64,000 bases of DNA, taken from IMG/VR virus record IMGVR_UViG_3300033571_015173, positions 23,815 to 87,814 of that record; one strand, given 5' to 3'. Below are positions 1 to 64,000 of the stretch, one piece after another. Position numbers and translations under genes: made by a program. Below the pieces are notes generated by a model. That model worked only from the letters and a program-made list of their open reading frames with translations. It searched no databases and had not been told where the DNA came from. Source of the DNA: a virus. Within the stretch, counting starts at the first letter, position 1; every line of letters begins with the position of its first letter.

Positions 1-121
1 CCTAGAAGAAGCATCGCAGGACTCGGAACAGCTTGCTTGCATCTTTCAGGCTGCATACGATACTCTGCCGCGAATCCTGAAGGATGCCTATGATGAGGCA
101 TTCAATTATCTAGCTCCATAG
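1..121 (+). CDS. 3' end of an unidentified protein (partial)
   Basis: An open frame enters from the left edge and ends at the TAG at 119-121, giving 39 residues (start of fragment LEEASQDSEQ, end NYLAP). The next gene begins 12 bases later behind a good ribosome binding site (GGAGAAG), so the fragment is probably the last part of the preceding operon gene. The piece is acidic and looks helical. Too little is present to assign a family. Confidence 0.5.
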   Translation, partial: LEEASQDSEQLACIFQAAYDTLPRILKDAYDEAFNYLAP

Positions 122-133
122 GAGAAGAGCAAC

Positions 134-592
134 ATGATTGCATTCTATCCATTTAATCTGCACAACTCTCTATTGGTCCAAGCTTTCTCTCGTTCTGTTC
201 GGGCAGATCGGGACACAGCGCTAGGGAATCCGTTTGTAATGACGGAAACCCACAGTAGAGATCAGGTTTGTGCTGGATACGAGAAGTATTTTCAGCTGAT
301 CCTCTCTGGTTCTGAACCGGAGGATGCCGCTTATGAGGTGGCGGAAGAGCAGCAACTTTTGATTGGGAAGTTCTGGAAAAATCCTAATCGAAAAGCCTTT
401 GTTAGAGCACTTAATGACATCTTTGAGGCAGCACTGAAAGACTACCAACAAAGAGGAATCCATACAGTGTTTCTTCAATGCTGGTGTGCTCCCCAGAAAT
501 GTCATGTGGACACAATCTGCAGCTATTTCAACACAAAGATCGAAGGGATGCTTGAGAAGATCAAACCCTTCGATTATTCTGACCCGCGTTGA
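134..592 (+). CDS. DUF4326-like protein
   Basis: The 152-residue product has the two hallmarks I associate with DUF4326: an NPFVM block near residue 32 followed by a charged stretch (SRDQVCAGYEKYF), and a C-terminal block CWCAPQKCHVDTI near residues 117-129 with closely spaced cysteines and a histidine that could bind metal. These proteins are frequent in phages and their function is not established. The start follows a GGAGAAG site by 6 bases. The stop overlaps a possible TTG start, but the next gene more likely begins at 625. Confidence 0.75.
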   Translation: MIAFYPFNLHNSLLVQAFSRSVRADRDTALGNPFVMTETHSRDQVCAGYEKYFQLILSGSEPEDAAYEVAEEQQLLIGKFWKNPNRKAFVRALNDIFEAALKDYQQRGIHTVFLQCWCAPQKCHVDTICSYFNTKIEGMLEKIKPFDYSDPR

Positions 593-624
593 TTTCGATT
601 TCACCTTATGGAGGGGGGTCAGCA

Positions 625-858
625 ATGGCCCCTAATTTGATTATGAAAATGTATCTTGACAAGTATGCAGATAAGCCAGTGTTAATTTTACAGACTGGCT
701 ATTATGCAACCTTCTTTTATTTTTGGGGCTGGAACTGTGAATGGCTGGCTCTCAAGTTTGGCAAATCTAAAGTTCATGTAGACAGTGATTGTATCAACGA
801 GATTACTGAATACAGCTTTGATAGTTGGTGGTTAGGCTCTCATCGTTCTTGGAGATAA
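625..858 (+). CDS. hypothetical aromatic-rich small protein
   Basis: This frame is open from a TTG at 589, but the ATG at 625 has a strong GGAGGGGGG ribosome binding site 5 bases upstream and gives a 77-residue protein beginning MAPNLIMKMY. It contains an unusual aromatic run (TGYYATFFYFWGWNCEW, about residues 24-40), possibly a short membrane-associated segment. The stop is 2 bases before the next start. I do not recognise a family. Confidence 0.55.
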   Translation: MAPNLIMKMYLDKYADKPVLILQTGYYATFFYFWGWNCEWLALKFGKSKVHVDSDCINEITEYSFDSWWLGSHRSWR

Positions 859-860
859 TC

Positions 861-1343
861 ATGAAGATAATGGTTACGGGTCCACGCTCGATTGTTGAGT
901 TGACTCTAGAAGAGCGACTCGCAATTGTTGATAGAATCGCGATTCAGTTTGAAAAGATTAAGCCTAAGTTAATCCATATAGGCATGGCTGAAGGCTTTGA
1001 TGAATTCAGTGTCTATGCTGCGGTTAGGCTAGGGCTTCCCTTTATCGCTTGCTTACCATCTCCTGGGTATGGCCAATATTATTGGCGAGATCATAGCAAA
1101 ACTGGTTTGGACAGGTTCGCTAGATTTGAGGCCATGTTGGAAAAAGCCAGTGACATTATCGTGGTCTGTAGAGATCACCAAATGGGTCGAGCGAATTTTC
1201 TCCGCAATACCTATATGGTAGAGCGGTCTGAATTAGTGGTGTCTTACCTTGAAAGCTACCCTTCCCCTGGCACAAGACATGCCTTAAGAGAGGCGCGGAA
1301 TCATAAGTTAGATATTGTCTTCACTGAGGAGGTTCCATTTTAG
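861..1343 (+). CDS. SLOG-superfamily (DprA/YspA-like Rossmann) protein
   Basis: The 160-residue product starts with a beta strand and glycine turn (MKIMVTGPRS), has HIGMAEGFDEFSVYAAVRLG near residues 45-64 (the nucleotide-binding GxxxGxD-like turn of SLOG/DUF2493 proteins) and a conserved acidic/aromatic block later (W-R-D-H, RFxxML). Members are thought to bind nucleotides or nucleotide-derived ligands and are common in phages. The ATG at 861 is preceded by GGAGATAATC; an earlier in-frame start at 825 would overlap the previous gene. Enzymatic activity is not predictable from sequence. Confidence 0.65.
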   Translation: MKIMVTGPRSIVELTLEERLAIVDRIAIQFEKIKPKLIHIGMAEGFDEFSVYAAVRLGLPFIACLPSPGYGQYYWRDHSKTGLDRFARFEAMLEKASDIIVVCRDHQMGRANFLRNTYMVERSELVVSYLESYPSPGTRHALREARNHKLDIVFTEEVPF

Positions 1344-1345
1344 CT

Positions 1346-1615
1346 ATGGACTTAGCAGAAGTTTTGCAAATTTTGAAGGACTTGGCTGATAACCTTACTG
1401 AGGTTGACGGCTGGGATGATAACGAAGAGAAGGTAAAGTTTGAAGAGATGCTAGAAAACTTCAATCCTTCTCATCGCGAGTTCGTACTTCAGTTGAGAGA
1501 TGACTGCCTGGACGCAAGCCAGATGCAGTGGGCCTTACTTCTCTCGCATGTCGCTCATGTTATGACAGAGCCTGGTTTGTGGGAAGGCAAAGAAGTTCAA
1601 CTATCTTGGAATTGA
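1346..1615 (+). CDS. hypothetical acidic protein
   Basis: An 89-residue acidic protein (MDLAEVLQIL start, ending EVQLSWN) begins 3 bases after the SLOG gene stop. The RBS TGAGGAGG lies about 15 bases upstream, inside the previous gene. Predicted mostly helical, with several tryptophans. It sits in one operon with its neighbours. No family recognised. Confidence 0.6.
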   Translation: MDLAEVLQILKDLADNLTEVDGWDDNEEKVKFEEMLENFNPSHREFVLQLRDDCLDASQMQWALLLSHVAHVMTEPGLWEGKEVQLSWN

Positions 1616-1616
1616 C

Positions 1617-2474
1617 ATGAAGGCATTATCTGGATCCGGTGTGAAAATGTTGAGCTTGACTCAGCACCAAGCCAAGAATACTGAGGACTGGCAGTTCTTA
1701 ATGAGTCTTCTTGATCAGAAGCTAATCTCTCAGGCAGAAGCTTCGATGGTGAAAATCAAACACAGGCTGAATGAGTACCCACCTGAGTACGACTTTGCAT
1801 TTAGTGCAAACGTACTTATTAACTCATATAGGGTCCAAGCTTACCCTGATCACTTGCATACGATCATTGGCTACGAAGACTACTGGAAAAGGGTTCAGCA
1901 TAAAAGTCTGTCGGTAGTAACAAAGGGCTATATCTTGTCAGTTTGTCAAGAAGCTGTCAGGCTGAATCAGCAGGCGAATTCCACTCAGCGGGTCCTCATG
2001 GAAGGGGATTTGACTGCAAAGGATACGACTTTAGTGAAGGCGTACTTAGATGACGTTCTTCCGGGGTTGGATTATCTTACAACTCATGTTCCTAAAGGAG
2101 TGTTTGCCCGGTTTAATATACACCCCTGTTTGGCATGGTTCTCTGCTGATTATCAAGCGGAGATTGATGGGAAGACCATGCTTCAGATTCGGTGGTCGTT
2201 GGCTAGCAAACCTATGTCTGGTATTGTTGCCAGAACGTTGGCATACTGGCTTCTTGAAGACTGCAAGCATGAGGAGTGTATTATTGCCCTACCAAGGCAA
2301 GAGCAAACCCTCACCATTGACCCCAAAGACTTTCTTAATGGGAGTATTTCTGTTGCTCGCTCAGATGTTAGAACAATGTCAAGACTTAAGATGTCAGCCA
2401 TTCTTGAGTCTAGAAAAACAAAGACGTTGGGAGAACTATCAGACGAGTATCAACAACGATTAAGAGGGTTCTAG
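1617..2474 (+). CDS. hypothetical protein, 285 aa
   Basis: The product begins MKALSGSGVKMLSL one base after the preceding stop, suggesting translational coupling; an internal ATG at 1647 is an alternative start. It is a mixed alpha/beta soluble protein with no signal or membrane segment and no catalytic motif I recognise. It closes the first operon: an element with core CCGATCCAAGGGCTCG lies 20 bases after its stop. Confidence 0.65.
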   Translation: MKALSGSGVKMLSLTQHQAKNTEDWQFLMSLLDQKLISQAEASMVKIKHRLNEYPPEYDFAFSANVLINSYRVQAYPDHLHTIIGYEDYWKRVQHKSLSVVTKGYILSVCQEAVRLNQQANSTQRVLMEGDLTAKDTTLVKAYLDDVLPGLDYLTTHVPKGVFARFNIHPCLAWFSADYQAEIDGKTMLQIRWSLASKPMSGIVARTLAYWLLEDCKHEECIIALPRQEQTLTIDPKDFLNGSISVARSDVRTMSRLKMSAILESRKTKTLGELSDEYQQRLRGF

Positions 2475-2493
2475 CTGTATGAAGCGAGGTTAT

Positions 2494-2528
2494 CGAGTCC
2501 GATCCAAGGGCTCGTAACTTCGTTTCTA
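2494..2528 (+). promoter_or_regulatory. dispersed GATCCA element, copy 1
   Basis: A short stem (CGAGTCC / GGGCTCG with one G-U pair) encloses GATCCAA and is followed by GTAACTTCGTTTCTA. The same core recurs at seven other gene boundaries. It lies between a stop codon and the start of the next gene, 30 bases upstream of that start, so it may be a phage-specific promoter box or an intercistronic RNA signal. Confidence 0.6.
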
Positions 2529-2558
2529 GATCAACTTAAGAAAAGACAAGGAGGAAAT

Positions 2559-2849
2559 ATGTACGCAGGACTTAGTGAAGATGAATTCGACGAGTACTTG
2601 GAAGAGATGTACTGGGACTGCTACACCAGGGTCCAAGAACAGGCTTACGAAAAACTGAAAGCTGTTGCTGTCAATGTTGGCAGTCTCAAGCCTCTTTCCC
2701 CTGGCTTTAGCGTATATGCTCCCTGGAAGGACTTGCAACAACTGAGATTGCTCTCGGAAGCGGTTCGCTCTGGAATCAGGGAGTTCCGGGAGAGCTATCA
2801 GTCGTGCTTGTTACCCGCGTTCGCAGAAGACTGGCCTGAGTATTTTTAG
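2559..2849 (+). CDS. hypothetical acidic protein, 96 aa
   Basis: ATG at 2559 follows an excellent AGGAGG site (AAGGAGGAAAT). The product (MYAGLSEDEFDEYLEEMYWD start) is acidic at its N-terminus and helical. It forms its own short unit between two copies of the GATCCA element. Function unknown. Confidence 0.6.
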   Translation: MYAGLSEDEFDEYLEEMYWDCYTRVQEQAYEKLKAVAVNVGSLKPLSPGFSVYAPWKDLQQLRLLSEAVRSGIREFRESYQSCLLPAFAEDWPEYF

Positions 2850-2863
2850 GTTTCTCGTTTGTC

Positions 2864-2917
2864 TGAGCCCAAGGATTCCCCGATCCCGATCCAAGGGCTC
2901 GTAACTTCGTTTTCTAT
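2864..2917 (+). promoter_or_regulatory. dispersed GATCCA element, copy 2
   Basis: The core (about 2886-2912) is identical over about 27 bases to copy 1, although the surrounding DNA differs. A GAGCCC at 2865-2870 can pair with GGGCTC at 2895-2900 to give a larger-loop hairpin. It is followed by CTATTAACTC and then the AGGAGG of the next gene. Confidence 0.6.
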
Positions 2918-2947
2918 TAACTCAAGAAGAAATCCCAAGGAGGGAGT

Positions 2948-3397
2948 ATGCAAGCATCATTCTTTGTCTATCAGACTGACAATCAGAGCCTACTTTCGCT
3001 GCGAGTTTATATTCCTGCGAGTGAAGAGGTTCCAGAAGCATGGGTTGAGGCCCAGGAGAACTTAGACTGTCTAAATACTAAATCATGGGGCCATCATGGA
3101 ACAGCCCTGTGGTTCCGCACTAAGTCTAATGATCTTCTTGACCTGGTTCGAGTCTATGTTTCTCACAAGCAAATGTTCCAGCTCCCTCCCAGTCTGCGGC
3201 ACAGACAGGAGCATAGACAGTTATTAAAGCAAGCTCTGGCCTACGCTGAAGAAGATCAGAAAAAACTGGCCGCTCAGATTGAGAAAGATGCAGAACATGG
3301 ATCCGCTTTCTCTCAGTTGAAAGATACTGCACTTGCCCAGGTTCGGCAAACACTGGAGGAGATCAACCAGTACCGCCAACTGTTTCGCTTAGTCTGA
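2948..3397 (+). CDS. hypothetical coiled-coil protein, 149 aa
   Basis: The ATG at 2948 is preceded by AAGGAGGGAGT. The N-terminal half is beta-rich (SFFVYQTDNQSLLSLRVYI); the C-terminal third (about residues 80-145) is a charged helix suited to a coiled coil (ALAYAEEDQKKLAAQIEKD). It sits alone between copies 2 and 3 of the GATCCA element. No family recognised. Confidence 0.65.
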   Translation: MQASFFVYQTDNQSLLSLRVYIPASEEVPEAWVEAQENLDCLNTKSWGHHGTALWFRTKSNDLLDLVRVYVSHKQMFQLPPSLRHRQEHRQLLKQALAYAEEDQKKLAAQIEKDAEHGSAFSQLKDTALAQVRQTLEEINQYRQLFRLV

Positions 3398-3408
3398 TAT
3401 TTTCTAGG

Positions 3409-3440
3409 GGCTCCGATCCAGGGGCTCCTAACTTCGTTCT
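3409..3440 (+). promoter_or_regulatory. dispersed GATCCA element, copy 3
   Basis: GGCTCC / GGGGCT can form a G-U-tolerant stem around GATCCA, followed by CCTAACTTCGTTCTCATATAAAC, which includes a TATAAA hexamer. It lies 12 bases after a stop and about 30 bases before the next start. Confidence 0.55.
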
Positions 3441-3472
3441 CATATAAACTCAGTCATCTAATTAGGAGCATC

Positions 3473-3787
3473 ATGGTTTTTCAAAATCCTTCCTATCATA
3501 ATTGTGAAGTTGAAGTGACTCTGTATGAGCGTGTTTTTCAATCCGAGTTATTACCTGCTAGCATCGCTGTTAGTCTTGTTATGTGCGTCGAGCAAGAAAG
3601 TCGTTGGGCTACTAATAACGATGATGTGGACTACAACGAAGCCGATGGGCTGGGCGGTGCTAAATACTATTATCTGCGTCAAACTTTCCAGGTGAGAGTA
3701 GGCTCGAAAGTTGTTAAGATCACCGATTGTTATAACACAGCGGTCCAACACTACTTTGCAACCAGTGTCTCGTTTGAAGCTATCTAA
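3473..3787 (+). CDS. hypothetical beta-rich protein, 104 aa
   Basis: Starts at ATG 3473 behind TTAGGAGCATC. The 104-residue product is mostly predicted beta structure with an acidic central loop (NNDDVDYNEADGLGG). It is followed 18 bases later by the next gene with its own AAGGAGAATCTA site. Function unknown. Confidence 0.6.
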   Translation: MVFQNPSYHNCEVEVTLYERVFQSELLPASIAVSLVMCVEQESRWATNNDDVDYNEADGLGGAKYYYLRQTFQVRVGSKVVKITDCYNTAVQHYFATSVSFEAI

Positions 3788-3805
3788 GAATGCAAGGAGA
3801 ATCTA

Positions 3806-4276
3806 ATGTACGAATTTACTTATGATCCTCATTTCATGTTCCAAACACCGTGGAAGTCTAAGTCATCGGACTTAACTGCTTACACGCCTCATGGGTTGTA
3901 CTTGATTTGTTTATACCCAGAGTTGCAAGTTCGACATGAAATCATGAAGTTCGAGGATCAACCTAAGAAGTTACTTAAGTACCTGGATAGCATCACTTCA
4001 ACTCGCGAGGTTGGAATTGCTAAGAAGGTGGAGATGATGACGTGGGTACAGGAGTATGCCTTCTCCTACCACAATCCCATCATGCGGGAAACCTTGCTGG
4101 AGTCTCAAGGTCCCATTGTCTACTACACAAGGAGTGATCCTTTCTGGGGAGTGATGGCCACATTCCACAAAGACGGACGCATTACGTCCAAAGGTGGGGA
4201 TAACCGACTCGGAATTATCATCCAGAGCATTCGTGATCGTCTTGTTAAGGAGTCTCGTGATGGAACAAACAAATAA
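3806..4276 (+). CDS. hypothetical protein, 156 aa
   Basis: ATG 3806 with RBS AAGGAG. The product (MYEFTYDPHFMFQTPWKSKS start) is soluble and mixed alpha/beta. Its last 17 bases overlap the next gene, whose RBS (AAGGAG) lies inside this coding sequence, so the two are translationally coupled. No family recognised. Confidence 0.6.
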   Translation: MYEFTYDPHFMFQTPWKSKSSDLTAYTPHGLYLICLYPELQVRHEIMKFEDQPKKLLKYLDSITSTREVGIAKKVEMMTWVQEYAFSYHNPIMRETLLESQGPIVYYTRSDPFWGVMATFHKDGRITSKGGDNRLGIIIQSIRDRLVKESRDGTNK

Positions 4277-4562
4277 TAAGTGGATCTGGCTGTTTCAGTT
4301 TGGAGTGGGTCCCCTGTACCATCGGTTTTATGTGGAGGGGGTCAACTCTCATCAGGCTTTGATGACGTTACGAGAGAGGCACCCGGAATTGAGGCCCTTG
4401 AAGTTAAGGTCTGTGCTCCTAGTTGCACAACCTCTAGAGGCTTTTGAGGATGAGCCGATTGATCCTCGTTTCGGTCCCAACGCCGAAGATACTGGGTTTA
4501 GTGTTGGACTAAGCAGGGCAGAAGTATTCACCTATTCGGAGAAAGATTATGAACTTGATTAA
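4260..4562 (+). CDS. hypothetical protein, 100 aa
   Basis: The best start is ATG 4260 (MEQTNNKWIWLFQFG), with AAGGAG 9 bases upstream; the longer frame from 4194 lacks a site. Soluble, aromatic-rich at the N-terminus. It overlaps the previous gene by 17 bases and the following membrane peptide by 14. Function unknown. Confidence 0.55.
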   Translation: MEQTNNKWIWLFQFGVGPLYHRFYVEGVNSHQALMTLRERHPELRPLKLRSVLLVAQPLEAFEDEPIDPRFGPNAEDTGFSVGLSRAEVFTYSEKDYELD

Positions 4563-4692
4563 GCTTCTATTGGTCTTCTGTGTGATTAGTAGTGTGTTGC
4601 TGATCATCGGTCTAGCTACCAGGGGAATCGGTTTACTATTTCTTCTGCTGATTTGTTTGGCGTTACTTAAGCTCTTGCCTCAAGAGGTGTGA
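4549..4692 (+). CDS. small two-helix membrane protein, 47 aa
   Basis: ATG 4549 lies within the end of the previous gene. The 47-residue product is almost entirely hydrophobic: residues 2-22 and 28-43 form two transmembrane helices separated by ATRGI, with basic residues between them. Coupled start and stop, and a regulatory element right after its stop, argue it is real. It could act as a phage membrane effector, but nothing in the sequence specifies a target. Confidence 0.55.
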   Translation: MNLIKLLLVFCVISSVLLIIGLATRGIGLLFLLLICLALLKLLPQEV

Positions 4693-4704
4693 TAGAGTTT
4701 ACTC

Positions 4705-4735
4705 TCGGATCCGATCCGGGGGCTTTTTACTTTCA
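4705..4735 (+). promoter_or_regulatory. dispersed GATCCA element, copy 4
   Basis: Variant core GGATCCGATCCGGGGGC followed by TTTTTACTTTCAG, 12 bases after a stop codon and about 45 bases before the SSB start. The T-run here could also give terminator activity. Confidence 0.5.
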
Positions 4736-4778
4736 GTTCAATCGTAAATAACAACAACAAGCCCAAGGAGGGCACATC

Positions 4779-5552
4779 ATGAATACCATCACCATTTCTG
4801 GGACCATCGCTAATATCGAGCAAGATGGCAAGAACTTGATTTTTACCCTGCACAATGGATCGCTGGACTATTCCTTCCGTTGTCAAATGTACGAGACTCT
4901 CTATTCCTCGAACTACGAGGGAGACCCCAGCGAGTTAGAAGGTGCTGGGATTGTTATTTCTGGAGAGCTGATTCCGAAGACTGAAGGTCAAGTTCGTTTC
5001 CACATGATCCGCGTATCTCGCATTCACGCTATCGGAGACGTGGATGACCGTGTGAACATTATCAATGTCATCGGTCGGGTTACTGGCGGCAAGAAGACTG
5101 AGCATGAGCCCGAGGGAGTTGCAGTGTCTGTCCGTCACTTTGACGAGACTCGTGTTGCCAACTTCAATATCGCACTCAACAGTTTTCTGGACGGTGAGAA
5201 ACTGGACTGTTACTTCCAGGTTTCCGCCTGGGGTAAAACCTGCGATACGGCTGAACAGTATTTGGTTAAAGGGAAGCAAGTGGGTATCACGGGCTCTCTA
5301 CGAGTTACCAAAGGCAATACCGGAGGTAAGTTCGTCTCTATCAATACTGATCCGGTTGGTGGGTTGTTGTTGTTGGCAGATCCTGCGGAATCGTCGAATG
5401 GCACCTATGGAGATCCGCCTCCTCGCCGTTCTGTGACTCCGACCCGGAAGCCACGGCCTGCAACTCCGGCAGCTCCGGCAGCTCCGGCAGCTCCGGCAAC
5501 GGATGAACCCCCGGCACCTCCGACCAACTTTGACGAAGTGCCGTTCGCGTAG
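4779..5552 (+). CDS. ssb: single-stranded DNA-binding protein with two OB folds
   Basis: The 257-residue protein starts behind AAGGAGGGCACATC. Residues about 1-90 form one beta-rich OB-like unit. Residues about 92-200 form a second unit with typical bacterial SSB signatures: GRVTGG, FNIALN, FQVSAWGKTCDTAEQYLVKG, GSLRV. A Pro/Ala-rich linker (repeated AAPAAP, residues about 228-240) leads to an acidic tail ending NFDEVPFA, resembling the DDxPF tail through which SSBs recruit partner proteins. It should coat single-stranded phage DNA and recruit the replication proteins encoded downstream. The second unit matches SSB better than the first. Confidence 0.85.
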   Translation: MNTITISGTIANIEQDGKNLIFTLHNGSLDYSFRCQMYETLYSSNYEGDPSELEGAGIVISGELIPKTEGQVRFHMIRVSRIHAIGDVDDRVNIINVIGRVTGGKKTEHEPEGVAVSVRHFDETRVANFNIALNSFLDGEKLDCYFQVSAWGKTCDTAEQYLVKGKQVGITGSLRVTKGNTGGKFVSINTDPVGGLLLLADPAESSNGTYGDPPPRRSVTPTRKPRPATPAAPAAPAAPATDEPPAPPTNFDEVPFA

Positions 5553-5558
5553 TCTAAC

Positions 5559-5599
5559 TGCTAAGGCGTAACATTGGTTGCGTCTTAGCAATCTTTTTT
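5559..5599 (+). terminator. Rho-independent terminator after ssb
   Basis: TGCTAAGGCG (5559-5568) pairs with CGTCTTAGCA (5581-5590) with a single G-U, and a run of T follows at 5593-5598. It closes the ssb transcript and immediately precedes a structured RNA candidate. Confidence 0.8.
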
Positions 5600-5687
5600 G
5601 TGGTAGCTTGCGTAAGTGGTGCGAACTAGACATTAGAAACCCGTTTGGAGAGGGGTAACTCTCAAAGCAGACCCAGCAAGCTATCAC
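5600..5687 (+). ncRNA. structured RNA candidate closed by a 12-bp stem
   Basis: GTGGTAGCTTGC (5600-5611) pairs over 12 bp (one G-U) with GCAAGCTATCAC (5676-5687). The 64-base interior contains another stem (GAGAG / CTCTC, extended by TTT / AAA across a bulge) and a conserved-looking AGAAACCC run. It follows a terminator and lies 13 bases upstream of the ASCH gene, so it could be a leader element or a small RNA. It is not a tRNA (no TTCGA arm). I do not recognise a known class. Confidence 0.5.
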
Positions 5688-5700
5688 AAATCGGAGACTT

Positions 5701-6012
5701 ATGATACCAACCTTAAAGCTCAAGCATCACTTTCTCCCTCTGATTTACAAGGGAGAGAAGACAACAACAATCAGGAAGGGAAGGCTCGACTTCCTTGAGG
5801 AGTGCAAAGAACTTTTATTTGACTGTGGCTATCATGGGACAGCCAAGGTCAAAATCAATTCTTTGATTTATCTTAGAGCTAAATATCTAAGAGAAATCGA
5901 TGCCATCTCCGATGGCTTTTGTTCTCTTGACTCCCTTAAGAAGAATCTTAGAGAGTTCTATCCTGACCTGAAAGAAGATAGCTGGGTAACTATTGTCTAT
6001 CTGAGGATTTAA
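5701..6012 (+). CDS. ASCH-domain protein
   Basis: The 103-residue product begins MIPTLKLKHHFLPLIYKGEK, followed by TTTIRKG: the hallmark ASCH opening in which GEKTTTIR lines the putative RNA-binding cleft. The usual later block (DAISDGFCSLDSL) is also present near residues 65-77. ASCH proteins are PUA-like and are thought to bind RNA or modified nucleosides; some have hydrolase activity. The RBS CGGAGACTT is adjacent. The structured RNA just upstream may be its leader. Confidence 0.8.
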   Translation: MIPTLKLKHHFLPLIYKGEKTTTIRKGRLDFLEECKELLFDCGYHGTAKVKINSLIYLRAKYLREIDAISDGFCSLDSLKKNLREFYPDLKEDSWVTIVYLRI

Positions 6013-6018
6013 TTAAAT

Positions 6019-6384
6019 ATGTCCAATTGGATCGCCTCGGAAATTACCGTTGTAGAAGGTAAGTTAAAGGCCAAAAAGGAAAGAAGGGAAAAGCAAATTC
6101 AATTCCAGCAAGGATTTCTTAAAGTCCCCATTAAGAATACTAAGGTTAAGGGGATCTCTCATATCGAAAGACTAAATGGAGAGGTTGATAATCTGCACAT
6201 GAGATGTCAGCTAATCAAGAAAATTTTTGAGATTTATAGTGCGGTGTTCAAAGATGACTCTGCGTTCGAGGAATACTTGACAATTAAATATGGAAGTTCA
6301 ATTCTATCGGAGTATACTCTGAGTGAGCTACAAGAAGTGGAGGGCTATTTATGTCCCGTGCCAGTGAATTCCACAGCGATTTGA
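6019..6384 (+). CDS. hypothetical basic helical protein
   Basis: 121 residues; the N-terminal third is strongly basic and helical (KLKAKKERREKQIQFQQG). It starts 6 bases after the ASCH stop with no strong RBS, suggesting coupling. It overlaps the next gene by 34 bases. No family recognised. Confidence 0.55.
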   Translation: MSNWIASEITVVEGKLKAKKERREKQIQFQQGFLKVPIKNTKVKGISHIERLNGEVDNLHMRCQLIKKIFEIYSAVFKDDSAFEEYLTIKYGSSILSEYTLSELQEVEGYLCPVPVNSTAI

Positions 6385-6578
6385 ATAGCTTTAGAAAGAG
6401 ATGGCCTGATTGTGCCATATTCGCTATGACCCCAGATCAATTTCAGATGGGGTGGGGTTCGCCAGAAGCTGTGGGTATGGCAGCCCTTGTTGGATTGCAC
6501 AATCCTCTGCTCTCGGACGAAGAGTTAGCAGAGTATGAGGCATCCTCCGATCCAGGGGCTGATACCTACGGTAGTTAA
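6351..6578 (+). CDS. hypothetical protein, 75 aa
   Basis: ATG 6351 preceded by GTGGAGGGCTATTT. Product MSRASEFHSD... with a Gly/Ala/acidic C-terminus. Its 3' end carries a copy of the GATCCA element (codons for SSDPGADTYG), so this part is constrained as nucleic acid as well as protein, or the true C-terminus is fortuitous. Confidence 0.5.
   Translation: MSRASEFHSDLNSFRKRWPDCAIFAMTPDQFQMGWGSPEAVGMAALVGLHNPLLSDEELAEYEASSDPGADTYGS
6544..6574 (+). promoter_or_regulatory. dispersed GATCCA element, copy 8 (inside a gene end)
   Basis: CTCCGATCCAGGGGCTGATACCTACGG matches the element family but lies inside the last codons of the preceding ORF. A hairpin terminator follows 26 bases later. Its placement just before a terminator differs from the other copies. 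Confidence 0.5.
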
Positions 6579-6599
6579 CTAAAGTACGTGAGAACTGAG

Positions 6600-6637
6600 G
6601 TGGTGAATTATTAATTTAGTTCACCACTTTCCTTTAT
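6600..6637 (+). terminator. Rho-independent terminator
   Basis: GTGGTGAA (6600-6607) pairs perfectly with TTCACCAC (6620-6627), followed by TTTCCTTTAT. It closes the ASCH unit. Confidence 0.6.
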
Positions 6638-6638
6638 C

Positions 6639-6839
6639 ATGAAAGATAATATTTGCGTTTTTGGATTAGGTGGAATGGAGCCAAAAATAATTAACTATCA
6701 TGAACCGTGTGAGAAGGATGAGTGTTGGTGTAAAACCTCACCTAGCCTTCTCACTTGGTTTAATTTTTATGCCTTCCTGCCATCCGAACTAACTCGACAA
6801 ACTAGGGTTAGTAGTCTTCGATCCTCTCTTTCGGAATGA
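6639..6839 (+). CDS. possible small protein (uncertain)
   Basis: A 66-residue frame starting inside the terminator tail, with a cysteine/acidic cluster (CEKDECWCK). There is no ribosome binding site, and the end overlaps the convergent minus-strand gene by 32 bases. It may be noncoding. Confidence 0.2.
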   Translation: MKDNICVFGLGGMEPKIINYHEPCEKDECWCKTSPSLLTWFNFYAFLPSELTRQTRVSSLRSSLSE

Positions 6840-7647
6840 CTGGAAGCTGGTGATTGCGTGGGCTTGATTCGGGAGTATGCTTCCGAAGATCCCATACTAT
6901 TGCCAGGGTTAGAATGCTGATAGTAAAGGTTAGAAAGTAAAGGGAGAGATAGATTTTCCACTTTACTGCAGTTCTTCCTTGCGGAGGAACAATCAACCAA
7001 TCGAAGACTTTCGCTAGCATTCCCCATCTAGTTGCGGGGGGCGACGATGAGCCGACAAGATTTGCGGCATACTCACTCATTAGTGAGGACTCCTCGAATG
7101 GGATGAAGGTGTCTCTCATTCCATCTTTAGGCCAATTTTCTGGCTCCCATAGATCCACTGGAATCGTGGGAGAAGGACTTGTGGCACAGTAAATACCTCC
7201 CAGTCCATCTTTCGGAGTATTAACTCCAAGCCAGATTCTCTCTCCACCTGCAATGAGAATCCCTTTTCTATCGACACGTATCCATCCTTCTTTATTGGCG
7301 ACCCAAACGCCAACACTAGACTCAAAATATTCAAGCTTACCTTTGCGAGTAAGGTAACTCCCTCCAGAATAGATATGGAAGGACTGATCTTTGCCACGAA
7401 ATTCAATGGTAAAATGAATTCGCGATAGTCTTGAAGTGTTATCTTTTTTAGGCACAAAAACGAGACTGCAATACTCCAACCTTCCTGCGGTCCAGTATTG
7501 ATTGGATCCCTTTTCATCTATTACATCAAGCGAAAAAGAAGATCCAACGAAATTAAAATCCGGGTCCTTACTGTCAACTACCTGAAGAACCGGAAATGAA
7601 GGGCTAAAAAACAAAAAAAGTGAGGGACAGGTAATGGTGCCATCCAT
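6808..7647 (-). CDS. putative tail-anchored membrane protein, 279 aa
   Basis: The only gene on the minus strand in the first 15 kb. The N-terminal two thirds are beta-rich, with a region (about residues 65-130: SRIHFTIEF, FHIYSGGSYLTR, EGWIRVDRKG) faintly like an FHA fold, though I would not assign it. One transmembrane helix is near residues 235-257 (LSLYFLTFTISILTLAIVW), followed by a short charged tail. It starts with a hydrophobic stretch (SLFLFFSPSFPVL), perhaps a signal. Its first codons overlap a divergent plus-strand gene by 14 bases, so a slightly later start is possible. Confidence 0.55.
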   Translation of the reverse strand: MDGTITCPSLFLFFSPSFPVLQVVDSKDPDFNFVGSSFSLDVIDEKGSNQYWTAGRLEYCSLVFVPKKDNTSRLSRIHFTIEFRGKDQSFHIYSGGSYLTRKGKLEYFESSVGVWVANKEGWIRVDRKGILIAGGERIWLGVNTPKDGLGGIYCATSPSPTIPVDLWEPENWPKDGMRDTFIPFEESSLMSEYAANLVGSSSPPATRWGMLAKVFDWLIVPPQGRTAVKWKIYLSLYFLTFTISILTLAIVWDLRKHTPESSPRNHQLPVIPKERIEDY

Positions 7648-7945
7648 TGGGGAAATCCTCAGGAATAAAGACTGGGAGAGTAGGAACGATAGTAGAGTGC
7701 GGTTTGTAAAGATCCAGCTAAAGGGATCTTACTCATCCATTGTAAAAATTTTAACAAAGTTCCGTCGCACTAGGACGTGGAGAGCTATCAAAAATTGCGG
7801 GTGGGGAGAGGAAAGATCTCTCATTTTTGTAGCCGCAATCACCACCGACCTATTTGCCGCTCAAAAATGGTGGGAAGAGAAAGCATTGGATTTCAACGTC
7901 GGAATTATTCTATTTGACATAGCAAAGGAGGACCCCGATCTATGA
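7634..7945 (+). CDS. hypothetical protein, 103 aa
   Basis: ATG 7634 with GAGGGACAGGTA upstream. Soluble, basic N-terminus, ending KEDPDL. The ATGA overlap with the next start (7942) couples it to the HNH-like genes. It diverges from the minus-strand membrane protein, so a bidirectional promoter region must lie within coding sequence. No family recognised. Confidence 0.5.
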   Translation: MVPSIGEILRNKDWESRNDSRVRFVKIQLKGSYSSIVKILTKFRRTRTWRAIKNCGWGEERSLIFVAAITTDLFAAQKWWEEKALDFNVGIILFDIAKEDPDL

Positions 7946-8511
7946 CTAGAATACTTCCATCGAAAGTTGGAAGGTGGAACATCTTATCTCCGGCTGTAGT
8001 TAGGAGAAAGAAAGGTTACTGCTACTATTTCCATTTCTGCAGGTGTGACTGCGGAACGGAGAAGTGGGTAAGCAGGACACACCTTCTTAGTGAAAAGACT
8101 AGATCTTGTGGCTGTTATAAGAAAGAGGCCAACAGAATATGGAAGTCTCTAACCTCCAAGAAGAATGAAAATATAGCAAGAGAAGAATGGGAGCGAATAA
8201 GATCAGATAGTGAATGGTCTGATTTTGTTTCCTTCTACCGAGATACACAGCCTCAACGAACCAGGAGGCATCATCTTCACAAGATTAATAAAGACTTACC
8301 TTATTCTAAAGACAATTTTAGATGGGTAAAAAGTAAACACAAGATAATTGAATTTAACGGGAAGAGCCTAGTCCTAAAAGACTGGGTAAAGGAACCAGAA
8401 GCTAACGGACTATCTTTAAGCCTCTTACATAAGAGGTATGATCGAGGTGATCCACCTGCAGAAATATTTAGACCTAATGGCAAAATACATTCCGATAAAG
8501 AAAGGAACTAG
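7942..8511 (+). CDS. HNH-type homing-endonuclease-like protein (zinc finger plus HTH)
   Basis: 189 residues. A CRCDCGTEKW... SCGC four-cysteine zinc site lies near residues 31-56. A central HHLHKINKDLPYSKDNFRWV block (about 112-131) matches the D-NY-P-NCRW part of HNH proteins. The C-terminal segment (about 135-180: NGKSLVLKDWVKE, LSLLHKRYDRGDPPAEIF) is the helix-turn-helix unit typical of phage HNH proteins. The usual first catalytic HNH residues are weak, so activity is uncertain. Start overlaps the previous stop (ATGA) with GGAGGACC upstream. It forms a tandem pair with the next gene. Confidence 0.65.
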   Translation: MTRILPSKVGRWNILSPAVVRRKKGYCYYFHFCRCDCGTEKWVSRTHLLSEKTRSCGCYKKEANRIWKSLTSKKNENIAREEWERIRSDSEWSDFVSFYRDTQPQRTRRHHLHKINKDLPYSKDNFRWVKSKHKIIEFNGKSLVLKDWVKEPEANGLSLSLLHKRYDRGDPPAEIFRPNGKIHSDKERN

Positions 8512-9148
8512 GTTTGGTTTCTTAACCGCTCTAGAACTTCAAGAGGGATCTCATCCTTCTCTTTTTGAGTTGAGAAATTGGGCTTGCCGCTGTGACTGTC
8601 AAAGAGATACCATCGTAAACGAATTAGAATTAAGGATGAATAAGAGGATTGCCTGTGGACAAAGAGGATGTCACATTGCAGACTTGGATCTTTCTGCTAC
8701 AGCTCCTCATATTGTTCGTCCATCCTCTATTGCCGAGTTCCATTCATGGAAGTTCATTTTGACTGCTTGCACCAATCCTGCGAGTAGGCATTATGAGTTT
8801 TATGGAGGGAAGGGAATTAAGATGCAAGAGGAGTGGATTAGGTCTTTTGACACCTTCTATTTGGATATGAAGGAAAAGCCTACTCCTAAGCATCGTCTTT
8901 CTAGAAAGGTGGCGGAGAAGGGATTCATTAAAGGCAATTGCTATTGGGGTTCTATTTCTCCAACTGAAGAACCTCTCCTCATTACCTACAACGGGATCAA
9001 ACTAAGTTGTACTGAATGGTCGAACTATTTGGCCCAGTACGAAAACTTGAATTTAACCCCGCAGCTCATTCGAGCCAGGTACTTTGTCTATGGGTGGGAC
9101 GCGGAAAGGACCCTGACCACCCCATCTAGAAGCGTAAGAAAAAAATAG
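8477..9148 (+). CDS. HNH-type homing-endonuclease-like protein, second of pair
   Basis: Best start is ATG 8477 (MAKYIPIKKGTRFGFLTALE), overlapping the previous gene. It has the same layout as its neighbour: a zinc-finger-like WACRCDC ... CGQRGC (about residues 35-65); the signature HSWKFILTACTNPASRHYEF plus YGGKGI (about 90-115) of phage HNH proteins; EEWIRSFDTFYLDM; then KGNCYWGS and a C-terminal HTH-like region (NGIKLSCTEWSNYL). The normal L-D-R-I-D step reads LSRKVAEKG, so the catalytic core looks altered. The two genes may have arisen by duplication and divergence. Confidence 0.65.
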   Translation: MAKYIPIKKGTRFGFLTALELQEGSHPSLFELRNWACRCDCQRDTIVNELELRMNKRIACGQRGCHIADLDLSATAPHIVRPSSIAEFHSWKFILTACTNPASRHYEFYGGKGIKMQEEWIRSFDTFYLDMKEKPTPKHRLSRKVAEKGFIKGNCYWGSISPTEEPLLITYNGIKLSCTEWSNYLAQYENLNLTPQLIRARYFVYGWDAERTLTTPSRSVRKK

Positions 9149-9155
9149 TCGCCTT

Positions 9156-9190
9156 TTGCGAATATTTTTTTTATCTATGCTAGTATAGTG
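9156..9190 (+). promoter_or_regulatory. candidate sigma70-type promoter
   Basis: TTGCGA at 9156-9161 and an extended -10, TGCTAGTAT (hexamer 9181-9186), spaced 19 bases. It lies in the 141-base gap before the gene starting at 9290. A small hairpin (AGCAG / CTGCT) follows in the leader. The same TTGCG start is used by the stronger candidate at 26246. Confidence 0.35.
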
Positions 9191-9289
9191 GGCAGCAGAC
9201 TAGACTGCTACATAGAATCCTGATTGGGAAGTGACCAGATAGGAGACTATTACTGTCTAGTTTGCTGTCTATTTTTTCGAGGATTAAAC

Positions 9290-9841
9290 ATGAGTCTGTC
9301 CGATGTTGAGGCGGAATTGAGCCAGAGATTGGCAATTGGTGAGGAATGGATCACGAAAAAAGAATTAATGGAGCTATACAACATAGCTAGTCTCGTTACA
9401 TGCCGAGAATATCTATCTGTATGCGGACTACCTACGTCTTCGACTCAATATCACATTGAGAAGGAGATCCGAACTCGATTTCATCTGGCCTATAAGATGC
9501 GCCAAGAAAAGAAGTCGATGGCTCAGGTTAGGGCTTTCTTTCAGGGCAAAGACATAATTCCTGAAGATGAAGACTCCCTCGCTCAGGAGAATAGTCGGGA
9601 ACAGCAACAGGAGATGTCTGGGTTTGCCATCCAGTTAGCTGAGAGGGTTATGCAGCAAGCACTAGAGGAAGCATTCGATCAAGTAATGCAACCTGATGTA
9701 TTGGTGCCAATGGTTCAGAGAGTCATTGCCAATCGAATGCGATGCAATTCTGAGTCCATTCGCAAATCGATGAAGCAAGTAACCGAAAAAAAGTTATTGC
9801 TTCCCTCAGAAGACTTGCCAACCACTACGATCCTTATGTGA
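9290..9841 (+). CDS. hypothetical helical protein, 183 aa
   Basis: Start ATG 9290 (MSLSDVEAELSQRLAIGEEW) with GAGGATTAAAC upstream; the longer frame from 9224 has no site. The N-terminal 60 residues (EWITKKELMELYNIASLVTCRE) suggest a helix-turn-helix. The central part is Gln/Glu-rich and helical (residues about 85-150). First gene of a membrane-protein operon. Possibly a DNA-binding or adaptor protein; not assignable. Confidence 0.6.
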   Translation: MSLSDVEAELSQRLAIGEEWITKKELMELYNIASLVTCREYLSVCGLPTSSTQYHIEKEIRTRFHLAYKMRQEKKSMAQVRAFFQGKDIIPEDEDSLAQENSREQQQEMSGFAIQLAERVMQQALEEAFDQVMQPDVLVPMVQRVIANRMRCNSESIRKSMKQVTEKKLLLPSEDLPTTTILM

Positions 9842-10365
9842 TCGCGGCCATTGCAACCCTCATCTACAGGAAATTGAGCATTATGCAATACGAGCAGTTT
9901 GCCTTATTGGAAGAGTCCGAGATTGAAAGGACAGGTCAGAAAAGATTCCTTGGTGGGATGAGCATGGGGTTTTCAATCGCTGCGATCCCCCTTTCAATCT
10001 TCATTGCATTCGCGGATTTACCGCGAGAATACAAGTTCTTAAATCAGATCGGGGCTATCAGTGGTCTACTCTCGATCTTCTCTGTTGCTTCGGCAGCCTG
10101 GAAAGTCACCACCCCAACTGACGACGAAACTTTGAAAGGGGGCGAGGATTACTTTGAGAAAGCTAAACCTCTAGCAAGTCACTATTCAGCGCGAGAAGAG
10201 ATTGAAGATTGCTACCCAATTCCCTCTGACATTCCTGACAGATCTAAGACTATGGCAGATTTCTTTCCCCCCTCTCCAGCTCCTGTTACTTTCACGTATG
10301 AGCCGGAGTTGGAGGAAGATCGCAAGCCGGAAGTGAAAGACAAGCCAAAAATAACTCCTTACTAG
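9838..10365 (+). CDS. membrane protein, 175 aa
   Basis: The GTG at 9838 overlaps the previous stop (GTGA); ATG 9883 is an alternative. Two hydrophobic helices lie near residues 41-59 (GMSMGFSIAAIPLSIFIAF) and 70-88 (IGAISGLLSIFSVASAAWK), followed by a proline-rich, acidic cytoplasmic tail. It sits in the operon leading to the FtsK-like ATPase and may form part of a membrane complex with it. Confidence 0.6.
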   Translation: MIAAIATLIYRKLSIMQYEQFALLEESEIERTGQKRFLGGMSMGFSIAAIPLSIFIAFADLPREYKFLNQIGAISGLLSIFSVASAAWKVTTPTDDETLKGGEDYFEKAKPLASHYSAREEIEDCYPIPSDIPDRSKTMADFFPPSPAPVTFTYEPELEEDRKPEVKDKPKITPY

Positions 10366-10382
10366 CTATTTGGGATCTCCAC

Positions 10383-10994
10383 ATGAAGCTTAGAATTACA
10401 TCGACCGGATTCAAGTTTGATGGGACACCGGAAGAGCTGGTGGCTATGTCTCAATCGGAGATCCCGTATACAGCAATCAACGCTTATACAAGGCCCCGAC
10501 TTGAGCAGCAACAGGCTTATCTGCAGCCCAAGCTAAAGGGTATTCCATCTTCCTTGTCTGATTTCAGACTGGATCATGGTGTTATCCCTGAAATCCCAGT
10601 TGTTGAAGATAAGTTGGCTAAGGCTTCCGAAGTAGTCAGGCTGAAAGGTCAAGAAGCACAAATAGAAGACCATGCTGCTGCTGAACCCACTCAAATCCAG
10701 ACTGATACTAAATTGCAATTTGAGCCTGTAAAAACCTGGGCTCAGAAATGGGAGGTCATCCAAAAGGTTTTTGAGGTCGTGGGCTGGATGGCAGTTCTTT
10801 TAGTAGCTGGGTTTTTAATGGTGTCTGCCTATGAGCAGGGATTCTTTAACAGCGTTAAGCCATCTCCATCTTCTTCTCCTTCTCCATCTCCATCTCCATC
10901 TCCATCTCCATCTCCATCTCCTTCTGCCATTCCTTCGTCGAATGACATTAGGATTATTCCTGTTCCACCCCCACCCCCACCCGTAGGAGGATAA
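10383..10994 (+). CDS. single-pass membrane protein with Pro-Ser linker
   Basis: 203 residues. A soluble N-terminal region (about 1-130) is followed by one transmembrane helix near 137-156 (VVGWMAVLLVAGFLMVSAYE), then a repetitive SPSPSP stretch (about 162-182) and a polyproline end (VPPPPPPVGG). The hexamer-repeat DNA encoding the linker is prone to slippage. The layout suggests a membrane anchor with an extended extracytoplasmic stalk. Confidence 0.6.
   Translation: MKLRITSTGFKFDGTPEELVAMSQSEIPYTAINAYTRPRLEQQQAYLQPKLKGIPSSLSDFRLDHGVIPEIPVVEDKLAKASEVVRLKGQEAQIEDHAAAEPTQIQTDTKLQFEPVKTWAQKWEVIQKVFEVVGWMAVLLVAGFLMVSAYEQGFFNSVKPSPSSSPSPSPSPSPSPSPSPSAIPSSNDIRIIPVPPPPPPVGG
10862..10925 (+). repeat. 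hexanucleotide TCTCCA tandem repeat
   Basis: About nine near-perfect copies of a TCTCCA/TCTCCT unit encode the Ser-Pro linker of the gene at 10383-10994. Length probably varies by replication slippage in steps of two residues without frameshift. Confidence 0.8.
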
Positions 10995-10996
10995 CT

Positions 10997-11344
10997 ATGA
11001 TGTTTACATTCCACGATGATAAACCTGAGGATTACGCAATAGATGAGGAACCAAAATCTTCTCCTGTTAAGCACTCATCTGGATTCTCTGCGGTGATTAC
11101 TCCTAAAAAAGCCTCCACTACCAATTGGATGGAGGTCTTTTCGTTCTTCGCTATGGGAGCAATTACTATTGCAATTCTTTCCAAGATCTTGTTCCTTGTT
11201 GGAATGCCTAAGATGGCAGGCTTTTTTGGGCTAACTGCTACGAGTTCTTTTATTCTTGGACTGGCTGTCCAATCGAATAATCGATCCCGATTGGTGGCTA
11301 TAGCAGTCGGAACATTTGTCGGTTACTTACTAGTTTTGCTATGA
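10997..11344 (+). CDS. multi-pass small membrane protein, 115 aa
   Basis: Start ATG 10997 behind an excellent AGGAGG (GTAGGAGGATAACT). A hydrophilic N-terminus (about 1-40) is followed by three hydrophobic helices (about 46-66, 70-90, 97-115) and almost no C-terminal tail. ATGA overlap with the next gene. Confidence 0.6.
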   Translation: MMFTFHDDKPEDYAIDEEPKSSPVKHSSGFSAVITPKKASTTNWMEVFSFFAMGAITIAILSKILFLVGMPKMAGFFGLTATSSFILGLAVQSNNRSRLVAIAVGTFVGYLLVLL

Positions 11345-11682
11345 AAACCCTAATTGTCAGAAACCAATCAGTGGAGATCACTCCACAGCAGGCTGGCTTT
11401 ATTCAGTTGCAAGTTCAGATGGATGTTGAAATCCTCGCATCTGACTTGGTTGTAGCCTTCAATTTCATTGGAGCGCTAATGGAAAAAGAAATCCAGCTTA
11501 CACAATTAGGAGCTCCACAAGAAGACATAGATAACTGTAAGCCACTATTCACGATCAACATAATTGCGTGGCTACTTTATTTGGGCTTCTTTACAGAAGA
11601 CCTTGCACTAAGAAAGGCTTCTTTAGTTGAAAGAGCCATGATTGTCTTGCAGTCTTTGGATGATTTTGAAAGTGGCAAGTGA
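11341..11682 (+). CDS. hypothetical protein, 113 aa
   Basis: Starts by ATGA overlap with the previous membrane gene. Mostly helical, with a moderately hydrophobic centre (INIIAWLLYLGFFTE, about 76-90). It leads directly into the FtsK-like gene. It may be a peripheral membrane component; no family recognised. Confidence 0.55.
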   Translation: MKTLIVRNQSVEITPQQAGFIQLQVQMDVEILASDLVVAFNFIGALMEKEIQLTQLGAPQEDIDNCKPLFTINIIAWLLYLGFFTEDLALRKASLVERAMIVLQSLDDFESGK

Positions 11683-11707
11683 CATACCAGGTTATTACGT
11701 GCGAATA

Positions 11708-13177
11708 ATGGAACTATCAGCTTTAAGACGGAACCAATATATTAGAGCTGCTCATATCCCAGCTCTGGAGCTAGAAATTCTTCGTTTAGCTTCCGAAGAA
11801 GAAAGACAAAAACACTTCCGTTATTTGGTAGGGCAGCTAGTCTATACTGCACTGAGGGAAAGAGATTCAAGTCTGCTCAAAGACACGCGCAAGTATGCCC
11901 AAGACAAACATGGGATTAATCCCTCGGTTTTCTTGGACATTGAGCGGGAAGTGTCACAAGCAGCAAGCGTTCCTATCCTCTCAGAAAATATCATCCCAAC
12001 CATTGCGGTTGAGAAAACTACTCCAAGGATCAACTCTCTTGCCGATAGGGGCAAGCTAATGGTTGAAGCCTGGAGCGCTCAAGGGATGAGGTGTGAATTA
12101 GTTGGCTCCTCAGAAGAACCGGCTAGATGCCGAATCTTCAAGTTTAAGAAGGACATCAACCAGACCTTTGCCAGCTTTAGTCGCTACCTACCGGAGGTCT
12201 TATCGAACGCAGGATATGATCCAGAATCAGTTATTCCGATCCTGGCTCTTCCTAACAATGAGTTCATGCTTCAAGTTCCCAAGTCGCCTTCGGAGTGGAC
12301 CACTCTTTGGTGGTTCAAGGCCGATGAAGCTGAGAATCTTAAAGATCTGGTTGAAAATGTCAAGCAATACTTCCTTGAAAATCCCGACTCTTTCCCGGTC
12401 GGGCAGAAAGTATCCGGCGAACCTCTCTTGATTAAGCATCGTAACTCTACTTTCGCTATCGGGGACTCCCGCAGTGGGAAGAGCAACTTTCTTAGAATTC
12501 TCATTCTAGATCTCGTACTTGCTTATACCCGTCAGCAAGTTGAAATCTTCCTATGGGATTTCAAGATGGGCTTAACCTTTAATTGTTTTAAGGCAGCTCC
12601 ACAAGTTACAAGCTTCGTCTTTAATGGCCAGGAAGGTCATGACTTCTTGGATGAGGCAAGAGAAGATATTGACTTCTTTTACGATGCTGCAGCTTATAGA
12701 GGAGAAATCTTTAGGAAGAGTGGAGTAACAGACATCCATGAATTCCATGAGAAGTTCCCGTTAGGAAAGAGACTCCCATACCTCTTTCTATTTATTGATG
12801 AATTAAGGAAGTGTAAGGAGTTGCTGGGAAAGGACTTGTTTGTTTCCTTCCTTACTGATGCCGTAACCCAGTGGCAGGCATTAGGCATTTATGTTGTCTG
12901 CGCAACTCAATATCCTGCACAGGCGGATTCATTGTCTCCTTCGGTAAGATCCTCATTCGTTAATAAGGTTTCATTTGTTACTTCAGATTCAGGAATTGGT
13001 CTGCTGTTTCCAAAGGGCTCTCCTGGTTTAAGGATTGTCCCTAGTCTCTTAGGGGGTGGGGACTTCTTTATTCAGAACTCAGGAAGAGGTCAGTGCCTTT
13101 TTCTGAATGATGCCTTGGTTCAAAAGATCATCAAGTTGCTATCTGTAGATACACCAGACTGGGAGGAGTGGAACTGA
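11708..13177 (+). CDS. FtsK/HerA-like DNA-translocating ATPase
   Basis: 489 residues from ATG 11708 (in-frame GTG starts at 11672 or 11699 are possible). The C-terminal half is an FtsK/SpoIIIE-type P-loop domain: Walker A GDSRSGKSNFLR near residue 255, a strand EIFLWDFKMG, Walker B YLFLFIDELRK near 362, and the sensor-like VVCATQYPAQ near 402. The N-terminal 200 residues are helical and lack the FtsK membrane helices; those may be supplied by neighbouring membrane proteins. Such ATPases pump DNA through membrane channels in conjugation, division or packaging. Context (membrane genes either side, lysozyme-like gene downstream) suggests an envelope-associated DNA-transport role, but this is inference. 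Confidence 0.75.
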   Translation: MELSALRRNQYIRAAHIPALELEILRLASEEERQKHFRYLVGQLVYTALRERDSSLLKDTRKYAQDKHGINPSVFLDIEREVSQAASVPILSENIIPTIAVEKTTPRINSLADRGKLMVEAWSAQGMRCELVGSSEEPARCRIFKFKKDINQTFASFSRYLPEVLSNAGYDPESVIPILALPNNEFMLQVPKSPSEWTTLWWFKADEAENLKDLVENVKQYFLENPDSFPVGQKVSGEPLLIKHRNSTFAIGDSRSGKSNFLRILILDLVLAYTRQQVEIFLWDFKMGLTFNCFKAAPQVTSFVFNGQEGHDFLDEAREDIDFFYDAAAYRGEIFRKSGVTDIHEFHEKFPLGKRLPYLFLFIDELRKCKELLGKDLFVSFLTDAVTQWQALGIYVVCATQYPAQADSLSPSVRSSFVNKVSFVTSDSGIGLLFPKGSPGLRIVPSLLGGGDFFIQNSGRGQCLFLNDALVQKIIKLLSVDTPDWEEWN

Positions 13178-13740
13178 TGAAGCGAATCTATATCCCCTTA
13201 ATGATCCTGGCTGGCTTTTTTATAGGTTCTGTATCCGCAAACCTGGCTCTCAATCTAATCGCAAAGTCTACCAATCAAGAGCCAACCTATCAACTGACCT
13301 TGAACCGGAAGCTCGACTTTGTGAAGGAGCGTCATTACCTGGGAACAGCCCCTCTATATCATGGGAAATATGAGGGGTTTCTTCTGCAGCATATTGATAC
13401 TGGCGAGTCTTTAGCCAGGTATAACATCATTCTTCAAGGGAGAATTCGGATTGCTGACATAGTTCAGCAGTCGAATGCCGTTATTCTTCCGGCTCCTACC
13501 TTTGAAGTCAGGATACAGGATCTTGGCATTACTCCAGTCAGGAAGAGCTGGTTTAGACCGGCGAATCCAACGGATCAAGAGTTGAATGAAGAAGCAAAGG
13601 CCAAGCTCTCCCTCATGCTGCGGAGGGAGTGTACTTCTTTGCTGGAGGAGGTGAATGATCAGGCCAAGGAATTCATTCAGCCTCTGGTTAATACCCCTGT
13701 AATCACCAATCTTGATCCATGCTTTCAAGACAGACAATAA
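13177..13740 (+). CDS. DUF4230-like membrane-anchored protein
   Basis: The start overlaps the ATPase stop (TGATG), with GGGAGGAG upstream. Residues 3-25 (RIYIPLMILAGFFIGSVSA) form a signal anchor. The remainder resembles DUF4230: a hydrophobic strand pair ending ARYNIILQGRIRIADIV, a short loop, VILPAPTFEVRI, and a long helical C-terminus (NEEAKAKLSLMLRRECTSLL). DUF4230 proteins are of unknown function and usually extracytoplasmic. Operon position suggests a link to the FtsK-like ATPase. Confidence 0.55.
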   Translation: MKRIYIPLMILAGFFIGSVSANLALNLIAKSTNQEPTYQLTLNRKLDFVKERHYLGTAPLYHGKYEGFLLQHIDTGESLARYNIILQGRIRIADIVQQSNAVILPAPTFEVRIQDLGITPVRKSWFRPANPTDQELNEEAKAKLSLMLRRECTSLLEEVNDQAKEFIQPLVNTPVITNLDPCFQDRQ

Positions 13741-14408
13741 TTCTTGGTGGACTTATAGGATTATTCATCCTGGGCGGTGGAAAGAATTTGCCTCCGCCAA
13801 GTTCACCCGTGCCCTTGGTTTCTACTCCGACAAAAAGGCAAGTCCAATACTACTACAATTTATTCGATAGTAGTATGCTTATCAGTTGCCTAGTTGGTAG
13901 GGCTGAAGGAACCAAGGATCTTAGCTGTCAAAAGAATTCAGCATGGTATGGACATACAGATCCTGGCGATGGCTTATGGAACCGGGGTTGGTGTTCCTTT
14001 AGTTTAACCAGACATGGTATGAAAGTTGGAGATACCCCCGAAGAAGCAGATAAACAATGTCGCATTCTAATAGCGAAACGTGCTAAGATATTACAAGAAC
14101 AGTTTGATAAGTTGCGGATTAAAACACATCCACTAGCAACTATCAATGCACTAGATTTGGCCATCCAGTCTCCGCAGGCAGCATTTGGGGATGAATGCAA
14201 CCCCGGATATGCTCGGAACTTGAATGACTATATCTACGATAATCCGAAGGCTCCACTTCTAACTCAGATTATTGAGGCTAGAGTGAAGAGTTACTGGAGC
14301 AATTGTTCTGGTAAATATGAAGTTTGGTGCAAGTCCTATGAGTGCATCAAGGCAGACCAAGAGAGAAGGGTGTATGCTATCTTATCTGCATACAAGCAGA
14401 TCAAATGA
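13719..14408 (+). CDS. exported lysozyme-like protein
   Basis: 229 residues. An N-terminal hydrophobic segment (IILGGLIGLFILGGG) acts as a signal or anchor. The mature part contains ISCLVGRAEGT, YGHTDPGDGLWNRGWCS, INALDLAIQSPQAA and ARVKSYWS ... DQERRV, an arrangement I associate with a cyanobacterial family of putative cell-wall hydrolases, with a Glu (RAEGT) as plausible catalytic acid. It would act in the periplasm. It overlaps the previous gene by 22 bases. Family assignment is from remembered pattern, so moderate. Confidence 0.5.
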   Translation: MLSRQTIILGGLIGLFILGGGKNLPPPSSPVPLVSTPTKRQVQYYYNLFDSSMLISCLVGRAEGTKDLSCQKNSAWYGHTDPGDGLWNRGWCSFSLTRHGMKVGDTPEEADKQCRILIAKRAKILQEQFDKLRIKTHPLATINALDLAIQSPQAAFGDECNPGYARNLNDYIYDNPKAPLLTQIIEARVKSYWSNCSGKYEVWCKSYECIKADQERRVYAILSAYKQIK

Positions 14409-14830
14409 ATAGGATCATTCGTAATCTCTGTCTAATAATGCTTGCGCTGAATGGTGCAGCATTAACAAGTCTGCTACAATGGGAAGTCGGATACAGCTTT
14501 TATCTTCTAGGACTCTCTTACCTGCTATTTGAGTACCTAGATTCTCCGAAGCATCCCAATCCCCGAGCCAGGGGTAAGTGGCTCCGCCTAAAAAGCAGGA
14601 AAATCTCACCTATATATAGAGGAAAACATCATGCCACGTCGGAAAGCTATTGTCGAAACAACCGAAGGAACCGAAGTGACCGAAGGAACCGAAGTGACCG
14701 AAGCCCCGAAAGCCAAGCGGAAGCGTCGGGTATTGACTCCAGCACAACAAGTGCAGGAGACACTGGCCAAACAGAAGGAATCTGTGGCCAAGAAACAGCA
14801 AGCGTTGGAAGCGGAAAGACTGAAGATTGA
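14405..14830 (+). CDS. small membrane protein with long overlap into next gene
   Basis: Starts by ATGA overlap with the lysozyme-like gene. Residues 5-45 contain two hydrophobic helices (LCLIMLALNGAALTSLLQ and YSFYLLGLSYLLFEYL). The frame then continues for 200 bases out of frame with the well-supported gene at 14631, giving an Arg/Asn/Ser/Asp-rich tail. The membrane part is convincing; the tail is either a real dual-coded segment or just an open frame without a stop. Confidence 0.45.
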   Translation: MNRIIRNLCLIMLALNGAALTSLLQWEVGYSFYLLGLSYLLFEYLDSPKHPNPRARGKWLRLKSRKISPIYRGKHHATSESYCRNNRRNRSDRRNRSDRSPESQAEASGIDSSTTSAGDTGQTEGICGQETASVGSGKTED

Positions 14831-15080
14831 GCAAACCCTGAATCTATTCTTCCTGCAGATTCGTCGGACCGTTCAGGAGCTTCCTCTGGAGATGGCCGAG
14901 CAAGTTATCAACCAACTGCAGAAGGATCACGCTGACACTGTAGCTGGATACCCTCCGAATCTGAGCTCCAATGATGAGCCAGATGAAGAAGATGAAGAAG
15001 ACGAAGATGAAGATACGGAAGAAGAAGATACGGAAGATTTGACTGAAGGTGCTACCGTTCCTGAATGGCAAGTTGCCTGA
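14631..15080 (+). CDS. charged coiled-coil protein with acidic tail
   Basis: ATG 14631 follows AGAGGAAAACATC. The 149-residue product has an N-terminal repeat (TEGTEVTEGTEVTEAP), a basic patch (KAKRKRRVL), a long helix (about 40-100) and a very acidic C-terminus (DEEDEEDEDEDTEEED). It resembles a nucleic-acid or nucleoprotein adaptor in composition only. A strong terminator follows. Confidence 0.65.
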   Translation: MPRRKAIVETTEGTEVTEGTEVTEAPKAKRKRRVLTPAQQVQETLAKQKESVAKKQQALEAERLKIEQTLNLFFLQIRRTVQELPLEMAEQVINQLQKDHADTVAGYPPNLSSNDEPDEEDEEDEDEDTEEEDTEDLTEGATVPEWQVA

Positions 15081-15107
15081 TAAGCGATCGGTCTTTTGTC
15101 CTAAATA

Positions 15108-15138
15108 GCGGGTGTCTTTAATAGATGCCCGCTTTTTT
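15108..15138 (+). terminator. Rho-independent terminator between convergent genes
   Basis: GCGGGTGTC (15108-15116) faces GATGCCCGC (15124-15132), giving a GCGGG/CCCGC stem with an internal mismatch, followed by TTTTTT (15133-15138). It ends the plus-strand unit; the convergent minus-strand gene stops at 15137, within the T-run. Confidence 0.75.
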
Positions 15139-15553
15139 ATTCGACATTCCCCAGATCCTTCACTTCGACCTGCCTATCCCTTCTTGCCCTTTCTACATTC
15201 CGTTGAGCTACCCACCTTTCGTGAGCATCCCATGCTTGAGCTTCTGCTTGCTGCCTCCGGCCTACATTGGCATAGTTCGGATTCTCAGCGACAGTCCGCT
15301 GAAGTCCTTTGATGTAGTTAGCGTGATGGGCTCCACTTGCAAGCCCTGCAGCTCCAGCAAGTAAAGACATGATTGCATAATCTTTAGCATCAATTGTGTC
15401 TCGACTACTAAGCATTGCCTGACCAGCATCAGCAATTCCTACTAGGCCGAGTCCCCCAAGGGCTGCGGCTGCTGGATGAGTTACATAGGATGTGTTTGCT
15501 GGTCCTATTTTCTCGCCCAGCTTGCTTACTTGATTACCAATCCATTGACGCAT
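15137..15553 (-). CDS. Gly/Ala-rich two-helix membrane-type protein
   Basis: Likely start is the ATG at 15553 (MRQWIGNQVSKLGEKIG); the frame is open to 15601. Two Gly/Ala-rich hydrophobic helices (about residues 30-50 AAAALGGLGLVGIADAGQAM and 60-77 YAIMSLLAGAAGLASGAHH) are followed by a charged helical tail. The first helix, an AGQ/AGT turn, an acidic dipeptide and the second helix closely parallel the product at 52779-53063. Such proteins could be virion-internal or membrane-inserted proteins. Confidence 0.55.
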   Translation of the reverse strand: MRQWIGNQVSKLGEKIGPANTSYVTHPAAAALGGLGLVGIADAGQAMLSSRDTIDAKDYAIMSLLAGAAGLASGAHHANYIKGLQRTVAENPNYANVGRRQQAEAQAWDAHERWVAQRNVERARRDRQVEVKDLGNVE

Positions 15554-15560
15554 GGCTTCC

Positions 15561-15956
15561 TCAGAGGTTGTTACAAGTTTGTAGTTCAAGCAATAAATCA
15601 ATCGCTTTATTCATAGCTTTTTCTAGCTTCGTATCAACTTTAATGTCAATCTCTCCAGATTTCTCCACGGATTGAACACGTCTTTTAACTTGCTCATACT
15701 TCAAGTAGACAACGCAATCTGCTACTTCTTCAATGGCCTGTCCGACCCCATTAGTTCCTTGAGGACCAATGAATTTGCCTGCGGGTGTACAAGCGGATAG
15801 GGGCGTACCATATTTCTGGATTGCCAATTCTTTCCTTTGGTTGAAAACCGGGATTAATGCTATCAATTCTGGTCTATCTTTTTGAGTCGCCAGATTTCTT
15901 AAAATCAGATCTACTACTGGGAGACCCCAGCTTGATTTGCTTAGGTTTGATTGCAT
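15561..15956 (-). CDS. hypothetical protein, 131 aa
   Basis: Starts at ATG 15956, 64 bases from the divergent start of the giant gene at 16020, so a divergent promoter is expected between them. Product MQSNLSKSSWGLPVVDLILR... soluble, with a central GTNGVGQAIEEVADCVVYL segment. It is followed by the small membrane-type gene on the same strand. No family recognised. Confidence 0.55.
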   Translation of the reverse strand: MQSNLSKSSWGLPVVDLILRNLATQKDRPELIALIPVFNQRKELAIQKYGTPLSACTPAGKFIGPQGTNGVGQAIEEVADCVVYLKYEQVKRRVQSVEKSGEIDIKVDTKLEKAMNKAIDLLLELQTCNNL

Positions 15957-16019
15957 AAGTTAATCGGTTTTTCCGAGGGTTTAAGTTAGAATTATTTTAG
16001 CATTTCTAGGACAAAAGAC

Positions 16020-19000
16020 ATGGCTCTAGTTTTTGACCCCAGTACTGGTGGGTATTCAGTTGCGGGCCACCCTCGCAGTTTGTATCCAAGAAAGAATATT
16101 CTGACCAGCCAGGGCTGGGACCAGATGGCTCTATCGGATTACGAGCCCATTATTGACCCGACAACGGGTGAGCCTATCCGGGACCACTACGGAAACCCCC
16201 AATACAAGCAGGTTAGAGACACAGGAACTGCTATCACGGGTCGGTTTCCAGTGGTGGGAAGCTCCTATGCGACAGATGAATATGCCAATTTAAGCCGCAG
16301 TCCTGGTTTCTTGTCTGACCTGTGGAGAAAATTACAAGGGGCTAGCTCGGGCATTGGATCGGAGCTGAAGGCAGATCTCTATGGTCCCCCAGTCAAATCA
16401 GCCCCTCCAGCATGGCCAATTGATCTTGGCATCGGAGGACAACCAGCAACAATGGCTGATTATTTCGCAGCACTTAAGGCGCAAGATCAACCTATTCCTT
16501 TCGCCGGTGGGGGAATGGTTGACAAGCTAGAAGCGCTGAAGGCACAAGAAGTGTCTGGTGTTACTGCGAAAATGAAAAAGATTGAAGATGTCAAAAACCT
16601 AGAAGCAAGAGTTAAGGCGGCAAAAGCGGCTCTTCAGGACAACCTTAAGCAGGCATATTACCGTAAAGTTCTGGAGCAAAGATTCCCAGGTATCAAACTA
16701 GATGGAGTTCCATTAAATACCGGATGGGATATAGAAAAGGCTCTGGGTTTACCTGCTGAACAGTTAGTAGGTATGACTAAAGAGACTGGTCTAAGATCTG
16801 CCCTTTCTGAGGCTTTAAGACTAAGAAATCTTGCCCCTGCCGAACCCGGTAAACTGTCTGATCAAGTTCTTGATCCTCGCCTTAAAGCTTTAATTGAAGC
16901 TGAAAACATCCCACGAATGGATGCTGCAGGCAACGATCCAAGTAGAGCGGATCTTGCTTTGCTTCTAGAGCATGGAATAGCAGATGAAGAGGATCTACTG
17001 GCATTTCCAAAGGCTCGGGCTGCATGGAAAAGAATGAAGGCGAAACAAGCGGAAGATATTGAATTCAATAAACGGCTTGCAGCTCAAGGTGGTGTAGTAG
17101 AAGATCCAAGACTTTTTGATAATCCACATACGGTATATGGTCCAGGAGGACCTATACCCGTAGCTCCCAGAGAAATTGAACAAATTCCGCAATGGTTACA
17201 TGATGCAGCACACCCAAAACCTACTGCTGATCAAGTAGGCGATGCCAAGGAAGTAGTTAGAGAACAGCAAGAATATAACCGGGATATTAGAAGACTGCTT
17301 GCTGGTTCGGCCAAGATGGAAGGTTGGGATCCTGTATCTGCTCCTTACCATGTAGTTCAACAAAGACTAACGGGTGCTAAGAAAGGAGATAAATTTCCGG
17401 GTGGAGTTGTCTACAATCCTGAGCATTTACAAGGGATTTTAGACAATCGTGCGATTATTGCAGCACATGCTCTCAATGTGCCAGAACGCAGATTTACTCC
17501 TCACATGCCAGTTTTAGACTGGTGGATGAATCCCAGGACTCAAGAGAGTAATTTTCAGAATCCAGATTGGCAGAACGATTATCCCAGGAATATCACACTT
17601 CCTGACGGAAGAATTGTCCAGACTGCTTATACAGGAGAAGAAGTTCTAGCCGATATTAATCGGCAAATTGCTTCCCCGTATGGATTTGAAAAGGCAGGTG
17701 TTCGGGACTTAACCCCTGGACAAATGCAAGCTATCTATGACCAGAAGAATCCACTAGAAACTGCTGAATTAGAGCTTAAGCAACATGCCTATGATTCCCA
17801 AATGGGAATTAAGAATGCTGGTCTTCAAGCTTATGGCATTCGAGATCCTGAACTGGCGTTAAGAGAGGGAGGTTATATTCCTAGCCTCAAGCATTACGCC
17901 AAGAAGGATAAGTCTGGGAGATACATTAACTCCTACCGGACTAATGTTGAGGCTAGGAACGCAGCCAAAAATAACATTCTGTTCAATCAAGCCTTGCTTG
18001 ATACTGAGATTGGAAGGACTATCCAACCTTTCTGGGCAGAACGGAATCAGATGCTGAAGGTCGATGCGAATAGACCGGAATGGTGGGGGAACACTTTATC
18101 TCAGTCTGGAACGAACTACGATTACGCCATCCGCCCAACCCCTATCGATGTCGAGAAGCAGAAAGCTACCAGACAGCTCTTCGATCTTTACAGATATGGA
18201 GGCCAGGGGCAGACAGCTTATCACGATCCTTTGGGTGTCTACAATAAAGCTGGAGGCCGTCCTGCATTTTCTAGTACTGGTCTGCTTAAGCCTGGTTCTA
18301 GCGTTCTTGATGCTAGTACTTATAGTTTAGGTTCTGACAGGCTAGGAGTTGCATACCCTCAGTCTGCATTTTCTAGCGCTGGTCTTGCTAATGCAGTAGA
18401 AACTGTTCCCTCAACATGGGCTCCAGACGGTCGGTATACTCCAACCGATCCTGCATGGATGGGGCTGGAATCTTATCGTCCATCGCGAGCTATTAGAACT
18501 CAAGCTCCTTCGATTCTTGATCAGTTTCAGGGAATGACTCGGATAAAGGATCAATTATCCAGGGCTCCTGGTCCTATTGCTCCTGTTGTATTACAACAAC
18601 TTCTACCTGAAGTACGTCAAGGTCCTGCATCAACTTTAATTCCAGGTAGAGCTCTTGCCGAACTTGGAATTAATCGTGTTACTGCTCGGAATACTGAAGA
18701 TCCTTGGGCTGTAGTTAGAAGAGCTGGGAAGTATAAGCGTACTCCTTTCCCTCTTGGGGCGGAAGATCTTTCTACTCCTGCTACTCGCGCCTATGCAGAG
18801 AATGCCATGTTCCAAAGCACTAAGCCTTTTTATCCATCTGTCATGGATAGGAGTGCTAAGTCTTTGCTACCCCAGCTTCGACCTTTAGAGTCTGGTAGAG
18901 AAGCCTATCTCAGACTTCAAGAAAAGAATGCTGATGATATTGCAAGATATGGTGTTGCTACTTCTCCTATGTTTAATGCACAGGAGTATGTTGACAGCCA

Positions 19001-20777
19001 TTACGGTGGCTTTCGTCCAGAAGAGAAAGCTGCAATCGCAGCATCGATGAATGAGTCGGCACTTGATGCAACTCTCGGTGATAGTGCGAGTAAGGCTCAG
19101 AGAATGGCTCGTAATTTGGGCGATGCTCTTGGCCTTCAAGCTCGGGCTGACATCGGTTGGGACCCAGCATTGAAAACCTGGCAAGGAGTTCAAGGTAAGA
19201 AAGTTTACGATGTCGGATCTACTCAGAGAGCACAACTAAGAATACAAGGTTTGCAGGAGGAGCTTGCAGATCCAGCTAATCAACTGCAACGAAAGTTGTC
19301 TCCCCAGTTTGATAGCATGATGAGACAAAAAGAGGAGACAATTGCAAGCTTAGGAGCTTTTATCGCTCCCAAGACTGCTCTTCCTCCTTATTCTTCGGTT
19401 CCTGCTAATCGTCCAGTTCTGAGACAGATGTTTGCGGAGGCTGCTAATACTGGAATTGGCCCAGAGTTTAGACAGTTTGATGCTAGAGGCTTAGATCAAC
19501 AGCAGAAAGTTAGTGAATTACTTGATGTTGTTATTGCTAACGAAGAGTTAAAGACAGGAAGACCAACTTTGATTCCTCCAGTCGAGCCTATTCGGATGCT
19601 GGAAGAATCAGAAAGGTTGCCTTGGCAAAGTACTAAGAAAATGTGGACTTCGGGATCTAATGCCAGAGGTTTGAGCTCCGTTCAACCGAAGTTAGCATCT
19701 CATCTTATGGAGAAGGGTCTGCCAGGTATCTTAGCCCTAGCTTACGATACTAAGCAACCAGTCTTCCAAACCCCGTCTCTAGCTTTTGGAGATCGTGGGA
19801 TCAAGTTAGCTGGAGAGAGAGATGCTCTTATTTCCCCGGAGGATGTAACAGAACTCTATCGTGAGACTCTACCTGAGGGTCATGCAAAATATGAAGGCAT
19901 GAATTGGAGAAGTGGAGCTCCCGTCCAGTTCGAGCCTGCAGGTCGCTATAGCGCACCAAATGAGCGGGATCTTATTGTTCCTGAGAAAATGATGGTTGCA
20001 GAACGCGATCCTCAAATTCAAAAGGCTAGAGATTATCTAACTGCTCATGGTAGACGCTGGACCTTTGGGGAGGAAAGCCCTAGAGAAGCCGGTGTTATTG
20101 GCAAGATGCAAGCTGGTAATCTGGGTGCTCTAGAGATGGTTGAAGAAGCGAAGAATCTCAATATCCAAGACTCGATGCTTCGTAGCCTGCATGGTGGGAG
20201 TTATGGATTTACTCCATCCCCACTCTTAAAGCAATTTGTTTCAGATAATCAATCTGAAATACAAGCGGCTAATGAAAGAAGACAAGCTCGTAAACAGGAA
20301 GCTATTATTTCTGCTGCACAACCTGAGAAGTTTGGAGTTGTTACTCCTGCTTTCTCCGATGACTATCTTGGCAGCAGGCTCACTGGGAAGAGCACGGCAA
20401 CCAGTCAAATCTTAAATGATGCGCTAGAGGCGCAAAGAACTACCGTGGCAAAAATCGAAAGACCTGATTTCTATATTGATCCCGGAGAGACAAGACAGAT
20501 TGGATTTGTTGATCAAGAAAGGAACTTTGTTGAACCGGGTAGAACCAATCTAGAGATGGCGCAAGTCCAAGAAGTTCGAGAACCAAGAGTAAGATTAACT
20601 TCTCCATCTGATCCTAGCGATTTAAGAGCTAGGGCTGCCGCACTACTTGAGAAGAAAGCAGCGAGATCTCAGTCAACCTATCAACCTGATTTAGGTCGGG
20701 ATGTCCGCATTCAAAGACCAACAACTGATGTAGCTGAAGATCTCCTGTCTACCATTCGCCGCACTTATCGGCGATAA
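16020..20777 (+). CDS. giant protein of unknown function (1585 aa)
   Basis: ATG 16020 with AGGACAAAAGAC upstream. A very long soluble protein without signal or transmembrane segments, rich in Pro, Arg, Leu and Ala. It opens with short Asp/Gly/Pro/Tyr motifs (DPSTGG, DPTTGEPIRDHYGNPQY), has a helical stretch near residues 165-225, and many loop-like segments thereafter, ending in basic RRTYRR. No enzyme motifs recognised. Size, monocistronic organisation and its own terminator suggest an abundant virion-internal or ejected protein, or a tape-measure-like protein, but it lacks the long uninterrupted coiled coils of classical tape measures. Its place far from the tail genes is odd. Confidence 0.6.
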   Translation: MALVFDPSTGGYSVAGHPRSLYPRKNILTSQGWDQMALSDYEPIIDPTTGEPIRDHYGNPQYKQVRDTGTAITGRFPVVGSSYATDEYANLSRSPGFLSDLWRKLQGASSGIGSELKADLYGPPVKSAPPAWPIDLGIGGQPATMADYFAALKAQDQPIPFAGGGMVDKLEALKAQEVSGVTAKMKKIEDVKNLEARVKAAKAALQDNLKQAYYRKVLEQRFPGIKLDGVPLNTGWDIEKALGLPAEQLVGMTKETGLRSALSEALRLRNLAPAEPGKLSDQVLDPRLKALIEAENIPRMDAAGNDPSRADLALLLEHGIADEEDLLAFPKARAAWKRMKAKQAEDIEFNKRLAAQGGVVEDPRLFDNPHTVYGPGGPIPVAPREIEQIPQWLHDAAHPKPTADQVGDAKEVVREQQEYNRDIRRLLAGSAKMEGWDPVSAPYHVVQQRLTGAKKGDKFPGGVVYNPEHLQGILDNRAIIAAHALNVPERRFTPHMPVLDWWMNPRTQESNFQNPDWQNDYPRNITLPDGRIVQTAYTGEEVLADINRQIASPYGFEKAGVRDLTPGQMQAIYDQKNPLETAELELKQHAYDSQMGIKNAGLQAYGIRDPELALREGGYIPSLKHYAKKDKSGRYINSYRTNVEARNAAKNNILFNQALLDTEIGRTIQPFWAERNQMLKVDANRPEWWGNTLSQSGTNYDYAIRPTPIDVEKQKATRQLFDLYRYGGQGQTAYHDPLGVYNKAGGRPAFSSTGLLKPGSSVLDASTYSLGSDRLGVAYPQSAFSSAGLANAVETVPSTWAPDGRYTPTDPAWMGLESYRPSRAIRTQAPSILDQFQGMTRIKDQLSRAPGPIAPVVLQQLLPEVRQGPASTLIPGRALAELGINRVTARNTEDPWAVVRRAGKYKRTPFPLGAEDLSTPATRAYAENAMFQSTKPFYPSVMDRSAKSLLPQLRPLESGREAYLRLQEKNADDIARYGVATSPMFNAQEYVDSHYGGFRPEEKAAIAASMNESALDATLGDSASKAQRMARNLGDALGLQARADIGWDPALKTWQGVQGKKVYDVGSTQRAQLRIQGLQEELADPANQLQRKLSPQFDSMMRQKEETIASLGAFIAPKTALPPYSSVPANRPVLRQMFAEAANTGIGPEFRQFDARGLDQQQKVSELLDVVIANEELKTGRPTLIPPVEPIRMLEESERLPWQSTKKMWTSGSNARGLSSVQPKLASHLMEKGLPGILALAYDTKQPVFQTPSLAFGDRGIKLAGERDALISPEDVTELYRETLPEGHAKYEGMNWRSGAPVQFEPAGRYSAPNERDLIVPEKMMVAERDPQIQKARDYLTAHGRRWTFGEESPREAGVIGKMQAGNLGALEMVEEAKNLNIQDSMLRSLHGGSYGFTPSPLLKQFVSDNQSEIQAANERRQARKQEAIISAAQPEKFGVVTPAFSDDYLGSRLTGKSTATSQILNDALEAQRTTVAKIERPDFYIDPGETRQIGFVDQERNFVEPGRTNLEMAQVQEVREPRVRLTSPSDPSDLRARAAALLEKKAARSQSTYQPDLGRDVRIQRPTTDVAEDLLSTIRRTYRR

Positions 20778-20798
20778 TAGGGTGGGATAGTTCCTTGT

Positions 20799-20827
20799 GG
20801 GTGTAGTTAATCTACACCCCTTTTTTT
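20799..20827 (+). terminator. Rho-independent terminator after the 1585-aa gene
   Basis: Perfect 8-bp stem GGGTGTAG (20799-20806) / CTACACCC (20812-20819) with loop TTAAT, followed by seven T (20821-20827). Confidence 0.85.
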
Positions 20828-21004
20828 ATGAATCAATGCTCAGTCTGCGGAAACAAAGGGTATTATCTCAAGCTCTCTCTGGAAATCCCGAAGGTTCCTG
20901 TAAAGGATGGAGTTCCAGTGCGTCGAATCGAGCAGAAAGTTGCTTGCAATTGTAAGCTTGGAAGACTATGGTGGGAAGCACAAGTAGAAAATTGGAAGAT
21001 ATAA
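20828..21004 (+). CDS. small zinc-ribbon-like protein, 58 aa
   Basis: An ATG directly after the terminator opens a 58-residue frame (MNQCSVCGNKGYYLKLSLEI start) with CSVCGNKG and later ACNCKLGRLW: a CxxC plus CxC four-cysteine set suited to one zinc ion. It ends 1 base before the next ATG. There is no obvious RBS because the start abuts the T-run; it may be leaderless on a downstream transcript. The cysteine spacing makes coding likely. Confidence 0.5.
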   Translation: MNQCSVCGNKGYYLKLSLEIPKVPVKDGVPVRRIEQKVACNCKLGRLWWEAQVENWKI

Positions 21005-21005
21005 T

Positions 21006-21437
21006 ATGAGAATTTTAGTTTCAGATCTTCGGATCCTGGGAGAAAGCTTAGACGAAATAGAAAGATTGTACACACTGGGTTTTGATTACTCTACTCAGAA
21101 CCCTCTTGTGAGGGGTATTAATTCTACACAGATTGGTGGAGACATAATAGTAACTATATGGCTTCACGATAATAATAAGGCAGTAGATCGCAGTATCATC
21201 AACATCGCATCCGGGAGAGATGGACAGCCTCCGATTTCCACAGATAGTCTAGACCCTATTAATAAGGGAGGCTATTTTTTGGAGGTGTGCAGGGTATGGC
21301 CAAAGATGACAACTGGTACAAAAGAAGAAGAGTGCTTAGGTCGAATATTTATATTTGACAACCCAGCAAGTACATCAAGACTTTACTTGAATGTCATGAC
21401 TTCCAAATTCTCGGAGTACAAGAATGGAAAAACTTAA
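21006..21437 (+). CDS. hypothetical protein, 143 aa
   Basis: Starts 1 base after the zinc-ribbon-like stop. Soluble alpha/beta protein (MRILVSDLRILGESLDEIER start). Overlaps the next gene by 14 bases. Part of a tight operon leading to the Gp157 gene and the cassette array. No family recognised. Confidence 0.6.
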   Translation: MRILVSDLRILGESLDEIERLYTLGFDYSTQNPLVRGINSTQIGGDIIVTIWLHDNNKAVDRSIINIASGRDGQPPISTDSLDPINKGGYFLEVCRVWPKMTTGTKEEECLGRIFIFDNPASTSRLYLNVMTSKFSEYKNGKT

Positions 21438-21813
21438 ATCAGCAGAAGACCTCAAGAAGTTCAAACGTCAACCCAAGTTCAGCGAGCATCGATTGATTAC
21501 CGTACCAGTTGCAGATAGCGATCTCCTCTTTGATGCCGAAACAAGACCTCCATACATTTTTTATATTGAAGGTCGAGCTTGGTTTCATATTCTAGGTTTC
21601 AGCTTTCCTGGGTTTTGGACAGGAAGAATTAGCCTGGTAGATGCTACTCATGCTTTTAAGATCTTGGAGATTCTTTCAGCTCAACCCGCACAGAAGAGAT
21701 TTTATCTTTTGGGTGGAGCTCTCTTACACAACTATGGTAGTCGTAAAGTCTATCAACTTTGGGTAGGTAATCTAGACAGTTGTGACGAATTAAGGGTGGT
21801 GACCTATAAATGA
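21424..21813 (+). CDS. hypothetical protein, 129 aa
   Basis: ATG 21424 inside the previous gene. Basic helical N-terminus (SAEDLKKFKRQPKFSEHR), then a beta-rich aromatic region (YIEGRAWFHILGFSFPGFW). ATGA overlap with the next gene at 21810. Function unknown. Confidence 0.6.
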   Translation: MEKLKSAEDLKKFKRQPKFSEHRLITVPVADSDLLFDAETRPPYIFYIEGRAWFHILGFSFPGFWTGRISLVDATHAFKILEILSAQPAQKRFYLLGGALLHNYGSRKVYQLWVGNLDSCDELRVVTYK

Positions 21814-22070
21814 AGAAAAGAATTCAGACAGTATTAGGGAGCACTCCAGTTAAGGTGACTGTGATAGCCAGCGACAAGAGAAGTACTAGCTATTTCATTT
21901 GCACCCTAGAACAATTCCAAGAGGCTAAACCTACCATCATAGATGGGCTGACAACAGTTGTAACCGAGGATGTAGCCACATACTTCGGACAAGAAGTCCT
22001 TAACCTAGCCTATAGAATGCAAGCTGGGGAGGTGATTTCTTTTTTGGCTGAATTAGTCCAGGAGATCTAG
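21810..22070 (+). CDS. hypothetical protein, 86 aa
   Basis: Begins by ATGA overlap. Product MKKRIQTVLGSTPVKVTVIA..., beta-rich N-terminus, helical C-terminus. A GATCCA-type element follows 3 bases after the stop, ending this unit. No family recognised. Confidence 0.55.
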   Translation: MKKRIQTVLGSTPVKVTVIASDKRSTSYFICTLEQFQEAKPTIIDGLTTVVTEDVATYFGQEVLNLAYRMQAGEVISFLAELVQEI

Positions 22071-22072
22071 CA

Positions 22073-22105
22073 TCTCCAATCCAGGGGCAAGTATCTTCGA
22101 TCTAA
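22073..22105 (+). promoter_or_regulatory. dispersed GATCCA element, copy 5
   Basis: CTCCAATCCAGGGGCAAGTATCTTCGATCTAAACC follows the family pattern (loop AATCCA). It lies 26 bases upstream of the Gp157 gene and thus upstream of the whole cassette array. Confidence 0.55.
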
Positions 22106-22130
22106 ACCTAGAAAAACAGGAGCTAAAAGT

Positions 22131-22664
22131 ATGAGCAGTTTATTCGAGATTTCCGATGCAATTCTTCATCTGAATGACCAGCTGGATAATCTGGATGACG
22201 AAGATCTAGATGATGAGGCTCTTGCAACTATTCAAGAGTTTTTGGCAGGACTTCTTAAGGAAACAATTAATCAGCGGGACCATAAGCTGGATAATTATGG
22301 AGCTCTTATCAGAGAAATCAAACTCCGAGCTAGTGTTAGAAAGCAAGAGGCTGAAAGGTTGATTAAGCTTTCAAGATTCGATGAGAATAGAGCTAATCGG
22401 CTTGAAGAGTGCTTGTTCAAGTTCCTGGCTGCTCACAATCTGAAGAAGCTCGATACTACCAGATTCCGATTTTCTGTTTGTGTCAATGGTGGAAAGCTTC
22501 CCCTGGTACTCGATGAAGAACTAGAACCAGATGACTTCCCAGAAGAGTACACTTATCCAGTGACGGTAGTAGACAAAGTGGCTATTCGAGAAGCATTAGA
22601 AGCAGGGAAAGAACTTACCTTTGCTAAACTTGGTGAACGAGGATCCCACTTAAGGATCAGATGA
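22131..22664 (+). CDS. siphovirus Gp157-family protein
   Basis: 177 residues, start behind AGGAGCTAAAAGT. The pattern fits Gp157: an acidic helical N-terminus (LNDQLDNLDDEDLDDEA), KETINQRDHKLDNYGALIRE in the middle, a second helix (ENRANRLEECLFKFLAAHNL), a beta segment TTRFRFSVCVNGGKLPLVLD and a C-terminal DKVAIREALEAGKEL...LRIR. The family is common in phage replication clusters, and one member has been linked to phage resistance in streptococci; biochemical role unclear. Its stop overlaps the first FGE cassette (ATGA), so the cassettes are co-translated with it. Confidence 0.8.
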   Translation: MSSLFEISDAILHLNDQLDNLDDEDLDDEALATIQEFLAGLLKETINQRDHKLDNYGALIREIKLRASVRKQEAERLIKLSRFDENRANRLEECLFKFLAAHNLKKLDTTRFRFSVCVNGGKLPLVLDEELEPDDFPEEYTYPVTVVDKVAIREALEAGKELTFAKLGERGSHLRIR

Positions 22665-22819
22665 AACTAGAGGTTCAAAGGTTGCGCGGCGGATCCTGGC
22701 ATTTTAAGTCCTGGTTCTGCCGCTCTGCATATCATGGCTGCTTCATTAAAAGCGTTCCAACTAGTGATGTTGGTTTTCGGATTCTAATTAGGAGGCGAAA
22801 TGGAAAGCTTTATCAGTAA
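22661..22819 (+). CDS. FGE/C-lectin cassette 1 (52 aa)
   Basis: ATG overlaps the Gp157 stop (ATGA). Layout: leader MKLEVQRL, RGGSW, block HFKSWF, CRSAYH, block GCFIKSVPTSDV, GFRIL, then a basic tail. The tail is encoded through the RBS of cassette 2, with a 20-base overlap. Confidence 0.75.
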   Translation: MKLEVQRLRGGSWHFKSWFCRSAYHGCFIKSVPTSDVGFRILIRRRNGKLYQ

Positions 22820-22958
22820 AATTGTGCGTGGTGCTTCCTGGGCGTGCAATCTCACTATTTCCTACTCGGCTTTTCGTGAAGAGGTTGGTCCAGTAGCTAG
22901 AGATGATTCTATTGGTTTTCGGATTGCAATCAAGGAGAAAAATGAAAAGACCTGTTAG
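22800..22958 (+). CDS. FGE/C-lectin cassette 2 (52 aa)
   Basis: ATG 22800 preceded by AGGAGGCGAA. RGASW, block ACNLTI, SYSAFR (Cys and Arg of CRSA replaced), block EEVGPVARDDSI, GFRIA. Overlaps cassette 3 by 17 bases. Confidence 0.75.
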   Translation: MESFISKIVRGASWACNLTISYSAFREEVGPVARDDSIGFRIAIKEKNEKTC

Positions 22959-23097
22959 GATGATGTTGCGTAGTAACCCCTGGAGTATTTGCCTCTGGGG
23001 TCGCTCGGCTTGTCGGCTTGACAACGATCCCAATAATTATGATCCTGATATCGGTTTTCGAGTTGTGATTGGGAGGAGAAATGAAAAGACCAGTTAG
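22942..23097 (+). CDS. FGE/C-lectin cassette 3 (51 aa)
   Basis: ATG 22942 behind AAGGAGAAA. Divergent first motif RSNPW, block SICLWG, GRSACR, block [17 protein letters not shown]. The leader (MKRPVRMML) matches cassettes 4 and 5. Confidence 0.75.
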
Positions 23098-23242
23098 TAG
23101 ATGGCCTTTGTTACGTGGTGGTTCCTGGCATTTCAATCCCGATAACTGCCGCTCGGCGTACCGTAGCGGAAACAATACCCTCTATCGGTTTAATAATGCC
23201 GGTTTTCGGATTGTCAAGGAGGGAAATGAAAAGACTAATTAG
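23081..23242 (+). CDS. FGE/C-lectin cassette 4 (53 aa)
   Basis: ATG 23081 behind GGGAGGAGAA. Canonical: [34 protein letters not shown]. Leader [11 protein letters not shown]. Overlaps cassette 5 by 17 bases. Confidence 0.8.
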
Positions 23243-23378
23243 GAAGCTGTCTTTGTTACGTGGCGGTTCCTGGAGTCTTGAGACTAATTTTTGCCGTCCC
23301 GCGTTTCGTGGTGGAGACTATTCCGATTACCAGGATAATGACATTGGTTTTCGAGTTGTGATTGGAGGCAAAAAATGA
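23226..23378 (+). CDS. FGE/C-lectin cassette 5 (50 aa)
   Basis: ATG 23226 behind [44 protein letters not shown]. Its stop overlaps the next start (ATGA). Confidence 0.8.
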
Positions 23379-23536
23379 AAAAGTTTATCAGTAAAGCAAT
23401 CCGCAGCGGTTCTTGGTATAGCTATGCTGATTCTAGCCGAACGGCTTATCACGATCTGCAGGATGTCTGGAATCGGAATAACTATATTGGTTTTCGGATT
23501 GTAGTTGCAAAGAAAAAGAATGAAAAAGCAATCTGA
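23375..23536 (+). CDS. FGE/C-lectin cassette 6 (53 aa)
   Basis: ATG 23375 behind TTGGAGGCAAAAA. RSGSW, YSYADS, SRTAYH, DLQDVWNRNNYI, GFRIV. The leader MKKFISKAI resembles that of cassette 2 (MESFISKIV). Confidence 0.8.
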   Translation: MKKFISKAIRSGSWYSYADSSRTAYHDLQDVWNRNNYIGFRIVVAKKKNEKAI

Positions 23537-23690
23537 ATTCCATAAGATATTGCGTGGTGGTTCTTACCTTTTTGATCCTGAATACTGCCGGTCTGCATAT
23601 TGGTATGTTGGCCGCCTTGTATATCGTGATCACCACTACGGTTTTCGGATTGTTATTGGAGGAGCAAGCCATGAAAAGCAGAAGCTTTAA
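23520..23690 (+). CDS. FGE/C-lectin cassette 7 (56 aa)
   Basis: ATG 23520. RGGSY, LFDPEY, CRSAYW, YVGRLVYRDHHY, GFRIV, with a longer tail (IGGASHEKQKL) read through the start of cassette 8. Confidence 0.75.
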   Translation: MKKQSEFHKILRGGSYLFDPEYCRSAYWYVGRLVYRDHHYGFRIVIGGASHEKQKL

Positions 23691-23871
23691 GAGTCCTATT
23701 CTTCGTGGCAACTCTTGGCTGAATAACGCAAAGAATTCCCGTTCAGCTTGTCGTACTTGGTATGACGCTACACTTGCACTTAATAACTTTAGTTTTCGAG
23801 TTGTTGTTAGAGGAGTGAGCCGTGAAAACATGGAAGACAGCGAGGGGCAGCGCTTGGAACAGCAGACCTAG
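23671..23871 (+). CDS. FGE/C-lectin cassette 8 (66 aa)
   Basis: ATG 23671 behind TTGGAGGAGCAAGCC. RGNSW, LNNAKN, SRSACR, TWYDATLALNNF, SFRVV, then an unusually long 20-residue tail out of frame with cassette 9. Second motif has SFR for GFR. Confidence 0.75.
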   Translation: MKSRSFKSPILRGNSWLNNAKNSRSACRTWYDATLALNNFSFRVVVRGVSRENMEDSEGQRLEQQT

Positions 23872-23959
23872 GAAGTGCCGTTCGGCTTCCCGAGAAAATG
23901 ATGCCCCTGATCAAGATAATTACTGTTATGGCTTTCGAGTTGTGATCAATAAACCATGA
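23822..23959 (+). CDS. FGE/C-lectin cassette 9 (45 aa, GTG start)
   Basis: GTG 23822 behind AGAGGAGTGAGCC. RGSAW, NSRPRK, CRSASR, ENDAPDQDNYCY, GFRVV, INKP. Easily missed because of the GTG start and short length, but all constant motifs are in register. Confidence 0.75.
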   Translation: MKTWKTARGSAWNSRPRKCRSASRENDAPDQDNYCYGFRVVINKP

Positions 23960-24093
23960 GTCAGAAAATAGCGCGTGGTAATTCCTGGTTTGGAAATCGT
24001 ACTTACTCTAGATCAGCCTCCCGCAATGTTAGCATCCCCAGGTATGATGAAGATATTTTTGGCTTTCGTATTGTGATCAAAGATAAACCATGA
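23956..24093 (+). CDS. FGE/C-lectin cassette 10 (45 aa)
   Basis: ATGA overlap with cassette 9. RGNSW, FGNRTY, SRSASR, NVSIPRYDEDIF, GFRIV, IKDKP. The first ~75 bases are almost identical to cassette 11; divergence is concentrated in the second variable block. Confidence 0.8.
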   Translation: MSQKIARGNSWFGNRTYSRSASRNVSIPRYDEDIFGFRIVIKDKP

Positions 24094-24350
24094 GTCAGAA
24101 AATAGCGCGTGGTAATTCCTGGTTTGGAAATCGTACTTACTCTAGATCGGCCTTCCGCAATGTTAGGACCCACAGATATGATGGGGAGATTTTTTTTGGC
24201 TTTCGGATTGTAATGAAGAAAAACCATAAAGTAAAGACAATGCGTGGTGGATGCTCGGGCAACGACATAGAATATTGTCGCTCTGCATCTCGTACTATGA
24301 GCGGATCACACAATGCCAGTTTGATTATCGGCCTTCGAGTTGTGAAATGA
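24090..24350 (+). CDS. FGE/C-lectin cassettes 11 and 12, fused (86 aa)
   Basis: ATGA overlap with cassette 10. The single frame carries two complete units: RGNSW, FGNRTY, SRSAFR, NVRTHRYDGEIFF (13 residues), GFRIV, linker MKKNHKVKTM, then RGGCS, GNDIEY, CRSASR, TMSGSHNASLII, GLRVV. Internal ATGs in the linker could still initiate cassette 12 separately, although no strong RBS precedes them. Confidence 0.75.
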   Translation: MSQKIARGNSWFGNRTYSRSAFRNVRTHRYDGEIFFGFRIVMKKNHKVKTMRGGCSGNDIEYCRSASRTMSGSHNASLIIGLRVVK

Positions 24351-24493
24351 AAAACGAAAAAGAAAAATCAATCCGCAGCGGATCCTGGGTTGCTAATGAC
24401 GATCTCTGCCGCTCACCCTTTCGTTCAAGAGAATCTAACAAGTACTGGGACAACTACATTGGATTCAGGATTCTTATCAAGAAAAAGCCATGA
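24347..24493 (+). CDS. FGE/C-lectin cassette 13 (48 aa)
   Basis: ATGA overlap. Lys-rich leader MKNEKEKSI, RSGSW, VANDDL, CRSPFR, SRESNKYWDNYI, GFRIL, IKKKP. Confidence 0.8.
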   Translation: MKNEKEKSIRSGSWVANDDLCRSPFRSRESNKYWDNYIGFRILIKKKP

Positions 24494-24648
24494 GGTACAA
24501 AAAGAAGATACTAAGAGGTGGAGGTGGGACTATTATTCCCAAGTACTGTCGGTCAGCCTATCGAGTCAACCATTATCTTCCTTACAGCTTTGAGCGATTC
24601 TTTGGATTTCGGATTGTTGTTAGAGGGACAGGAAGTGAAGGAACTTAA
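24490..24648 (+). CDS. FGE/C-lectin cassette 14 (52 aa)
   Basis: ATGA overlap. RGGGG (the Trp motif lost), TIIPKY, CRSAYR, VNHYLPYSFERFF (13 residues), GFRIV, VRGTGSEGT tail. Confidence 0.75.
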   Translation: MRYKKKILRGGGGTIIPKYCRSAYRVNHYLPYSFERFFGFRIVVRGTGSEGT

Positions 24649-24790
24649 GTCTATACGTGGTGGTTCTTGGGGTGATTATTCAGCGTTCTGTCGGTCGGCT
24701 GTTCGGAATGACTATCACTCCAACAATGACCATGATAACCGTGGCTTTCGGATTGTAGTTAGAGAGTACAAGAATGGAAGAGCAAATTAA
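24635..24790 (+). CDS. FGE/C-lectin cassette 15 (51 aa, GTG start)
   Basis: Best start is GTG 24635 behind GGGACAGGAA. RGGSW, GDYSAF, CRSAVR, NDYHSNNDHDNR, GFRIV, VREYKNGRAN tail. Overlaps cassette 14 by 14 and cassette 16 by 17 bases. Confidence 0.75.
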   Translation: MKELKSIRGGSWGDYSAFCRSAVRNDYHSNNDHDNRGFRIVVREYKNGRAN

Positions 24791-25511
24791 GTACAAGTCT
24801 CAGCGTGGTGGGTCGTACTATAACTTTCCCTGGCCCTATCGTTCGAGTTACCGCATTAGGAGTAACTCCAAAGATGCTGATTCTCTTCTCGGTTTTCGGA
24901 TTGTAATCATTGTTCATTTATTCGTGAGAACAACTATGCCTGAGTTTCAAATTGAGATGGTGAATATTCCTGCTGGAGAATACGTGATGGGTTCTCCAGA
25001 CAATGAACCTGGTCGCTTCTCTGATGAAGAGCAACACCTGGTTAAGCTTGAGGGTTTCAGGATGAGTAAGAATCTAATTACTCAGAAAGAGTGGAGGTTT
25101 GTTGCCAGCTTGCCACAAATAGATATTCCACTGAAACCTAGCCCCTCCTATTTTACGGGGGACGATCTGCCGGTGGAATCTGTTAATTGGTATGAAGCAA
25201 TCGAGTTCTGCAAGCGTCTTTCAATTTACCTGAATGAGGAGGTAACTTTACCCTCTGAAGCTCAGTGGGAGTATGCTTGCAGAGCAGGAACCACTACTGC
25301 CTACTACACTGGAGAGACATTGGATCTGACGGAGGCGAACTTCTGGGCTGAAGGAAGTCCGAAGAAGACCACCCCGGTAGGAACTTATCCTCCGAATGCC
25401 TGGGGACTGCATGACATGCACGGCAATCTGTGGGAATGGTGCCTAGATGATTGGCATGATACCTATGAAGGTGCTCCCACTGATGGCAGTGCCTGGATTG
25501 ATCCAGAGTAG
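24774..25511 (+). CDS. cassette 16 fused to N-terminal FGE-sulfatase/C-lectin domain
   Basis: 245 residues. Residues 1-45 are cassette 16 (RGGSY, YNFPWP, YRSSYR, IRSNSKDADSLL, GFRIV). After a short hydrophobic linker an internal ATG (24936, weak RBS GTGAG) begins a canonical FGE-sulfatase N-terminal region: IPAGEYVMGSPDNEPGRFSD, LPVESVNWYEAIEFCKRLS, LPSEAQWEYACRAG, VGTYPPNAWGLHDMHGNLWE and DGSAWIDPE, then the stop. A normal domain would continue about 10 residues later with RGGSW...GFRIV. The gene is therefore both truncated and circularly permuted: the only C-terminal segment it encodes precedes the N-terminal part. The catalytic Cys pair of true FGE enzymes lies in the segment supplied by cassettes and is absent there, so this is a binding domain rather than a sulfatase-activating enzyme. 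Confidence 0.85.
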   Translation: MEEQIKYKSQRGGSYYNFPWPYRSSYRIRSNSKDADSLLGFRIVIIVHLFVRTTMPEFQIEMVNIPAGEYVMGSPDNEPGRFSDEEQHLVKLEGFRMSKNLITQKEWRFVASLPQIDIPLKPSPSYFTGDDLPVESVNWYEAIEFCKRLSIYLNEEVTLPSEAQWEYACRAGTTTAYYTGETLDLTEANFWAEGSPKKTTPVGTYPPNAWGLHDMHGNLWEWCLDDWHDTYEGAPTDGSAWIDPE

Positions 25512-25529
25512 TACATCGAATATCACATA

Positions 25530-25624
25530 GTCGGTTGGGCAGGGGGTTAAGACTCCACTAGTGGTCCCTTCCCTATTGGCAGCTAGTTTACTAGTTCTGG
25601 AATAAGTCCAATATGCTATCCGAC
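25530..25624 (+). ncRNA. structured RNA candidate downstream of the split FGE gene
   Basis: GTCGG (25530-25534) can pair with CCGAC (25620-25624), enclosing two further stems: AGGGGG (25541-25546) with TTCCCT (25569-25574), inside which CCACTAGTGG is self-complementary; and ATTGG (25575-25579) with CCAAT (25608-25612), enclosing CAGCTAGT-TT-ACTAG-TT-CTG. The region lacks an open frame and separates the N-terminal domain gene from a 14-bp hairpin. It may be a regulatory RNA or remnant of a ribozyme or intron; no class recognised. Confidence 0.45.
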
Positions 25625-25625
25625 G

Positions 25626-25667
25626 AATAACACAGTAGCCTACATGAATAGAAGCTACTGTGTTATT
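25626..25667 (+). terminator. perfect 14-bp hairpin (possible terminator)
   Basis: AATAACACAGTAGC (25626-25639) is the exact reverse complement of GCTACTGTGTTATT (25654-25667), with a 14-base loop. The downstream T content is modest (TTATTTCT), so it may be a terminator or a recombination/processing hairpin at the end of the cassette operon. Confidence 0.5.
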
Positions 25668-25679
25668 TCTAGTGTTAAA

Positions 25680-25752
25680 AAAGAACCTCTCAAAGAAAGA
25701 CCTCTCAAAGAAGACCCTCCTAAAGAAAGACCTCTCAAAGAAAGACCTCTCA
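25680..25752 (+). repeat. 15-bp tandem repeat CCTCTCAAAGAAAGA
   Basis: Five imperfect copies of a 15-base unit. In one frame they would read PLKER repeats, but that frame lacks support further on. They lie immediately upstream of the next gene start and may be a noncoding repeat or slippage-prone leader. Confidence 0.7.
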
Positions 25753-25756
25753 ACCT

Positions 25757-26173
25757 ATGTCACATTTTGATGATTTACGATATTTCGCAAAGAGATTCAG
25801 TGACGAATGGACCAAAGAATTTGACAAAAAATTTGACAAGGAGGATGAACTCCAACCCCCTGTAAAGCCAATGTCGTATTACGATGAGCTACGAACTTAT
25901 TTGAGCACACCTAATGAGGAGAACAAAATGGCTAGCGAGAAAAAAGATATTATCTTGGCGGAAAAGATCTATCGGGCGGATTACAGACCTGATGATCCGT
26001 CTAAGTATTCCCGGTTTAATTTAAGTGATGTTCTGCTTTATCGAAGTATTTCAGAAAACCTTGAGAATGAAATCGAGTCTATCGTTAAGCCTGGAGTCAG
26101 TTTGGTTAAGGTCCAGTTCGCGATTACGATTCTTGAGCACATCCCACCAGAGCCAAAAGAAGAAAATTTCTGA
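25757..26173 (+). CDS. hypothetical acidic protein, 138 aa (or 81 aa)
   Basis: The frame opens with MSHFDDLRYFAKRF, and about 38 residues later a near-repeat MSYYDELRTYLSTP occurs, so the N-terminal part looks coding. However, ATG 25757 has no RBS, while ATG 25928 (MASEKKDIIL) has a strong GAGGAGAACAAA site and gives 81 residues. Both forms may be made. A terminator follows. No family recognised. Confidence 0.55.
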   Translation: MSHFDDLRYFAKRFSDEWTKEFDKKFDKEDELQPPVKPMSYYDELRTYLSTPNEENKMASEKKDIILAEKIYRADYRPDDPSKYSRFNLSDVLLYRSISENLENEIESIVKPGVSLVKVQFAITILEHIPPEPKEENF

Positions 26174-26196
26174 ATAATCGCTCAACATAAGATAAG

Positions 26197-26233
26197 GTGA
26201 GGGGGTACATTGCTATCCCCCACTTTATTTTCG
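26197..26233 (+). terminator. Rho-independent terminator
   Basis: GTG-A-GGGGG (26197-26205) pairs with CCCCCAC region (26217-26223) with one bulged A, followed by TTTATTTTCG. Confidence 0.7.
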
Positions 26234-26245
26234 TTTGAAAGTGTA

Positions 26246-26274
26246 TTGCGTTTTTTTTCGTGTCATGCTACAAT
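26246..26274 (+). promoter_or_regulatory. sigma70-type promoter for the gene at 26299
   Basis: TTGCGT (26246-26251) and TACAAT (26269-26274) with ideal 17-base spacing and an upstream TG dinucleotide (TGCTACAAT). It lies just after a terminator and 25 bases before an AGGAGG-led start, the clearest promoter in the window. Confidence 0.7.
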
Positions 26275-26298
26275 TTTTGTAAATTTGGAGGTTTTATC

Positions 26299-27144
26299 AT
26301 GTCAATTCAGACTGAAAGTGCAACTTTGATGTTGCCGGGATGCTTCCAGCGTACCATTCCTTACCTGGAAACCCTGCCTGAAGTAGAGGAGACTTCGACC
26401 TATCATCCTTTGACCCATATCCAGTTGATCACGCTGATCGAATCAAAGATTCAAACCCTGGATGGTTATGAACTGGTTCCGTATACCTGGAATGCTCCTA
26501 TCGAGGAGTTAAAACCAGAGGACCAGGTGAATGAAGAAGGTGTAAATCGTTTTAAGACTATTACTCAGGACTTTGCAATCGGGACGAATCGAGCAGGGAC
26601 TACATTATTTGGCATTGCTCAACTGCGGGCTACCAACGCTCAGAACCCTCACCAGCATTTGGCGGTAGGGTTTCGTAACTCGACCAACAAGCAATTCGCG
26701 GTCGGGTTTACTTGCGGAGTCAAGACTTTAATTTGCAGCAATCTCTGCATGTCTGGTGACTTTGTTGGGTATGCCAAGCACGTCCACAAGGTTGATTGGA
26801 ATGACTTGATCGATCAAGCATTCGAGGCTGTTCCCCTTCGGTATGCAGATCTGACTGAAAAGATTGAGGGCTTGCGCGAGAAGAAGTTTACTGATTTTGA
26901 CTCCGCAAAAGCCTTTACTCTGGATGGAGTACTCAACAAAGCTATTCCTCCCAATATGGTGCAGGATGTCTGGAAGTACTATATTGAGCCGACTCATGAA
27001 GAGTTTGCCTCTGATGGTTGGACTCAATACCGTCTCTTACAAGCACTGACGGAAGCCTACAAGAAGGAGAACTCAGTGTCTCAGTACTTACAGCAAACCA
27101 TTTCCATGAACCGAATGTTCGGGTTTATGCCCAAAGAAATGTGA
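26299..27144 (+). CDS. DUF932-like phage/plasmid protein
   Basis: 281 residues from ATG 26299 (MSIQTESATLMLPGCFQRTI) behind GGAGGTTTTATC. It has the arrangement I associate with DUF932: FKTITQDFAIGTNRAGTTLFGI, HLAVGFRNSTNKQFAVGFTC, TLICSNLCMSGDFVGYAKHV, then a helical C-terminus. DUF932 proteins are widespread in phages and plasmids; function unknown, often near replication or recombination genes. A strong dedicated promoter suggests high expression. Confidence 0.55.
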   Translation: MSIQTESATLMLPGCFQRTIPYLETLPEVEETSTYHPLTHIQLITLIESKIQTLDGYELVPYTWNAPIEELKPEDQVNEEGVNRFKTITQDFAIGTNRAGTTLFGIAQLRATNAQNPHQHLAVGFRNSTNKQFAVGFTCGVKTLICSNLCMSGDFVGYAKHVHKVDWNDLIDQAFEAVPLRYADLTEKIEGLREKKFTDFDSAKAFTLDGVLNKAIPPNMVQDVWKYYIEPTHEEFASDGWTQYRLLQALTEAYKKENSVSQYLQQTISMNRMFGFMPKEM

Positions 27145-27149
27145 TTAAT

Positions 27150-27192
27150 AGATAGAGGCATTTCCAATCCTGGGGCCTCTATCTTCGATTTG
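27150..27192 (+). promoter_or_regulatory. dispersed GATCCA element, copy 6
   Basis: GATAGAGGC (27150-27158) and GCCTCTATC (about 27175-27183) form a 9-bp stem around TTTCCAATCCTGGG, followed by TTCGATTTG. It is the best base-paired copy of the family, and its paired arms differ in sequence from other copies, indicating covariation of the stem. Confidence 0.6.
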
Positions 27193-27221
27193 TCAAAATG
27201 CAAATACCTGAGGCTAGTATT

Positions 27222-28295
27222 ATGGTTGCAAAGAAAGAGAACCCAGCTATCGAAGTGGAAGTGATGACCGAACGCAGTTATCAGTCTCCGGTTTCCGAGG
27301 AGGTCAAGCAGTTAATGATGCACCCCGCTATGACTAGTGCTACAACTACTGTTGCACTAGGGCAGATGATTGCTATCAACACCAAGCCCGCTCCCTATCA
27401 TGGATATTTCCTGAAGGCGACAGATGCAGCACTTTCTGGCTGGGTATCTGAATATCAGCCGAACTACACACATCAATTCGCTGGACGAGCGGGACAGCCT
27501 GGTAAGAAGGAACTGGGATACCTATTTCATGGGCTGGCAGATGATACTCTTGGGATTTCAGCCGACAAGTTCCCAGCTCCAATGATCCAAGTGCTGGGCC
27601 ATATTGGACCTTTCATTGAGATTCAAAGAGGCAATGCAAAAGAATGGGCTCCTCCCATCGGATTAGATGGCAAGCCCTTGACCGGAAAAGACGGGATCGA
27701 GATTCGTCCTGGTGACTGGGTTGGCGAATATCAGTTGGGAGGAAAGAATCCTCTCTATGACTATATCAAGAAGCAGGGTATGGCTTCCTTGCGATCTGTT
27801 TATTGGATCTTCCTGTGGGAGAGAGTCAATGGCAAACTGCAGCCAATGCACAGACTGCCCCTAACTCTTCCAATTCATGGATCTGCTGCTCGCTCGCTGG
27901 GTATGAGCTTAGTGCAATTTCGTAGCCAGTGTGCTACGTTATTTGCCACTCTAACTGAGCAGCCAGTGAAGACGAACTGGAGCGACCAGTTCTATGCTAA
28001 TTTCCTGTTCATTCCGGTACTTCACCCGGAAGATCAAGGTGAAGGCAAAACCAGTCTCTGTACCTGCATTCAAAGCTTCAGTATTATCCCGATGCTAAAC
28101 GAAGAGCAGATTTCGGCTACTCAATTCTTTTATGCACAAGGACAGCTAGATTCCCTTATGGGATCCTTTGCGGAAAAGTCGGACTTTCACCGCATCATTG
28201 CACTACCCCCTGCCTCAATTGAGGCGACAATTGAAGGGGACATGGGCGATGAATTTCCTACAGCTCCCTTGATGCTAGAGGGTACGGTAGAATAA
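27222..28295 (+). CDS. hypothetical cyanobacterial phage/plasmid-type protein, 357 aa
   Basis: ATG 27222 has GAGG 8 bases upstream; ATG 27198 is an alternative. A soluble beta-rich protein with Gly/Trp motifs (GWVSEYQPNYTHQFAGRAG, PGKKELGYLFHGLADDTLGI) and a C-terminal part near LMGSFAEKSDFHRIIALPP. I recall similar proteins in cyanobacterial mobile elements (a DUF5895-like group), but cannot confirm. It lies between the DUF932-like gene and the RecB-like nuclease, suggesting a recombination or repair role. Confidence 0.55.
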   Translation: MVAKKENPAIEVEVMTERSYQSPVSEEVKQLMMHPAMTSATTTVALGQMIAINTKPAPYHGYFLKATDAALSGWVSEYQPNYTHQFAGRAGQPGKKELGYLFHGLADDTLGISADKFPAPMIQVLGHIGPFIEIQRGNAKEWAPPIGLDGKPLTGKDGIEIRPGDWVGEYQLGGKNPLYDYIKKQGMASLRSVYWIFLWERVNGKLQPMHRLPLTLPIHGSAARSLGMSLVQFRSQCATLFATLTEQPVKTNWSDQFYANFLFIPVLHPEDQGEGKTSLCTCIQSFSIIPMLNEEQISATQFFYAQGQLDSLMGSFAEKSDFHRIIALPPASIEATIEGDMGDEFPTAPLMLEGTVE

Positions 28296-28323
28296 AGCGG
28301 TACATGTGATTCTCCTTGAGGAT

Positions 28324-28359
28324 GGGTGACTAAATCGCAAGAAATAGTCACCCTTTTTT
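28324..28359 (+). terminator. Rho-independent terminator
   Basis: Perfect 9-bp stem GGGTGACTA (28324-28332) / TAGTCACCC (28345-28353) followed by TTTTTT (28354-28359). Confidence 0.85.
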
Positions 28360-28373
28360 GTCTATCAATCATC

Positions 28374-28646
28374 ATGAAATCATTAGAAGAAATCGCAATA
28401 ATTACAATCGATCGATGTTGGTTAATCATCGAAGAGTATTCACAAGAGCTAGATTTATTGCCTCCCGAAGATTCCACTTTTATTTGGGGGACTGCGGAAT
28501 TATTTGGAGGGTATCTCTCAAATATGATCCAAGGAAGATGCTCATTAGCTGAGTCAATCGAATTTGATCTGAATGATTGTGTGATGACTCGGCTCAGAGA
28601 TGTCAAGACCATCTGGAAAAAATGTAGGGCTCTAAGAAGTGGATAA
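28374..28646 (+). CDS. hypothetical acidic helical protein, 90 aa
   Basis: ATG 28374 (MKSLEEIAIITIDRCWLIIE) just after a terminator. The longer frame from 28326 would run through the terminator hairpin, so is unlikely. Acidic and helical with no recognised family. Confidence 0.5.
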   Translation: MKSLEEIAIITIDRCWLIIEEYSQELDLLPPEDSTFIWGTAELFGGYLSNMIQGRCSLAESIEFDLNDCVMTRLRDVKTIWKKCRALRSG

Positions 28647-28680
28647 ATGCTAGAATATCAACAGTTTACTACTGTTGATC

Positions 28681-29706
28681 ATGCCTAGCAAATTACCAAA
28701 ACCTAGAATTGGACGAATCTATGATACCCCTTGGGGACCAAGAGCTTCTGTCACCTCAATCATTGAAGCGACAGCCCCAGTTAGTGAGAGGGCGGCCCTG
28801 GAGAAGTGGGCGGAAAAGCAGAAGAAAAGAGGAAAGCCTACTTCTGCAAAGGACGCTCAAGAGAGAGGGACTGCAGTTCACGCTTTAAGAGTTTTATATC
28901 TTGAGGCGAAAGAGAGAGGGGACTCAACTGACATCATGGATCTAATTGCGTTGCTAAAAATAGCAGATAAAGGCGCAGATTTTATCCAAGAAGTCTATGA
29001 TCTTTTTGTTCAGCTGGTTCCGTATTATGACAACTACGGAGATATTTTCTGGTTAGAAAAGCCAACAGCCCATCTACTTAGGATAGAGCCTGGAGCAAAG
29101 AAATATCTCAGCAAAGATGAGAATGGAGAAGAGAGAGGCTTCCTTTCGCATCCTGATTTTGCTTACGCTGGATGCCCCGATGATATTGTCGTGCTCAACT
29201 ATAAAGGAGAGCCAACAATTACCTTGAATGATCTTAAGACTTCTAAGCGTGCCTATAGAAGAGATAGACCACAACGACCAATGAATGGGGTCTATGCAGA
29301 TGCAAAGAAAGAACTGACTTTAATTACGAATGCTTTGCAAGAGGCAAAGGAAAAAGAAGGGATTGGGTTTTTCACAGAAGAAGAATTAGAAGCGGCTACT
29401 GCATTACATGCCGGAAAAGCGATGAAAGAAGTGAAGGCTTATAGAGAAGCTTCTGCAGGTCATCACTCTTTCAAGAAGTGCTGTATGCAGATTGCTGCTT
29501 ATCGTCCACTAGCAGAAGCTTGCCTGGGAATCAAAATTCCTAAGCTAGCTATCACTGTCACCAGTCCAGGAAGAAAACAGTTTTTCCAGCTTTCTCCCAG
29601 AGAGATGGTAACTGCTGAAGTCGAGTGGAATAAAAGATTAGAACAATTTGTGGGAGAATACAGTGACGGATTACAGAACTTCGCTAGAACTACAACAACT
29701 TCTTAA
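28681..29706 (+). CDS. PD-(D/E)XK nuclease, RecB/Cas4-like
   Basis: 341 residues from ATG 28681 (a TTG lies 6 bases earlier). Motifs in order: RGTAVH (about residues 60-65), the catalytic core HPDFAYAGCPDDIVVLN...TLNDLKTSKR (G-x-x-D then D-L-K, about 155-190), and QIAAYRPLAEA (Q-x-x-x-Y, about 270-280). This matches the RecB-family exonuclease fold used in phage recombination and DNA-end processing. It is followed by a small coupled gene and the primase-helicase. Confidence 0.8.
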   Translation: MPSKLPKPRIGRIYDTPWGPRASVTSIIEATAPVSERAALEKWAEKQKKRGKPTSAKDAQERGTAVHALRVLYLEAKERGDSTDIMDLIALLKIADKGADFIQEVYDLFVQLVPYYDNYGDIFWLEKPTAHLLRIEPGAKKYLSKDENGEERGFLSHPDFAYAGCPDDIVVLNYKGEPTITLNDLKTSKRAYRRDRPQRPMNGVYADAKKELTLITNALQEAKEKEGIGFFTEEELEAATALHAGKAMKEVKAYREASAGHHSFKKCCMQIAAYRPLAEACLGIKIPKLAITVTSPGRKQFFQLSPREMVTAEVEWNKRLEQFVGEYSDGLQNFARTTTTS

Positions 29707-30073
29707 GACATTATCTCCATCTGATATGAAGTTGTATCAGCATTTGCTAGAGCTTTATAGCCCGAGTGAGCTTATAAAAGCTCATAAGATAAAGAAGAAG
29801 CTGTCAGACATCGACGGGATTGACAAGGTTTCAGCTCAGTATCGATACTGGCGAGCTTTAGAGATGAATCCAAAAGAGACAATGGAGATCGATGGTAAAG
29901 AGATTCCAGTTTGGCAGGAGTCGGAAGGTTTTCTTCCTGGATGGAGTCTCGACAAAGCTCGGGTAACAGCTCACATTCATCGGAAGACGATAGAAGCAGC
30001 TTTGAAGATCCAAAAGCACCATGACCCTGACTTCCAGATGACCATCCTTCGGTATTTTCCAGATATTCCCTAG
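29663..30073 (+). CDS. hypothetical helical protein, 136 aa
   Basis: Best start is GTG 29663 (GGGAG 6 bases upstream), overlapping the nuclease by 44 bases; ATG 29648 and 29726 are alternatives. All-helical, with SPSDMKLYQHLLELYSPSEL near the N-terminus and a Trp-containing central part (RYWRALEM, VWQESEGFLPGW). Translational coupling suggests it works with the nuclease. No family recognised. Confidence 0.6.
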   Translation: MTDYRTSLELQQLLKTLSPSDMKLYQHLLELYSPSELIKAHKIKKKLSDIDGIDKVSAQYRYWRALEMNPKETMEIDGKEIPVWQESEGFLPGWSLDKARVTAHIHRKTIEAALKIQKHHDPDFQMTILRYFPDIP

Positions 30074-30215
30074 TCAGAAAATTCTTGTTTTTCTGACGGT
30101 GTAAGAGTATCATGGGAGAACAAAAACAAAGAAGCCAGTGGGGACTGGCTTCTAGCGGGGTACAGGTGTGCGCGATTCGGATTTTTCTGCTCGGACAAAT
30201 CCTGAGTGCCTGATT
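30073..30215 (+). promoter_or_regulatory. structured leader region upstream of primase-helicase
   Basis: The roughly 200-base stretch before the primase start holds several stem-loops: GTCAGAAAA / TTTTCTGAC (30073-30097), a perfect 10-bp stem AGAAGCCAGT-GGGG-ACTGGCTTCT (30130-30153), GGATTT / AAATCC, and CCTGAT / ATCAGG near 30209. The second lacks a T-run, so it is more a leader or processing structure than a terminator. Confidence 0.5.
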
Positions 30216-30276
30216 GATCAGGGACTACAATCTAGCATACACTACCTCTCCAAAACTTGCAAATCTGGAGAAGGAC

Positions 30277-33200
30277 ATGGTAGTAGAGGTTTATGCGCCA
30301 GTTGCTATTAGAGGCTTTGCGTTTGAAGTCAACAGATATGTCAGGAACAAGCAAGTTCTAGTCGATTCAGAATTCCCTCATGTGATTCTGAATTCCAGCT
30401 ACACTCGGATTGAAGGGACAATTCATGATGTAGCGAGGGAGATCCAGCAAGGACATGCAATCTGTGGATCTCTTTTGAAGCAAGGGGGCAGAGCAAAGAA
30501 GACTGATTACTTCGATGGGATTAACTGGCTAGTTATTGATATAGATAACAAGACCCCCGGAAGAAAGAAAGGCGAGAAAACAGAGATCTATGATCGTAAT
30601 CACTCAAGACATGTTTCCATTGCGGGTGTTCTTCAAAACCCATTCGTCAGATCTTATGCCTCTCTGATCTACACTACCCCTTCTCATGATCCACAGGAAA
30701 CGGGAAGAGATTGCTTCCGTATTATTTTTTGCCTTTCAAGGCTGATTGAAGATCAGAAATTAGCGTCAAAGTTAATTGTCAATCTTCAAAACTTTTTGAT
30801 TAATGAGGGATTCGATCTGGATGTGGTTTGTAAGGATCCATCCAGACTTTTTTATGGGAATGATCAAGCCATCATCCCATTAATCCAGGATGTGGGATTG
30901 CCAGAATTCTTCATCGATGCTGCAATTAAACAGCTTGAAGAAGAAGCTAAGATCGACTATGAGGCCAGAAGTCGCAAGCCCATATTCCATGAAAGATCTA
31001 CAGATGGAATAGCATTTGAGCACCTCCCAGAGATTGAGCTGGTTCAGTATATTGAGCAAGCTCTGAATTGGGTTAATGCTGATTCATACGATACCTGGTT
31101 TCGTATTGGTGCAGCACTAAAGTCTGCGGAACAGAAACTAGGATCATTGGCTTTCCAGTTGTGGGATGATTGGTCGAAAAGCTGTCCATCGAAGTATGAT
31201 GCTGCAGCAACTCGAAGAAAGTGGGATCAATTAAATAGCTCGGGAATCACCTTAGGTACTCTCTTTTTCTTTGCAACTAATGCAGGGATGGAGAAGACAG
31301 GACTTAAACAGTTCCTGCGCAATCAACGATTCCAAAGTAATCAGATTGCTAGACCGCAAAGAAATAGAGCTCACTTCCAAAGTCTGATTACAAAGATTCC
31401 CGAAGTGATTTCTTTTTTGCAGGATGACACTTTAGGTGTTGCATACGAAAAGCTAACTGATGCTAATGATGATTTCTTCATTTTTCCCTCCAGTACAAGA
31501 TCAGCCTTTGGAGTTTATTATCCCCACCCCACCGGCGACACCCCTCTTAAGCGGGTCAAGCTAGTTAAAGCTGACCCCAGCTCCAGATGGAAGAGTGTAG
31601 ATTCCACTACTTCCTTGGTTCCATATTATCTTTCTGAGGCTCTTGCTGCGATAGAAAGCGCAAGGAATAATGGATCGAATGTTAATTCGATTCTGGTAGT
31701 AGAAGAACCGGAAGTGGCAGCATTACTAATTAAGTATTGTCACACTCCGGTTATTTCTTTGAGTGAGCCCGGTCGTGTGGATTGGATCAGGCTTGCAGTT
31801 ATGTTGAAAGAAAAGAATCTGTTCCCTGTGTTTATTCCAGGTGATTTTAAGTCTCGCGATACCGTGAGGCTTGATGAGAGACTGGAAAAAATCCGTTCTG
31901 AATTTCACGGGCAAGAATGGCCATTTCTTTATTTGCCATTCAAATCAAGTAACTTCAAAGCAATGAAAGATGATGAACTATCAGAAGACTCAGAAAGTGT
32001 TGAATTGCCTTTTGGGGATGATCCCGTGGCAGATGCCTGGGGTCATATCGGCGGAGCTGCTGCAACTGCCAGTCAAGAGTACATTCAATCGTTAGAAAGT
32101 TCACTCACTGCCTCTATTAGTACCCCAAGAGGGGGACATCCCGAGCTACCCAAGAAGACTGTTGCCTATGCCGCAGATATTAAGGAGCTCTGTGAATCTT
32201 ATCTAAGATGGGATTCCGCAACTAGGCAGTGGATGGGCTATGACTGGAAGAAGCCTAATCAATGGGCTCCTGTTAGCTCCGAAACAGTGATGCGGGAAGT
32301 TATTTCTTCTCATCTTGAAAATCTAGGAATCGAACTTAGTTTGAATTCAATGGAGCAGATTGCTTCTATCCTCAAATACAAGCTAGAAGATCGGAACTGG
32401 AATACCTTTGGAGTATATATTCCTTTTGCAAATGGGGTATATGACAAGGATGCAAACACTTTTCTGAGCCACTCCCCAAGACATAAGCTAGTGTGGCAGA
32501 TGCCACATGAATTTACCCCTTCTGACAAAACAAGAGAAGAGCTAATTCAAGACTGTCGCATCATTTGGGATTGGCTGGTTGAAAGTGTTCAGAATGTGGA
32601 AGTAGCCGTTCTTATGCTGGCTTATCTGGCAGCTATTATTCGCAACTATACTGAACTTCAAAAGTTCATGATGTGTGTTGGCAGGCCAGGGTCAGGGAAA
32701 GGAACCTTTCTTAGATTAGCAGCGGCTCTAGTTGGGAAGGGCAACTCTTGCTCAACCACACTATCGGATTTATCGAGCAATCGATTTACGATGGCGAAGT
32801 TGATCAAGGTTCCTCTCATTCTGATTGGAGAAGCTCAAAACTGGATTCACGATGTAACGGTACTCAAAGCCTTAACAGGCCAAGATGTGAATTCAGTTGA
32901 GGTTAAAGGAGTTCAGCAAACCCCTGAGGATGATCAAGCGGCTAGCGGTCTAATCCTAATGGCTGGAGAAAGGATTCCAGCTACAAAGGATACAGGTGGT
33001 CTGCAGAGAAGGCAGATTGTAGTTAACTTCAAGCACAATCCCAACATCGGGCCAGTCAGAGACTTAATAACTATAGGTCCGAATGGAGGGATTACTGGGG
33101 AGTTTGCTCCATTTATTCCTGCTTTTTTTAATTTGATCCTGTCATTTACTAAGGAGGAGATTTTCTATTTGATTAAGAATGCCTCTAAAATCCTTCCTGA

Positions 33201-33690
33201 AGTTGGTCAGGCTGGCAAGGACGCTATCTTATCTGGTAGTTCTCTTATGCAGTGGATTGAAGCCTGTGTCTACTATGTTGAAGACGGAGATCAATTTGAA
33301 GTTCCTGAAACACAAGTAGGAAACCTGAGGAAGAATCAGGGAGAGTTTGTCAATCCTAGATCTTGGCTATATGCCAATTACAGAGCATATTGCGATAGAT
33401 CTGCGATCACTGCCCCACTTGGGTTGGCTCACTTCGCTAATGAAGTAGATCATGTCTTTAATAGTCAACTAGGACTGAAGGTAGAGTTTCTAGATCGGCC
33501 TAAGAGAGTTAAGGGGATAGGGCTAAGAGCCTTTGATGAAGACTGGGAGCAGGAACTGGAGACAACAAGCTATCCTAGAGTGGTTACTGAAATCTATACT
33601 AATACTCTAGAAGAACGTGATGGGGTTGAAAGTTCTTGCAATCCATTCCCGGACTTTGCAATTCTCTATCCCAACGGACTGCCTTATTAG
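30277..33690 (+). CDS. primase-helicase (AEP/PriCT-type with SF3 helicase)
   Basis: 1137 residues from ATG 30277 (GGAGAAGGAC upstream; frame open from TTG 30214). The N-terminal primase region contains WLVIDIDNKTPGRKKG, RDCFRIIFCLSR and KDPSRLFYGNDQA. A PriCT_2-like helical region follows (about 265-350: YIEQALNWVNADSYDTWFRI ... WDQLNSSGITLGTLFFFA). The middle (about 450-620) has a TOPRIM/DUF3854-like strand SILVVEEPEVAALLI. The C-terminal SF3 helicase has Walker A CVGRPGSGKGTFLR and Walker B PLILIGEAQNW. It would prime and unwind at the phage origin. A terminator-like hairpin follows the stop. Confidence 0.85.
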   Translation: MVVEVYAPVAIRGFAFEVNRYVRNKQVLVDSEFPHVILNSSYTRIEGTIHDVAREIQQGHAICGSLLKQGGRAKKTDYFDGINWLVIDIDNKTPGRKKGEKTEIYDRNHSRHVSIAGVLQNPFVRSYASLIYTTPSHDPQETGRDCFRIIFCLSRLIEDQKLASKLIVNLQNFLINEGFDLDVVCKDPSRLFYGNDQAIIPLIQDVGLPEFFIDAAIKQLEEEAKIDYEARSRKPIFHERSTDGIAFEHLPEIELVQYIEQALNWVNADSYDTWFRIGAALKSAEQKLGSLAFQLWDDWSKSCPSKYDAAATRRKWDQLNSSGITLGTLFFFATNAGMEKTGLKQFLRNQRFQSNQIARPQRNRAHFQSLITKIPEVISFLQDDTLGVAYEKLTDANDDFFIFPSSTRSAFGVYYPHPTGDTPLKRVKLVKADPSSRWKSVDSTTSLVPYYLSEALAAIESARNNGSNVNSILVVEEPEVAALLIKYCHTPVISLSEPGRVDWIRLAVMLKEKNLFPVFIPGDFKSRDTVRLDERLEKIRSEFHGQEWPFLYLPFKSSNFKAMKDDELSEDSESVELPFGDDPVADAWGHIGGAAATASQEYIQSLESSLTASISTPRGGHPELPKKTVAYAADIKELCESYLRWDSATRQWMGYDWKKPNQWAPVSSETVMREVISSHLENLGIELSLNSMEQIASILKYKLEDRNWNTFGVYIPFANGVYDKDANTFLSHSPRHKLVWQMPHEFTPSDKTREELIQDCRIIWDWLVESVQNVEVAVLMLAYLAAIIRNYTELQKFMMCVGRPGSGKGTFLRLAAALVGKGNSCSTTLSDLSSNRFTMAKLIKVPLILIGEAQNWIHDVTVLKALTGQDVNSVEVKGVQQTPEDDQAASGLILMAGERIPATKDTGGLQRRQIVVNFKHNPNIGPVRDLITIGPNGGITGEFAPFIPAFFNLILSFTKEEIFYLIKNASKILPEVGQAGKDAILSGSSLMQWIEACVYYVEDGDQFEVPETQVGNLRKNQGEFVNPRSWLYANYRAYCDRSAITAPLGLAHFANEVDHVFNSQLGLKVEFLDRPKRVKGIGLRAFDEDWEQELETTSYPRVVTEIYTNTLEERDGVESSCNPFPDFAILYPNGLPY

Positions 33691-33708
33691 CTCACAAGAA
33701 TCAACAAG

Positions 33709-33729
33709 ACCCCCAGCACTCCTGGGGGT
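33709..33729 (+). terminator. terminator-like hairpin after primase-helicase
   Basis: ACCCCCAG (33709-33716) / CTGGGGGT (33722-33729) forms a perfect 8-bp GC-rich stem, but no T-run follows (TCATAG). It may attenuate transcription or stabilise the mRNA end. Confidence 0.5.
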
Positions 33730-33751
33730 TCATAGTATTGAGGGTTTTAGT

Positions 33752-34081
33752 ATGGATTTAGAAGTTGGTACTCCCGTCTTAGTTGCAGGAGAGACTTGGT
33801 TTGCCGGAAGGAAGTATACAATGCTGGGCTTCATTGTTGCTTTCCTTCCTAAGGGTTCATCACCCTCTGAGATTTATCCTGCTTGTGACTGTCTTGCCTA
33901 TTCTCAGTTGAATGGTGTTCCGGTCCCAGATGATCGCTATCTGATCGAGTATAGGTGGGGGCCAGAAAGGAATGCAGGAAGCCTCAGTTACTCTGCCTTG
34001 AGGACTGATATGTTCAGGGTGCTGACACTAGAAGAAGCTAGCCAAAGAAAAGATGTTCTAGAGTATATAAAGGAGGGTTGA
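33752..34081 (+). CDS. hypothetical beta-rich protein, 109 aa
   Basis: ATG 33752 (MDLEVGTPVLVAGETWFAGR) behind GAGGGTTTTAGT. The frame is open from 33617, but that part overlaps the primase. Small beta-barrel-like pattern. First of five tightly packed small genes. No family recognised. Confidence 0.55.
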   Translation: MDLEVGTPVLVAGETWFAGRKYTMLGFIVAFLPKGSSPSEIYPACDCLAYSQLNGVPVPDDRYLIEYRWGPERNAGSLSYSALRTDMFRVLTLEEASQRKDVLEYIKEG

Positions 34082-34306
34082 ATGAGTATTCCTTCACTAC
34101 ATGACTTAAGAATTATTGTCAGAAAGTCGATTGTTGATTCGGATTTTAAGCAGCCCCAGTATTATTGGGAAATCCTTACTGAAGATGGTCGCAGCTATTC
34201 CAATGTTGGAAAGCTTGTCATCAACAAAGAAGCCTGTCTTAATAAGTCTGAATGTATTGAAGATCTGATTTCATTTTTGAATAGATTTTTTAAGGAGGTC
34301 GAATGA
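34082..34306 (+). CDS. hypothetical protein, 74 aa
   Basis: Starts 1 base after the previous stop behind AAGGAGGGTTGA. Mixed alpha/beta. ATGA-type overlap with the next gene at 34303. Function unknown. Confidence 0.55.
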   Translation: MSIPSLHDLRIIVRKSIVDSDFKQPQYYWEILTEDGRSYSNVGKLVINKEACLNKSECIEDLISFLNRFFKEVE

Positions 34307-34899
34307 TTCCTATTCAACGAACAAATCGAAAGTTGGATGCATGTATAGAAATTCTTCGTGAGGTGATTGATCAACTGAATATTAATGCAATCAACTTTGA
34401 ATCGAATCCCGTCCTTTCTTCCGATCCTAAATTGGGAGCTGACTATGTTCGTCATAAAATTGCTTTTTCTAATCTAGTGAAGGCTCAGTATTCGATTGAC
34501 GTTGCTAAAACAGCAATAGGAAGAATGACATCATCCAAGCCCTCAACAGATGTGCTTCTGATAAACCTGGTTGAAGATTACTGGGTTGCTGTAAATGGGA
34601 CCATTCTTTTCTTTTATTGCGATGAGGTTGTACCTTGCGTGAGACAAGCAGTTAAGAATGCAATCTTATTTGCAGATCCTGAAGCCGAAGTTAGGACTGG
34701 ATTTCTTGATCTAGATGAATATTTTAGTAAGTGGGTCTACATACAAGATACCAGCGGAGACTATGTAGTTAAGGGAACTGATCAAAGGTTTATCACTGAA
34801 TCTATGGTGGTAGAATGGCTGATTGAGGAAATGTGGCCTATGTTGATTGCTTGTATGGATCACGAGGATCCTTCATTATGGGATAAGGAGGATAGCTGA
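34303..34899 (+). CDS. hypothetical protein, 198 aa
   Basis: ATGA overlap, RBS AAGGAGGTCGA. Helical N-terminal half (TNRKLDACIEILREVIDQLN, with a long first helix), alpha/beta C-terminal half ending in a Trp/acidic patch. No family recognised. Confidence 0.6.
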   Translation: MIPIQRTNRKLDACIEILREVIDQLNINAINFESNPVLSSDPKLGADYVRHKIAFSNLVKAQYSIDVAKTAIGRMTSSKPSTDVLLINLVEDYWVAVNGTILFFYCDEVVPCVRQAVKNAILFADPEAEVRTGFLDLDEYFSKWVYIQDTSGDYVVKGTDQRFITESMVVEWLIEEMWPMLIACMDHEDPSLWDKEDS

Positions 34900-35280
34900 A
34901 TGAATGAAGATCAATATACTCAAGAGGACATCCAGAGAATGGGGTATGATCATACCGCCATGTGTTGTCATCTTACCTGGCGTCCTGCGATTGATAAGTA
35001 CTGGGAAGACCTCCCCATTGGTGCCGATGTTCAATGGGAGAATCACGAGAGCCAGATTGAAGAAGTAATTAAGACGGCTGGCTATGAAAGTGAGCAAGGT
35101 GATAGAGATTTCTCCCCCTTTGAATACACAGCGAAGGAGCTTAACGATCTAGACGAGGTGGTTAGCTGGGACCCTTGGGAAGCATTTAATAAGGGAGTTG
35201 CTCAAAACATTGACGAATGGTGGGAAGTTAATAAGGGCTACGTTGCCAATTACTGGGAGGCTAGCATCTTCTTGTCGTGA
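34900..35280 (+). CDS. hypothetical acidic protein, 126 aa
   Basis: Adjacent to the previous stop, RBS AAGGAGGATAGCTGA. Strongly acidic with many Trp and Tyr (WDPWEAFNKG, EWWEVNKGYVANYWEA). An acidic aromatic-rich composition is seen in some anti-restriction or DNA-mimic proteins, but this is only compositional. GTGA overlap with the next gene. Confidence 0.55.
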   Translation: MNEDQYTQEDIQRMGYDHTAMCCHLTWRPAIDKYWEDLPIGADVQWENHESQIEEVIKTAGYESEQGDRDFSPFEYTAKELNDLDEVVSWDPWEAFNKGVAQNIDEWWEVNKGYVANYWEASIFLS

Positions 35281-35531
35281 GTTACTTTGTTGCAAAGCTG
35301 AAGTATGTTCAAGCTCCCCATTTCTATGAAGAAGAAGATCGTCCAACTGGTCAGACTGAGTGGGTTGCAATCTATCAGTATGGCTATCATCCTCGCGCAA
35401 TAGATGCAATGAGGGTTTGCCTTGCAGATATGGACCCAGACTTAGCCGATATTCCTGATAAAAATGTCAGAAAGCATTGGCCATCCTTTAGAAGGAGATT
35501 TGGCTTTAAGATCTGCCGAACCCAGGACTGA
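35277..35531 (+). CDS. hypothetical protein, 84 aa (GTG start)
   Basis: GTG 35277 overlaps the previous stop (GTGA). Product MSYFVAKLKYVQAPHFYEEE..., basic C-terminus. Last gene before a 203-base noncoding region. Function unknown. Confidence 0.5.
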   Translation: MSYFVAKLKYVQAPHFYEEEDRPTGQTEWVAIYQYGYHPRAIDAMRVCLADMDPDLADIPDKNVRKHWPSFRRRFGFKICRTQD

Positions 35532-35540
35532 TCCTTGTCA

Positions 35541-35614
35541 TGACTTTTTTTGACTTTGATTGGCTGAAACCCTTACCCTGCAATGACTTTACTGACTGTT
35601 GAGACTTTTTGACT
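35541..35614 (+). repeat. TGACT(TT) direct-repeat cluster in noncoding DNA
   Basis: TGACTTT occurs at 35541, 35551 and 35584, with related TGACT or AGACTTTT at 35593, 35602 and 35610, all on the same strand. They lie in a gene-free gap (35532-35734). They could be binding sites for a regulator or replication initiator; spacing is irregular, so iterons are not proven. Confidence 0.45.
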
Positions 35615-35654
35615 CCTGGGCAACCTCCTGATTCCTTAACCCCACCTAATAGTC

Positions 35655-35686
35655 TAGACTCTATGGTTTTCATAGAGGTGAGTCTA
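35655..35686 (+). promoter_or_regulatory. inverted repeat in noncoding gap
   Basis: CTCTATG (35659-35665) and CATAGAG (35671-35677) form a perfect hairpin with loop GTTTT, and flanking TAGA/TCTA or the overlapping TAGACTC/GAGTCTA extends or competes with it. The palindrome AGTCTAGACT (35651-35660) abuts. Suggests an operator or a leader hairpin for the gene at 35735. Confidence 0.45.
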
Positions 35687-35734
35687 TGAACGAGGAGTAG
35701 TGATCTGCAGGGGTGCCCGTGGACTGAGAAAGTC

Positions 35735-36052
35735 ATGGAAGTCCTTCAAGTCATTGCAGGACGGGGGTTTCAGCCCGACACACTCATAACTGGAGCGTTG
35801 AAAATGGAACCCCGAGTTTTTGGAACTCTTTTGACTACTGATGTTGAATTCCTACAAGGGCTGTTAAGTGTTCTCAGATCGAAATGTCAGGAAGACATAA
35901 AGAAGCTTGATGAAACTAAGAAGGTACATTCTGGCTTTAGAGAGGGAGAGTTTGATACCAGGGCTATGGATGCTCTTGAGAAAACCTACTTTGAACAGTT
36001 GGCCCAGATTCAAAGGATTCGAGAAGATCTTGGAGGGATGGTATCTTATTAG
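35735..36052 (+). CDS. hypothetical helical protein, 105 aa
   Basis: ATG 35735 (MEVLQVIAGRGFQPDTLITG). Helical, with a charged C-terminal half that could be a coiled coil (LRSKCQEDIKKLDETKKVHS). It follows the structured noncoding gap. No family recognised. Confidence 0.5.
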   Translation: MEVLQVIAGRGFQPDTLITGALKMEPRVFGTLLTTDVEFLQGLLSVLRSKCQEDIKKLDETKKVHSGFREGEFDTRAMDALEKTYFEQLAQIQRIREDLGGMVSY

Positions 36053-36096
36053 CTCCTCATTTTCGATCCACGGGCTTGTACCTACGGTGTATAATC
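36051..36096 (+). promoter_or_regulatory. dispersed GATCCA element, copy 7
   Basis: TTCGATCCACGGGCTTGTACCTACGGTGTATAATCAAG: family core, with AGCTC / GGGCT possible pairing, and here a perfect TATAAT three bases after the conserved CTACG. This copy best supports a promoter interpretation of the family. Confidence 0.55.
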
Positions 36097-36123
36097 AAGA
36101 GGTGACTCAATCACAATCCGGGT

Positions 36124-36160
36124 ATGCCCTTAGAGCTTGATCTTTAAGGGCATTTCTTAC
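36124..36160 (+). terminator. terminator-like hairpin
   Basis: ATGCCCTTA (36124-36132) / TAAGGGCAT (36145-36153), 9 bp perfect, followed by TTCTTACTTT. It lies just upstream of a gene start (36174), between copy 7 of the element and that gene, so it may attenuate transcription. Confidence 0.5.
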
Positions 36161-36173
36161 TTTAGGGGTAACT

Positions 36174-36662
36174 ATGGACAGAAAGATTCAAGTTGCAATT
36201 TGCAAACAAAGCAAGCGAAAAACACACGAACAGTACCTTGCAGTGAAATTTGATAGGGTTATTCCCTTCAAGGACTGGTGGAAGCTTGACCTAAAAACTA
36301 AGGTTGATTATCTCTCTTTTCTCTTTGCTTATAAAAGAGGGGTAATAGAAGATAGCTATCGCACCAACATTGACATTGGATATGATGTTATTGATTTCAG
36401 TGAGCTAGGGCTCGATGAAGCAATTGTAGAGGCGATGGTTACATTTCTAAGCTGTACTGGGAAGAAGCCTACCATCTTATTCGTGGGACGGGAAGATGCT
36501 GCAAGAATATGGCAAATCCAATCAGAACAGTTTGCCATGAAAGGTCAAATTCATCTTCTAATAAATGGCAGGCCAGAGCTATTCGGGATGGAGGTTCACG
36601 TTATTCCTTGGATGCAAGGGATATTTCCTTGTCATCCTGATATGTTAGATCGGAAATACTAA
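36174..36662 (+). CDS. hypothetical protein, 162 aa
   Basis: ATG 36174 behind AGGGGTAACT. Alpha/beta protein with Rossmann-like strands (KPTILFVGREDAARIW, VIDFSELGLDEAIVEAMVTF) that suggests a STAS- or SLOG-like fold, but not enough to assign. Function unknown. Confidence 0.5.
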   Translation: MDRKIQVAICKQSKRKTHEQYLAVKFDRVIPFKDWWKLDLKTKVDYLSFLFAYKRGVIEDSYRTNIDIGYDVIDFSELGLDEAIVEAMVTFLSCTGKKPTILFVGREDAARIWQIQSEQFAMKGQIHLLINGRPELFGMEVHVIPWMQGIFPCHPDMLDRKY

Positions 36663-36762
36663 GAGGCTTGATTTCACTCCCGCATAACTAAAGAGGCCCG
36701 TCGTGGGGGTGTGGAGACAGGGTTGAATGCGGTTTGAATGTTGTCTTTTTCTGGATGTGATT

Positions 36763-37371
36763 ATGCCACTTTATCACGGTACTGTTCTTTCAAGATTGCC
36801 CTCCATACTTAAAGACGGGTTTCAGCCTACCTACCTGAACTATAATCATACTGTCTGGCATTCCTCCACTGACTTCTATGTGTGGAATTCTAAGCTGATA
36901 AGGAAGGAGGATATTGCAACTAACGCAGAAGAGGCGGCCCTGGAATTGGCTGCAGAGTCTGCTAGTTTTCATTTACCTAACTGTCCACTAATTAGAAGGA
37001 TCATTTTTGAGATTGAACTAACTAAGGAGCTCAGAAGAAAGATCAAACGGGATGAATCGGATCCCTGTATGCTTCGGACTGGAGCTATGGAGATCGATAC
37101 TGTAGTTCCAGCTTCGTGTATTAAGACAGCCTATGTTGATAAGGTGGACTTGCGCTTTTTTACAGCATACTATGCGCACTTGCTCGCCAGTAGAAAGAAT
37201 ACTCGTGTGGATTTCGGATTTCCAGATTCAGAGATGATTGATGCTATGAGGGATGCTTTTCCTGAAGTCCACTGGTTTGAAGATTTCTACTGGAATGATT
37301 GGGATTTAGAGGGGCTGCAAATTTTATCGAGAAGAGTAGAAGTAGCATTAACAGCATTAGAAAGGATCTAA
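36763..37371 (+). CDS. putative ADP-ribosyltransferase-like (ART-fold) protein
   Basis: 202 residues from ATG 36763 (frame open to 36727). The opening PLYHGTVLSRLPSILKDGFQ is the YHGT...I-x-x-x-G motif of small ART-fold proteins (KptA/DarT-like), which cradles NAD. It is followed by NHTVWHSSTDFYVW (an S-T strand), a helical EEAALELAAESAS and the strand IRRIIFEIEL. A clear catalytic Glu is not identifiable. Phages use ART enzymes to modify host proteins or RNA, or as NAD-dependent RNA phosphotransferases. Assignment rests on the first two motifs. Confidence 0.5.
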   Translation: MPLYHGTVLSRLPSILKDGFQPTYLNYNHTVWHSSTDFYVWNSKLIRKEDIATNAEEAALELAAESASFHLPNCPLIRRIIFEIELTKELRRKIKRDESDPCMLRTGAMEIDTVVPASCIKTAYVDKVDLRFFTAYYAHLLASRKNTRVDFGFPDSEMIDAMRDAFPEVHWFEDFYWNDWDLEGLQILSRRVEVALTALERI

Positions 37372-37374
37372 ACA

Positions 37375-37527
37375 ATGAACAATTTCAGCTGGTTTCTAAC
37401 ATTACTTGCGGGCTCTTTTGTTGGCATTTATGTAAAGACGGTCTTTCCTCTCGAACTTCAAGTGCAAAGTCCGGTAGCGGTTGTTGTTATTGGATTCTTT
37501 GTTTGGATTACCTGGTTGCTGCGATGA
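37375..37527 (+). CDS. small two-helix membrane protein, 50 aa
   Basis: ATG 37375, 3 bases after the ART-like stop. Two hydrophobic helices (WFLTLLAGSFVGIYV and VAVVVIGFFVWITWLL) separated by a short polar loop. Its stop overlaps the next start (ATGA). Short, but the coupling and clear hairpin topology support it. Confidence 0.55.
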   Translation: MNNFSWFLTLLAGSFVGIYVKTVFPLELQVQSPVAVVVIGFFVWITWLLR

Positions 37528-37979
37528 GCGAAGTAGAAAGAGGGGCACTAGAAATAGCGAAAGCTTTTTCGGGTAGTATTGTGTTTGACAAGAAGGAGGG
37601 GATGGATACAGCTCTGGCCTTACTAGAGGAGCTGATCATGAACTTCAATCAACCTCCAGAAGCCTCAGTTAAAAGAGGTCGGAAAACTAAAGATGTTATT
37701 GCGGAATGGAGAAGCTTTTCAGCTGAGTTTGTAGAGTCTGGTGGCTTTGTAGAGGATTTGACTTTGAAGGCTATCTGGGTCGCTAGATATTGGAATCATA
37801 AGTGGATTGGAATCTACCTGGTTGGAGGAATTACTATCCTCGCTAACCAATATTCTCTGCATCTTCTTCCAGTTGCTAGCACAGCATTACAAAGTAAAAC
37901 CCCGGTTGTTATTTCTTTGAATAATGCAATGTTCAGAAGTCTTGTTCTGACTAGATACAATCCAAAATGGAAGGACTAA
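37524..37979 (+). CDS. hypothetical protein, 151 aa
   Basis: ATGA overlap with the membrane peptide. Soluble: helical N-terminus (MSEVERGALEIAKAFSGSIV), a basic RGRKTKD loop, then a beta-rich part with GIYLVGGITILANQYSLHLL. No family recognised. Confidence 0.55.
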   Translation: MSEVERGALEIAKAFSGSIVFDKKEGMDTALALLEELIMNFNQPPEASVKRGRKTKDVIAEWRSFSAEFVESGGFVEDLTLKAIWVARYWNHKWIGIYLVGGITILANQYSLHLLPVASTALQSKTPVVISLNNAMFRSLVLTRYNPKWKD

Positions 37980-37980
37980 C

Positions 37981-38391
37981 ATGGGTAAGAATACTGGATA
38001 CAACCGTCATCAAACAGTTCAGAACTTGACCTTGGATTTGATTGCAAGATGCAAGGCTTTTCACTGGTCTAGTAAGAGGCTCAACTCCGAGTGGAACAAT
38101 CTTAGAGGGGGTGAGCTATTCTCAAAGATGACTGGCTATTATCGATGGCACATCACAGGCTTTTATGAGGCCGCTAGAAAATTTGGTATTGATCCTCTCA
38201 TTGCCTGGGGCCATTGGATTGATGGCGTATTTGTTGAGAAGGGGACAACAGAACAGACGGTGAGAATCATTAAGGAAGGGATCCCCTGTGTTGCAGTCTG
38301 GAGGGATGATCCTACCAAACCCTGGTGGCCGACTGATGAAGAGACTAAGCAAATGATTGCTGATACACTTTATGGAGATAAGAAATTATGA
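37981..38391 (+). CDS. hypothetical protein, 136 aa
   Basis: Starts 1 base after the previous stop. Helical N-terminal half rich in Trp and basic residues (KAFHWSSKRLNSEWNNLRGG), C-terminal acidic helix. ATGA overlap with the next gene. Function unknown. Confidence 0.55.
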   Translation: MGKNTGYNRHQTVQNLTLDLIARCKAFHWSSKRLNSEWNNLRGGELFSKMTGYYRWHITGFYEAARKFGIDPLIAWGHWIDGVFVEKGTTEQTVRIIKEGIPCVAVWRDDPTKPWWPTDEETKQMIADTLYGDKKL

Positions 38392-38744
38392 GAAGTTTCA
38401 TTCTAGCATTAGCGATTGCTCTAGGATTTGCAGCTCCATCTTTAGCTGAATTTCGATTCGTTCAAGAGCTCCCAGACGGAGCAAGCGTGTATTATGATGA
38501 CGAGAATATTGAGTATAGCCGACAAAAGAGCATGGTAAGTTTCTCACTTGTAAGAGTGGACATGAAAGATATTGGGATTGTTCGAGTGGAGGCTCTTTGC
38601 AATACGAATAAAGCCAGAATTCTAGCAATACTCCATTACGATCCAATAACCGAAAAGTTTGATCCAGTTGGTGGTGCAACTAGATATTTTGTCCCAATTT
38701 CAAAAACTCCAATCGATAAAGTTCGTCGTCTTCTTTGCAAGTAA
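38388..38744 (+). CDS. secreted/periplasmic hypothetical protein, 118 aa
   Basis: A textbook signal peptide: MRSFILALAIALGFAAPSLA, with predicted cleavage after SLA. The ~98-residue mature part is beta-rich with two cysteines (near residues 91 and 117 of the precursor) that could form a disulphide in the periplasm. ATGA overlap upstream, ATG overlap downstream. Phage-encoded exported proteins can affect the envelope or superinfection; no specific role is visible. Confidence 0.65.
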   Translation: MRSFILALAIALGFAAPSLAEFRFVQELPDGASVYYDDENIEYSRQKSMVSFSLVRVDMKDIGIVRVEALCNTNKARILAILHYDPITEKFDPVGGATRYFVPISKTPIDKVRRLLCK

Positions 38745-39265
38745 TGGGCAAAAAAAGAAAAGAACCTGAAGTAACAAAGTTTTCACTCCCTAATGGGGAG
38801 ACTGTGCGAGGTGGTGACGCAGTAGATGTGCTATTTACTAAGTCGGTTTATATTGCAGCATCTACTGCTGATCCACCTGCATTTTCAAGCGATAAGATTA
38901 AGGTGGTGCAAGCCTGGATTATGGGCTATTATGTTTTCGACTTCTATTATTTCACTCCAATGGGTGAGCAGAAGATTAAGAACCTGCCCGAACATCTAAA
39001 GAATCAATTCCATAATCCAGCGTTGATCCCCCTCTATAGGAAGTGGAAAACACGACTCATGCCAGAGGGTCGCAATCTTTATGATTCTAGACCTATCGCT
39101 TTTAAGAAAGAAGAGGTTAGGAAGCATCGCAAGGATGGTGATGCTATTACCTTTGAGGACTTCTATCTAGTTAGTCATGGTCAGGCTGATATTAAGTTTG
39201 CTGGCTATGAATCAAAAACTGAGGACTGGGACAAACATTCGTACTATGAGGAGAGATCACGATGA
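38744..39265 (+). CDS. hypothetical basic protein, 173 aa
   Basis: ATG 38744 (MGKKRKEPEVTKFSLPNGET) overlaps the previous stop. Basic N-terminus, mixed alpha/beta, with an aromatic segment (IMGYYVFDFYYF). ATGA overlap with the next gene. No family recognised. Confidence 0.55.
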   Translation: MGKKRKEPEVTKFSLPNGETVRGGDAVDVLFTKSVYIAASTADPPAFSSDKIKVVQAWIMGYYVFDFYYFTPMGEQKIKNLPEHLKNQFHNPALIPLYRKWKTRLMPEGRNLYDSRPIAFKKEEVRKHRKDGDAITFEDFYLVSHGQADIKFAGYESKTEDWDKHSYYEERSR

Positions 39266-40176
39266 GTATTGAGGGCAACATGATAACGGCAAGGTTCCTT
39301 CCTCTTGCAGATTCTGAACCAATTGCAATCACAAGAGCAATCCTGCAAGAGAAGTATCTTCCTAGAGTTGGCACTTACTTAGAGTTTGATTGTTGGGATC
39401 TTAATTTAGCAACCTCCATTCAACCAAGATGCTGGTATCTGAATTTTGACAATGTGGATCTCATGTATCTGTATGAGCTCATTGTCATGAATGATAGCTG
39501 GGAAGATTATTTGATCTCTTACTATCATCCAGGATCTTTCTCAAAGAGAGGCTATCTTGAACTCAGGGACAAATTTAATAGCTCTCCGAGCTACACTCAT
39601 CATGCGTCTGGGCAGGGAAAGAAGATAAGTGAAATGAGAGATAGGAGTGCAATGTTTTACTATTTGGCAAGACTTTGCTATCAGCATCGTCCCAGATACA
39701 GTCGAAAGAAAGAGTTCAATGCTGCCTACCGATCAATGACTTCTCCTCTTCCATCTGAACTTCAAGATTGTATCCCCTCAATTCAAGCGTTCCGCAAGTG
39801 GTTTGATCCAGCTATGGAGAGAGTTCTTTTTAGCAAGTATGACTTTGATAGCTTTCTTTCTGCTTATCATCAGGCTGACAGTCAGCGATTATCGTCACTG
39901 TGGGGTGGAAAACCAGGTAAAGGAGATGTCGTCAAAATTAAAGTTTCCCCCTTTGAAATGCAATTCATAAGGAAGAAGCTCGATCCGTTGATTAAGGATG
40001 GTGCAACTATTGTTCTTACGACTTCAATAACGAATGGTAGTAATGATTATCCAACCTATCAGCAAGCGCTGTCTCTTTTGGAGAAGGAAGGGGACTCAAT
40101 AAAGGTTGAGTGCTTTCAAATGAGAAAGAAATACACGTTGTTAGCAGTCTACAATCCATGTACGGAACCATCCTGA
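39262..40176 (+). CDS. protein with Dam-methyltransferase-like segment, 304 aa
   Basis: A central block SAMFYYLARLCYQHRPRYSR followed by KKEFNAAY resembles the FYYLNRxxFNGLxRxNxxGxFN segment of Dam-type (D12 class) adenine methyltransferases, and the order of following elements (DFDSFL, then a strand IVLTTSITNGS, then ECFQMRKKYT) also fits loosely. The catalytic DPPY motif and the F-x-G-x-G motif are not seen, so it may be an inactive homologue or an unrelated protein. Start by ATGA overlap. Confidence 0.4.
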   Translation: MSIEGNMITARFLPLADSEPIAITRAILQEKYLPRVGTYLEFDCWDLNLATSIQPRCWYLNFDNVDLMYLYELIVMNDSWEDYLISYYHPGSFSKRGYLELRDKFNSSPSYTHHASGQGKKISEMRDRSAMFYYLARLCYQHRPRYSRKKEFNAAYRSMTSPLPSELQDCIPSIQAFRKWFDPAMERVLFSKYDFDSFLSAYHQADSQRLSSLWGGKPGKGDVVKIKVSPFEMQFIRKKLDPLIKDGATIVLTTSITNGSNDYPTYQQALSLLEKEGDSIKVECFQMRKKYTLLAVYNPCTEPS

Positions 40177-40292
40177 AAATTGTTCAGCCTGTAATTATCG
40201 CTCTTTTAATTGAAGTAGCTACTAATTGCAGGCTTGATTTTGATATTGAGGTCAAAATAGATGTTCGATTTACCAATGTCAAGGATACTTAG
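40158..40292 (+). CDS. possible small protein, 44 aa (uncertain)
   Basis: ATG 40158 opens a 44-residue frame with a hydrophobic N-terminal helix (ILKIVQPVIIALLIEVA) and a charged C-terminus. It overlaps both neighbours (18 and 32 bases) and has no clear RBS. Could be a coupled membrane peptide or chance. Confidence 0.25.
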   Translation: MYGTILKIVQPVIIALLIEVATNCRLDFDIEVKIDVRFTNVKDT

Positions 40293-40527
40293 TAAAGATC
40301 TGAAGGTGTGGCTTCTTTCCCAGTGGGTAGGAACAGATACTCGACTTACGGAAAGAGCTGTCTATTGTGGAGCAGAAACCATTATAGATATGCTTGCCGA
40401 AGCTTCTTCTCACCACTCGGGGCAGTATCCAGGATTGATAGATTTCATATCCGTGGATCAAGCAAGGGCTAACATCTTAGCAATACTGGAAGCTCAACGG
40501 AAAAGGAACTTGAACGAGGTTGAATAA
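40261..40527 (+). CDS. hypothetical protein, 88 aa
   Basis: ATG 40261 behind GAGGTCAAAATAG. Helical (MFDLPMSRILSKDLKVWLLS start, ending NLNEVE), adjacent to and overlapping thyX by one base. No family recognised. Confidence 0.5.
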   Translation: MFDLPMSRILSKDLKVWLLSQWVGTDTRLTERAVYCGAETIIDMLAEASSHHSGQYPGLIDFISVDQARANILAILEAQRKRNLNEVE

Positions 40528-41576
40528 TGAGGCGAGATCTTCTTGACGCTAAAAAGAAAGAGCAACTTTCACTGTTAAGGACTTACAGTCTTGACAGAAT
40601 AGTTCAATTAAGGAATCTATTCTTTACTGATCTGCAAATCTTTGCTGACATGCCAAGAAGTGAAGAAGAACTGAGATCCTATGAGCACAGGTTGCACTCT
40701 AGAACCCTGCTCAACCTCCTAAGCTTTGAAGACTTCGACAACGAATACCAAAGGAGATTATCAGTGAATCCTAAAACTGAAGAATTGCATGATGAAATTG
40801 CCACTCTAATGAATCTCGATCAAACTATGGAGGTTCATGTAGTGTCAGCAGTATCCAATCCTCAACAAATTGGATATATAGCGATGCATCAAGACTACTC
40901 TAGCCGTTGTGTTATGAGTAGTAATGAAGAGTTACCCTCTGAAGCCAAGTGTGGTAAAATCCTAGTTGATAAGTTATTGAAGCAGCATCACTACGGTCCC
41001 TTTGAACATGCACAGATTGTGTTCAATGTGGGTTATGCCCCGCATGATACTGTTATGCAGCTAAGGACTCACCGTACAGGAATTTCATTCGATATCCAGA
41101 GTTTTCGCTATACAAGTAAGGCATTCCTAGATTTAGCAGCGATGGAGCTGATTACTGCTAGCGATGGTTCCTACGATTCAAACCTGGTTCGACAAGTGAA
41201 TAAAGTCTTCTATATTCCTCCTGTAGGGACATACACCAACAGACAAGGCACTCTTTATACCATCACTCCTGAGGATCGGTTTGAGATCGCTGCTGACTGC
41301 TATCGATCAGCACAGCGATATGCTCATTATATTGAGAAGGGCTTTTCAGAAGAGGCAGCTCGCCGAGTTATTGCAATGGGAGCAAGGCAGAGTTTTGTAG
41401 TTTCTCTGAATATGAGAACTCTCATGCATCTTGTGTGTATGAGGACTGCGAAGGATGTGCAGTTAGAAGCTCGGATGGTTCTCGCTCATTTCACAAGCCA
41501 TGCCCTTGATTGGGCTCCTGATGTCTTTGAATATGTCGTTGAAAAGATGTACGGTAAGTCCATCCTTGCACCTTAG
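40527..41576 (+). CDS. thyX: flavin-dependent thymidylate synthase with N-terminal extension
   Basis: 349 residues. The ThyX signature is RTHRTGISFDIQSFRY (R-x-H-R-x7-S, about residues 189-204). Other family blocks include HYGPFEHAQIVFNV, the FAD/dUMP-binding ARRVIAMGARQSFVVSLNMR and HLVCMRTAKDVQLEAR. It converts dUMP to dTMP using FAD/NADPH and methylene-tetrahydrofolate. The first ~100 residues (helical, charged) are not part of the normal family. With the dUTPase encoded at 43458 it would form a phage dTMP supply route. Confidence 0.9.
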   Translation: MRRDLLDAKKKEQLSLLRTYSLDRIVQLRNLFFTDLQIFADMPRSEEELRSYEHRLHSRTLLNLLSFEDFDNEYQRRLSVNPKTEELHDEIATLMNLDQTMEVHVVSAVSNPQQIGYIAMHQDYSSRCVMSSNEELPSEAKCGKILVDKLLKQHHYGPFEHAQIVFNVGYAPHDTVMQLRTHRTGISFDIQSFRYTSKAFLDLAAMELITASDGSYDSNLVRQVNKVFYIPPVGTYTNRQGTLYTITPEDRFEIAADCYRSAQRYAHYIEKGFSEEAARRVIAMGARQSFVVSLNMRTLMHLVCMRTAKDVQLEARMVLAHFTSHALDWAPDVFEYVVEKMYGKSILAP

Positions 41577-41585
41577 GAGGTAATC

Positions 41586-41669
41586 ATGGTTAGCCCTTTT
41601 ATTGCTTGTGTGATGCTAATTCTCTCTTTTGTTTGCATAGTAGTTTTGGTGTGGTTAGAAGGAGAGTAA
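41586..41669 (+). CDS. 27-residue single-helix membrane peptide A
   Basis: ATG 41586 behind a perfect TTAGGAGGTAATC. Sequence pattern: MVSPFI, a hydrophobic helix of about 18 residues, and a short acidic end (LEGE). Followed two bases after its stop by a paralogous peptide gene. Confidence 0.55.
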   Translation: MVSPFIACVMLILSFVCIVVLVWLEGE

Positions 41670-41671
41670 TT

Positions 41672-41755
41672 GTGGCTAGTCCTTTTATTGGTTTACTCCT
41701 GGTGATATTCTGCCTCATCTGCCTACTGATCATCCTAGTAAATGATGACTTCTAG
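41672..41755 (+). CDS. 27-residue single-helix membrane peptide B (GTG start)
   Basis: GTG 41672 behind AAGGAGAGTAATT. It begins with the same (V/M)xSPFI motif and has the same length, helix and acidic terminus (VNDDF) as the preceding peptide. Tandem paralogy with separate ribosome binding sites makes chance unlikely. Confidence 0.55.
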   Translation: MASPFIGLLLVIFCLICLLIILVNDDF

Positions 41756-41771
41756 AGTCGGGAGATAATTC

Positions 41772-42026
41772 ATGATGTATGTTGTCTACAAGAATGACAA
41801 TGGGAATACTCACTGGCACTTCTTTTGTTTTAAGGGGGAGGTTTTATCCTTACCCCCGAAGAACGAAAGATTCCATTACGATATTCGAGCATTCTCCAGT
41901 AATGAGGTTGCACATAGAGAGGCTTGGAGTTTTTACAATATCTTTAAGAAGCTCTATGAACATCCTCAGATGGTTCCTCTGAAGTACATCAAGATCAGAT
42001 ATTGGAGGAAAGATGGTTCTGTATGA
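41772..42026 (+). CDS. hypothetical protein, 84 aa
   Basis: ATG ATG at 41772/41775 behind GGGAGATAATTC. Beta-rich N-terminus with several aromatics and histidines (YVVYKNDNGNTHWHFFCFKG), helical and basic afterwards. Overlaps the next gene by 14 bases. Confidence 0.55.
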   Translation: MMYVVYKNDNGNTHWHFFCFKGEVLSLPPKNERFHYDIRAFSSNEVAHREAWSFYNIFKKLYEHPQMVPLKYIKIRYWRKDGSV

Positions 42027-42198
42027 AATTCGAGGAGTTGGAGAAAGACATTTTGCTTATCGCCGTGGAAGTTTGTCAAAGCTAAAAGACCAGGGCTTTT
42101 CCTTCGATATGGACAAAGCTAAAAAGCTCATGCCTAAAGGGGAAGAACTTTATGCCACTCTGGGACCAGATAAATTCATTCTAGTGAGGATTCAATAA
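42013..42198 (+). CDS. hypothetical basic protein, 61 aa
   Basis: ATG 42013 with GGAGGAAAG upstream inside the previous gene. Basic, mixed alpha/beta, ends one base into the next gene's start (TAATG). Function unknown. Confidence 0.5.
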   Translation: MVLYEIRGVGERHFAYRRGSLSKLKDQGFSFDMDKAKKLMPKGEELYATLGPDKFILVRIQ

Positions 42199-42386
42199 TG
42201 AAGCTCACTAGGGTTAGAGGTGGAGATCTGGTAACGATTTTGGTAGGTGGACAGCGAGTTACTGTTCCTGCATACCTTAAGTCTAAAGTTAAAGGTTGCT
42301 GGATTTTAAGAGGAAGTAAGGGAGATAGTAGAGCTTACTTTGCTACCCCTGAGAATGTTGTTGATATTAAGTATATCCGCAGATAA
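42198..42386 (+). CDS. hypothetical basic beta-rich protein, 62 aa
   Basis: TAATG overlap with the previous gene. MKLTRVRGGDLVTILVGGQR start; a small beta-barrel-like pattern with a basic C-terminus (IKYIRR). A strong terminator follows. Confidence 0.5.
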   Translation: MKLTRVRGGDLVTILVGGQRVTVPAYLKSKVKGCWILRGSKGDSRAYFATPENVVDIKYIRR

Positions 42387-42390
42387 TCAA

Positions 42391-42420
42391 AAGGCTCCTA
42401 TAGTAGGAGCCTTGATTCTT
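42391..42420 (+). terminator. Rho-independent terminator
   Basis: Perfect 10-bp stem AAGGCTCCTA (42391-42400) / TAGGAGCCTT (42404-42413) with a 3-base loop, followed by GATTCTTT; the inverted repeat extends to AATC/GATT on the outside. Confidence 0.75.
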
Positions 42421-42432
42421 TGAGGTCAAACA

Positions 42433-42666
42433 ATGAGCTATATCACGCTAAAGAGAGATGCTTTCACCAGAGAAGACTCTATTCGATGCATTGAAGAATT
42501 TCATGAACATCGTCAAGAAGGTGGGTGTGCTGAATGCAATAGTTTCCGTAGAAACAAAAAGCTATTTCGATATGGATATGAGCTGCACTCAGGTCGTAGC
42601 TACTGGGATTCAAAAGCGTTTTGCTCTATTGATTGCCAACGAGCTTATTATCGTGTTCGGTCTTAG
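42433..42666 (+). CDS. small putative zinc-binding protein, 77 aa
   Basis: ATG 42433 with GAGGTCAAACA upstream, after the terminator. Two cysteine pairs (GGCAECNSF near residue 31 and FCSIDCQRAYY near 63) suggest one zinc site. Its TAG stop overlaps the complementary TTA (TAA on the other strand) of the convergent minus-strand gene. Confidence 0.55.
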   Translation: MSYITLKRDAFTREDSIRCIEEFHEHRQEGGCAECNSFRRNKKLFRYGYELHSGRSYWDSKAFCSIDCQRAYYRVRS

Positions 42667-43454
42667 AACCCATAAGGTTCTAATTGCTTGCCCCATCTTT
42701 CTTTAATTCTTGGATCGATGGTAGCAAGTTGCTGGGCTAATACTTGCTTAATCTCCTCCTCTTTGCCAGCCTGGTACTGGGCTATTGGCTGGTCATGATA
42801 CTGAGTTAGTTGTCGTATTGATGCTGGATGAGCTATCCCTTCTCCAATATCTCCGACATAAAGACCAACAAAGTCACCCTCTCGTTGTGGCTTTGGACTG
42901 GTTCTGGTCCAGAATATTCCTTCTTGTGGACCTGCCATTCCTGGTGCTCTTGCAAGCTGCTTAGACATTCTTGCGTAGAATACATCAGGGTCCATTGCTG
43001 CAACTTGAGGATCATTAAAGTATTCTCTAGGTGTTACACGCTTACTCATATCGAAAGCATGTACCCCACCTGGAGTCATATAGACTCTGAACTTAGATTC
43101 TGGATTTTCCAGTGTATGCTGGAGTAGTCTTTGAGTTGCATCACCAGCATCTTTGATAGTAATTGATTCTCCTGGATGTATAACATCAGGCCAATCAAAA
43201 TCCACCATCGGAAGATGAGTATTGCCAACAAACTTGAGATCCCCTTTTCTGTGTTCTATTTTTTCAAGAACACCTGGCTCTAGAAATTTTGTTGTTGAAA
43301 TAGGCTCTCCAAAATCATCAACCAACTCTATCTTGGATGGAGCTATTGAGGTGATAATTTCTTTTGGACTACGCTTTCTTGCCTTTGCTATTTCTAGCAA
43401 GGATGCAGTTAGTTCATCTGCATTTTTTGGTGGTTTAATAGCTCCAAATAGCAT
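42663..43454 (-). CDS. hypothetical protein with RVYxTPGG...SPKP motif
   Basis: 263 residues. A distinctive stretch (about residues 120-205) contains FRVYMTPGGVHAFDMSKRVT, DPDVFYARMSKQLAR and FWTRTSPKPQREGDFVGLYV. It resembles a small bacterial family with RVYxTxGGxR ... RxRLTPKPWR, sometimes described as primase-like, but I cannot confirm. Charged helical C-terminus. It is the last gene of the minus-strand dUTPase-glycosyltransferase-ClpP unit. Confidence 0.5.
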   Translation of the reverse strand: MLFGAIKPPKNADELTASLLEIAKARKRSPKEIITSIAPSKIELVDDFGEPISTTKFLEPGVLEKIEHRKGDLKFVGNTHLPMVDFDWPDVIHPGESITIKDAGDATQRLLQHTLENPESKFRVYMTPGGVHAFDMSKRVTPREYFNDPQVAAMDPDVFYARMSKQLARAPGMAGPQEGIFWTRTSPKPQREGDFVGLYVGDIGEGIAHPASIRQLTQYHDQPIAQYQAGKEEEIKQVLAQQLATIDPRIKERWGKQLEPYGF

Positions 43455-43457
43455 GGC

Positions 43458-43892
43458 TTAATACCCCGTAGATCCAAACCCTTTATCTCCCCTGTGACTA
43501 TCATTCAAAGCCCATACTTCTGCGACAACTACACTAATGATGGGTTTGATAACCATTTGCGCAATCTTCATGCCGACGGTTACTTCAAAAGAAGCAATTC
43601 CATGATTGATTAGAATTACTCCAATTTCACCCCTATATCCTTGATCTATGGTGCCAGGAGTATTCAATACAGTGACTGAATGCTTCAAAGCTAAACCGCT
43701 TCTAGGTCTGATTTGAGCTTCGGTATTCAGTGGCAATTCAATTGAAATTCCAGTCTTGATTAGCGCTGTCTCACCTGGGTTAATCACCCTGTTCTCGACG
43801 GAAAAGAGATCCAACCCCGCATCACCGGCATGAGCAAAGGAAGGAATGGTGGCTTTACAATTCAGCTTCAGAACCTTCAATTCGTGTCGCAT
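43458..43892 (-). CDS. dut: dUTPase (trimeric)
   Basis: 144 residues with all five trimeric dUTPase motifs in order: AGDAGLDL (1), [12 protein letters not shown] (2), [14 protein letters not shown] (3, with the catalytic Asp), KIAQMVI (4) and the C-terminal [11 protein letters not shown] (5) that closes over the nucleotide. Hydrolyses dUTP to dUMP, feeding ThyX and preventing uracil incorporation. Its start overlaps the glycosyltransferase end by 38 bases. Confidence 0.95.
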
Positions 43893-44751
43893 ATCTTTCC
43901 AGGATTTCTTGCTCTTTTAGTCTACCTTCATTCAGTCTTTCTTGTCTCTTCTGCTTGAATTCTCTTTGCCTTCTTTTGAATCCCCATGCTCTTTCTAGCT
44001 GATCCTTTTCTTCTGGGAAGAGTTTTGCAAATTGTTCTGCATGTCTTTCAAAAGTTCGAGACTTTCTGTCGAGCTTTGAAGTGATTTGATCGGGGGACCA
44101 TGACACTCTATAATAAACAGAATACTCTGGAATTAATTCATAGATGTAAGAATTTTCACTTTTATCCTCCCAGATGCAATCTAAAGCTCTATCTAGAAGG
44201 TGATATTCAGCCGGAGATCCTACTCCCTTCCACAGTTCACCACCACTATTTGCTATTACTCGCTCAAGAAAATCCTTTCTCCATACAGCGCATCCTGTTT
44301 GGAAATGATAGTTGAGATAGTAAGTTGAAAGCTGAAAAGGAATTGCAATAGGAATATCATTCCATGCAGGAGTCTCCCAGTATGATTCCCACCTCCTATG
44401 AATTTTATGAGAAAAGACAACCCCCACTCTTGAGTTGTCTTCCATGATTTTGATAATTCGTTTCAGGATGGGTGGAATAACTACATCATCTGCATCAAAA
44501 AATAGGATGTACTTTCCCTTTGATTCTTCATACAGAAAATCTCTTATTTCTGCAAGGTCTTTTAGTGGGGGTTCTTCCTTATAGAACTTGATATTTGAAA
44601 AACTGTCTGAAATTACATCTTGATCTTCTTTTCTCATTTTATTGAGATACACAAGAATTTCTTTTGTTGCTTTAATTGCATGAACAGAACTTAAGCATTC
44701 AGCTAGAAAGCTTGCGTCTGAACATGGAATTAAAACACTAAGTTCGATCAT
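43855..44751 (-). CDS. family 2 glycosyltransferase
   Basis: 298 residues. GT-A fold: N-terminal strand [20 protein letters not shown], then [18 protein letters not shown] with the D-x-D metal/nucleotide-sugar site, and later [13 protein letters not shown]. The C-terminal ~60 residues are a highly charged helix ([20 protein letters not shown]). It may decorate a virion protein or a host surface glycan. Its neighbour is a small membrane protein. Confidence 0.8.
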
Positions 44752-44947
44752 ACTTCTTGGACAGTAATGGACACTGAATAAGCCAGCCTGAAAGAATTAC
44801 TAGAGCAATCAACAAGAGAATAGTGTTTAACCAGGGTTCAAATCGATTGACCACAATTCCATAGATTTGATCAATTATGCCCCAACCAAAGAAGGGAAGA
44901 CCAAATAGCCAGGTTGTAAATTGTACTCTAAAGATCAAGTCATTCAT
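44738..44947 (-). CDS. small two-helix membrane protein, 69 aa
   Basis: Start overlaps the clpP stop (ATGA), end overlaps the glycosyltransferase start by 14 bases. Two hydrophobic helices (about 10-30 and 40-58: LNTILLLIALVILSGWLIQ), basic C-terminus. Position between ClpP and the glycosyltransferase might indicate a membrane partner of either. Confidence 0.55.
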   Translation of the reverse strand: MNDLIFRVQFTTWLFGLPFFGWGIIDQIYGIVVNRFEPWLNTILLLIALVILSGWLIQCPLLSKKYDRT

Positions 44948-45477
44948 GCTGGGAATCTGGTAATTACGTCATCAATCAATCCATAGTGCATTGCCTCTTT
45001 TGCACTCATAAAGAAATCTTTTTCCGTATCAACTTCAATCTTTTGAAGAGGCTGGCTTGTGTGGTAAGCAAGAATCTTATTAAGATTTTCTTTGTGATAA
45101 TTAATTTCTTCTCTTTGGATTGTCAGATCTTTCTGACTTGATGCTGTTCCTCCAATTGGTTGATGGATCATTATTCTGGAATTAGGTAAAGAGTATCTTT
45201 TCCCTTGAGTCCCGGCAGCTAGAAGTAAGGCTGCCATACTGGTAGCAAGACCTACGCACACTGTTATAATATCAGATTCAACCCCTTGCATAGTATCGTA
45301 GATTCCCATTCCTGCGCTAATAGAGCCTCCAGGTGAGTTAATCAAGAGACGAATATCTGACTTGCTACTCCCATCAAGAACAAGCAATTGAGAGATGATA
45401 GAATATGCTAGATCATCTCCAATGCTTGAAGTAAGAAAGATAATACGCTCTTCAAGTAAGCAGTAGCCTAAGTCCAT
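44944..45477 (-). CDS. clpP: ClpP-family serine protease
   Basis: 177 residues, a little shorter than host ClpP (about 195-200) at the N-terminus. Catalytic triad visible: Ser in GLATSMAALLLAAG (about residue 81), His in RIMIHQPIGG (about 106) and Asp in EVDTEKDFFMSAKEA (about 155). LLINSPGGSISAGMGIYDTM is the oxyanion region. It could act as a prohead/structural protease or partner a host Clp ATPase. It sits at the junction of metabolic and tail genes rather than next to the capsid gene. Confidence 0.9.
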   Translation of the reverse strand: MDLGYCLLEERIIFLTSSIGDDLAYSIISQLLVLDGSSKSDIRLLINSPGGSISAGMGIYDTMQGVESDIITVCVGLATSMAALLLAAGTQGKRYSLPNSRIMIHQPIGGTASSQKDLTIQREEINYHKENLNKILAYHTSQPLQKIEVDTEKDFFMSAKEAMHYGLIDDVITRFPA

Positions 45478-45485
45478 AGTATTAG

Positions 45486-46301
45486 TTAGAAAAACATTTC
45501 ACTTTCCATTCCAGCATACAGATCCTGTAGAAAAGGATCTCCATACTCAGGTAGATCTGACGGATAAATAAAGGGATCTCCCCTATAGAGAACTACTGCC
45601 CAGATATGTTTGCACCACTGACCTGGATCTGTACCTGCATTGCTTCCTGTCCAGTTACGACTATAATTCTCGTTTCTCGTAGAGTAGATTTTATAAAGCT
45701 CATCGCTTCCACTAAAGCCACTAAAAACTACCTGAGGAACTAAAGCAACTCCTTTACTATACCTATAATAACTTGACTTATAGGATTTGATAGAGCTCGC
45801 AGGGAAGGTTCTAGGTGTCCCATATTGTCCACTAAAATCCTGCTTTGGAATTACAGAGCTTATACTTGGATTTGCAGCAACTTGCTTTGAGTAGTCTGCG
45901 CAATTACAAGAGTATGTAATCGTTGCATTAAGAACTCTAATTTTTCTATAGTCTTGTAGTGGGAGTTCTTTGCTTGATCCTAGAGCTGCTTGAGAGAAGT
46001 TGCCAATATCAAATGATATTGCTGAAGTTAGAGAACTATCTTGCGACGAATATAGATCCTCTCCCTGGTCAGATCCATATCCCTCACTTCGAGTTATGGT
46101 ATACCACTGCAATGATTTAGCTGCATCTTTCTTCTTCCTGGGCTTGATAAAGAAAGACCAGCGACGAGTTCCCCTTCGATAGCGATCTTTAACTCGGATA
46201 GGGGAGTTACCAGTAGTTTTGTAATCTGGATCTTGTCCACCAAAAAAAGCATTATCACTGTCTAATGCTCCTCGGTTCCAATTCTTTTTCTTGCGTCCCA
46301 T
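45486..46301 (-). CDS. protein with SWIM-like zinc-finger residues, 271 aa
   Basis: Basic N-terminus (MGRKKKNWNRG). SYSCNCADYSK (about residue 130) and, after a ~100-residue insertion, WCKHIWAVVLYRGD (about 233) recreate the CxCx(n)CxH pattern of SWIM zinc fingers, including the CKHIxAV helix. Normally the gap is much shorter. Between them lie Tyr/Ser-rich strands. It lies at the 3' end of the tail operon; function unknown. Confidence 0.55.
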   Translation of the reverse strand: MGRKKKNWNRGALDSDNAFFGGQDPDYKTTGNSPIRVKDRYRRGTRRWSFFIKPRKKKDAAKSLQWYTITRSEGYGSDQGEDLYSSQDSSLTSAISFDIGNFSQAALGSSKELPLQDYRKIRVLNATITYSCNCADYSKQVAANPSISSVIPKQDFSGQYGTPRTFPASSIKSYKSSYYRYSKGVALVPQVVFSGFSGSDELYKIYSTRNENYSRNWTGSNAGTDPGQWCKHIWAVVLYRGDPFIYPSDLPEYGDPFLQDLYAGMESEMFF

Positions 46302-46302
46302 A

Positions 46303-46494
46303 TTAAAACCGTCTAGGATTTACCCTGGCTAGATCTATTGCTGCCTGATCTAATTCTTCACTGTAACCACGAGGAACACTTACACTTACGGATGGATTTA
46401 CGAAAGAATACTGATCCATTCTTTTTCTTGCTATCTCCGTAAGGTTGTTGGCTACCGCTGCTTCAAAGCTGTCTGTACCTGCTATTCTTCCCAT
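46303..46494 (-). CDS. MGRIAG-type small protein 1 (63 aa)
   Basis: Begins MGRIAGTDSF and ends with SVPRGYSEELDQAAIDLARV plus NPRRF. It is a tandem paralogue of the next gene (46496), separated by one base. The N-terminal MGRIAG tag and PRGY(S/A) motif recur in the protein at 60533. Confidence 0.65.
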   Translation of the reverse strand: MGRIAGTDSFEAAVANNLTEIARKRMDQYSFVNPSVSVSVPRGYSEELDQAAIDLARVNPRRF

Positions 46495-46495
46495 A

Positions 46496-46687
46496 TTAAA
46501 ACCGTCTAGGATTTACTCTGGCTAAGTCAATCTCTGCCATGTCCAATTCATCACTATAACCTCTAGGGGTGCTTACACTCACGGAAGAATTGGTAAGCTG
46601 ATTCAATCTTTTTTGAGCTATTCCTGCTATGGTGTCAGCAACGGGGTCTGACGTAAAATATGGATCTGTACCTGCTATTCTTCCCAT
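46496..46687 (-). CDS. MGRIAG-type small protein 2 (63 aa)
   Basis: Begins MGRIAGTDPY and ends STPRGYSDELDMAEIDLARV plus NPRRF, matching the preceding paralogue at both ends with a divergent middle. Spacing of one base on each side shows strict operon packing within the tail block. Confidence 0.65.
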   Translation of the reverse strand: MGRIAGTDPYFTSDPVADTIAGIAQKRLNQLTNSSVSVSTPRGYSDELDMAEIDLARVNPRRF

Positions 46688-46688
46688 G

Positions 46689-47318
46689 TTAACCGGCCCT
46701 CATTGGTGCTGCCCAATATACAAAACCGAAATCAATAGCTCCTGGAGTTCCGAGTACAACAATTTCATTTTTTAGATTCATGCGGGATGGATCGTCTAAA
46801 TAAGCTGTATTTACATCAAAGTAAACCTTATTATAGACTCCCGTTGAATAGTCTTTTGTATTAACGGAACTTCCTTGCTGAGTAAAGGTATCAGTATTAC
46901 TTCTCCAACCCCATCTGATATCTCTATTATTTGTAACATCTTGAGGAGCTGTAGCATTAAACCAAACCCAGACACAGTGAATATACGTGCCAATCATTCC
47001 ATCAGCTAATGGAGAACTATGCAGCGCTCCATTGTTGGAGCTATTGGATGCATTGCTAACAAGCATTGTAGGAGGACCAATCCAGTAAGTTCCATTCCAA
47101 GTATAAGATTCTGCTGGAAGTCCACTAACAACCCTGATCCACTTCTCTCCCAATGTTGGATCTTTAGGAGCTGTCTCTGAAATATATCCGTATTGTTTTC
47201 GGAGGTTTCTTAACGAGTCTCTTATATTAACAAAGTTACCAGTGAGGCTTTGAGTACTTCCTCCTGGTGCTCCAGTTGTTATTCCATTTATTGTCTCAAC
47301 AATATCTTTGTAGTTCAT
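46689..47318 (-). CDS. tail/adhesin-type protein, 209 aa
   Basis: Start is ATG 47318 (MNYKDIVETINGITTGAPGG), overlapping the upstream gene (ATGA). The N-terminal region has a short helix and then the module PTLGEKWIRVVSGLPAESYT with WNGTYWIGPP, shared with the next two proteins upstream. The remainder is a beta-rich domain. Likely a tail-fibre or baseplate adaptor. Confidence 0.55.
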   Translation of the reverse strand: MNYKDIVETINGITTGAPGGSTQSLTGNFVNIRDSLRNLRKQYGYISETAPKDPTLGEKWIRVVSGLPAESYTWNGTYWIGPPTMLVSNASNSSNNGALHSSPLADGMIGTYIHCVWVWFNATAPQDVTNNRDIRWGWRSNTDTFTQQGSSVNTKDYSTGVYNKVYFDVNTAYLDDPSRMNLKNEIVVLGTPGAIDFGFVYWAAPMRAG

Positions 47319-47920
47319 GCGCTTCTTAGCCTCCTCCAAGCCCAATGCCACATAATAACACTCCATTGCACTGTCTGAGATCCAGCTCTATCATGAGCGA
47401 CAGCAAAATTAAGAGACTCACTAAATAGCCATTTTTCTATATTTGATTGATAGAATTTATTTATTGCGTTTGGAGTCCAATTTTTACTATCTAAGATTGG
47501 CGTTAGATCTCGAATCTTGACGTAACCAGAGTCTCTTACTGTTACCGAAAACTCAAGATAGTTAGTAGGACTGTTGGAAGCGTCAACATAAATTTGTGCC
47601 GAAATGTAGTCAAGTTTTGCTCCTACTATGTCTGTTCCAGACTCCCAATCAAATGGAGCAAAATGCCAAGTTCCATTAAAGTCAACTCTATTTACATTGT
47701 ATACATTGGGTACTGCTGCTGTCCAAGTACCAGAGGAAGTTCTAAGTATTGAACTTCCAACCCAATGAGTCCCATCCCAGGTCCATAAGGACTCCCCTAA
47801 TGAACTGGAATCTTTCCAAAGTGTTCCTGGTGGGACACTAGTTGGTTTCCCCACTGAAACAATGGGAAGACTTTTCTTTAGATTTAGTAACTCTTCATCG
47901 ATCTCTTTGAAGTTACTCAT
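47315..47920 (-). CDS. tail/adhesin-type protein, 201 aa
   Basis: MSNFKEIDEELLNLKKSLPI start; module PPGTLWKDSSSLGESLWTWD plus GTHWVGS near residues 29-55, then a beta-sandwich-like domain ending WHWAWRRLRSA. Paralogue of the flanking genes at 46689 and 47922. Gene order and one-base overlaps indicate coordinated expression as tail components. Confidence 0.55.
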   Translation of the reverse strand: MSNFKEIDEELLNLKKSLPIVSVGKPTSVPPGTLWKDSSSLGESLWTWDGTHWVGSSILRTSSGTWTAAVPNVYNVNRVDFNGTWHFAPFDWESGTDIVGAKLDYISAQIYVDASNSPTNYLEFSVTVRDSGYVKIRDLTPILDSKNWTPNAINKFYQSNIEKWLFSESLNFAVAHDRAGSQTVQWSVIMWHWAWRRLRSA

Positions 47921-47921
47921 A

Positions 47922-48581
47922 TCACCCTCTAAGCAGCTTATAATAACATGTCAAAAATCCTAGTAATGTGGGTGGAGTTCCAATCATAGTCCATGACATT
48001 CCAATTCGGGGATAAGTCGATCCGTCATATACAGCATTAATAAGGATGCTTGTATTTCTAGTTCCTACGTTTTGTGGAATTTCATTGTGACTTAAAATGG
48101 AAGGTCCGACATTCACTAGAGTATTACTAGTGTTCCATAGAGCACCTTGAAGTTGAAAAGTGTTACTTGCATCGTATGTACCACCAGGAAGCGAACCTGA
48201 TAGTCCAAGTCCTACATACCTATAGCGAGTCCAGTTTGTATTCCCTGGAGCTCCAGCAACAATCCTTTTTGTGGAAGATGTACCGACTGCAAGAAAGCTA
48301 GTTTGGTTGAAGTACAACTGTGTACTTTCCCAATCTGTACCAGTCCAGATCCATGACATGAGTATCGTGTTATTTCTCATCTCCTCCCAAACTGTTCCAA
48401 TAGAAGGAGAGCCGGGAGCAGACGTGGATCTTACTGGAGCATTGCTGACAATTTCACTATCTTTTAGTGCGGCAACAATGCTATCAATATTTTGATTTCC
48501 AACTCGGGGTACTTCAATAGTGCCCCCCTGTTGAGAGGTTAAATCTGCTGCCTTGTTGGTAATTGAACTGTAATTAGACAT
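47922..48581 (-). CDS. tail/adhesin-type protein, 219 aa
   Basis: ATG 48581 (MSNYSSITNKAADLTSQQGG). Contains GSPSIGTVWEEMRNNTILMS followed by WIWTGTDWES: the same W-x-W-x-G-T-x-W module as the two downstream proteins. C-terminal beta-rich domain. Probably a tail-associated binding protein. Confidence 0.55.
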   Translation of the reverse strand: MSNYSSITNKAADLTSQQGGTIEVPRVGNQNIDSIVAALKDSEIVSNAPVRSTSAPGSPSIGTVWEEMRNNTILMSWIWTGTDWESTQLYFNQTSFLAVGTSSTKRIVAGAPGNTNWTRYRYVGLGLSGSLPGGTYDASNTFQLQGALWNTSNTLVNVGPSILSHNEIPQNVGTRNTSILINAVYDGSTYPRIGMSWTMIGTPPTLLGFLTCYYKLLRG

Positions 48582-48594
48582 TACTTTCAACCAG

Positions 48595-49254
48595 TTATAA
48601 AGTCGCGCAATTCAGGATGCCATTACTAGGCAAGCTAAAGTTTAAGGTTGTAGCAGTACCAGAACTCGTTGGAATTGTATAGGTTGCTGCAAGATAAAAG
48701 GTTAGACTATTAGTTCCTGCACCGGTTGCAGGCTTGTCAATTCTAATTGTACTTGAATCAATCTTCTCTCTGACAATGGCACCTGCAGGAATGTAGGTCC
48801 CAGTCAAGGTATCACCTACATTAACAGGACCAAATGCTGCAGTAGAAGTAACTGTTACGGAGTTGTTGCTTGTCGTACAACTAATGTTGGCAGTAGTAGT
48901 GAATTGTAAAGCCGTAATAAAAGGGTCAGTACCAGCATGAGCACCACCCGCTCTCTTGCTTACTGCAAATCCCCAAGCTGAAGGAGTACCTGAGCTTACA
49001 TAAAGGGATGACCATGCAATACTCGTCTCAGTTACATTTAACTTCCAACCACCAGTAATACTAGCAATGGAGTTAATTGTTAGGGTGGGTTGACTTCCAG
49101 TAACGACCACATTCGCAACTGTGGCGCAATCATTCATCGTTGCTGGATTCGATGGAGCTCCTGTGATTAATCGACAATCCAGAGTTCCACTGGTTATATC
49201 CAGAGTTCGATTTGCGATGTTTAAGAGAGTAGTTCCACTTGTAACGGATCCCAT
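48595..49254 (-). CDS. beta-rich tail-fibre-type protein, 219 aa
   Basis: MGSVTSGTTLLNIANRTLDI start, Thr/Ser/Ala-rich beta repeats with AGTDPFITALQFTTTANISC in the middle. Composition and place between the discoidin-type protein and the small fibre modules suggest a virion surface protein. No catalytic motif. Confidence 0.5.
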   Translation of the reverse strand: MGSVTSGTTLLNIANRTLDITSGTLDCRLITGAPSNPATMNDCATVANVVVTGSQPTLTINSIASITGGWKLNVTETSIAWSSLYVSSGTPSAWGFAVSKRAGGAHAGTDPFITALQFTTTANISCTTSNNSVTVTSTAAFGPVNVGDTLTGTYIPAGAIVREKIDSSTIRIDKPATGAGTNSLTFYLAATYTIPTSSGTATTLNFSLPSNGILNCATL

Positions 49255-49262
49255 GTTAACTC

Positions 49263-50831
49263 CTATTTAGAATAAAGCCTGAATTCAGTTGTTGAAATAT
49301 ACCCAGATTTTTGCAACCTCCAATATCTTGCTGAAGTTGCAGCAAACGTTGTAACTCCAATATAAGGTGAAGTGTCTGTAGCTCCAGCAGTTGTTGCTAT
49401 TGTATTCCAGTTCACGTCATCAGTAGAGTACTGAATATTTGCACTGTTAGCATAAAGTGCCGTGTTTCCCCAAGATGGTATATTTCCTCCAGCTACTACT
49501 ACTTTATTAACTGATTTACTTTCCCCTAGATCCACCCTTAACCATTCTGACGCAGCATTACCCGTTCCAGCGCCATCAGTAAAAACATTATTTCTAATAT
49601 TTGTTAAAGTTGCTAAAGTCCCAGGATTGGACCATATAGTTGATTGACTTACGGCTGTTGGAATGTGTTCAATGTCATCATCCTCGCTTGAAGCATAATC
49701 ACAGAGTATCATCTCTGAAATTGCCAACCAAGTGCCTCCGCCAGTTAATCTCCAATACCTTGCACTTACTGGAAGAAAATCTCGAAACTGAAGATAGTCA
49801 GCATTTTGAGGAGATTCTATAGTAACAATTGCTGTTGTCCAGGTTGAGTCATCATTAGAATATTCAAGAACTCCATTGGCATATCCATTTGTATTGCCAA
49901 ATCCAGTAAGTGATGTAGATCCTCCCAATAGAATAGCTCTAACAGTTTTAGCACTGCCTAAATCATATTTTATCCATCTATTGCTAGTATCACTTGCAAA
50001 TCCTGTACTTATGTTTCCATCGCTCAATGAGCTATAAGTAGGAGGATTGGGAAAACCAGCATAGACACTACCTACAGTAATTGCGGTTGGAACGTGTCCT
50101 GCAGTAAGATTCAATACTTCAAATCTATTTGCAGCAGCCTGACCAAAAGTAGGTTTGGCAATTTGAACATATCTACCAGTTACAGAACTTCCACTATTAA
50201 CAACAATCGCAAGTTGACCATTTGGAAGAAACGTAGCCCCGTAATTACTAAGGGCATTAGCTGTATATGAAGAGTCACCATAGCTTGGTACGCATCCATT
50301 TGTTTGGTTATAAATATCTCCAAATCCAACGATCTCTGCAGCAGCAAGAATGATATGAGTGAAGGTTCTTATCTCTCCTAGATCTATCTGAACTTTTGCA
50401 TCACTTCCAGCAAAGCCAGTGATAGAACCACTGCCATCCCTATTTGATCCATGTCCACTCATATTTAATGGTGAGCCATCATAACTTCCAACAGGGGATT
50501 CACTAACTATTGTTGGAGCATATAAGGCATTAGCTGGTGCATCTCCAAGAGTGGTAGTGCTTGAGTTACCCCATACTTGAGCAACAGCAGCTCGACTATC
50601 AAAAGTCGCATCTGCAAACAGAGCATAGGACGATCCAATGTTGGAGCCAAAAGCTTGTGCTATTGCTGGACTTCCATATCGGATCGCCGGAACTTTATCG
50701 ACTCCAGATATATCAATGGAGTCAATATAAGCCCTAGCTTGAGCAGCTTGAGCTCTTCTAACTGTCTGAGGAGTTAGCGCTCTACTAAGTATTCCAATGT
50801 TGAATAGGAGACGATTACTAAATGAAGCCAT
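49263..50831 (-). CDS. triple F5/8-type (discoidin-like) carbohydrate-binding tail protein
   Basis: 522 residues. Three consecutive galactose-binding-like units: first around residues 95-225 (KVQIDLGEIRTFTHIILAAA, GRYVQIAKP), second about 240-370 (RWIKYDLGSAKTVRAILLGG, ARYWRLTGGGTWLAISEM), third about 395-520 (SEWLRVDLGESKSVNKVVVA, ARYWRLQKSGYISTTEFRLY). Each has the W-x-x-x-D-L-G and RYxR marks of the family. It probably binds host-surface glycans. TAATG-overlaps the upstream gene. Confidence 0.75.
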   Translation of the reverse strand: MASFSNRLLFNIGILSRALTPQTVRRAQAAQARAYIDSIDISGVDKVPAIRYGSPAIAQAFGSNIGSSYALFADATFDSRAAVAQVWGNSSTTTLGDAPANALYAPTIVSESPVGSYDGSPLNMSGHGSNRDGSGSITGFAGSDAKVQIDLGEIRTFTHIILAAAEIVGFGDIYNQTNGCVPSYGDSSYTANALSNYGATFLPNGQLAIVVNSGSSVTGRYVQIAKPTFGQAAANRFEVLNLTAGHVPTAITVGSVYAGFPNPPTYSSLSDGNISTGFASDTSNRWIKYDLGSAKTVRAILLGGSTSLTGFGNTNGYANGVLEYSNDDSTWTTAIVTIESPQNADYLQFRDFLPVSARYWRLTGGGTWLAISEMILCDYASSEDDDIEHIPTAVSQSTIWSNPGTLATLTNIRNNVFTDGAGTGNAASEWLRVDLGESKSVNKVVVAGGNIPSWGNTALYANSANIQYSTDDVNWNTIATTAGATDTSPYIGVTTFAATSARYWRLQKSGYISTTEFRLYSK

Positions 50832-51922
50832 TATGCTAAGTCTCCTGCTAGATACCAGGTGTCAGTAGCTTGCTTCCAAAGAGTCCCAGTTGAATATTGA
50901 ACTCTTAATTTGGTAAAGCTATCAGCAGAAAGAAGTGTCACTCCACCGGCTGGAGTTACAGTAACTTGCCCTGCACCCCCCTGAAGAAGACTGATTACAC
51001 ATCCTACTGGAAACGCAGCAGATGCATTAGTAGGAACTGTTAAGGTGATGGCACTGCCATTGGTCAGTGAAACCATCTTGCTTTGATCGGCTAAGGCAAG
51101 GGTGTATGTCGTGCCTAATTGAGCATTCTGTCCCAGCAGATCTCCAGCAGCACCACTGGTAGTCGAGATGAAACATAGATTGATAGTTGATCCAGTAGTA
51201 AACGCAGTTGTTGTTCCTACTAAGTGGGTAACAGATATTGATTTGTAACTTGCTAAATCTGATATACCATTTACTTGATAAAAAACATAATCCCCCGTAT
51301 CTACATTTACCAATTCAATGTAACTGCCAGCACCGATAATTGACAACGCAGAATCAACAAGAATATTGCTTTTACTAGTTTTAGAAACAGATAAAGATGT
51401 TGCTGCATTAAGATTAGCATTAGCTAACATGTTTTTAGGATCTGGTACACCAATACCCGCATTCCACAGATAGGGCAGGTGAAAACCAGGGGCTCCATTT
51501 GTCCCTGGAAGAGAGTTAACGTAGGTTCCTCCAGATCTGGCATATCGATAAACATCGAAGTCACCAGGAACTGTGAAGTAAGGAACCCAGAGTAAGTTTG
51601 CTAGCCTTCTAACTTCAGCGTAGAAAGCTTCTTCAATCATTTTGATGATTTGAGGATTACGCTGAGATCTTAGGACTGTACGAGTAATATCACCAGCATA
51701 AGTCTCACCCGCAATACTTACTGAAGTATTAGCATTATCAAAGTCTGTATATCGATTTTGACATCGATCAATTTGCTGCTCAATGAGTGTCTTCTGTGTG
51801 TCGTCGGGAATCTCATTAATTGCTTCTTCAATCCGAACTTTGTCACCTGCAGGAATGCCGCCCCCAGTACCCATTAAGAAGAAGCGGCATTTTGACTTAT
51901 AGACTTCGCTAAGAGCTACCAT
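50831..51922 (-). CDS. tail-fibre/baseplate-type protein with beta-cap C-terminus, 363 aa
   Basis: Helical N-terminal 110 residues (IRIEEAINEIPDDTQKTLIE type helices) then FTVPGDFDVYRYARSGG. The C-terminal ~110 residues (YTLALADQSKMVSLTNGSAI ... PVGCVISLLQGGAGQVTVTP ... TLWKQATDTWYLAGDL) match a trimeric beta cap widespread in phage tail fibres. First gene of the minus-strand tail operon, diverging from the plus-strand island at 52013. Confidence 0.65.
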   Translation of the reverse strand: MVALSEVYKSKCRFFLMGTGGGIPAGDKVRIEEAINEIPDDTQKTLIEQQIDRCQNRYTDFDNANTSVSIAGETYAGDITRTVLRSQRNPQIIKMIEEAFYAEVRRLANLLWVPYFTVPGDFDVYRYARSGGTYVNSLPGTNGAPGFHLPYLWNAGIGVPDPKNMLANANLNAATSLSVSKTSKSNILVDSALSIIGAGSYIELVNVDTGDYVFYQVNGISDLASYKSISVTHLVGTTTAFTTGSTINLCFISTTSGAAGDLLGQNAQLGTTYTLALADQSKMVSLTNGSAITLTVPTNASAAFPVGCVISLLQGGAGQVTVTPAGGVTLLSADSFTKLRVQYSTGTLWKQATDTWYLAGDLA

Positions 51923-51943
51923 AATTTCTTCTCTTGACTTTTT

Positions 51944-51980
51944 GGAGCTGGCAGTGGCCTGCCTCTATAATAGCTGATAG
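51944..51980 (+). promoter_or_regulatory. candidate promoter for the 52013 island
   Basis: A perfect TATAAT (51966-51971) lies in the 90-base divergent gap. The nearest TTGAC-like hexamer is too far upstream (26 bases), so a -35 match is weak. It would start transcripts about 35 bases before ATG 52013. Confidence 0.35.
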
Positions 51981-52012
51981 ATGATTAATTGCTAGAGGTA
52001 ACATTCAATAAT

Positions 52013-52786
52013 ATGGTTGAGCAGGATGAAAATCAGGTCTTTTGGCTTGACACTGTTGAAGAATTAGAGGAGGTTGAGGAGTGGGTAGAAAGGCTGTATC
52101 CGGCTGATAGAGGCCGGAGTACGAAGATTCATCCAATAAAATTGGGTGTCTATTTTGGAGAGTTAATACATCTAATTGAGAAGGAAAAAAAGGAATACAA
52201 TAAGAGGTTTGCAAGAAATTATCATAACTTTAAGGGAGCGCAATATAGGCTCAAAGTTCTGTATGGAATTGTTGACACCCTATGTCTTTTATACATGCCG
52301 AACTTCTTAAATATGCCAAAGAGTTCAGGCTTTATTTCTACGACATTTGAGAGGAAAGATAGTACAGAGAACTATCTATCTTTCTTGATTTGTTATCGTT
52401 TTCCACCTGGACAATATGGCGTAGAAGAAGTCGAAGAGTATTATAAGGCAGGTGTAAGAGGGGACGTTAGAGGATTGATCATCAAAGTTTCTGGCCCTAA
52501 TCAAGGGAATATTTTATACGAGATAGAGAAGTTATTGGGCGACAGACTATCAAGAACGGTAGAGAAAATCAATCCTGCAAAAGTCAAATTATCAGCTAAA
52601 GTTAGAGAGGGAGCACCTGTCGTTAATGATCCACTTGTTATCAAGACTCGACCTAAGAAGACAAGAAAAGTCTTAGAGGATCACAAAGACCCAATTACTG
52701 TCAAGGCTTTACCTAAAAACAAGAGAAAAGTCTTAGAGGACCACCAAATCTTCACTCCAACAATTCGCTTTAACTGCCATGAATGA
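52013..52786 (+). CDS. hypothetical protein with C-terminal KVLEDH repeats
   Basis: ATG 52013 (MVEQDENQVFWLDTVEELEE); frame open from TTG 51989. Acidic N-terminus, helical middle (IEKEKKEYNKRFARNYHNFK). The C-terminus has a tandem ~20-residue repeat: DPLVIKTRPKKTRKVLEDH then DPITVKALPKNKRKVLEDH. No family recognised. The next gene starts inside its last codons. Confidence 0.55.
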   Translation: MVEQDENQVFWLDTVEELEEVEEWVERLYPADRGRSTKIHPIKLGVYFGELIHLIEKEKKEYNKRFARNYHNFKGAQYRLKVLYGIVDTLCLLYMPNFLNMPKSSGFISTTFERKDSTENYLSFLICYRFPPGQYGVEEVEEYYKAGVRGDVRGLIIKVSGPNQGNILYEIEKLLGDRLSRTVEKINPAKVKLSAKVREGAPVVNDPLVIKTRPKKTRKVLEDHKDPITVKALPKNKRKVLEDHQIFTPTIRFNCHE

Positions 52787-53063
52787 AAAGAAACAAGCTA
52801 TTTTGGATCTCCTGGTTAAGTATCTGGGAGAGGAGGGGGCTGCGGGTGTTCAACATGGTGCCCGAGCTGCAGCTATTGGAGCTGGCATTCTGGGAACTCT
52901 AGATGCAGGGACCGGGCTTGCTGGATATGGTGACGCTGTTAAATTAGGTGATTATTTAGTCCCCGCTGGTATTGGTGCCGGTATGGGAGCTTGGAGGTAC
53001 AGGAACCAAATGATCGCTAATCCGGGGAATCGGGTAGTTGATGTTGCTGCAGAGGTTGTCTAA
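52779..53063 (+). CDS. Gly/Ala-rich two-helix protein, 94 aa
   Basis: Starts inside the previous gene. After a helical N-terminus (ILDLLVKYLGEEGAAG) two glycine-rich hydrophobic segments (ARAAAIGAGILGTLDAGTGL; YLVPAGIGAGMGAWRY). Layout closely parallels the minus-strand product at 15137-15553. It may be a membrane or virion-internal protein. TAATG overlap with the next gene. Confidence 0.6.
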   Translation: MNEKKQAILDLLVKYLGEEGAAGVQHGARAAAIGAGILGTLDAGTGLAGYGDAVKLGDYLVPAGIGAGMGAWRYRNQMIANPGNRVVDVAAEVV

Positions 53064-53491
53064 TGGCAGGAAGGATCGCCGGATTGATTGAGCCTCTTCT
53101 CTTTACGGGGCTCTCCACTGGAATTGGCCTTATGTCGGGTCAGGGGCTTGGTGAAGCAGTGACGGAAGCGATACCAGGGGTTGCAGGGGCCTATGCGGGT
53201 CAGAACCTGGCAGAGAGGCTTCTACCCGCAGCCAAGGTGAATCTCCGATGGAAGGGCAAGCCATTAACCCATAAGGGAGGTGCTCATGCTGGTGAGCCTC
53301 TATCAATTCATTATGGTGGTATTGGCGGATCGGTATTAGGTGGATGGGCTGGAGCTGATCTGGGAAGTCAGGTGTATAATTCCCTCTATCCGAAGAAGCC
53401 AGGTGAGCAGGAAGCTGTAATTAATCCCGCTCTTTATGCCGCAGATGAAGTAGCATTACCTGGCTGGAATGTCTTGAAAGCTGTTATCTAA
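53063..53491 (+). CDS. Gly-rich glycine-zipper-like protein, 142 aa
   Basis: Begins MAGRIAGLIEPLLFTGLSTG; glycine-zipper-like hydrophobic segments (about 10-32 and 75-100, IGGSVLGGWAGADLGSQVYN) separated by a basic loop (RWKGKPLTHKGGAHAG). The start resembles the MGRIAG tag of three small minus-strand proteins. Coupled to the preceding Gly-rich gene. Confidence 0.55.
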   Translation: MAGRIAGLIEPLLFTGLSTGIGLMSGQGLGEAVTEAIPGVAGAYAGQNLAERLLPAAKVNLRWKGKPLTHKGGAHAGEPLSIHYGGIGGSVLGGWAGADLGSQVYNSLYPKKPGEQEAVINPALYAADEVALPGWNVLKAVI

Positions 53492-53498
53492 GACTGAA

Positions 53499-54569
53499 AT
53501 GAAAGACCCAAGGTGTAATATCTGTGAGCATGATCAGTGCTTCCTGAAAACTGCAGCCGACATGCCTTTGACCTTCTGGGCAGTAAACTCAGAAGGTATT
53601 TTCATCTTTGGCGCAGGAAAGCTTTGGGAAGATCTTTATGCGGATTTGATTGGCAAACACTTTCGAGAAGTTTTCGATGGTGAAGTTATCACTTATTACG
53701 AGAAAGTTTTCGAGTTGGATGAGCCTATACGATTTATTATTCGTAATCGTGGTCAAGTATGGGATGTAGTACTAACTAAGACTCCTGATGGAGGATTACA
53801 GGGAGTAGCAATGGTATCCCTTGAAGCTCTTCATCGATTGAACTTGCAAGAGCTTAGACAGGGATTAGCAAATAATGAATTGACGATCTGGTTGCAACCA
53901 ATCGTAGATCTAAGAATCAATAAAATTGTAGGACAGGAAGCCTTATTAAGATGGAATCGCGAAGGAAGGATATTAAGTCCTGGTGAGTTCTTGCATTTTG
54001 CAGATAAAGAGCTATTACAAAAAATCTCTTTATTTGTTGCGCAAGAAGCACTTAAAATGCTTATGACTCAGAGGCTGAAAAATATAGATCATTGGATTGC
54101 AATTAATATAGACCCAAGGATTATAGATCCGCCATTTCTTACGGACTTTGAATCTCATATTTCTGCATCTATGTACCGTAAGCTCTTACATCTGGAGATC
54201 ACTGAAGAGCAAGCATTAGATGAGAATTTATCTTGGTTTCTCGCCTATATGCGAAGAAAGTTTGACCTTAAAGTTAAGGTTGATGATTACGGGTCTAAGG
54301 GCAGTACAGATGCTAGAATTGCTATCTTACCTATTGATGGGGTGAAGTTAGATAGCTCATTACTACAGTCAACACTGAATGACAAAAATGAAAGGAATTA
54401 CGCTTATGAGATGGATCTTAAGCGTAAAATCGAATTTTGTAAGGGACTGGCATTAGAAATTATTGCTGAAGGAGTTGAGACTGAAGCTCAAAAACAATGG
54501 CTTTTAGATAATGGCGTATATCTTGGTCAAGGTTATCTGCTAGGTAGACCAGGAAAGTTTGAACATTAA
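53499..54569 (+). CDS. EAL-domain c-di-GMP phosphodiesterase with PAS-like N-terminus
   Basis: 356 residues. N-terminal ~115 residues look PAS-like (TFWAVNSEGIFIFGAGKLWE, with Cys pairs CNICEHDQC at the very start). The EAL domain (about 125-352) retains the key residues: GQEALLRWN (EAL-type Glu), AINIDPRII (metal-binding Asn), LEITEEQ (Glu), VDDYGSKGS (DD), VKLDSS (Lys), AEGVETEAQ (Glu) and GQGYLLGRP. It should hydrolyse c-di-GMP to pGpG in the host cytoplasm and so alter motility or biofilm state. Monocistronic end of a plus island inside minus-strand virion genes. Host-derived morons of this kind are unusual. Confidence 0.85.
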   Translation: MKDPRCNICEHDQCFLKTAADMPLTFWAVNSEGIFIFGAGKLWEDLYADLIGKHFREVFDGEVITYYEKVFELDEPIRFIIRNRGQVWDVVLTKTPDGGLQGVAMVSLEALHRLNLQELRQGLANNELTIWLQPIVDLRINKIVGQEALLRWNREGRILSPGEFLHFADKELLQKISLFVAQEALKMLMTQRLKNIDHWIAINIDPRIIDPPFLTDFESHISASMYRKLLHLEITEEQALDENLSWFLAYMRRKFDLKVKVDDYGSKGSTDARIAILPIDGVKLDSSLLQSTLNDKNERNYAYEMDLKRKIEFCKGLALEIIAEGVETEAQKQWLLDNGVYLGQGYLLGRPGKFEH

Positions 54570-54572
54570 AAA

Positions 54573-54591
54573 ACCCCGGAAGGACCGGGGT
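54573..54591 (-). terminator. Rho-independent terminator for the minus-strand capsid operon
   Basis: ACCCCGG (54573-54579) / CCGGGGT (54585-54591). On the minus strand the stem is followed by a T-run (the A-run at 54567-54573), so it terminates transcripts coming from the capsid genes; it may also stop the convergent EAL transcript weakly. Confidence 0.75.
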
Positions 54592-54632
54592 AGGAAGGAG
54601 GTTACATCATGACATCCGCCGAGATCTAATAC

Positions 54633-55085
54633 TTAAATTCCAGAAAGACCTTCAATATTAACTGGAAGCAGATAGAGTGAAATCCCAAAACCAGTCTGGT
54701 TGGCGGGATTTCCTGCAGCAACCAAACCAATCCTTTCAGTTGGCTTGATAATTAAGGTTGCTTGATTAGTAATTAGAGTGCCTTGAACTGGGGTATTAGC
54801 TGTTGCACTCATATCAATGGTGCTAGCCAATAAATCAGTACCCGATCCAATAGCAACACCAGAAGCCATTTTCCTAACCTGGAGAGTTCCAGAAGTAGAT
54901 GCTGCAGTCCAAGAAGCAGTAACGGCAATCAAACGAAAAGCGGGGACCAAAGTGCCACTTGGGGCAATAAAAAGATTTTCAGGGTAGTTAGCAGCAGTTG
55001 CAGCAGCAGTTCCAACCAGGGAATAATCTATTACCTGGACAACATTTTGCTTGTAATTACGAACCAGATCTTGTACTGAGATCAT
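54633..55085 (-). CDS. capsid-associated or decoration-type protein, 150 aa
   Basis: Ala/Thr/Gly-rich beta protein (MISVQDLVRNYKQNVVQVID start) with VTASWTAASTSGTLQVRKMA and GFGISLYLLPV. Last gene of the head operon, before the terminator. Size and composition fit a head decoration or fibre protein; no specific family. Confidence 0.5.
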   Translation of the reverse strand: MISVQDLVRNYKQNVVQVIDYSLVGTAAATAANYPENLFIAPSGTLVPAFRLIAVTASWTAASTSGTLQVRKMASGVAIGSGTDLLASTIDMSATANTPVQGTLITNQATLIIKPTERIGLVAAGNPANQTGFGISLYLLPVNIEGLSGI

Positions 55086-55111
55086 ACTCTTAACTCCATT
55101 TTCGGTGTGGT

Positions 55112-55627
55112 TTAACTGAAGATAACACCAGGGTTATCTTTTGCAATAGCATCCCAGTTCAGTTGAATATCTGGGTTCAACTCTGCAATATGGGACCAGG
55201 AGCTATACCCATCTTCAGGTTTACGACCAAAGATTCTCTTCGCATAAACCTTGCCTATTCCTACTAATGGAATAAGGTCAGTAGCCGAACTAACATTATT
55301 AATATTGAGAATCGTAATTGATGTCTCCACCTGGGGCGACGGCAAAGACGAAGGAGCTTGCGCTACTGGAACTGGTGAAGATGTAGGACTAGACAAGGGT
55401 GAAGATGCAAGACCTTCTTTTAGTTTTAATTGGGTTGGTAAAGCCTGCATTAGAACAGGATTGGGAACTGCTGGATCTAGAGACTCAGTTACAAAACAGA
55501 AGTCAGAAAAAGATGAAACAAGTCGAACTTCCTTTCCAGTTCCACTGAAGATGTAGGTTTCTGTCATGGCTTTAAGGGGAATATTTTGAATGTTAATGGG
55601 AGCTAGCCTGACTAACTCCCACAACAT
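55112..55627 (-). CDS. helix-hairpin-helix-like protein in head operon, 171 aa
   Basis: Start ATG 55627, 5 bases after the upstream stop (ATG 55567 is an alternative). N-terminal beta part, a Ser/Pro/Val-rich linker, then a C-terminal ~60 residues ILNINNVSSATDLIPLVGIG followed by KVYAKRIFGRK and SWSHIAEL...NWDAIAKDN, which has the hydrophobic-G-x-G pattern of a helix-hairpin-helix motif. May contact DNA at the head or connector. Confidence 0.5.
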   Translation of the reverse strand: MLWELVRLAPINIQNIPLKAMTETYIFSGTGKEVRLVSSFSDFCFVTESLDPAVPNPVLMQALPTQLKLKEGLASSPLSSPTSSPVPVAQAPSSLPSPQVETSITILNINNVSSATDLIPLVGIGKVYAKRIFGRKPEDGYSSWSHIAELNPDIQLNWDAIAKDNPGVIFS

Positions 55628-55632
55628 TTGAA

Positions 55633-56292
55633 TTAAGCCCAGGCAGGGATATAATTAACCCCTTGAGTAGGCTTTGCAGGCCGAGCGAGACATTGTTGAG
55701 CAGTGGGAATGTACATTGGGATTTGGTACATGATCCGCACTACTACTAGAGCAATAGTGTTAGCAGCAACGGAAAGACCAGAACCTAATGCAGTACTTCC
55801 ATTGTCGTTATATAGCTCGAATGTAGCATCCGATGCTAGACGGACAGCAAGAGCGCTATCATCACCGATCATGCGAGTTTGCTCAACCGCTTGAGCGACG
55901 AAAGTACTGGATGCTGCAACTGCGGTAACAACGTTACATTTTGTACCATCGTTAGCAGTCCAGTCCCGAGTGTTGTTAGCTACCGCAACAGCCAACTTCA
56001 ATCGGTTGCCGTCTGTTGCTATCAAACCAGATGCAGTTCCACCTAAGGTCGTAGAAGGAATCCGAATCCCCATGCCAATAATCATAGCCCCCGAAGGAAC
56101 CGTGATAGAGGCACTGGAAACATCGGCGCGATCACCCTGGCCCGATCTTTCAATCAATGGCCAGGTTGTACGAACGGTTGAATCAATTTCAGCCACCCGA
56201 ATGACATCTACGAATCGACCAAAAGGCGTATCGTAAGTTTTGGTGCCAGTAACGTGGCTAGTAAAATCACTAAGAAAGCGAACTTCAGTCAT
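55633..56292 (-). CDS. head-associated beta protein, 219 aa
   Basis: MTEVRFLSDFTSHVTGTKTY start; Ala/Val/Thr-rich beta strands ending QGVNYIPAWA. It lies directly downstream of the major-capsid-like gene (34-base gap), a place often used for decoration or minor capsid proteins. No enzyme motif. Confidence 0.55.
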   Translation of the reverse strand: MTEVRFLSDFTSHVTGTKTYDTPFGRFVDVIRVAEIDSTVRTTWPLIERSGQGDRADVSSASITVPSGAMIIGMGIRIPSTTLGGTASGLIATDGNRLKLAVAVANNTRDWTANDGTKCNVVTAVAASSTFVAQAVEQTRMIGDDSALAVRLASDATFELYNDNGSTALGSGLSVAANTIALVVVRIMYQIPMYIPTAQQCLARPAKPTQGVNYIPAWA

Positions 56293-56326
56293 TGTTAAGA
56301 TCCCTCGTTTAGCTGATAGTTAAGGA

Positions 56327-57535
56327 TCAGTTTTGGAAGGAGCGACCAACCGTTACAAACGTGCTGTTCAGTAATGCATATCCAGAGAATTGCTTCCAGA
56401 TCGCAGTAATGAACCGTTTGAAATCGGTGTTATCGCCCAATGCCACTTCGGGACCTTGGCCCCAGACTCCTTCACCAACTGCCTGTTGGCCAAAGAAGAT
56501 ACCAAGATAGCCAGTCCGAGTAGCAGATCCAGTCGTGATACCAGCGGCGGCAGTGGTGTAGACCAGAGTTGCGTTTTTGGTTGGAAGATTGGTGCTATCA
56601 AAGAAGCGCACACCTTCAAACACAAATCCAGTAGGCATCACATCGCCATACATGAAGCCGGTCTGCCCATACTGACTACCACCAAAGAGAAGCTGGTTAG
56701 GATTCCCCATAAAGTTGCCGGGTGCTGGCATAGAAGGTGCCGACATTGGCATAGTCCCGCCTTGCAGCATGGAAACCGGAACAGCTCCAGGATATTTTGC
56801 AACTTCTCGGAAGTCGCTATTTGCCCGAAGATGTTTGATGAAGATGGGGTCAGCCAAACAATGAGCAACCGGACCAAACGGAGATGGGAACAATGGAACA
56901 TTCCGCTTCCGAATATCAGCAACGACATTCAAAAGATCGGTTGTGACATCAAACTTAGCAGGCCCCACAGCATAGGTGCCACCATCTGCAATCCCCAGAG
57001 GGTTGTAGTAACCACCAACAGTGTCAGAAGCTGCAGTTCCCGCATCAACTTCCAGAAGACGGTTAATATAGACCCGATCCTGCCATTTTCTGTAGTCCCG
57101 AACCAGAGTGAGAGAACCGATACTCTGGTGGAATGCTGCTGCATTACCCAAGTCGAATAATAACCGCTGGGCAGTTAGCAAGGTATAGATGGGAATCCGT
57201 AAGTTACCAGGCTCTGTGAAATCAGCTGAGTTGCCAGATGCAGGACCCGTGAACTCATCGAGAGTAACAATAACCTTGGTCTTGTTAATCTCACGAGATC
57301 CTTGAGTACCGATGGTCTGGGTTGGAGTTCTGCGTCGTGCAGTTTCGGAGAAAGAGGAAGTAGAAGAAGTCGTATCTTCCCAATATCCGTACCTGTCAAG
57401 CTGAACACTTGCACCAGGGAACGCATTAAAGTCATGCACAACCAATGGCTGTACGACAAACTTTGCAATGTAACTCCCGTCAGGTCGGAGCAATTCCGCA
57501 CCTAATAGAGTTGGAAAATCGAGATCGTTGAACAT
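56327..57535 (-). CDS. major capsid protein-like (HK97-fold candidate)
   Basis: 402 residues. Features fitting HK97-type capsid proteins: extended N-terminal arm, the helix ELLRPDGSYIAKFVVQPLVV, a long spine-like central helix (FHQSIGSLTLVRDYRKWQDR), VVADIRKRNVPLFPSPFGPV and a C-terminal segment about a bound-loop GYLGIFFGQQAVGEGVWGQG. It is followed by minor head genes and preceded by scaffold- and portal-like genes, the canonical head order. Its own leader (57536-57681) suggests a separate strong promoter. Confidence 0.7.
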   Translation of the reverse strand: MFNDLDFPTLLGAELLRPDGSYIAKFVVQPLVVHDFNAFPGASVQLDRYGYWEDTTSSTSSFSETARRRTPTQTIGTQGSREINKTKVIVTLDEFTGPASGNSADFTEPGNLRIPIYTLLTAQRLLFDLGNAAAFHQSIGSLTLVRDYRKWQDRVYINRLLEVDAGTAASDTVGGYYNPLGIADGGTYAVGPAKFDVTTDLLNVVADIRKRNVPLFPSPFGPVAHCLADPIFIKHLRANSDFREVAKYPGAVPVSMLQGGTMPMSAPSMPAPGNFMGNPNQLLFGGSQYGQTGFMYGDVMPTGFVFEGVRFFDSTNLPTKNATLVYTTAAAGITTGSATRTGYLGIFFGQQAVGEGVWGQGPEVALGDNTDFKRFITAIWKQFSGYALLNSTFVTVGRSFQN

Positions 57536-57681
57536 TTAAGAATGCTCCATAACTTGAGAGTAGTCAAACTTTCGACCCGTTTGTTGCAATCCTCACCCGG
57601 TCCCAAGCCGAGCGCTTTTAGAATTGTACCCTTATGCTCCTTTCTATCGGTTACATTGCAGGGTTTACCATTCGCTTATAG
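57536..57681 (-). other. 146-base leader/intergenic region before the capsid gene
   Basis: No open frame of note on either strand. On the minus strand it contains TACAAT (about 57631-57636) and TTTGAC / TTATGG hexamers near the MCP start, any of which could be promoter elements, but no clean -35/-10 pair. An mRNA processing or promoter region for the MCP is expected here. Confidence 0.35.
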
Positions 57682-58782
57682 CTAAAATAGCCGCATTCCA
57701 CGAAATCCGCCGCTACCGGAGAGCATGTCAATGTATTTGTAGCGCTCGGAGGCTGGAATTTGTTGCAGGCTCATTTGTTGTTGACCTTGGCCCGCCATTA
57801 CCTGAGGAAATTCAGGACGCATAGGACCTTGAACCCCGGTATTCTGCGCGTACTGATTTGCAGCAGTTGCAGCTTGAGCCAGTTGATTAGGAGGAGCCAT
57901 CATATTGCTCATTCCTGGAACTCCAGGAACCGGAGCCATATTAGGAACTCCGCCACCAGGTAGGTAGGCTGGCAATTGGCCAAAGTCTTGAGGACCATAG
58001 TTGATCTCTTGAGGAGTAGGAACAGGATTTCCATACTCAGCTTCGATCTGTTCACGGTTCAAGTAGTAATTAGCCAACCCTTCAATGGGGCCAGTCAACA
58101 ATCCTTCTAACTGACCAGCATATTGAGATACTTGCTGGTAGGCCGGAATCAATTCTTGCAACTGATCTTCATAGCGACATGCCAAAGCATTCATGTAGAC
58201 AGATGCAATGTCAGGAGATCCGAAGTGATTAGAAAGTTCATCACTTGTTGCCAGATTCTTTTGAAGGGCTTCTACGTTTACTGCGTACTCCAGTTGATTC
58301 AACTGGGCCGACTGGAGGTCCGTAGAGCTGTATTCCTGCTGCGGTGCCCCATAAGTCTGAGGGTATGCCGGAGGTTGGTATGCTTGCGGGATAGGGGCTG
58401 GCTGAACCTGTGCGGGATAAGTTGGAGCCACCATTGGTTGGCTGTAAGTTGGCCCCGCTAGAGCCTGTGATAGAAGCCCCTGGGCTTGGGAGTAAGGAAC
58501 CCCAGTCTGGTAAGGCGATGCCTGAGTTAGAGCCCGAATTGCTTCCTGGGCTACCTGGAGTGCCTGACCAGTTGTATTGGCCGGAGCCACCGGAGCCTGG
58601 GCCTGGGTATAGCCCTGCGGCATAACCGGAGCCTGTGGTTGCATTGGGACTTGGTATTGCATTCCCTGCATAGGGACTTGCGCCATTGGTTGAGGAATTC
58701 CAACCTGAGCCTGCACTTGCGGGATCGAGTAACCCGGAACTGCCTGGGGTGCTGGCGCTGACTGCATTGAAATTTGATCCAT
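57682..58782 (-). CDS. scaffold-like Pro/Gln-rich protein, 366 aa
   Basis: N-terminal ~165 residues are low-complexity Pro/Gln/Ala/Met (MDQISMQSAPAPQAVPGYSI, PQVQAQVGIPQ); a helical middle (about 170-245: LNQLEYAVNVEALQKNLATS, YMNALACRYEDQLQELIPAY) is followed by another Pro/Gly/Gln-rich region. Place between portal- and MCP-like genes and the composition suggest a scaffolding or connector protein. Its first ~540 bases overlap the 3' end of the portal gene out of frame, so either gene's overlapping part could be expendable. Confidence 0.6.
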   Translation of the reverse strand: MDQISMQSAPAPQAVPGYSIPQVQAQVGIPQPMAQVPMQGMQYQVPMQPQAPVMPQGYTQAQAPVAPANTTGQALQVAQEAIRALTQASPYQTGVPYSQAQGLLSQALAGPTYSQPMVAPTYPAQVQPAPIPQAYQPPAYPQTYGAPQQEYSSTDLQSAQLNQLEYAVNVEALQKNLATSDELSNHFGSPDIASVYMNALACRYEDQLQELIPAYQQVSQYAGQLEGLLTGPIEGLANYYLNREQIEAEYGNPVPTPQEINYGPQDFGQLPAYLPGGGVPNMAPVPGVPGMSNMMAPPNQLAQAATAANQYAQNTGVQGPMRPEFPQVMAGQGQQQMSLQQIPASERYKYIDMLSGSGGFRGMRLF

Positions 58783-60523
58783 AGGAAGTTTCCCTGATTA
58801 AGCTAAGAATTTGCTGATTGATAATGGGACCCAAGTTAATCGAAGCCGCAAGTGGTATAGCCGGATTCATCGGATCCGGGATAGAAGAAAGCTGCTGCTG
58901 TAATTGTAGTAAAGAACCAATCCAATTCGTTACTTCTCTTCCAAATCTAAATGGAACTCCTGATAGCGAATTTTCAATTTCGTCTGGGTCTTTATCCGGG
59001 AAGAGGAACTCCATTGCCTGAAGTGAGCCAACTCCAAGCTCCTGCATGTTCCTGACAACAATAGAAAGGTCGAGAACATCGCGAGTTGCACTCTCAAAGA
59101 CTGGTCCCTTCCATTTCCATTTAACCTCACGATCACCGTATGGAGGCAATCCTACCACACCTGGAGGGAACATTCCCTGGTTCTGTGTGAAATCACTCAT
59201 CACAAAATCGTCTGGAATATATCCGGTCTTTTCCAGAGATGCTAAATTTTTCTTCGCGTTAGGAGATCCAGTTACAAGCCAGTTTTTGTAACTTAAAAGA
59301 AATGCTTTTTCCTCTATTTCAATCACTGTCTCAAGTAACTTGCATAACCCGTAAGTCCAGAGTGCAGTACACTTCTGACCGGCAGTAGCAGCCACTTTTC
59401 CATACAGTGACTTCACTTCACCAAAGGTCATTCCAGACTTCATGCCTAGTGGATCAATACCACCAAGAGCCTCATGAATACCTTCACGATATTCCTGAGC
59501 GAACCTCCACTGATCTCCGTTGATTGGGTCTGGAAAGACATAGCCAAATCTTTCACCCTCTTGCACATTCCCAATAATTTTTGCAACGTGGCGATCACCC
59601 CAGCCACCATCCATAGAACCGCGAGTGAAGGGATTATCTCTACGAGTGGAAGGGGAGTAGGAAGAGTGGAATCCATTCTGAGAAGACCAGGACGGACGAA
59701 TGGCATCTGTACCATACTCCATCTGTTCTAGAACCTGTTGTGCTGGTCTAGTTGTAACTAGAGTTCCATTGCCAAACATGATCACATTCTTGAGCATGGC
59801 TCGTCTCATGCCATCCTCCGCCTCAATCTGATTATCGATTAAGGTAAATTCACCTTCCCCCGGATCACCCGGTTCAAGTGGGTCATTGCTGGAGACAACA
59901 CAAGGGATTGAACCTAAGGTGTTAACTTGCTCCACCCGAGAGAATGCTCCAGTGTGAAAAGCATTCACAGACATCACTCCATCAGGATAGAGGGAGGGCA
60001 TCATGTGAAAGTGCTCTTCAATAATAGTTTCTGCTGTAATCTTTAGACGAACCCATTTCTTTGCAGACATTCCACTCATTGGATCTGCATAAGCACTTTG
60101 ATTCTTGTTAGTGTAATCATCGTAAGAATAACGGATGATTACTTCTTGAAGTTCTCTACCACCAGGCTTATAATATGCCTTGAATTTTGTTGCGGAATCA
60201 TCTGGTGATCCACCTGCAAACCAGTGGATTTCATAATCTTCTTTTCCACTAGGACGTAAATACCAGAGTAGAGAACCTGTAGCCAAGAACAATTTGACAA
60301 TGCCATACCAATAAAGATCAAGCTTGTTATCTCTAATAACTTTCTCAATCTTTTGTCTTCTCATCTTCTCCAAAGTATCTTGTTTTGGAAAGAATCTTAA
60401 CCCTTGCCGAACCATCCACAACTGCATTTGTCGTAGATGGTTGGCAATGATTAGTGTTTCTCCAGAAACCGATGAAGAAGATTTCTGAACATATTTTTTG
60501 ATGATGTCTTTAGCTCTGGCCAT
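58241..60523 (-). CDS. portal protein-like, 760 aa
   Basis: About 580 residues of alpha-rich structured sequence with portal-like layout (DLYWYGIVKLFLATGSLLWY, VKSLYGKVAATAGQKCTALW, SIVVRNMQELGVGSLQAMEF) followed by a ~180-residue Gly/Ser/Pro/Asn-rich tail that overlaps the next gene. The core region before the tail reads as a folded portal with clip and wing-like helices. Immediately upstream of scaffold and MCP. It would form the head's DNA gate. The disordered tail may be a host-specific addition or a side effect of the overlap. Confidence 0.65.
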   Translation of the reverse strand: MARAKDIIKKYVQKSSSSVSGETLIIANHLRQMQLWMVRQGLRFFPKQDTLEKMRRQKIEKVIRDNKLDLYWYGIVKLFLATGSLLWYLRPSGKEDYEIHWFAGGSPDDSATKFKAYYKPGGRELQEVIIRYSYDDYTNKNQSAYADPMSGMSAKKWVRLKITAETIIEEHFHMMPSLYPDGVMSVNAFHTGAFSRVEQVNTLGSIPCVVSSNDPLEPGDPGEGEFTLIDNQIEAEDGMRRAMLKNVIMFGNGTLVTTRPAQQVLEQMEYGTDAIRPSWSSQNGFHSSYSPSTRRDNPFTRGSMDGGWGDRHVAKIIGNVQEGERFGYVFPDPINGDQWRFAQEYREGIHEALGGIDPLGMKSGMTFGEVKSLYGKVAATAGQKCTALWTYGLCKLLETVIEIEEKAFLLSYKNWLVTGSPNAKKNLASLEKTGYIPDDFVMSDFTQNQGMFPPGVVGLPPYGDREVKWKWKGPVFESATRDVLDLSIVVRNMQELGVGSLQAMEFLFPDKDPDEIENSLSGVPFRFGREVTNWIGSLLQLQQQLSSIPDPMNPAIPLAASINLGPIINQQILSLIRETSYGSNFNAVSASTPGSSGLLDPASAGSGWNSSTNGASPYAGNAIPSPNATTGSGYAAGLYPGPGSGGSGQYNWSGTPGSPGSNSGSNSGIALPDWGSLLPSPGASITGSSGANLQPTNGGSNLSRTGSASPYPASIPTSGIPSDLWGTAAGIQLYGPPVGPVESTGVRSKRRSPSKESGNK

Positions 60524-60532
60524 TATTCTAAA

Positions 60533-60820
60533 TTAAGAATTGTATCTGCTTAGAAATTGGGCTTGCCGTTGATCTAAAGGGTTTGGCCCAGTCATTCGAG
60601 TTCCCTGTCCTTGAGATCTTCCGGGACCGCCACTACCATCGCCAGTCTTAGGTGGTTGATAAGCCGTTAAGTCTGGTTTTTGCTCCATTCGAGTTCCCTG
60701 ACCTTGGGATCTTCCGGGGCCACCATTATCAGGTGGTCGATAGCTAACCGATCCATAACCACCTAGCAAGCTGTCATCTGCATACCCTCTCGGAAAAGCT
60801 TGGCCTGCAATTCTTCCCAT
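60533..60820 (-). CDS. MGRIAG-type small protein 3 (95 aa)
   Basis: Begins MGRIAGQAFPRGYADDSLLG, sharing MGRIAG and PRGY(A/S)(D/E) with the tandem paralogues at 46303 and 46496. It contains an exact internal repeat GGPGRSQGQGTRM (twice). Gly/Ser/Gln-rich and probably disordered. Between a fibre-type gene and the portal. Confidence 0.6.
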   Translation of the reverse strand: MGRIAGQAFPRGYADDSLLGGYGSVSYRPPDNGGPGRSQGQGTRMEQKPDLTAYQPPKTGDGSGGPGRSQGQGTRMTGPNPLDQRQAQFLSRYNS

Positions 60821-60822
60821 AA

Positions 60823-61554
60823 TTACCTCTCAATCCAGTTTAGTTCAAACTCGTACTGACCAGCGGTTACAGCATTTCCAGGGACCCACATGTGAACAGC
60901 CATTGTATGGTTGGCGTTAGGCCCGAGACAGACAGGAGGAGCAGATACCGTTACCCTTCTTGCTGTTGTGCCTCCTAATGTTCCTGCATCTCCACCTAAA
61001 CATCCAAATAAAATATAGAACTCTTCAAATAGGATCGGTATTACTGATGATAACTGAAAACGGGAGATGTAGCGAACATTCGCACTGGCTGCAGCTAATG
61101 TTAACGCTCCAAAATGTAGAACCGCAGAAGAAGTTCGAGCACTATCCATATTCACATTGGGTAGTGCTGTAATCTGAGTTCCTCCTGAGGAATATCGAAC
61201 AATATTGTCGATTGCAATTGCACATTCTACCCGAGTTGTCGCGGCAGGTAAGATAGTGGGAATTATTCTTAGTGAAATAGGCTGAATCCTAACTCCATTA
61301 GCTCCTGCATTATTTCGGAGTGTGAGGAGTCCATTCGTTGCAGAAAAGGTTGTTTGAATTGAGGCAGCAATACCTGTACTGATAGTTGGGTTGATAGCAG
61401 AAAAGATAGAGCCTTCTTCTACCAATCCATAATAGGAATTGCCAATGGGAATTTGATATTGCTCTCCATATCTCCCTACCCTCAAAGTTTGCTCAACCGT
61501 GTCTGCAGTAGCAGATGGTAAAGCCCGGTTAGTAACACCAAACATCTGTGGCAT
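60823..61554 (-). CDS. virion beta protein, paralogue 1 (243 aa)
   Basis: ATG 61554 (MPQMFGVTNRALPSATADTV). Shares with the next gene the opening (I/M)FGVTNRxxP / IIGVTNNSVLP, QTTFSATNGLLTLRN and IDNIVRYSSGG / LDNIVRYASGG blocks, and a C-terminal LGPNANHTMAVHMW. Clearly a tandem duplication. Likely a fibre or decoration protein. Confidence 0.65.
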   Translation of the reverse strand: MPQMFGVTNRALPSATADTVEQTLRVGRYGEQYQIPIGNSYYGLVEEGSIFSAINPTISTGIAASIQTTFSATNGLLTLRNNAGANGVRIQPISLRIIPTILPAATTRVECAIAIDNIVRYSSGGTQITALPNVNMDSARTSSAVLHFGALTLAAASANVRYISRFQLSSVIPILFEEFYILFGCLGGDAGTLGGTTARRVTVSAPPVCLGPNANHTMAVHMWVPGNAVTAGQYEFELNWIER

Positions 61555-61556
61555 GG

Positions 61557-62300
61557 TTATTGCTCCATATATGCGAATTCGTAAACAAATTGAGGGGCTA
61601 CAGTAGATGCTGGATACCAAATATGAAGGTTCATACAGTGGCCAGGTCCTAACGAGATGGAAGGAGCTGATGCACTTTTAATAAATCCAGCCGATCCACC
61701 CATTAAACCAATACCAGAATGATGAGATTCTCTGCTAAATACAATATCAAAGACATCATTCGCAACTGGAATAGCAGAAGATATGACCATTCTACCAACA
61801 GCACGAACATTCTGACTGGCTGCTGCTAAGACTACCGCACCTGAATGAGCAACTGCCTGACTTATAACTCCACTCTCTCGATTGCAGTTGAAAGCAGGTG
61901 TATCTAAAACCCCACCACTGGCATAACGAACAATGTTGTCTAGGGTTATTGCTGCATCAATTCTTGTGGCTGTAGTAGGAACTACAGTACAAATCATCCT
62001 AAACCATAAGGGATAAATCTTAGGAGTTAAAGGATTTATAATTGCCGCTGTATTCCTTACTGTAAAGAAACAATTAGTTGCACTAAATGTTGTTTGATTA
62101 GTTGCAGTAGAAGCACCTAAACTTTGCTTTCTAATAATGAAAAAGTTAGCTCTATCAAGTTCTCCTAATTGAGCTTTTACACTATCTATGGGTACGTTAA
62201 AAACATCTCCGTATTTTGCAAGACGGGTAACTGCATTCGTTCCATCACTTGTGGCTAATGGAAGAACTGAGTTGTTAGTTACACCTATAATCTCGCTCAT
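61557..62300 (-). CDS. virion beta protein, paralogue 2 (247 aa)
   Basis: MSEIIGVTNNSVLPLATSDG start; contains QTTFSATNCFFTVRN, TLDNIVRYASGG, SLGPGHCMNLHIWYP, each matching its downstream paralogue. Two bases separate the stop from the neighbour's ATG. Overlaps the upstream gene by 4 bases. Confidence 0.65.
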   Translation of the reverse strand: MSEIIGVTNNSVLPLATSDGTNAVTRLAKYGDVFNVPIDSVKAQLGELDRANFFIIRKQSLGASTATNQTTFSATNCFFTVRNTAAIINPLTPKIYPLWFRMICTVVPTTATRIDAAITLDNIVRYASGGVLDTPAFNCNRESGVISQAVAHSGAVVLAAASQNVRAVGRMVISSAIPVANDVFDIVFSRESHHSGIGLMGGSAGFIKSASAPSISLGPGHCMNLHIWYPASTVAPQFVYEFAYMEQ

Positions 62301-62623
62301 AAGATAATGTATGCGTAGGTTAGTGTCTCATTTGGAAGGAAGGGGGGAATGATTGATTGCCCCTCTTCTGTTACACTGAAAGCCACATCAAAGGTTCCAG
62401 TTCCTTGACTGACAACATTTGCAGAATAGATGTAGCCTCTATCAGTAGCATTCGTATTATCAGGTCTACGGATGTTGCCAATAATCTTTGAGGTTGAGGT
62501 AACTAATCCATTAGAAATAGTTTGTCTGCGATAAGTATCTCTACTAGTGAAGGCTATTGATTCTGTGTAGACTGTGACTCCGCCTGGAGCTGCAGTGGAG
62601 GGAGGAGCAAAAGAACCGCTCAT
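62297..62623 (-). CDS. small virion-type protein, 108 aa
   Basis: ATG 62623 (MSGSFAPPSTAAPGGVTVYT) overlaps the upstream gene's stop. Beta-rich, ending ETLTYAYIIL, ATGA-coupled to the paralogue pair. Likely part of a fibre or decoration complex. Confidence 0.55.
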   Translation of the reverse strand: MSGSFAPPSTAAPGGVTVYTESIAFTSRDTYRRQTISNGLVTSTSKIIGNIRRPDNTNATDRGYIYSANVVSQGTGTFDVAFSVTEEGQSIIPPFLPNETLTYAYIIL

Positions 62624-63870
62624 TATGTGTACCTCGCAATTAAGATGCAATCTGTTCCCACTCCTGCAGTGTAAGTTAATGGAGTGGTAGAAAAACCGAA
62701 GGTAATTCCAGTACTGAATGCTAGACCTTCAGGACCGAAGAATGCGTCATCAAGAAATAAAACTCCAGCATTCGCATAAACTGGATAAGATTCAAGTGGA
62801 GTTCCGCTAGGTGCTCCGGCTGAATTGAAGATCTGAAGATAGCGAGTTGCTGCATTTAGATTTGTACAACTTAGAGAGAAGAGAACCCCTGCTGAAGCTT
62901 TAGCATTTCCTGGTAAGGTTCCAATCTGTCGGTAATTAGTTGTGGCATTGGTTTGGGTGACGGCACCTGCTATAGCTTGAGTACCTGAAGGGATATTTCT
63001 TACGATTAATCCTCTTTCAGTCCCTACAGGTGAAGTTGTTAGAGATTCAAGACCATTACCAGCATTATCCTGGTTTCTTACAGACCAGGTTCCAGTCTGC
63101 CCTACAGACCAACCACCAGATTGAGTAGCGGCTGTAGTCCAACCACCACTCTGGGTGGCTGCTACAGTCCAACCACCAGACTGACTTGCGTTAACACTTC
63201 CCGATACAGTTTGAACACCAGAGGGGATATTTCTAACTATTAATCCTCTTTCAGTTCCTGCAGGTGAACCTGTTAAAGATTCAAGACCATTACCAGCATT
63301 ATCCTGGGTTCTAACAGACCAGGTTCCAGTTTGGCCGACTGACCAAGCACCGGACTGAGTAGCGGCAACAGTCCAAGCACCACTTTGAACAGCATCAACT
63401 ATTCCACTAATAGTTTGAGTACCAGATGGAATATTCCTAACAACTAATCCTCTTTCAGTACCAGTAGGAGCAGAAGTCAGAGCTAGGAGATTATTTCCTA
63501 ACGCATCCTGATTTCTTACAGTCCAAGTACCGGATTGAGTTGCTGCTGCAGTCCAACTACCACTTTGAGTGGCTGCTACAGTCCAAGATCCACCTTGGTT
63601 AGCTGTTATTGTACTTCCAGTGGTGTTTACATAAAGGCTTCCTGATGCATCTGACTTTAGATAACCATAATCACCATCATTTGAAGTGCTGGGTGATATG
63701 GTATCTTGTCGGACTATACCAGCTAATGTTAATTTCTCACCCCCGGTAGAAGGTGAGTCTTCATCATATTGTGTTGCACCGGGTCCACCAGGTCCACCAC
63801 CTGATGCAGCAATTAAATCAACAAGGGCCTGAACAATTCCTTTTATGCTGTATTCATAGACAGTAGCCAC
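62623..63870 (-). CDS. repeat-rich fibre-type protein, 415 aa
   Basis: GTG start at 63870 (AAGGTAACATGCT upstream). N-terminus IKGIVQALVDLIAASGGGPG. The central ~200 residues are tandem repeats: a 9-residue unit ATQSGxWTV and a longer unit (DNAGNGLESLTGSPAGTERG, then LIVRNIPSG), present three times. A C-terminal ~100-residue globular domain contains LQIFNSAGAPSGTPLESYPV. Typical of a beta-solenoid fibre shaft with a globular end. Confidence 0.65.
   Translation of the reverse strand: MATVYEYSIKGIVQALVDLIAASGGGPGGPGATQYDEDSPSTGGEKLTLAGIVRQDTISPSTSNDGDYGYLKSDASGSLYVNTTGSTITANQGGSWTVAATQSGSWTAAATQSGTWTVRNQDALGNNLLALTSAPTGTERGLVVRNIPSGTQTISGIVDAVQSGAWTVAATQSGAWSVGQTGTWSVRTQDNAGNGLESLTGSPAGTERGLIVRNIPSGVQTVSGSVNASQSGGWTVAATQSGGWTTAATQSGGWSVGQTGTWSVRNQDNAGNGLESLTTSPVGTERGLIVRNIPSGTQAIAGAVTQTNATTNYRQIGTLPGNAKASAGVLFSLSCTNLNAATRYLQIFNSAGAPSGTPLESYPVYANAGVLFLDDAFFGPEGLAFSTGITFGFSTTPLTYTAGVGTDCILIARYT
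63040..63620 (-). repeat. tandem repeats encoding the fibre shaft
   Basis: The DNA here consists of long near-identical units (about 190-200 bases) plus shorter 27-base units encoding ATQSGxWTV, a substrate for recombination or slippage that could change shaft length. Confidence 0.7.
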
Positions 63871-63911
63871 AGCATGTTACCTTGCGTACTTTGCTTAATG
63901 TTCCGAAGTTC

Positions 63912-64000
63912 TCAGCCATTGCCTCTTGCCCTTTCTACAGCAGCTTTTACAGTGGCATTATCATTGGCATTAGCCCAACGAGAGACTTTGTTGATTACAG
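63912..64000 (-). CDS. 3' end of an unidentified protein (partial, minus strand)
   Basis: Reading from the right edge, 28 residues end at the TGA on 63912-63914: VINKVSRWANANDNATVKAA then VERARGNG. A small helical C-terminus of a gene that begins beyond the window. It precedes the fibre gene in the minus-strand operon. Confidence 0.45.
   Translation of the reverse strand, partial: VINKVSRWANANDNATVKAAVERARGNG

What the first reader, a model, noticed from the sequence alone, without database searches (positions are those of the whole stretch)
22661..25511. A split FGE/C-lectin domain: one N-terminal half and sixteen separate C-terminal cassettes
The gene ending at 25511 encodes a complete FGE-sulfatase/C-lectin N-terminal region and stops just after WIDPE, where the family normally continues with RGGSW...GFRIV. 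That exact missing segment is encoded sixteen times directly upstream. Most cassettes have their own ATG or GTG start, RBS and stop, in tight translational coupling. The lengths add up: 191 residues plus about 45 make a normal domain. The simplest functional reading is a binding module whose variable C-terminal piece is chosen from many, by noncovalent assembly of separate peptides, by recombination into a full-length gene elsewhere, or by RNA joining. I know of no described system with this layout, though novelty needs a database check.
Basis: partly seen in the sequence, partly recalled or inferred. Interest (0 to 1): 0.95.

Follow-up and report, generated by a model that had tools for sequence, protein, structure and literature searches.

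The report
Phage lectin with sixteen variable pieces
A virus of freshwater cyanobacteria carries one copy of the constant part of a binding protein next to sixteen different copies of its variable binding piece, and related viruses use the same one-scaffold, many-variable-pieces plan, some apparently choosing the piece by a ribosomal frameshift.

Summary
Sixteen ~35-residue C-terminal segments (RGGSW...CRSA...GFRIV) lie at 22676-24908, upstream of one FGE-sulfatase/C-lectin N-half. Correction: cassette 16 is in frame with the N-half (245-aa ORF, 24774-25511), so the N-half has a cassette in cis, circularly permuted. Every ORF overlaps the next: one coupled operon. The segment is the variable region (VR) of DGR-type C-lectins: codons at template-Asn positions are 89% NNY (background 52%); framework pN/pS is 0.31. 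No reverse transcriptase or template was found in the 87.8-kb record. The layout recurs in three other phage groups (2-9 cassettes). In one sister pair the N-halves are 98.9% identical, yet two cassettes differ at 29 sites, none a third codon position: recent DGR-type mutagenesis. Another group places cassettes downstream in alternate frames behind a lambda-type slip site, so frameshifting would choose the piece. Best reading: one scaffold, many VR pieces, here mostly offered in trans. Trans assembly is not shown; AlphaFold2 was inconclusive. DGR variable proteins are known; VR-only arrays, permutation and frameshift choice of VR were not found in the literature searched.

The parts
22131..22664 (+). 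Gp157-like gene; its TGA overlaps the ATG of cassette 1 (ATGA)
   Evidence: PF05565 E 1e-29; phrog_253
22661..22819 (+). cassette 1 ORF (VR core 22676-22789)
   Evidence: profile 63 bits; SD TAAGGA
22800..22958 (+). cassette 2 ORF (core 22815-22931)
   Evidence: 61 bits; SD AGGAGG
22942..23097 (+). cassette 3 ORF (core 22960-23070)
   Evidence: 57 bits; SD AAGGAG
23081..23242 (+). cassette 4 ORF (core 23102-23218), closest to the canonical sequence
   Evidence: 71 bits; SD GGAGG
23226..23378 (+). cassette 5 ORF (core 23253-23363)
   Evidence: 66 bits; SD AGGAGG
23375..23536 (+). cassette 6 ORF (core 23390-23506)
   Evidence: 61 bits; SD GGAGG
23520..23690 (+). cassette 7 ORF (core 23541-23657)
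   Evidence: 70 bits; weak SD
23671..23871 (+). cassette 8 ORF (core 23692-23808)
   Evidence: 61 bits; SD AGGAG
23822..23959 (+). cassette 9 ORF, GTG start (core 23831-23947)
   Evidence: 63 bits; SD AGGAG
23956..24093 (+). cassette 10 ORF, ATGA-coupled (core 23962-24078)
   Evidence: 70 bits; 112-nt stretch 92% identical to cassette 11
24090..24350 (+). one ORF holding cassettes 11 and 12 (cores 24096-24215, 24231-24347)
   Evidence: 61 and 58 bits; one open frame
24347..24493 (+). cassette 13 ORF, ATGA-coupled (core 24365-24478)
   Evidence: 64 bits
24490..24648 (+). cassette 14 ORF, ATGA-coupled (core 24505-24621)
   Evidence: 58 bits
24635..24790 (+). cassette 15 ORF, GTG start (core 24647-24760)
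   Evidence: 63 bits; SD GAGG
24774..25511 (+). circularly permuted lectin ORF: cassette 16 (core 24792-24908), linker, then N-half; 245 aa
   Evidence: one open frame; cassette 55 bits, N-half 293 bits
24948..25502 (+). FGE-sulfatase/C-lectin N-half, ending where the cassette normally begins; possible own start ATG 24936
   Evidence: PF03781 positions 4-208 of 255; PvdO, FGE and TvpA in PDB by sequence
26201..26220 (+). terminator-like hairpin after the next gene; the preceding strong one is at 20799-20819

Best explanation
The locus is a DGR-type variable C-type-lectin gene of a cyanophage, split at the junction between its constant scaffold (N-half) and its ligand-binding variable region (VR). 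It is circularly permuted, and the VR has been multiplied to 16 tandem, translationally coupled copies. Translation would give one permuted lectin (cassette 16 + N-half) and fourteen free VR products of roughly 45-86 residues. The most likely purpose is to give one scaffold many alternative binding surfaces: free VR peptides, or cassette 16, complete the same N-half, perhaps as N-half made from the internal ATG at 24936. Shown: the anatomy, the overlapping ORFs, the VR identity, framework constraint with a hypermutation imprint, recurrence of the plan, and recent DGR-type mutation of cassettes in a related sister pair. Inferred: that the free cassettes are made, dock on the N-half and bind different ligands, and that a host DGR acts or acted in trans on phage cassettes.
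For: 16 cassettes, one N-half, all ORFs overlapping. Cassette 16 in frame with the N-half. The same permuted layout, with the last upstream cassette in frame with a C-truncated N-half, in six other loci of three groups: L003/L004 (2 cassettes), L033/L035 (4 and 3) and L254/L255 (3 upstream, about 6 more downstream; first ones in a separate ORF as here). NNY in 184 of 207 codons at columns matching Asn of known templates; residues with a free choice of third base use NNY 66 of 77 times against 47.6 expected (z 4.8); other variable columns sit at background, 33/64. Framework pN/pS 0.31. Sister pair L033/L035: N-half 98.9% identical with 6 changes spread 2/2/2 over codon positions; two cassettes differ at 29 sites, 15 at position 1, 14 at position 2 and 0 at position 3. 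Sister pair L254/L255: N-half 97% and cis cassette 98% identical, upstream cassettes about 55-60%.
Against: No direct evidence that a free cassette is made or binds the N-half. AlphaFold2 of the permuted ORF folds the N-half but leaves cassette residues 1-41 below pLDDT 50, and the four-cassette relative failed; both had thin alignments over the cassette. Some cassettes have lost framework residues (Trp in 12 and 14, Arg in 2). The closest cassette pair, 10/11, differs at many non-A and synonymous sites, so no recent DGR activity is visible in this phage. No RT or template was found in the record, and no close relative of this phage was found.
Confidence: 0.5

Rival explanations
1. Donor archive: cassettes 1-15 are a reservoir that replaces cassette 16 by recombination, like silent pilS copies feeding pilE; translation of the donors is incidental.
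For: Tandem copies duplicate and are lost: cassettes 10/11 are 92% identical over 112 nt, L007 and L005 each hold an identical pair, and L035 lacks a cassette that L033 has.
Against: Donor archives normally lack starts and ribosome-binding sites, whereas here 15 ORFs are kept open and overlapping. In L254/L255 the cis cassette is 98% identical and degenerate while the others change, opposite to expectation. No full-length recipient exists in the record.
Confidence: 0.2
2. The free cassettes act by themselves, for instance as ~50-residue decoys that interfere with the host's own DGR-diversified C-lectin proteins, and the N-half product is a separate protein.
For: Cyanobacterial hosts have many such C-lectin genes with DGRs. 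Host DGR targets were proposed to be conflict-system sensors (PMC10907252). The locus lies in the early/replication region beside Gp157, exonuclease and primase genes, not among tail genes.
Against: A C-lectin C-terminal third is not expected to fold alone. Linkage to an N-half recurs in every array found, though the searches started from the N-half.
Confidence: 0.15
3. Non-functional duplication: only cassette 16 + N-half works and the rest are decaying copies.
For: Framework losses in cassettes 2, 3, 12 and 14.
Against: Framework pN/pS 0.31 at about 0.6 synonymous p-distance, 16 open cassettes with maintained overlaps and SDs, recurrence in separate phage groups.
Confidence: 0.12
4. Programmed frameshifting joins cassettes in this phage as it seems to in the related downstream-cassette loci.
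For: Strong frame pattern and slip sites in the relatives.
Against: The window has no slip site at the N-half junction and nothing downstream of it. The cassettes are upstream in irregular frames with stops between.
Confidence: 0.03

Closest known systems
Diversity-generating retroelement variable proteins with C-type-lectin fold (Mtd of BPP-1, TvpA of Treponema denticola, cyanobacterial CLec proteins; PMC7517822, PMC8144416)
   Same: Same fold family (TvpA 2y3c is among the PDB hits), same VR motif, AAY-to-NNY imprint, cyanobacterial context
   Different: There VR is the 3' end of one intact gene, usually near RT and template; here VR is detached, 5' of the scaffold, in 16 copies, with no RT or template in the record
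DGR loci with several targets or tandem lectin domains (up to eight targets, PMC10743442; three tandem CLec domains, PMC10907252)
   Same: Several variable regions served together
   Different: Those repeat whole genes or whole domains; here only the variable third is repeated against one scaffold
Silent-cassette systems (pilS/pilE) and shufflons (from general knowledge)
   Same: One constant part and many alternative variable ends
   Different: No inverted repeats; cassettes are open, overlapping ORFs
Lambda G/GT tail-chaperone frameshift (general knowledge; cited in PMC8008677)
   Same: Same G GGA AAG heptamer in the related downstream-cassette loci
   Different: There it adds one extension; in L007 five successive sites would choose among variable pieces. 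Not present in the window itself
Microcystis phages Ma-LMM01, MaMV-DC and others (cultured)
   Same: N-half about 51% identical, VR of the same type
   Different: Ordinary intact single gene

Membership tests
Diversity-generating retroelement (complete DGR) | Reverse transcriptase in the element | tested here: not met
   No RVT_1 match in the 87.8-kb record; the record is linear and may be incomplete
Diversity-generating retroelement (complete DGR) | Template repeat in the element | tested here: not met
   No Asn-rich template pattern with up to 2 mismatches; all 16 cassette matches lie in the array
DGR variable protein | C-type-lectin/FGE fold with RGGSW-CRSA-GFR variable region | tested here: met
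DGR variable protein | Variation confined to template adenines | tested here: inconclusive
   Window: NNY imprint but 22-34 of about 75 non-A mismatches to the best known template. Met in relatives L033/L035: 0 of 29 differences at third positions
DGR variable protein | VR at the 3' end of the target gene | tested here: not met
   VR is 5' of the scaffold; 180 of 217 N-halves have the ordinary order
Formylglycine-generating enzyme | Two catalytic cysteines five residues apart in the C-terminal segment (human Cys336/Cys341, general knowledge) | tested here: not met
   Column 17 is Cys in 9 of 16; column 22 is Arg in 13 and never Cys
Shufflon / invertible gene ends | Inverted repeats flanking segments | tested here: not met
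   No inverted repeats of 20 nt or more
-1 programmed frameshift gene (related loci, not the window) | Slip heptamer in phase, second frame continuing the protein | tested here: met
   10 of 16 alternate-frame loci carry a canonical heptamer in phase versus 9 of 181 in-frame loci; L014 has CTG AGA AAG and an in-frame single cassette
-1 programmed frameshift gene (related loci, not the window) | Frameshift product observed | not testable with these tools
   needs expression

The most novel reading that the evidence does not exclude
A split, combinatorial variable lectin: one translated scaffold assembles noncovalently with any of sixteen separately made, DGR-derived variable-region peptides, while sister phages reach the same choice covalently by serial -1 frameshifting through VR cassettes whose alternate frame is a hypermutation-proof Ser/Pro/Thr/Ala linker; a host-encoded DGR diversifies the phage cassettes in trans.
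Probability: 0.25. Interest if true: 0.95.

Novelty: new variant of a known kind. Interest (0 to 1): 0.82.

Why it matters
Known DGR systems vary a binding site inside an intact gene. A phage that keeps a library of variable pieces against one scaffold, and relatives that seem to select the piece during translation, would be a new way for a virus to present many binding specificities at once. It also raises a testable question: whether phages without a reverse transcriptase are diversified by the host's DGR. It supplies natural split and permuted lectin scaffolds that can be tested directly in the laboratory.

Tried and rejected
Rfam scan of the array and its surroundings for introns or structured RNA: nothing. 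Reverse transcriptase in the own record: none. Template pattern in the own record: none. Sister phages through the DUF5895-like neighbour: none in IMG/VR. The cassette profile was too variable for a collection scan. An extra slip-site pattern scan gave only already known contigs. AlphaFold2 on the permuted ORF and on L033: cassette not placed / failed, so no structural claim is made. Foldseek confirms only the FGE/PvdO-type N-half. Inversion repeats: none. Defence-system profiles: none. Sequencing error as the cause of the alternate-frame loci was rejected: the same -1-then-0 order occurs in all 15 such multi-cassette N-halves, in 9 clusters, and five times inside L007. The literature searches found no described equivalent; only open PMC papers are covered.
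Full report
What is there. The window belongs to an 87.8-kb linear IMG/VR record (23815-87814). Its head and virion proteins are nearest to Synechococcus phage S-EIV1 (36-44% identity), and its N-half is nearest to cyanophage and cyanobacterial proteins, so it is very probably a freshwater cyanophage (inference). Between a Gp157-like gene (ends 22664) and 25511 lie sixteen copies of a ~35-residue segment and one FGE-sulfatase/C-lectin N-half. The whole record has no further cassette and no second N-half.

The N-half is not an orphan: the sixteenth cassette is in frame with it, so 24774-25511 encodes cassette - linker - N-half, a circular permutation of the ordinary domain. Cassettes 11 and 12 are in one ORF. 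The other thirteen have single ORFs. Every ORF begins inside the previous one (overlaps of 4-50 nt); eight starts (1-6, 8, 9) have a 5-6 nt Shine-Dalgarno match, and several others are ATGA-coupled. This looks like one coupled operon, bounded by terminator-like hairpins at 20799 and 26201.

What the cassette is. RGGSW...CRSA.R...GFRIV is the variable region of DGR-type C-lectins. Templates with Asn runs at the variable places occur in cyanobacterial genomes, next to reverse transcriptases in the two genomes checked, and the hosts' own variable regions match their templates at essentially all non-A bases (0 of 74-79 mismatches in the best cases), which validates the test. In the window, codons at template-Asn columns are NNY in 184 of 207 cases (89%) against 52% in the phage's genes. 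Among amino acids with a free third base the excess is 66 of 77 against 47.6 expected (z 4.8). Variable columns that are not Asn in templates are at background, 33/64. Framework columns show purifying selection (pN/pS 0.31 with pS 0.61), variable columns 0.73-0.93. So the cassettes descend from a hypermutated VR, are old relative to one another, and have kept their framework. The nearest pair (10/11) differs at non-A and synonymous sites too, so no recent DGR event is visible in this phage. Neither RT nor template is in the record.

Related loci. Among 217 distinct N-halves, 180 are ordinary (one cassette downstream, in frame). Two departures recur. First, permuted loci: cassettes upstream, none following in the gene, last upstream cassette always in frame with the N-half: window (16), L003/L004 (2), L033/L035 (4 and 3), L254/L255 (3, plus about 6 more further downstream; first cassettes in a separate ORF as in the window). 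L254 also carries a Gp157-like gene nearby. In sister pair L033/L035 the N-half is 98.9% identical with changes spread 2/2/2 over codon positions. One cassette is identical and two differ at 13 and 16 sites, none at a third codon position; under even spread (2/3)^29 is about 8e-6 (the last figure is arithmetic). That is recent DGR-type mutagenesis of permuted cassettes. In L254/L255 the N-half and cis cassette are 97-98% identical while the upstream cassettes are only 55-60% identical.

Alternate-frame loci. In sixteen N-halves (nine clusters at 85% identity) the first downstream cassette is always in the -1 frame. In the fifteen with more than one cassette a later cassette is in the 0 frame. 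The junction reads CTG GGA AAG, i.e. G GGA AAG in -1 phase, A AAA AAG in L029, or CTG GGG GAG in L020, L022, L025, L027 and L065. A canonical heptamer in phase is present in 10 of 16 of these and 9 of 181 in-frame loci. Framework codons just downstream form a hairpin (z -3.7 in L017/L028, weaker elsewhere). L007 has five slip sites in series, each before a -1 cassette ending in a stop, then a 0-frame cassette. Because the variable codons are NNC, the 0 frame reads them as NCN, which is Ser, Pro, Thr or Ala and never a stop; the skipped cassette becomes a linker that hypermutation cannot break (sequence logic, seen). Frameshifting itself is inferred.

Who mutates the cassettes. Only one of 49 phage records has an RT, and that one (L068/L081) looks like a classic DGR; complete genomes Ma-LMM01 and MaMV-CH01 have none. 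Yet Ma-LMM01's VR mismatches a Microcystis template at only 5 of 74 non-A bases but 20 of 31 A bases, and L023 mismatches a Microcystis elabens template at 3-5 of 77 in three of its four copies. Action of a host DGR in trans, or recent capture of host VRs, would explain this; the data do not separate the two.

How it most likely works. Across the groups the constant theme is one scaffold and several VR pieces, joined covalently by apparent frameshift in one group, placed on one permuted chain in another, and mostly encoded as free coupled peptides in the window and partly so in L254/L255. I therefore favour the reading that the free cassettes provide alternative binding faces for the one scaffold (about 0.5), over a donor archive (0.2), stand-alone peptides (0.15) and decay (0.12). 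AlphaFold2 did not settle docking. The locus lies among early and replication genes rather than tail genes, so the ligand may be intracellular; this is inference.

Novelty. Multi-target DGRs, tandem lectin domains and 5' VRs are described (PMC10743442, PMC10907252, PMC7517822), and a DGR reverse transcriptase made by frameshifts is proposed (PMC8008677). No report of VR-only arrays, permuted VR lectins or frameshift choice of VR was found in the open literature searched. It is therefore a new variant of a known kind, with a possible stronger claim if trans assembly is shown.

Noticed in passing
L007:6543-7522; also L005, L011, L017, L018, L020-L022, L024, L025, L027-L029, L065, L093: Downstream VR cassettes in -1 then 0 frame behind lambda-type slip sites; apparent serial frameshift choice of the variable region. 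Deserves its own study.
   Followed up: partly
L270, L023, L221 against host templates L261, L262: Cyanophage variable regions match host DGR templates at nearly all non-A bases although no reverse transcriptase was found in the phage records; suggests host DGR action in trans or recent capture.
   Followed up: partly
L254:4925-5805: A further array of about six cassettes without an N-half directly downstream, in two ORFs each with three cassettes in one frame.
   Followed up: partly
window 25612-25670: Long hairpin (AACACAGTAGC...GCTACTGTGTT) after the N-half; possible terminator or regulatory element, no Rfam match.
   Followed up: partly
window 25680-25753: Tandem repeat of 15 nt (AAAGACCTCTCAAAG, about 5 copies).
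   Followed up: no
window 16020-20777: 1585-aa ORF without a Pfam match.
   Followed up: no
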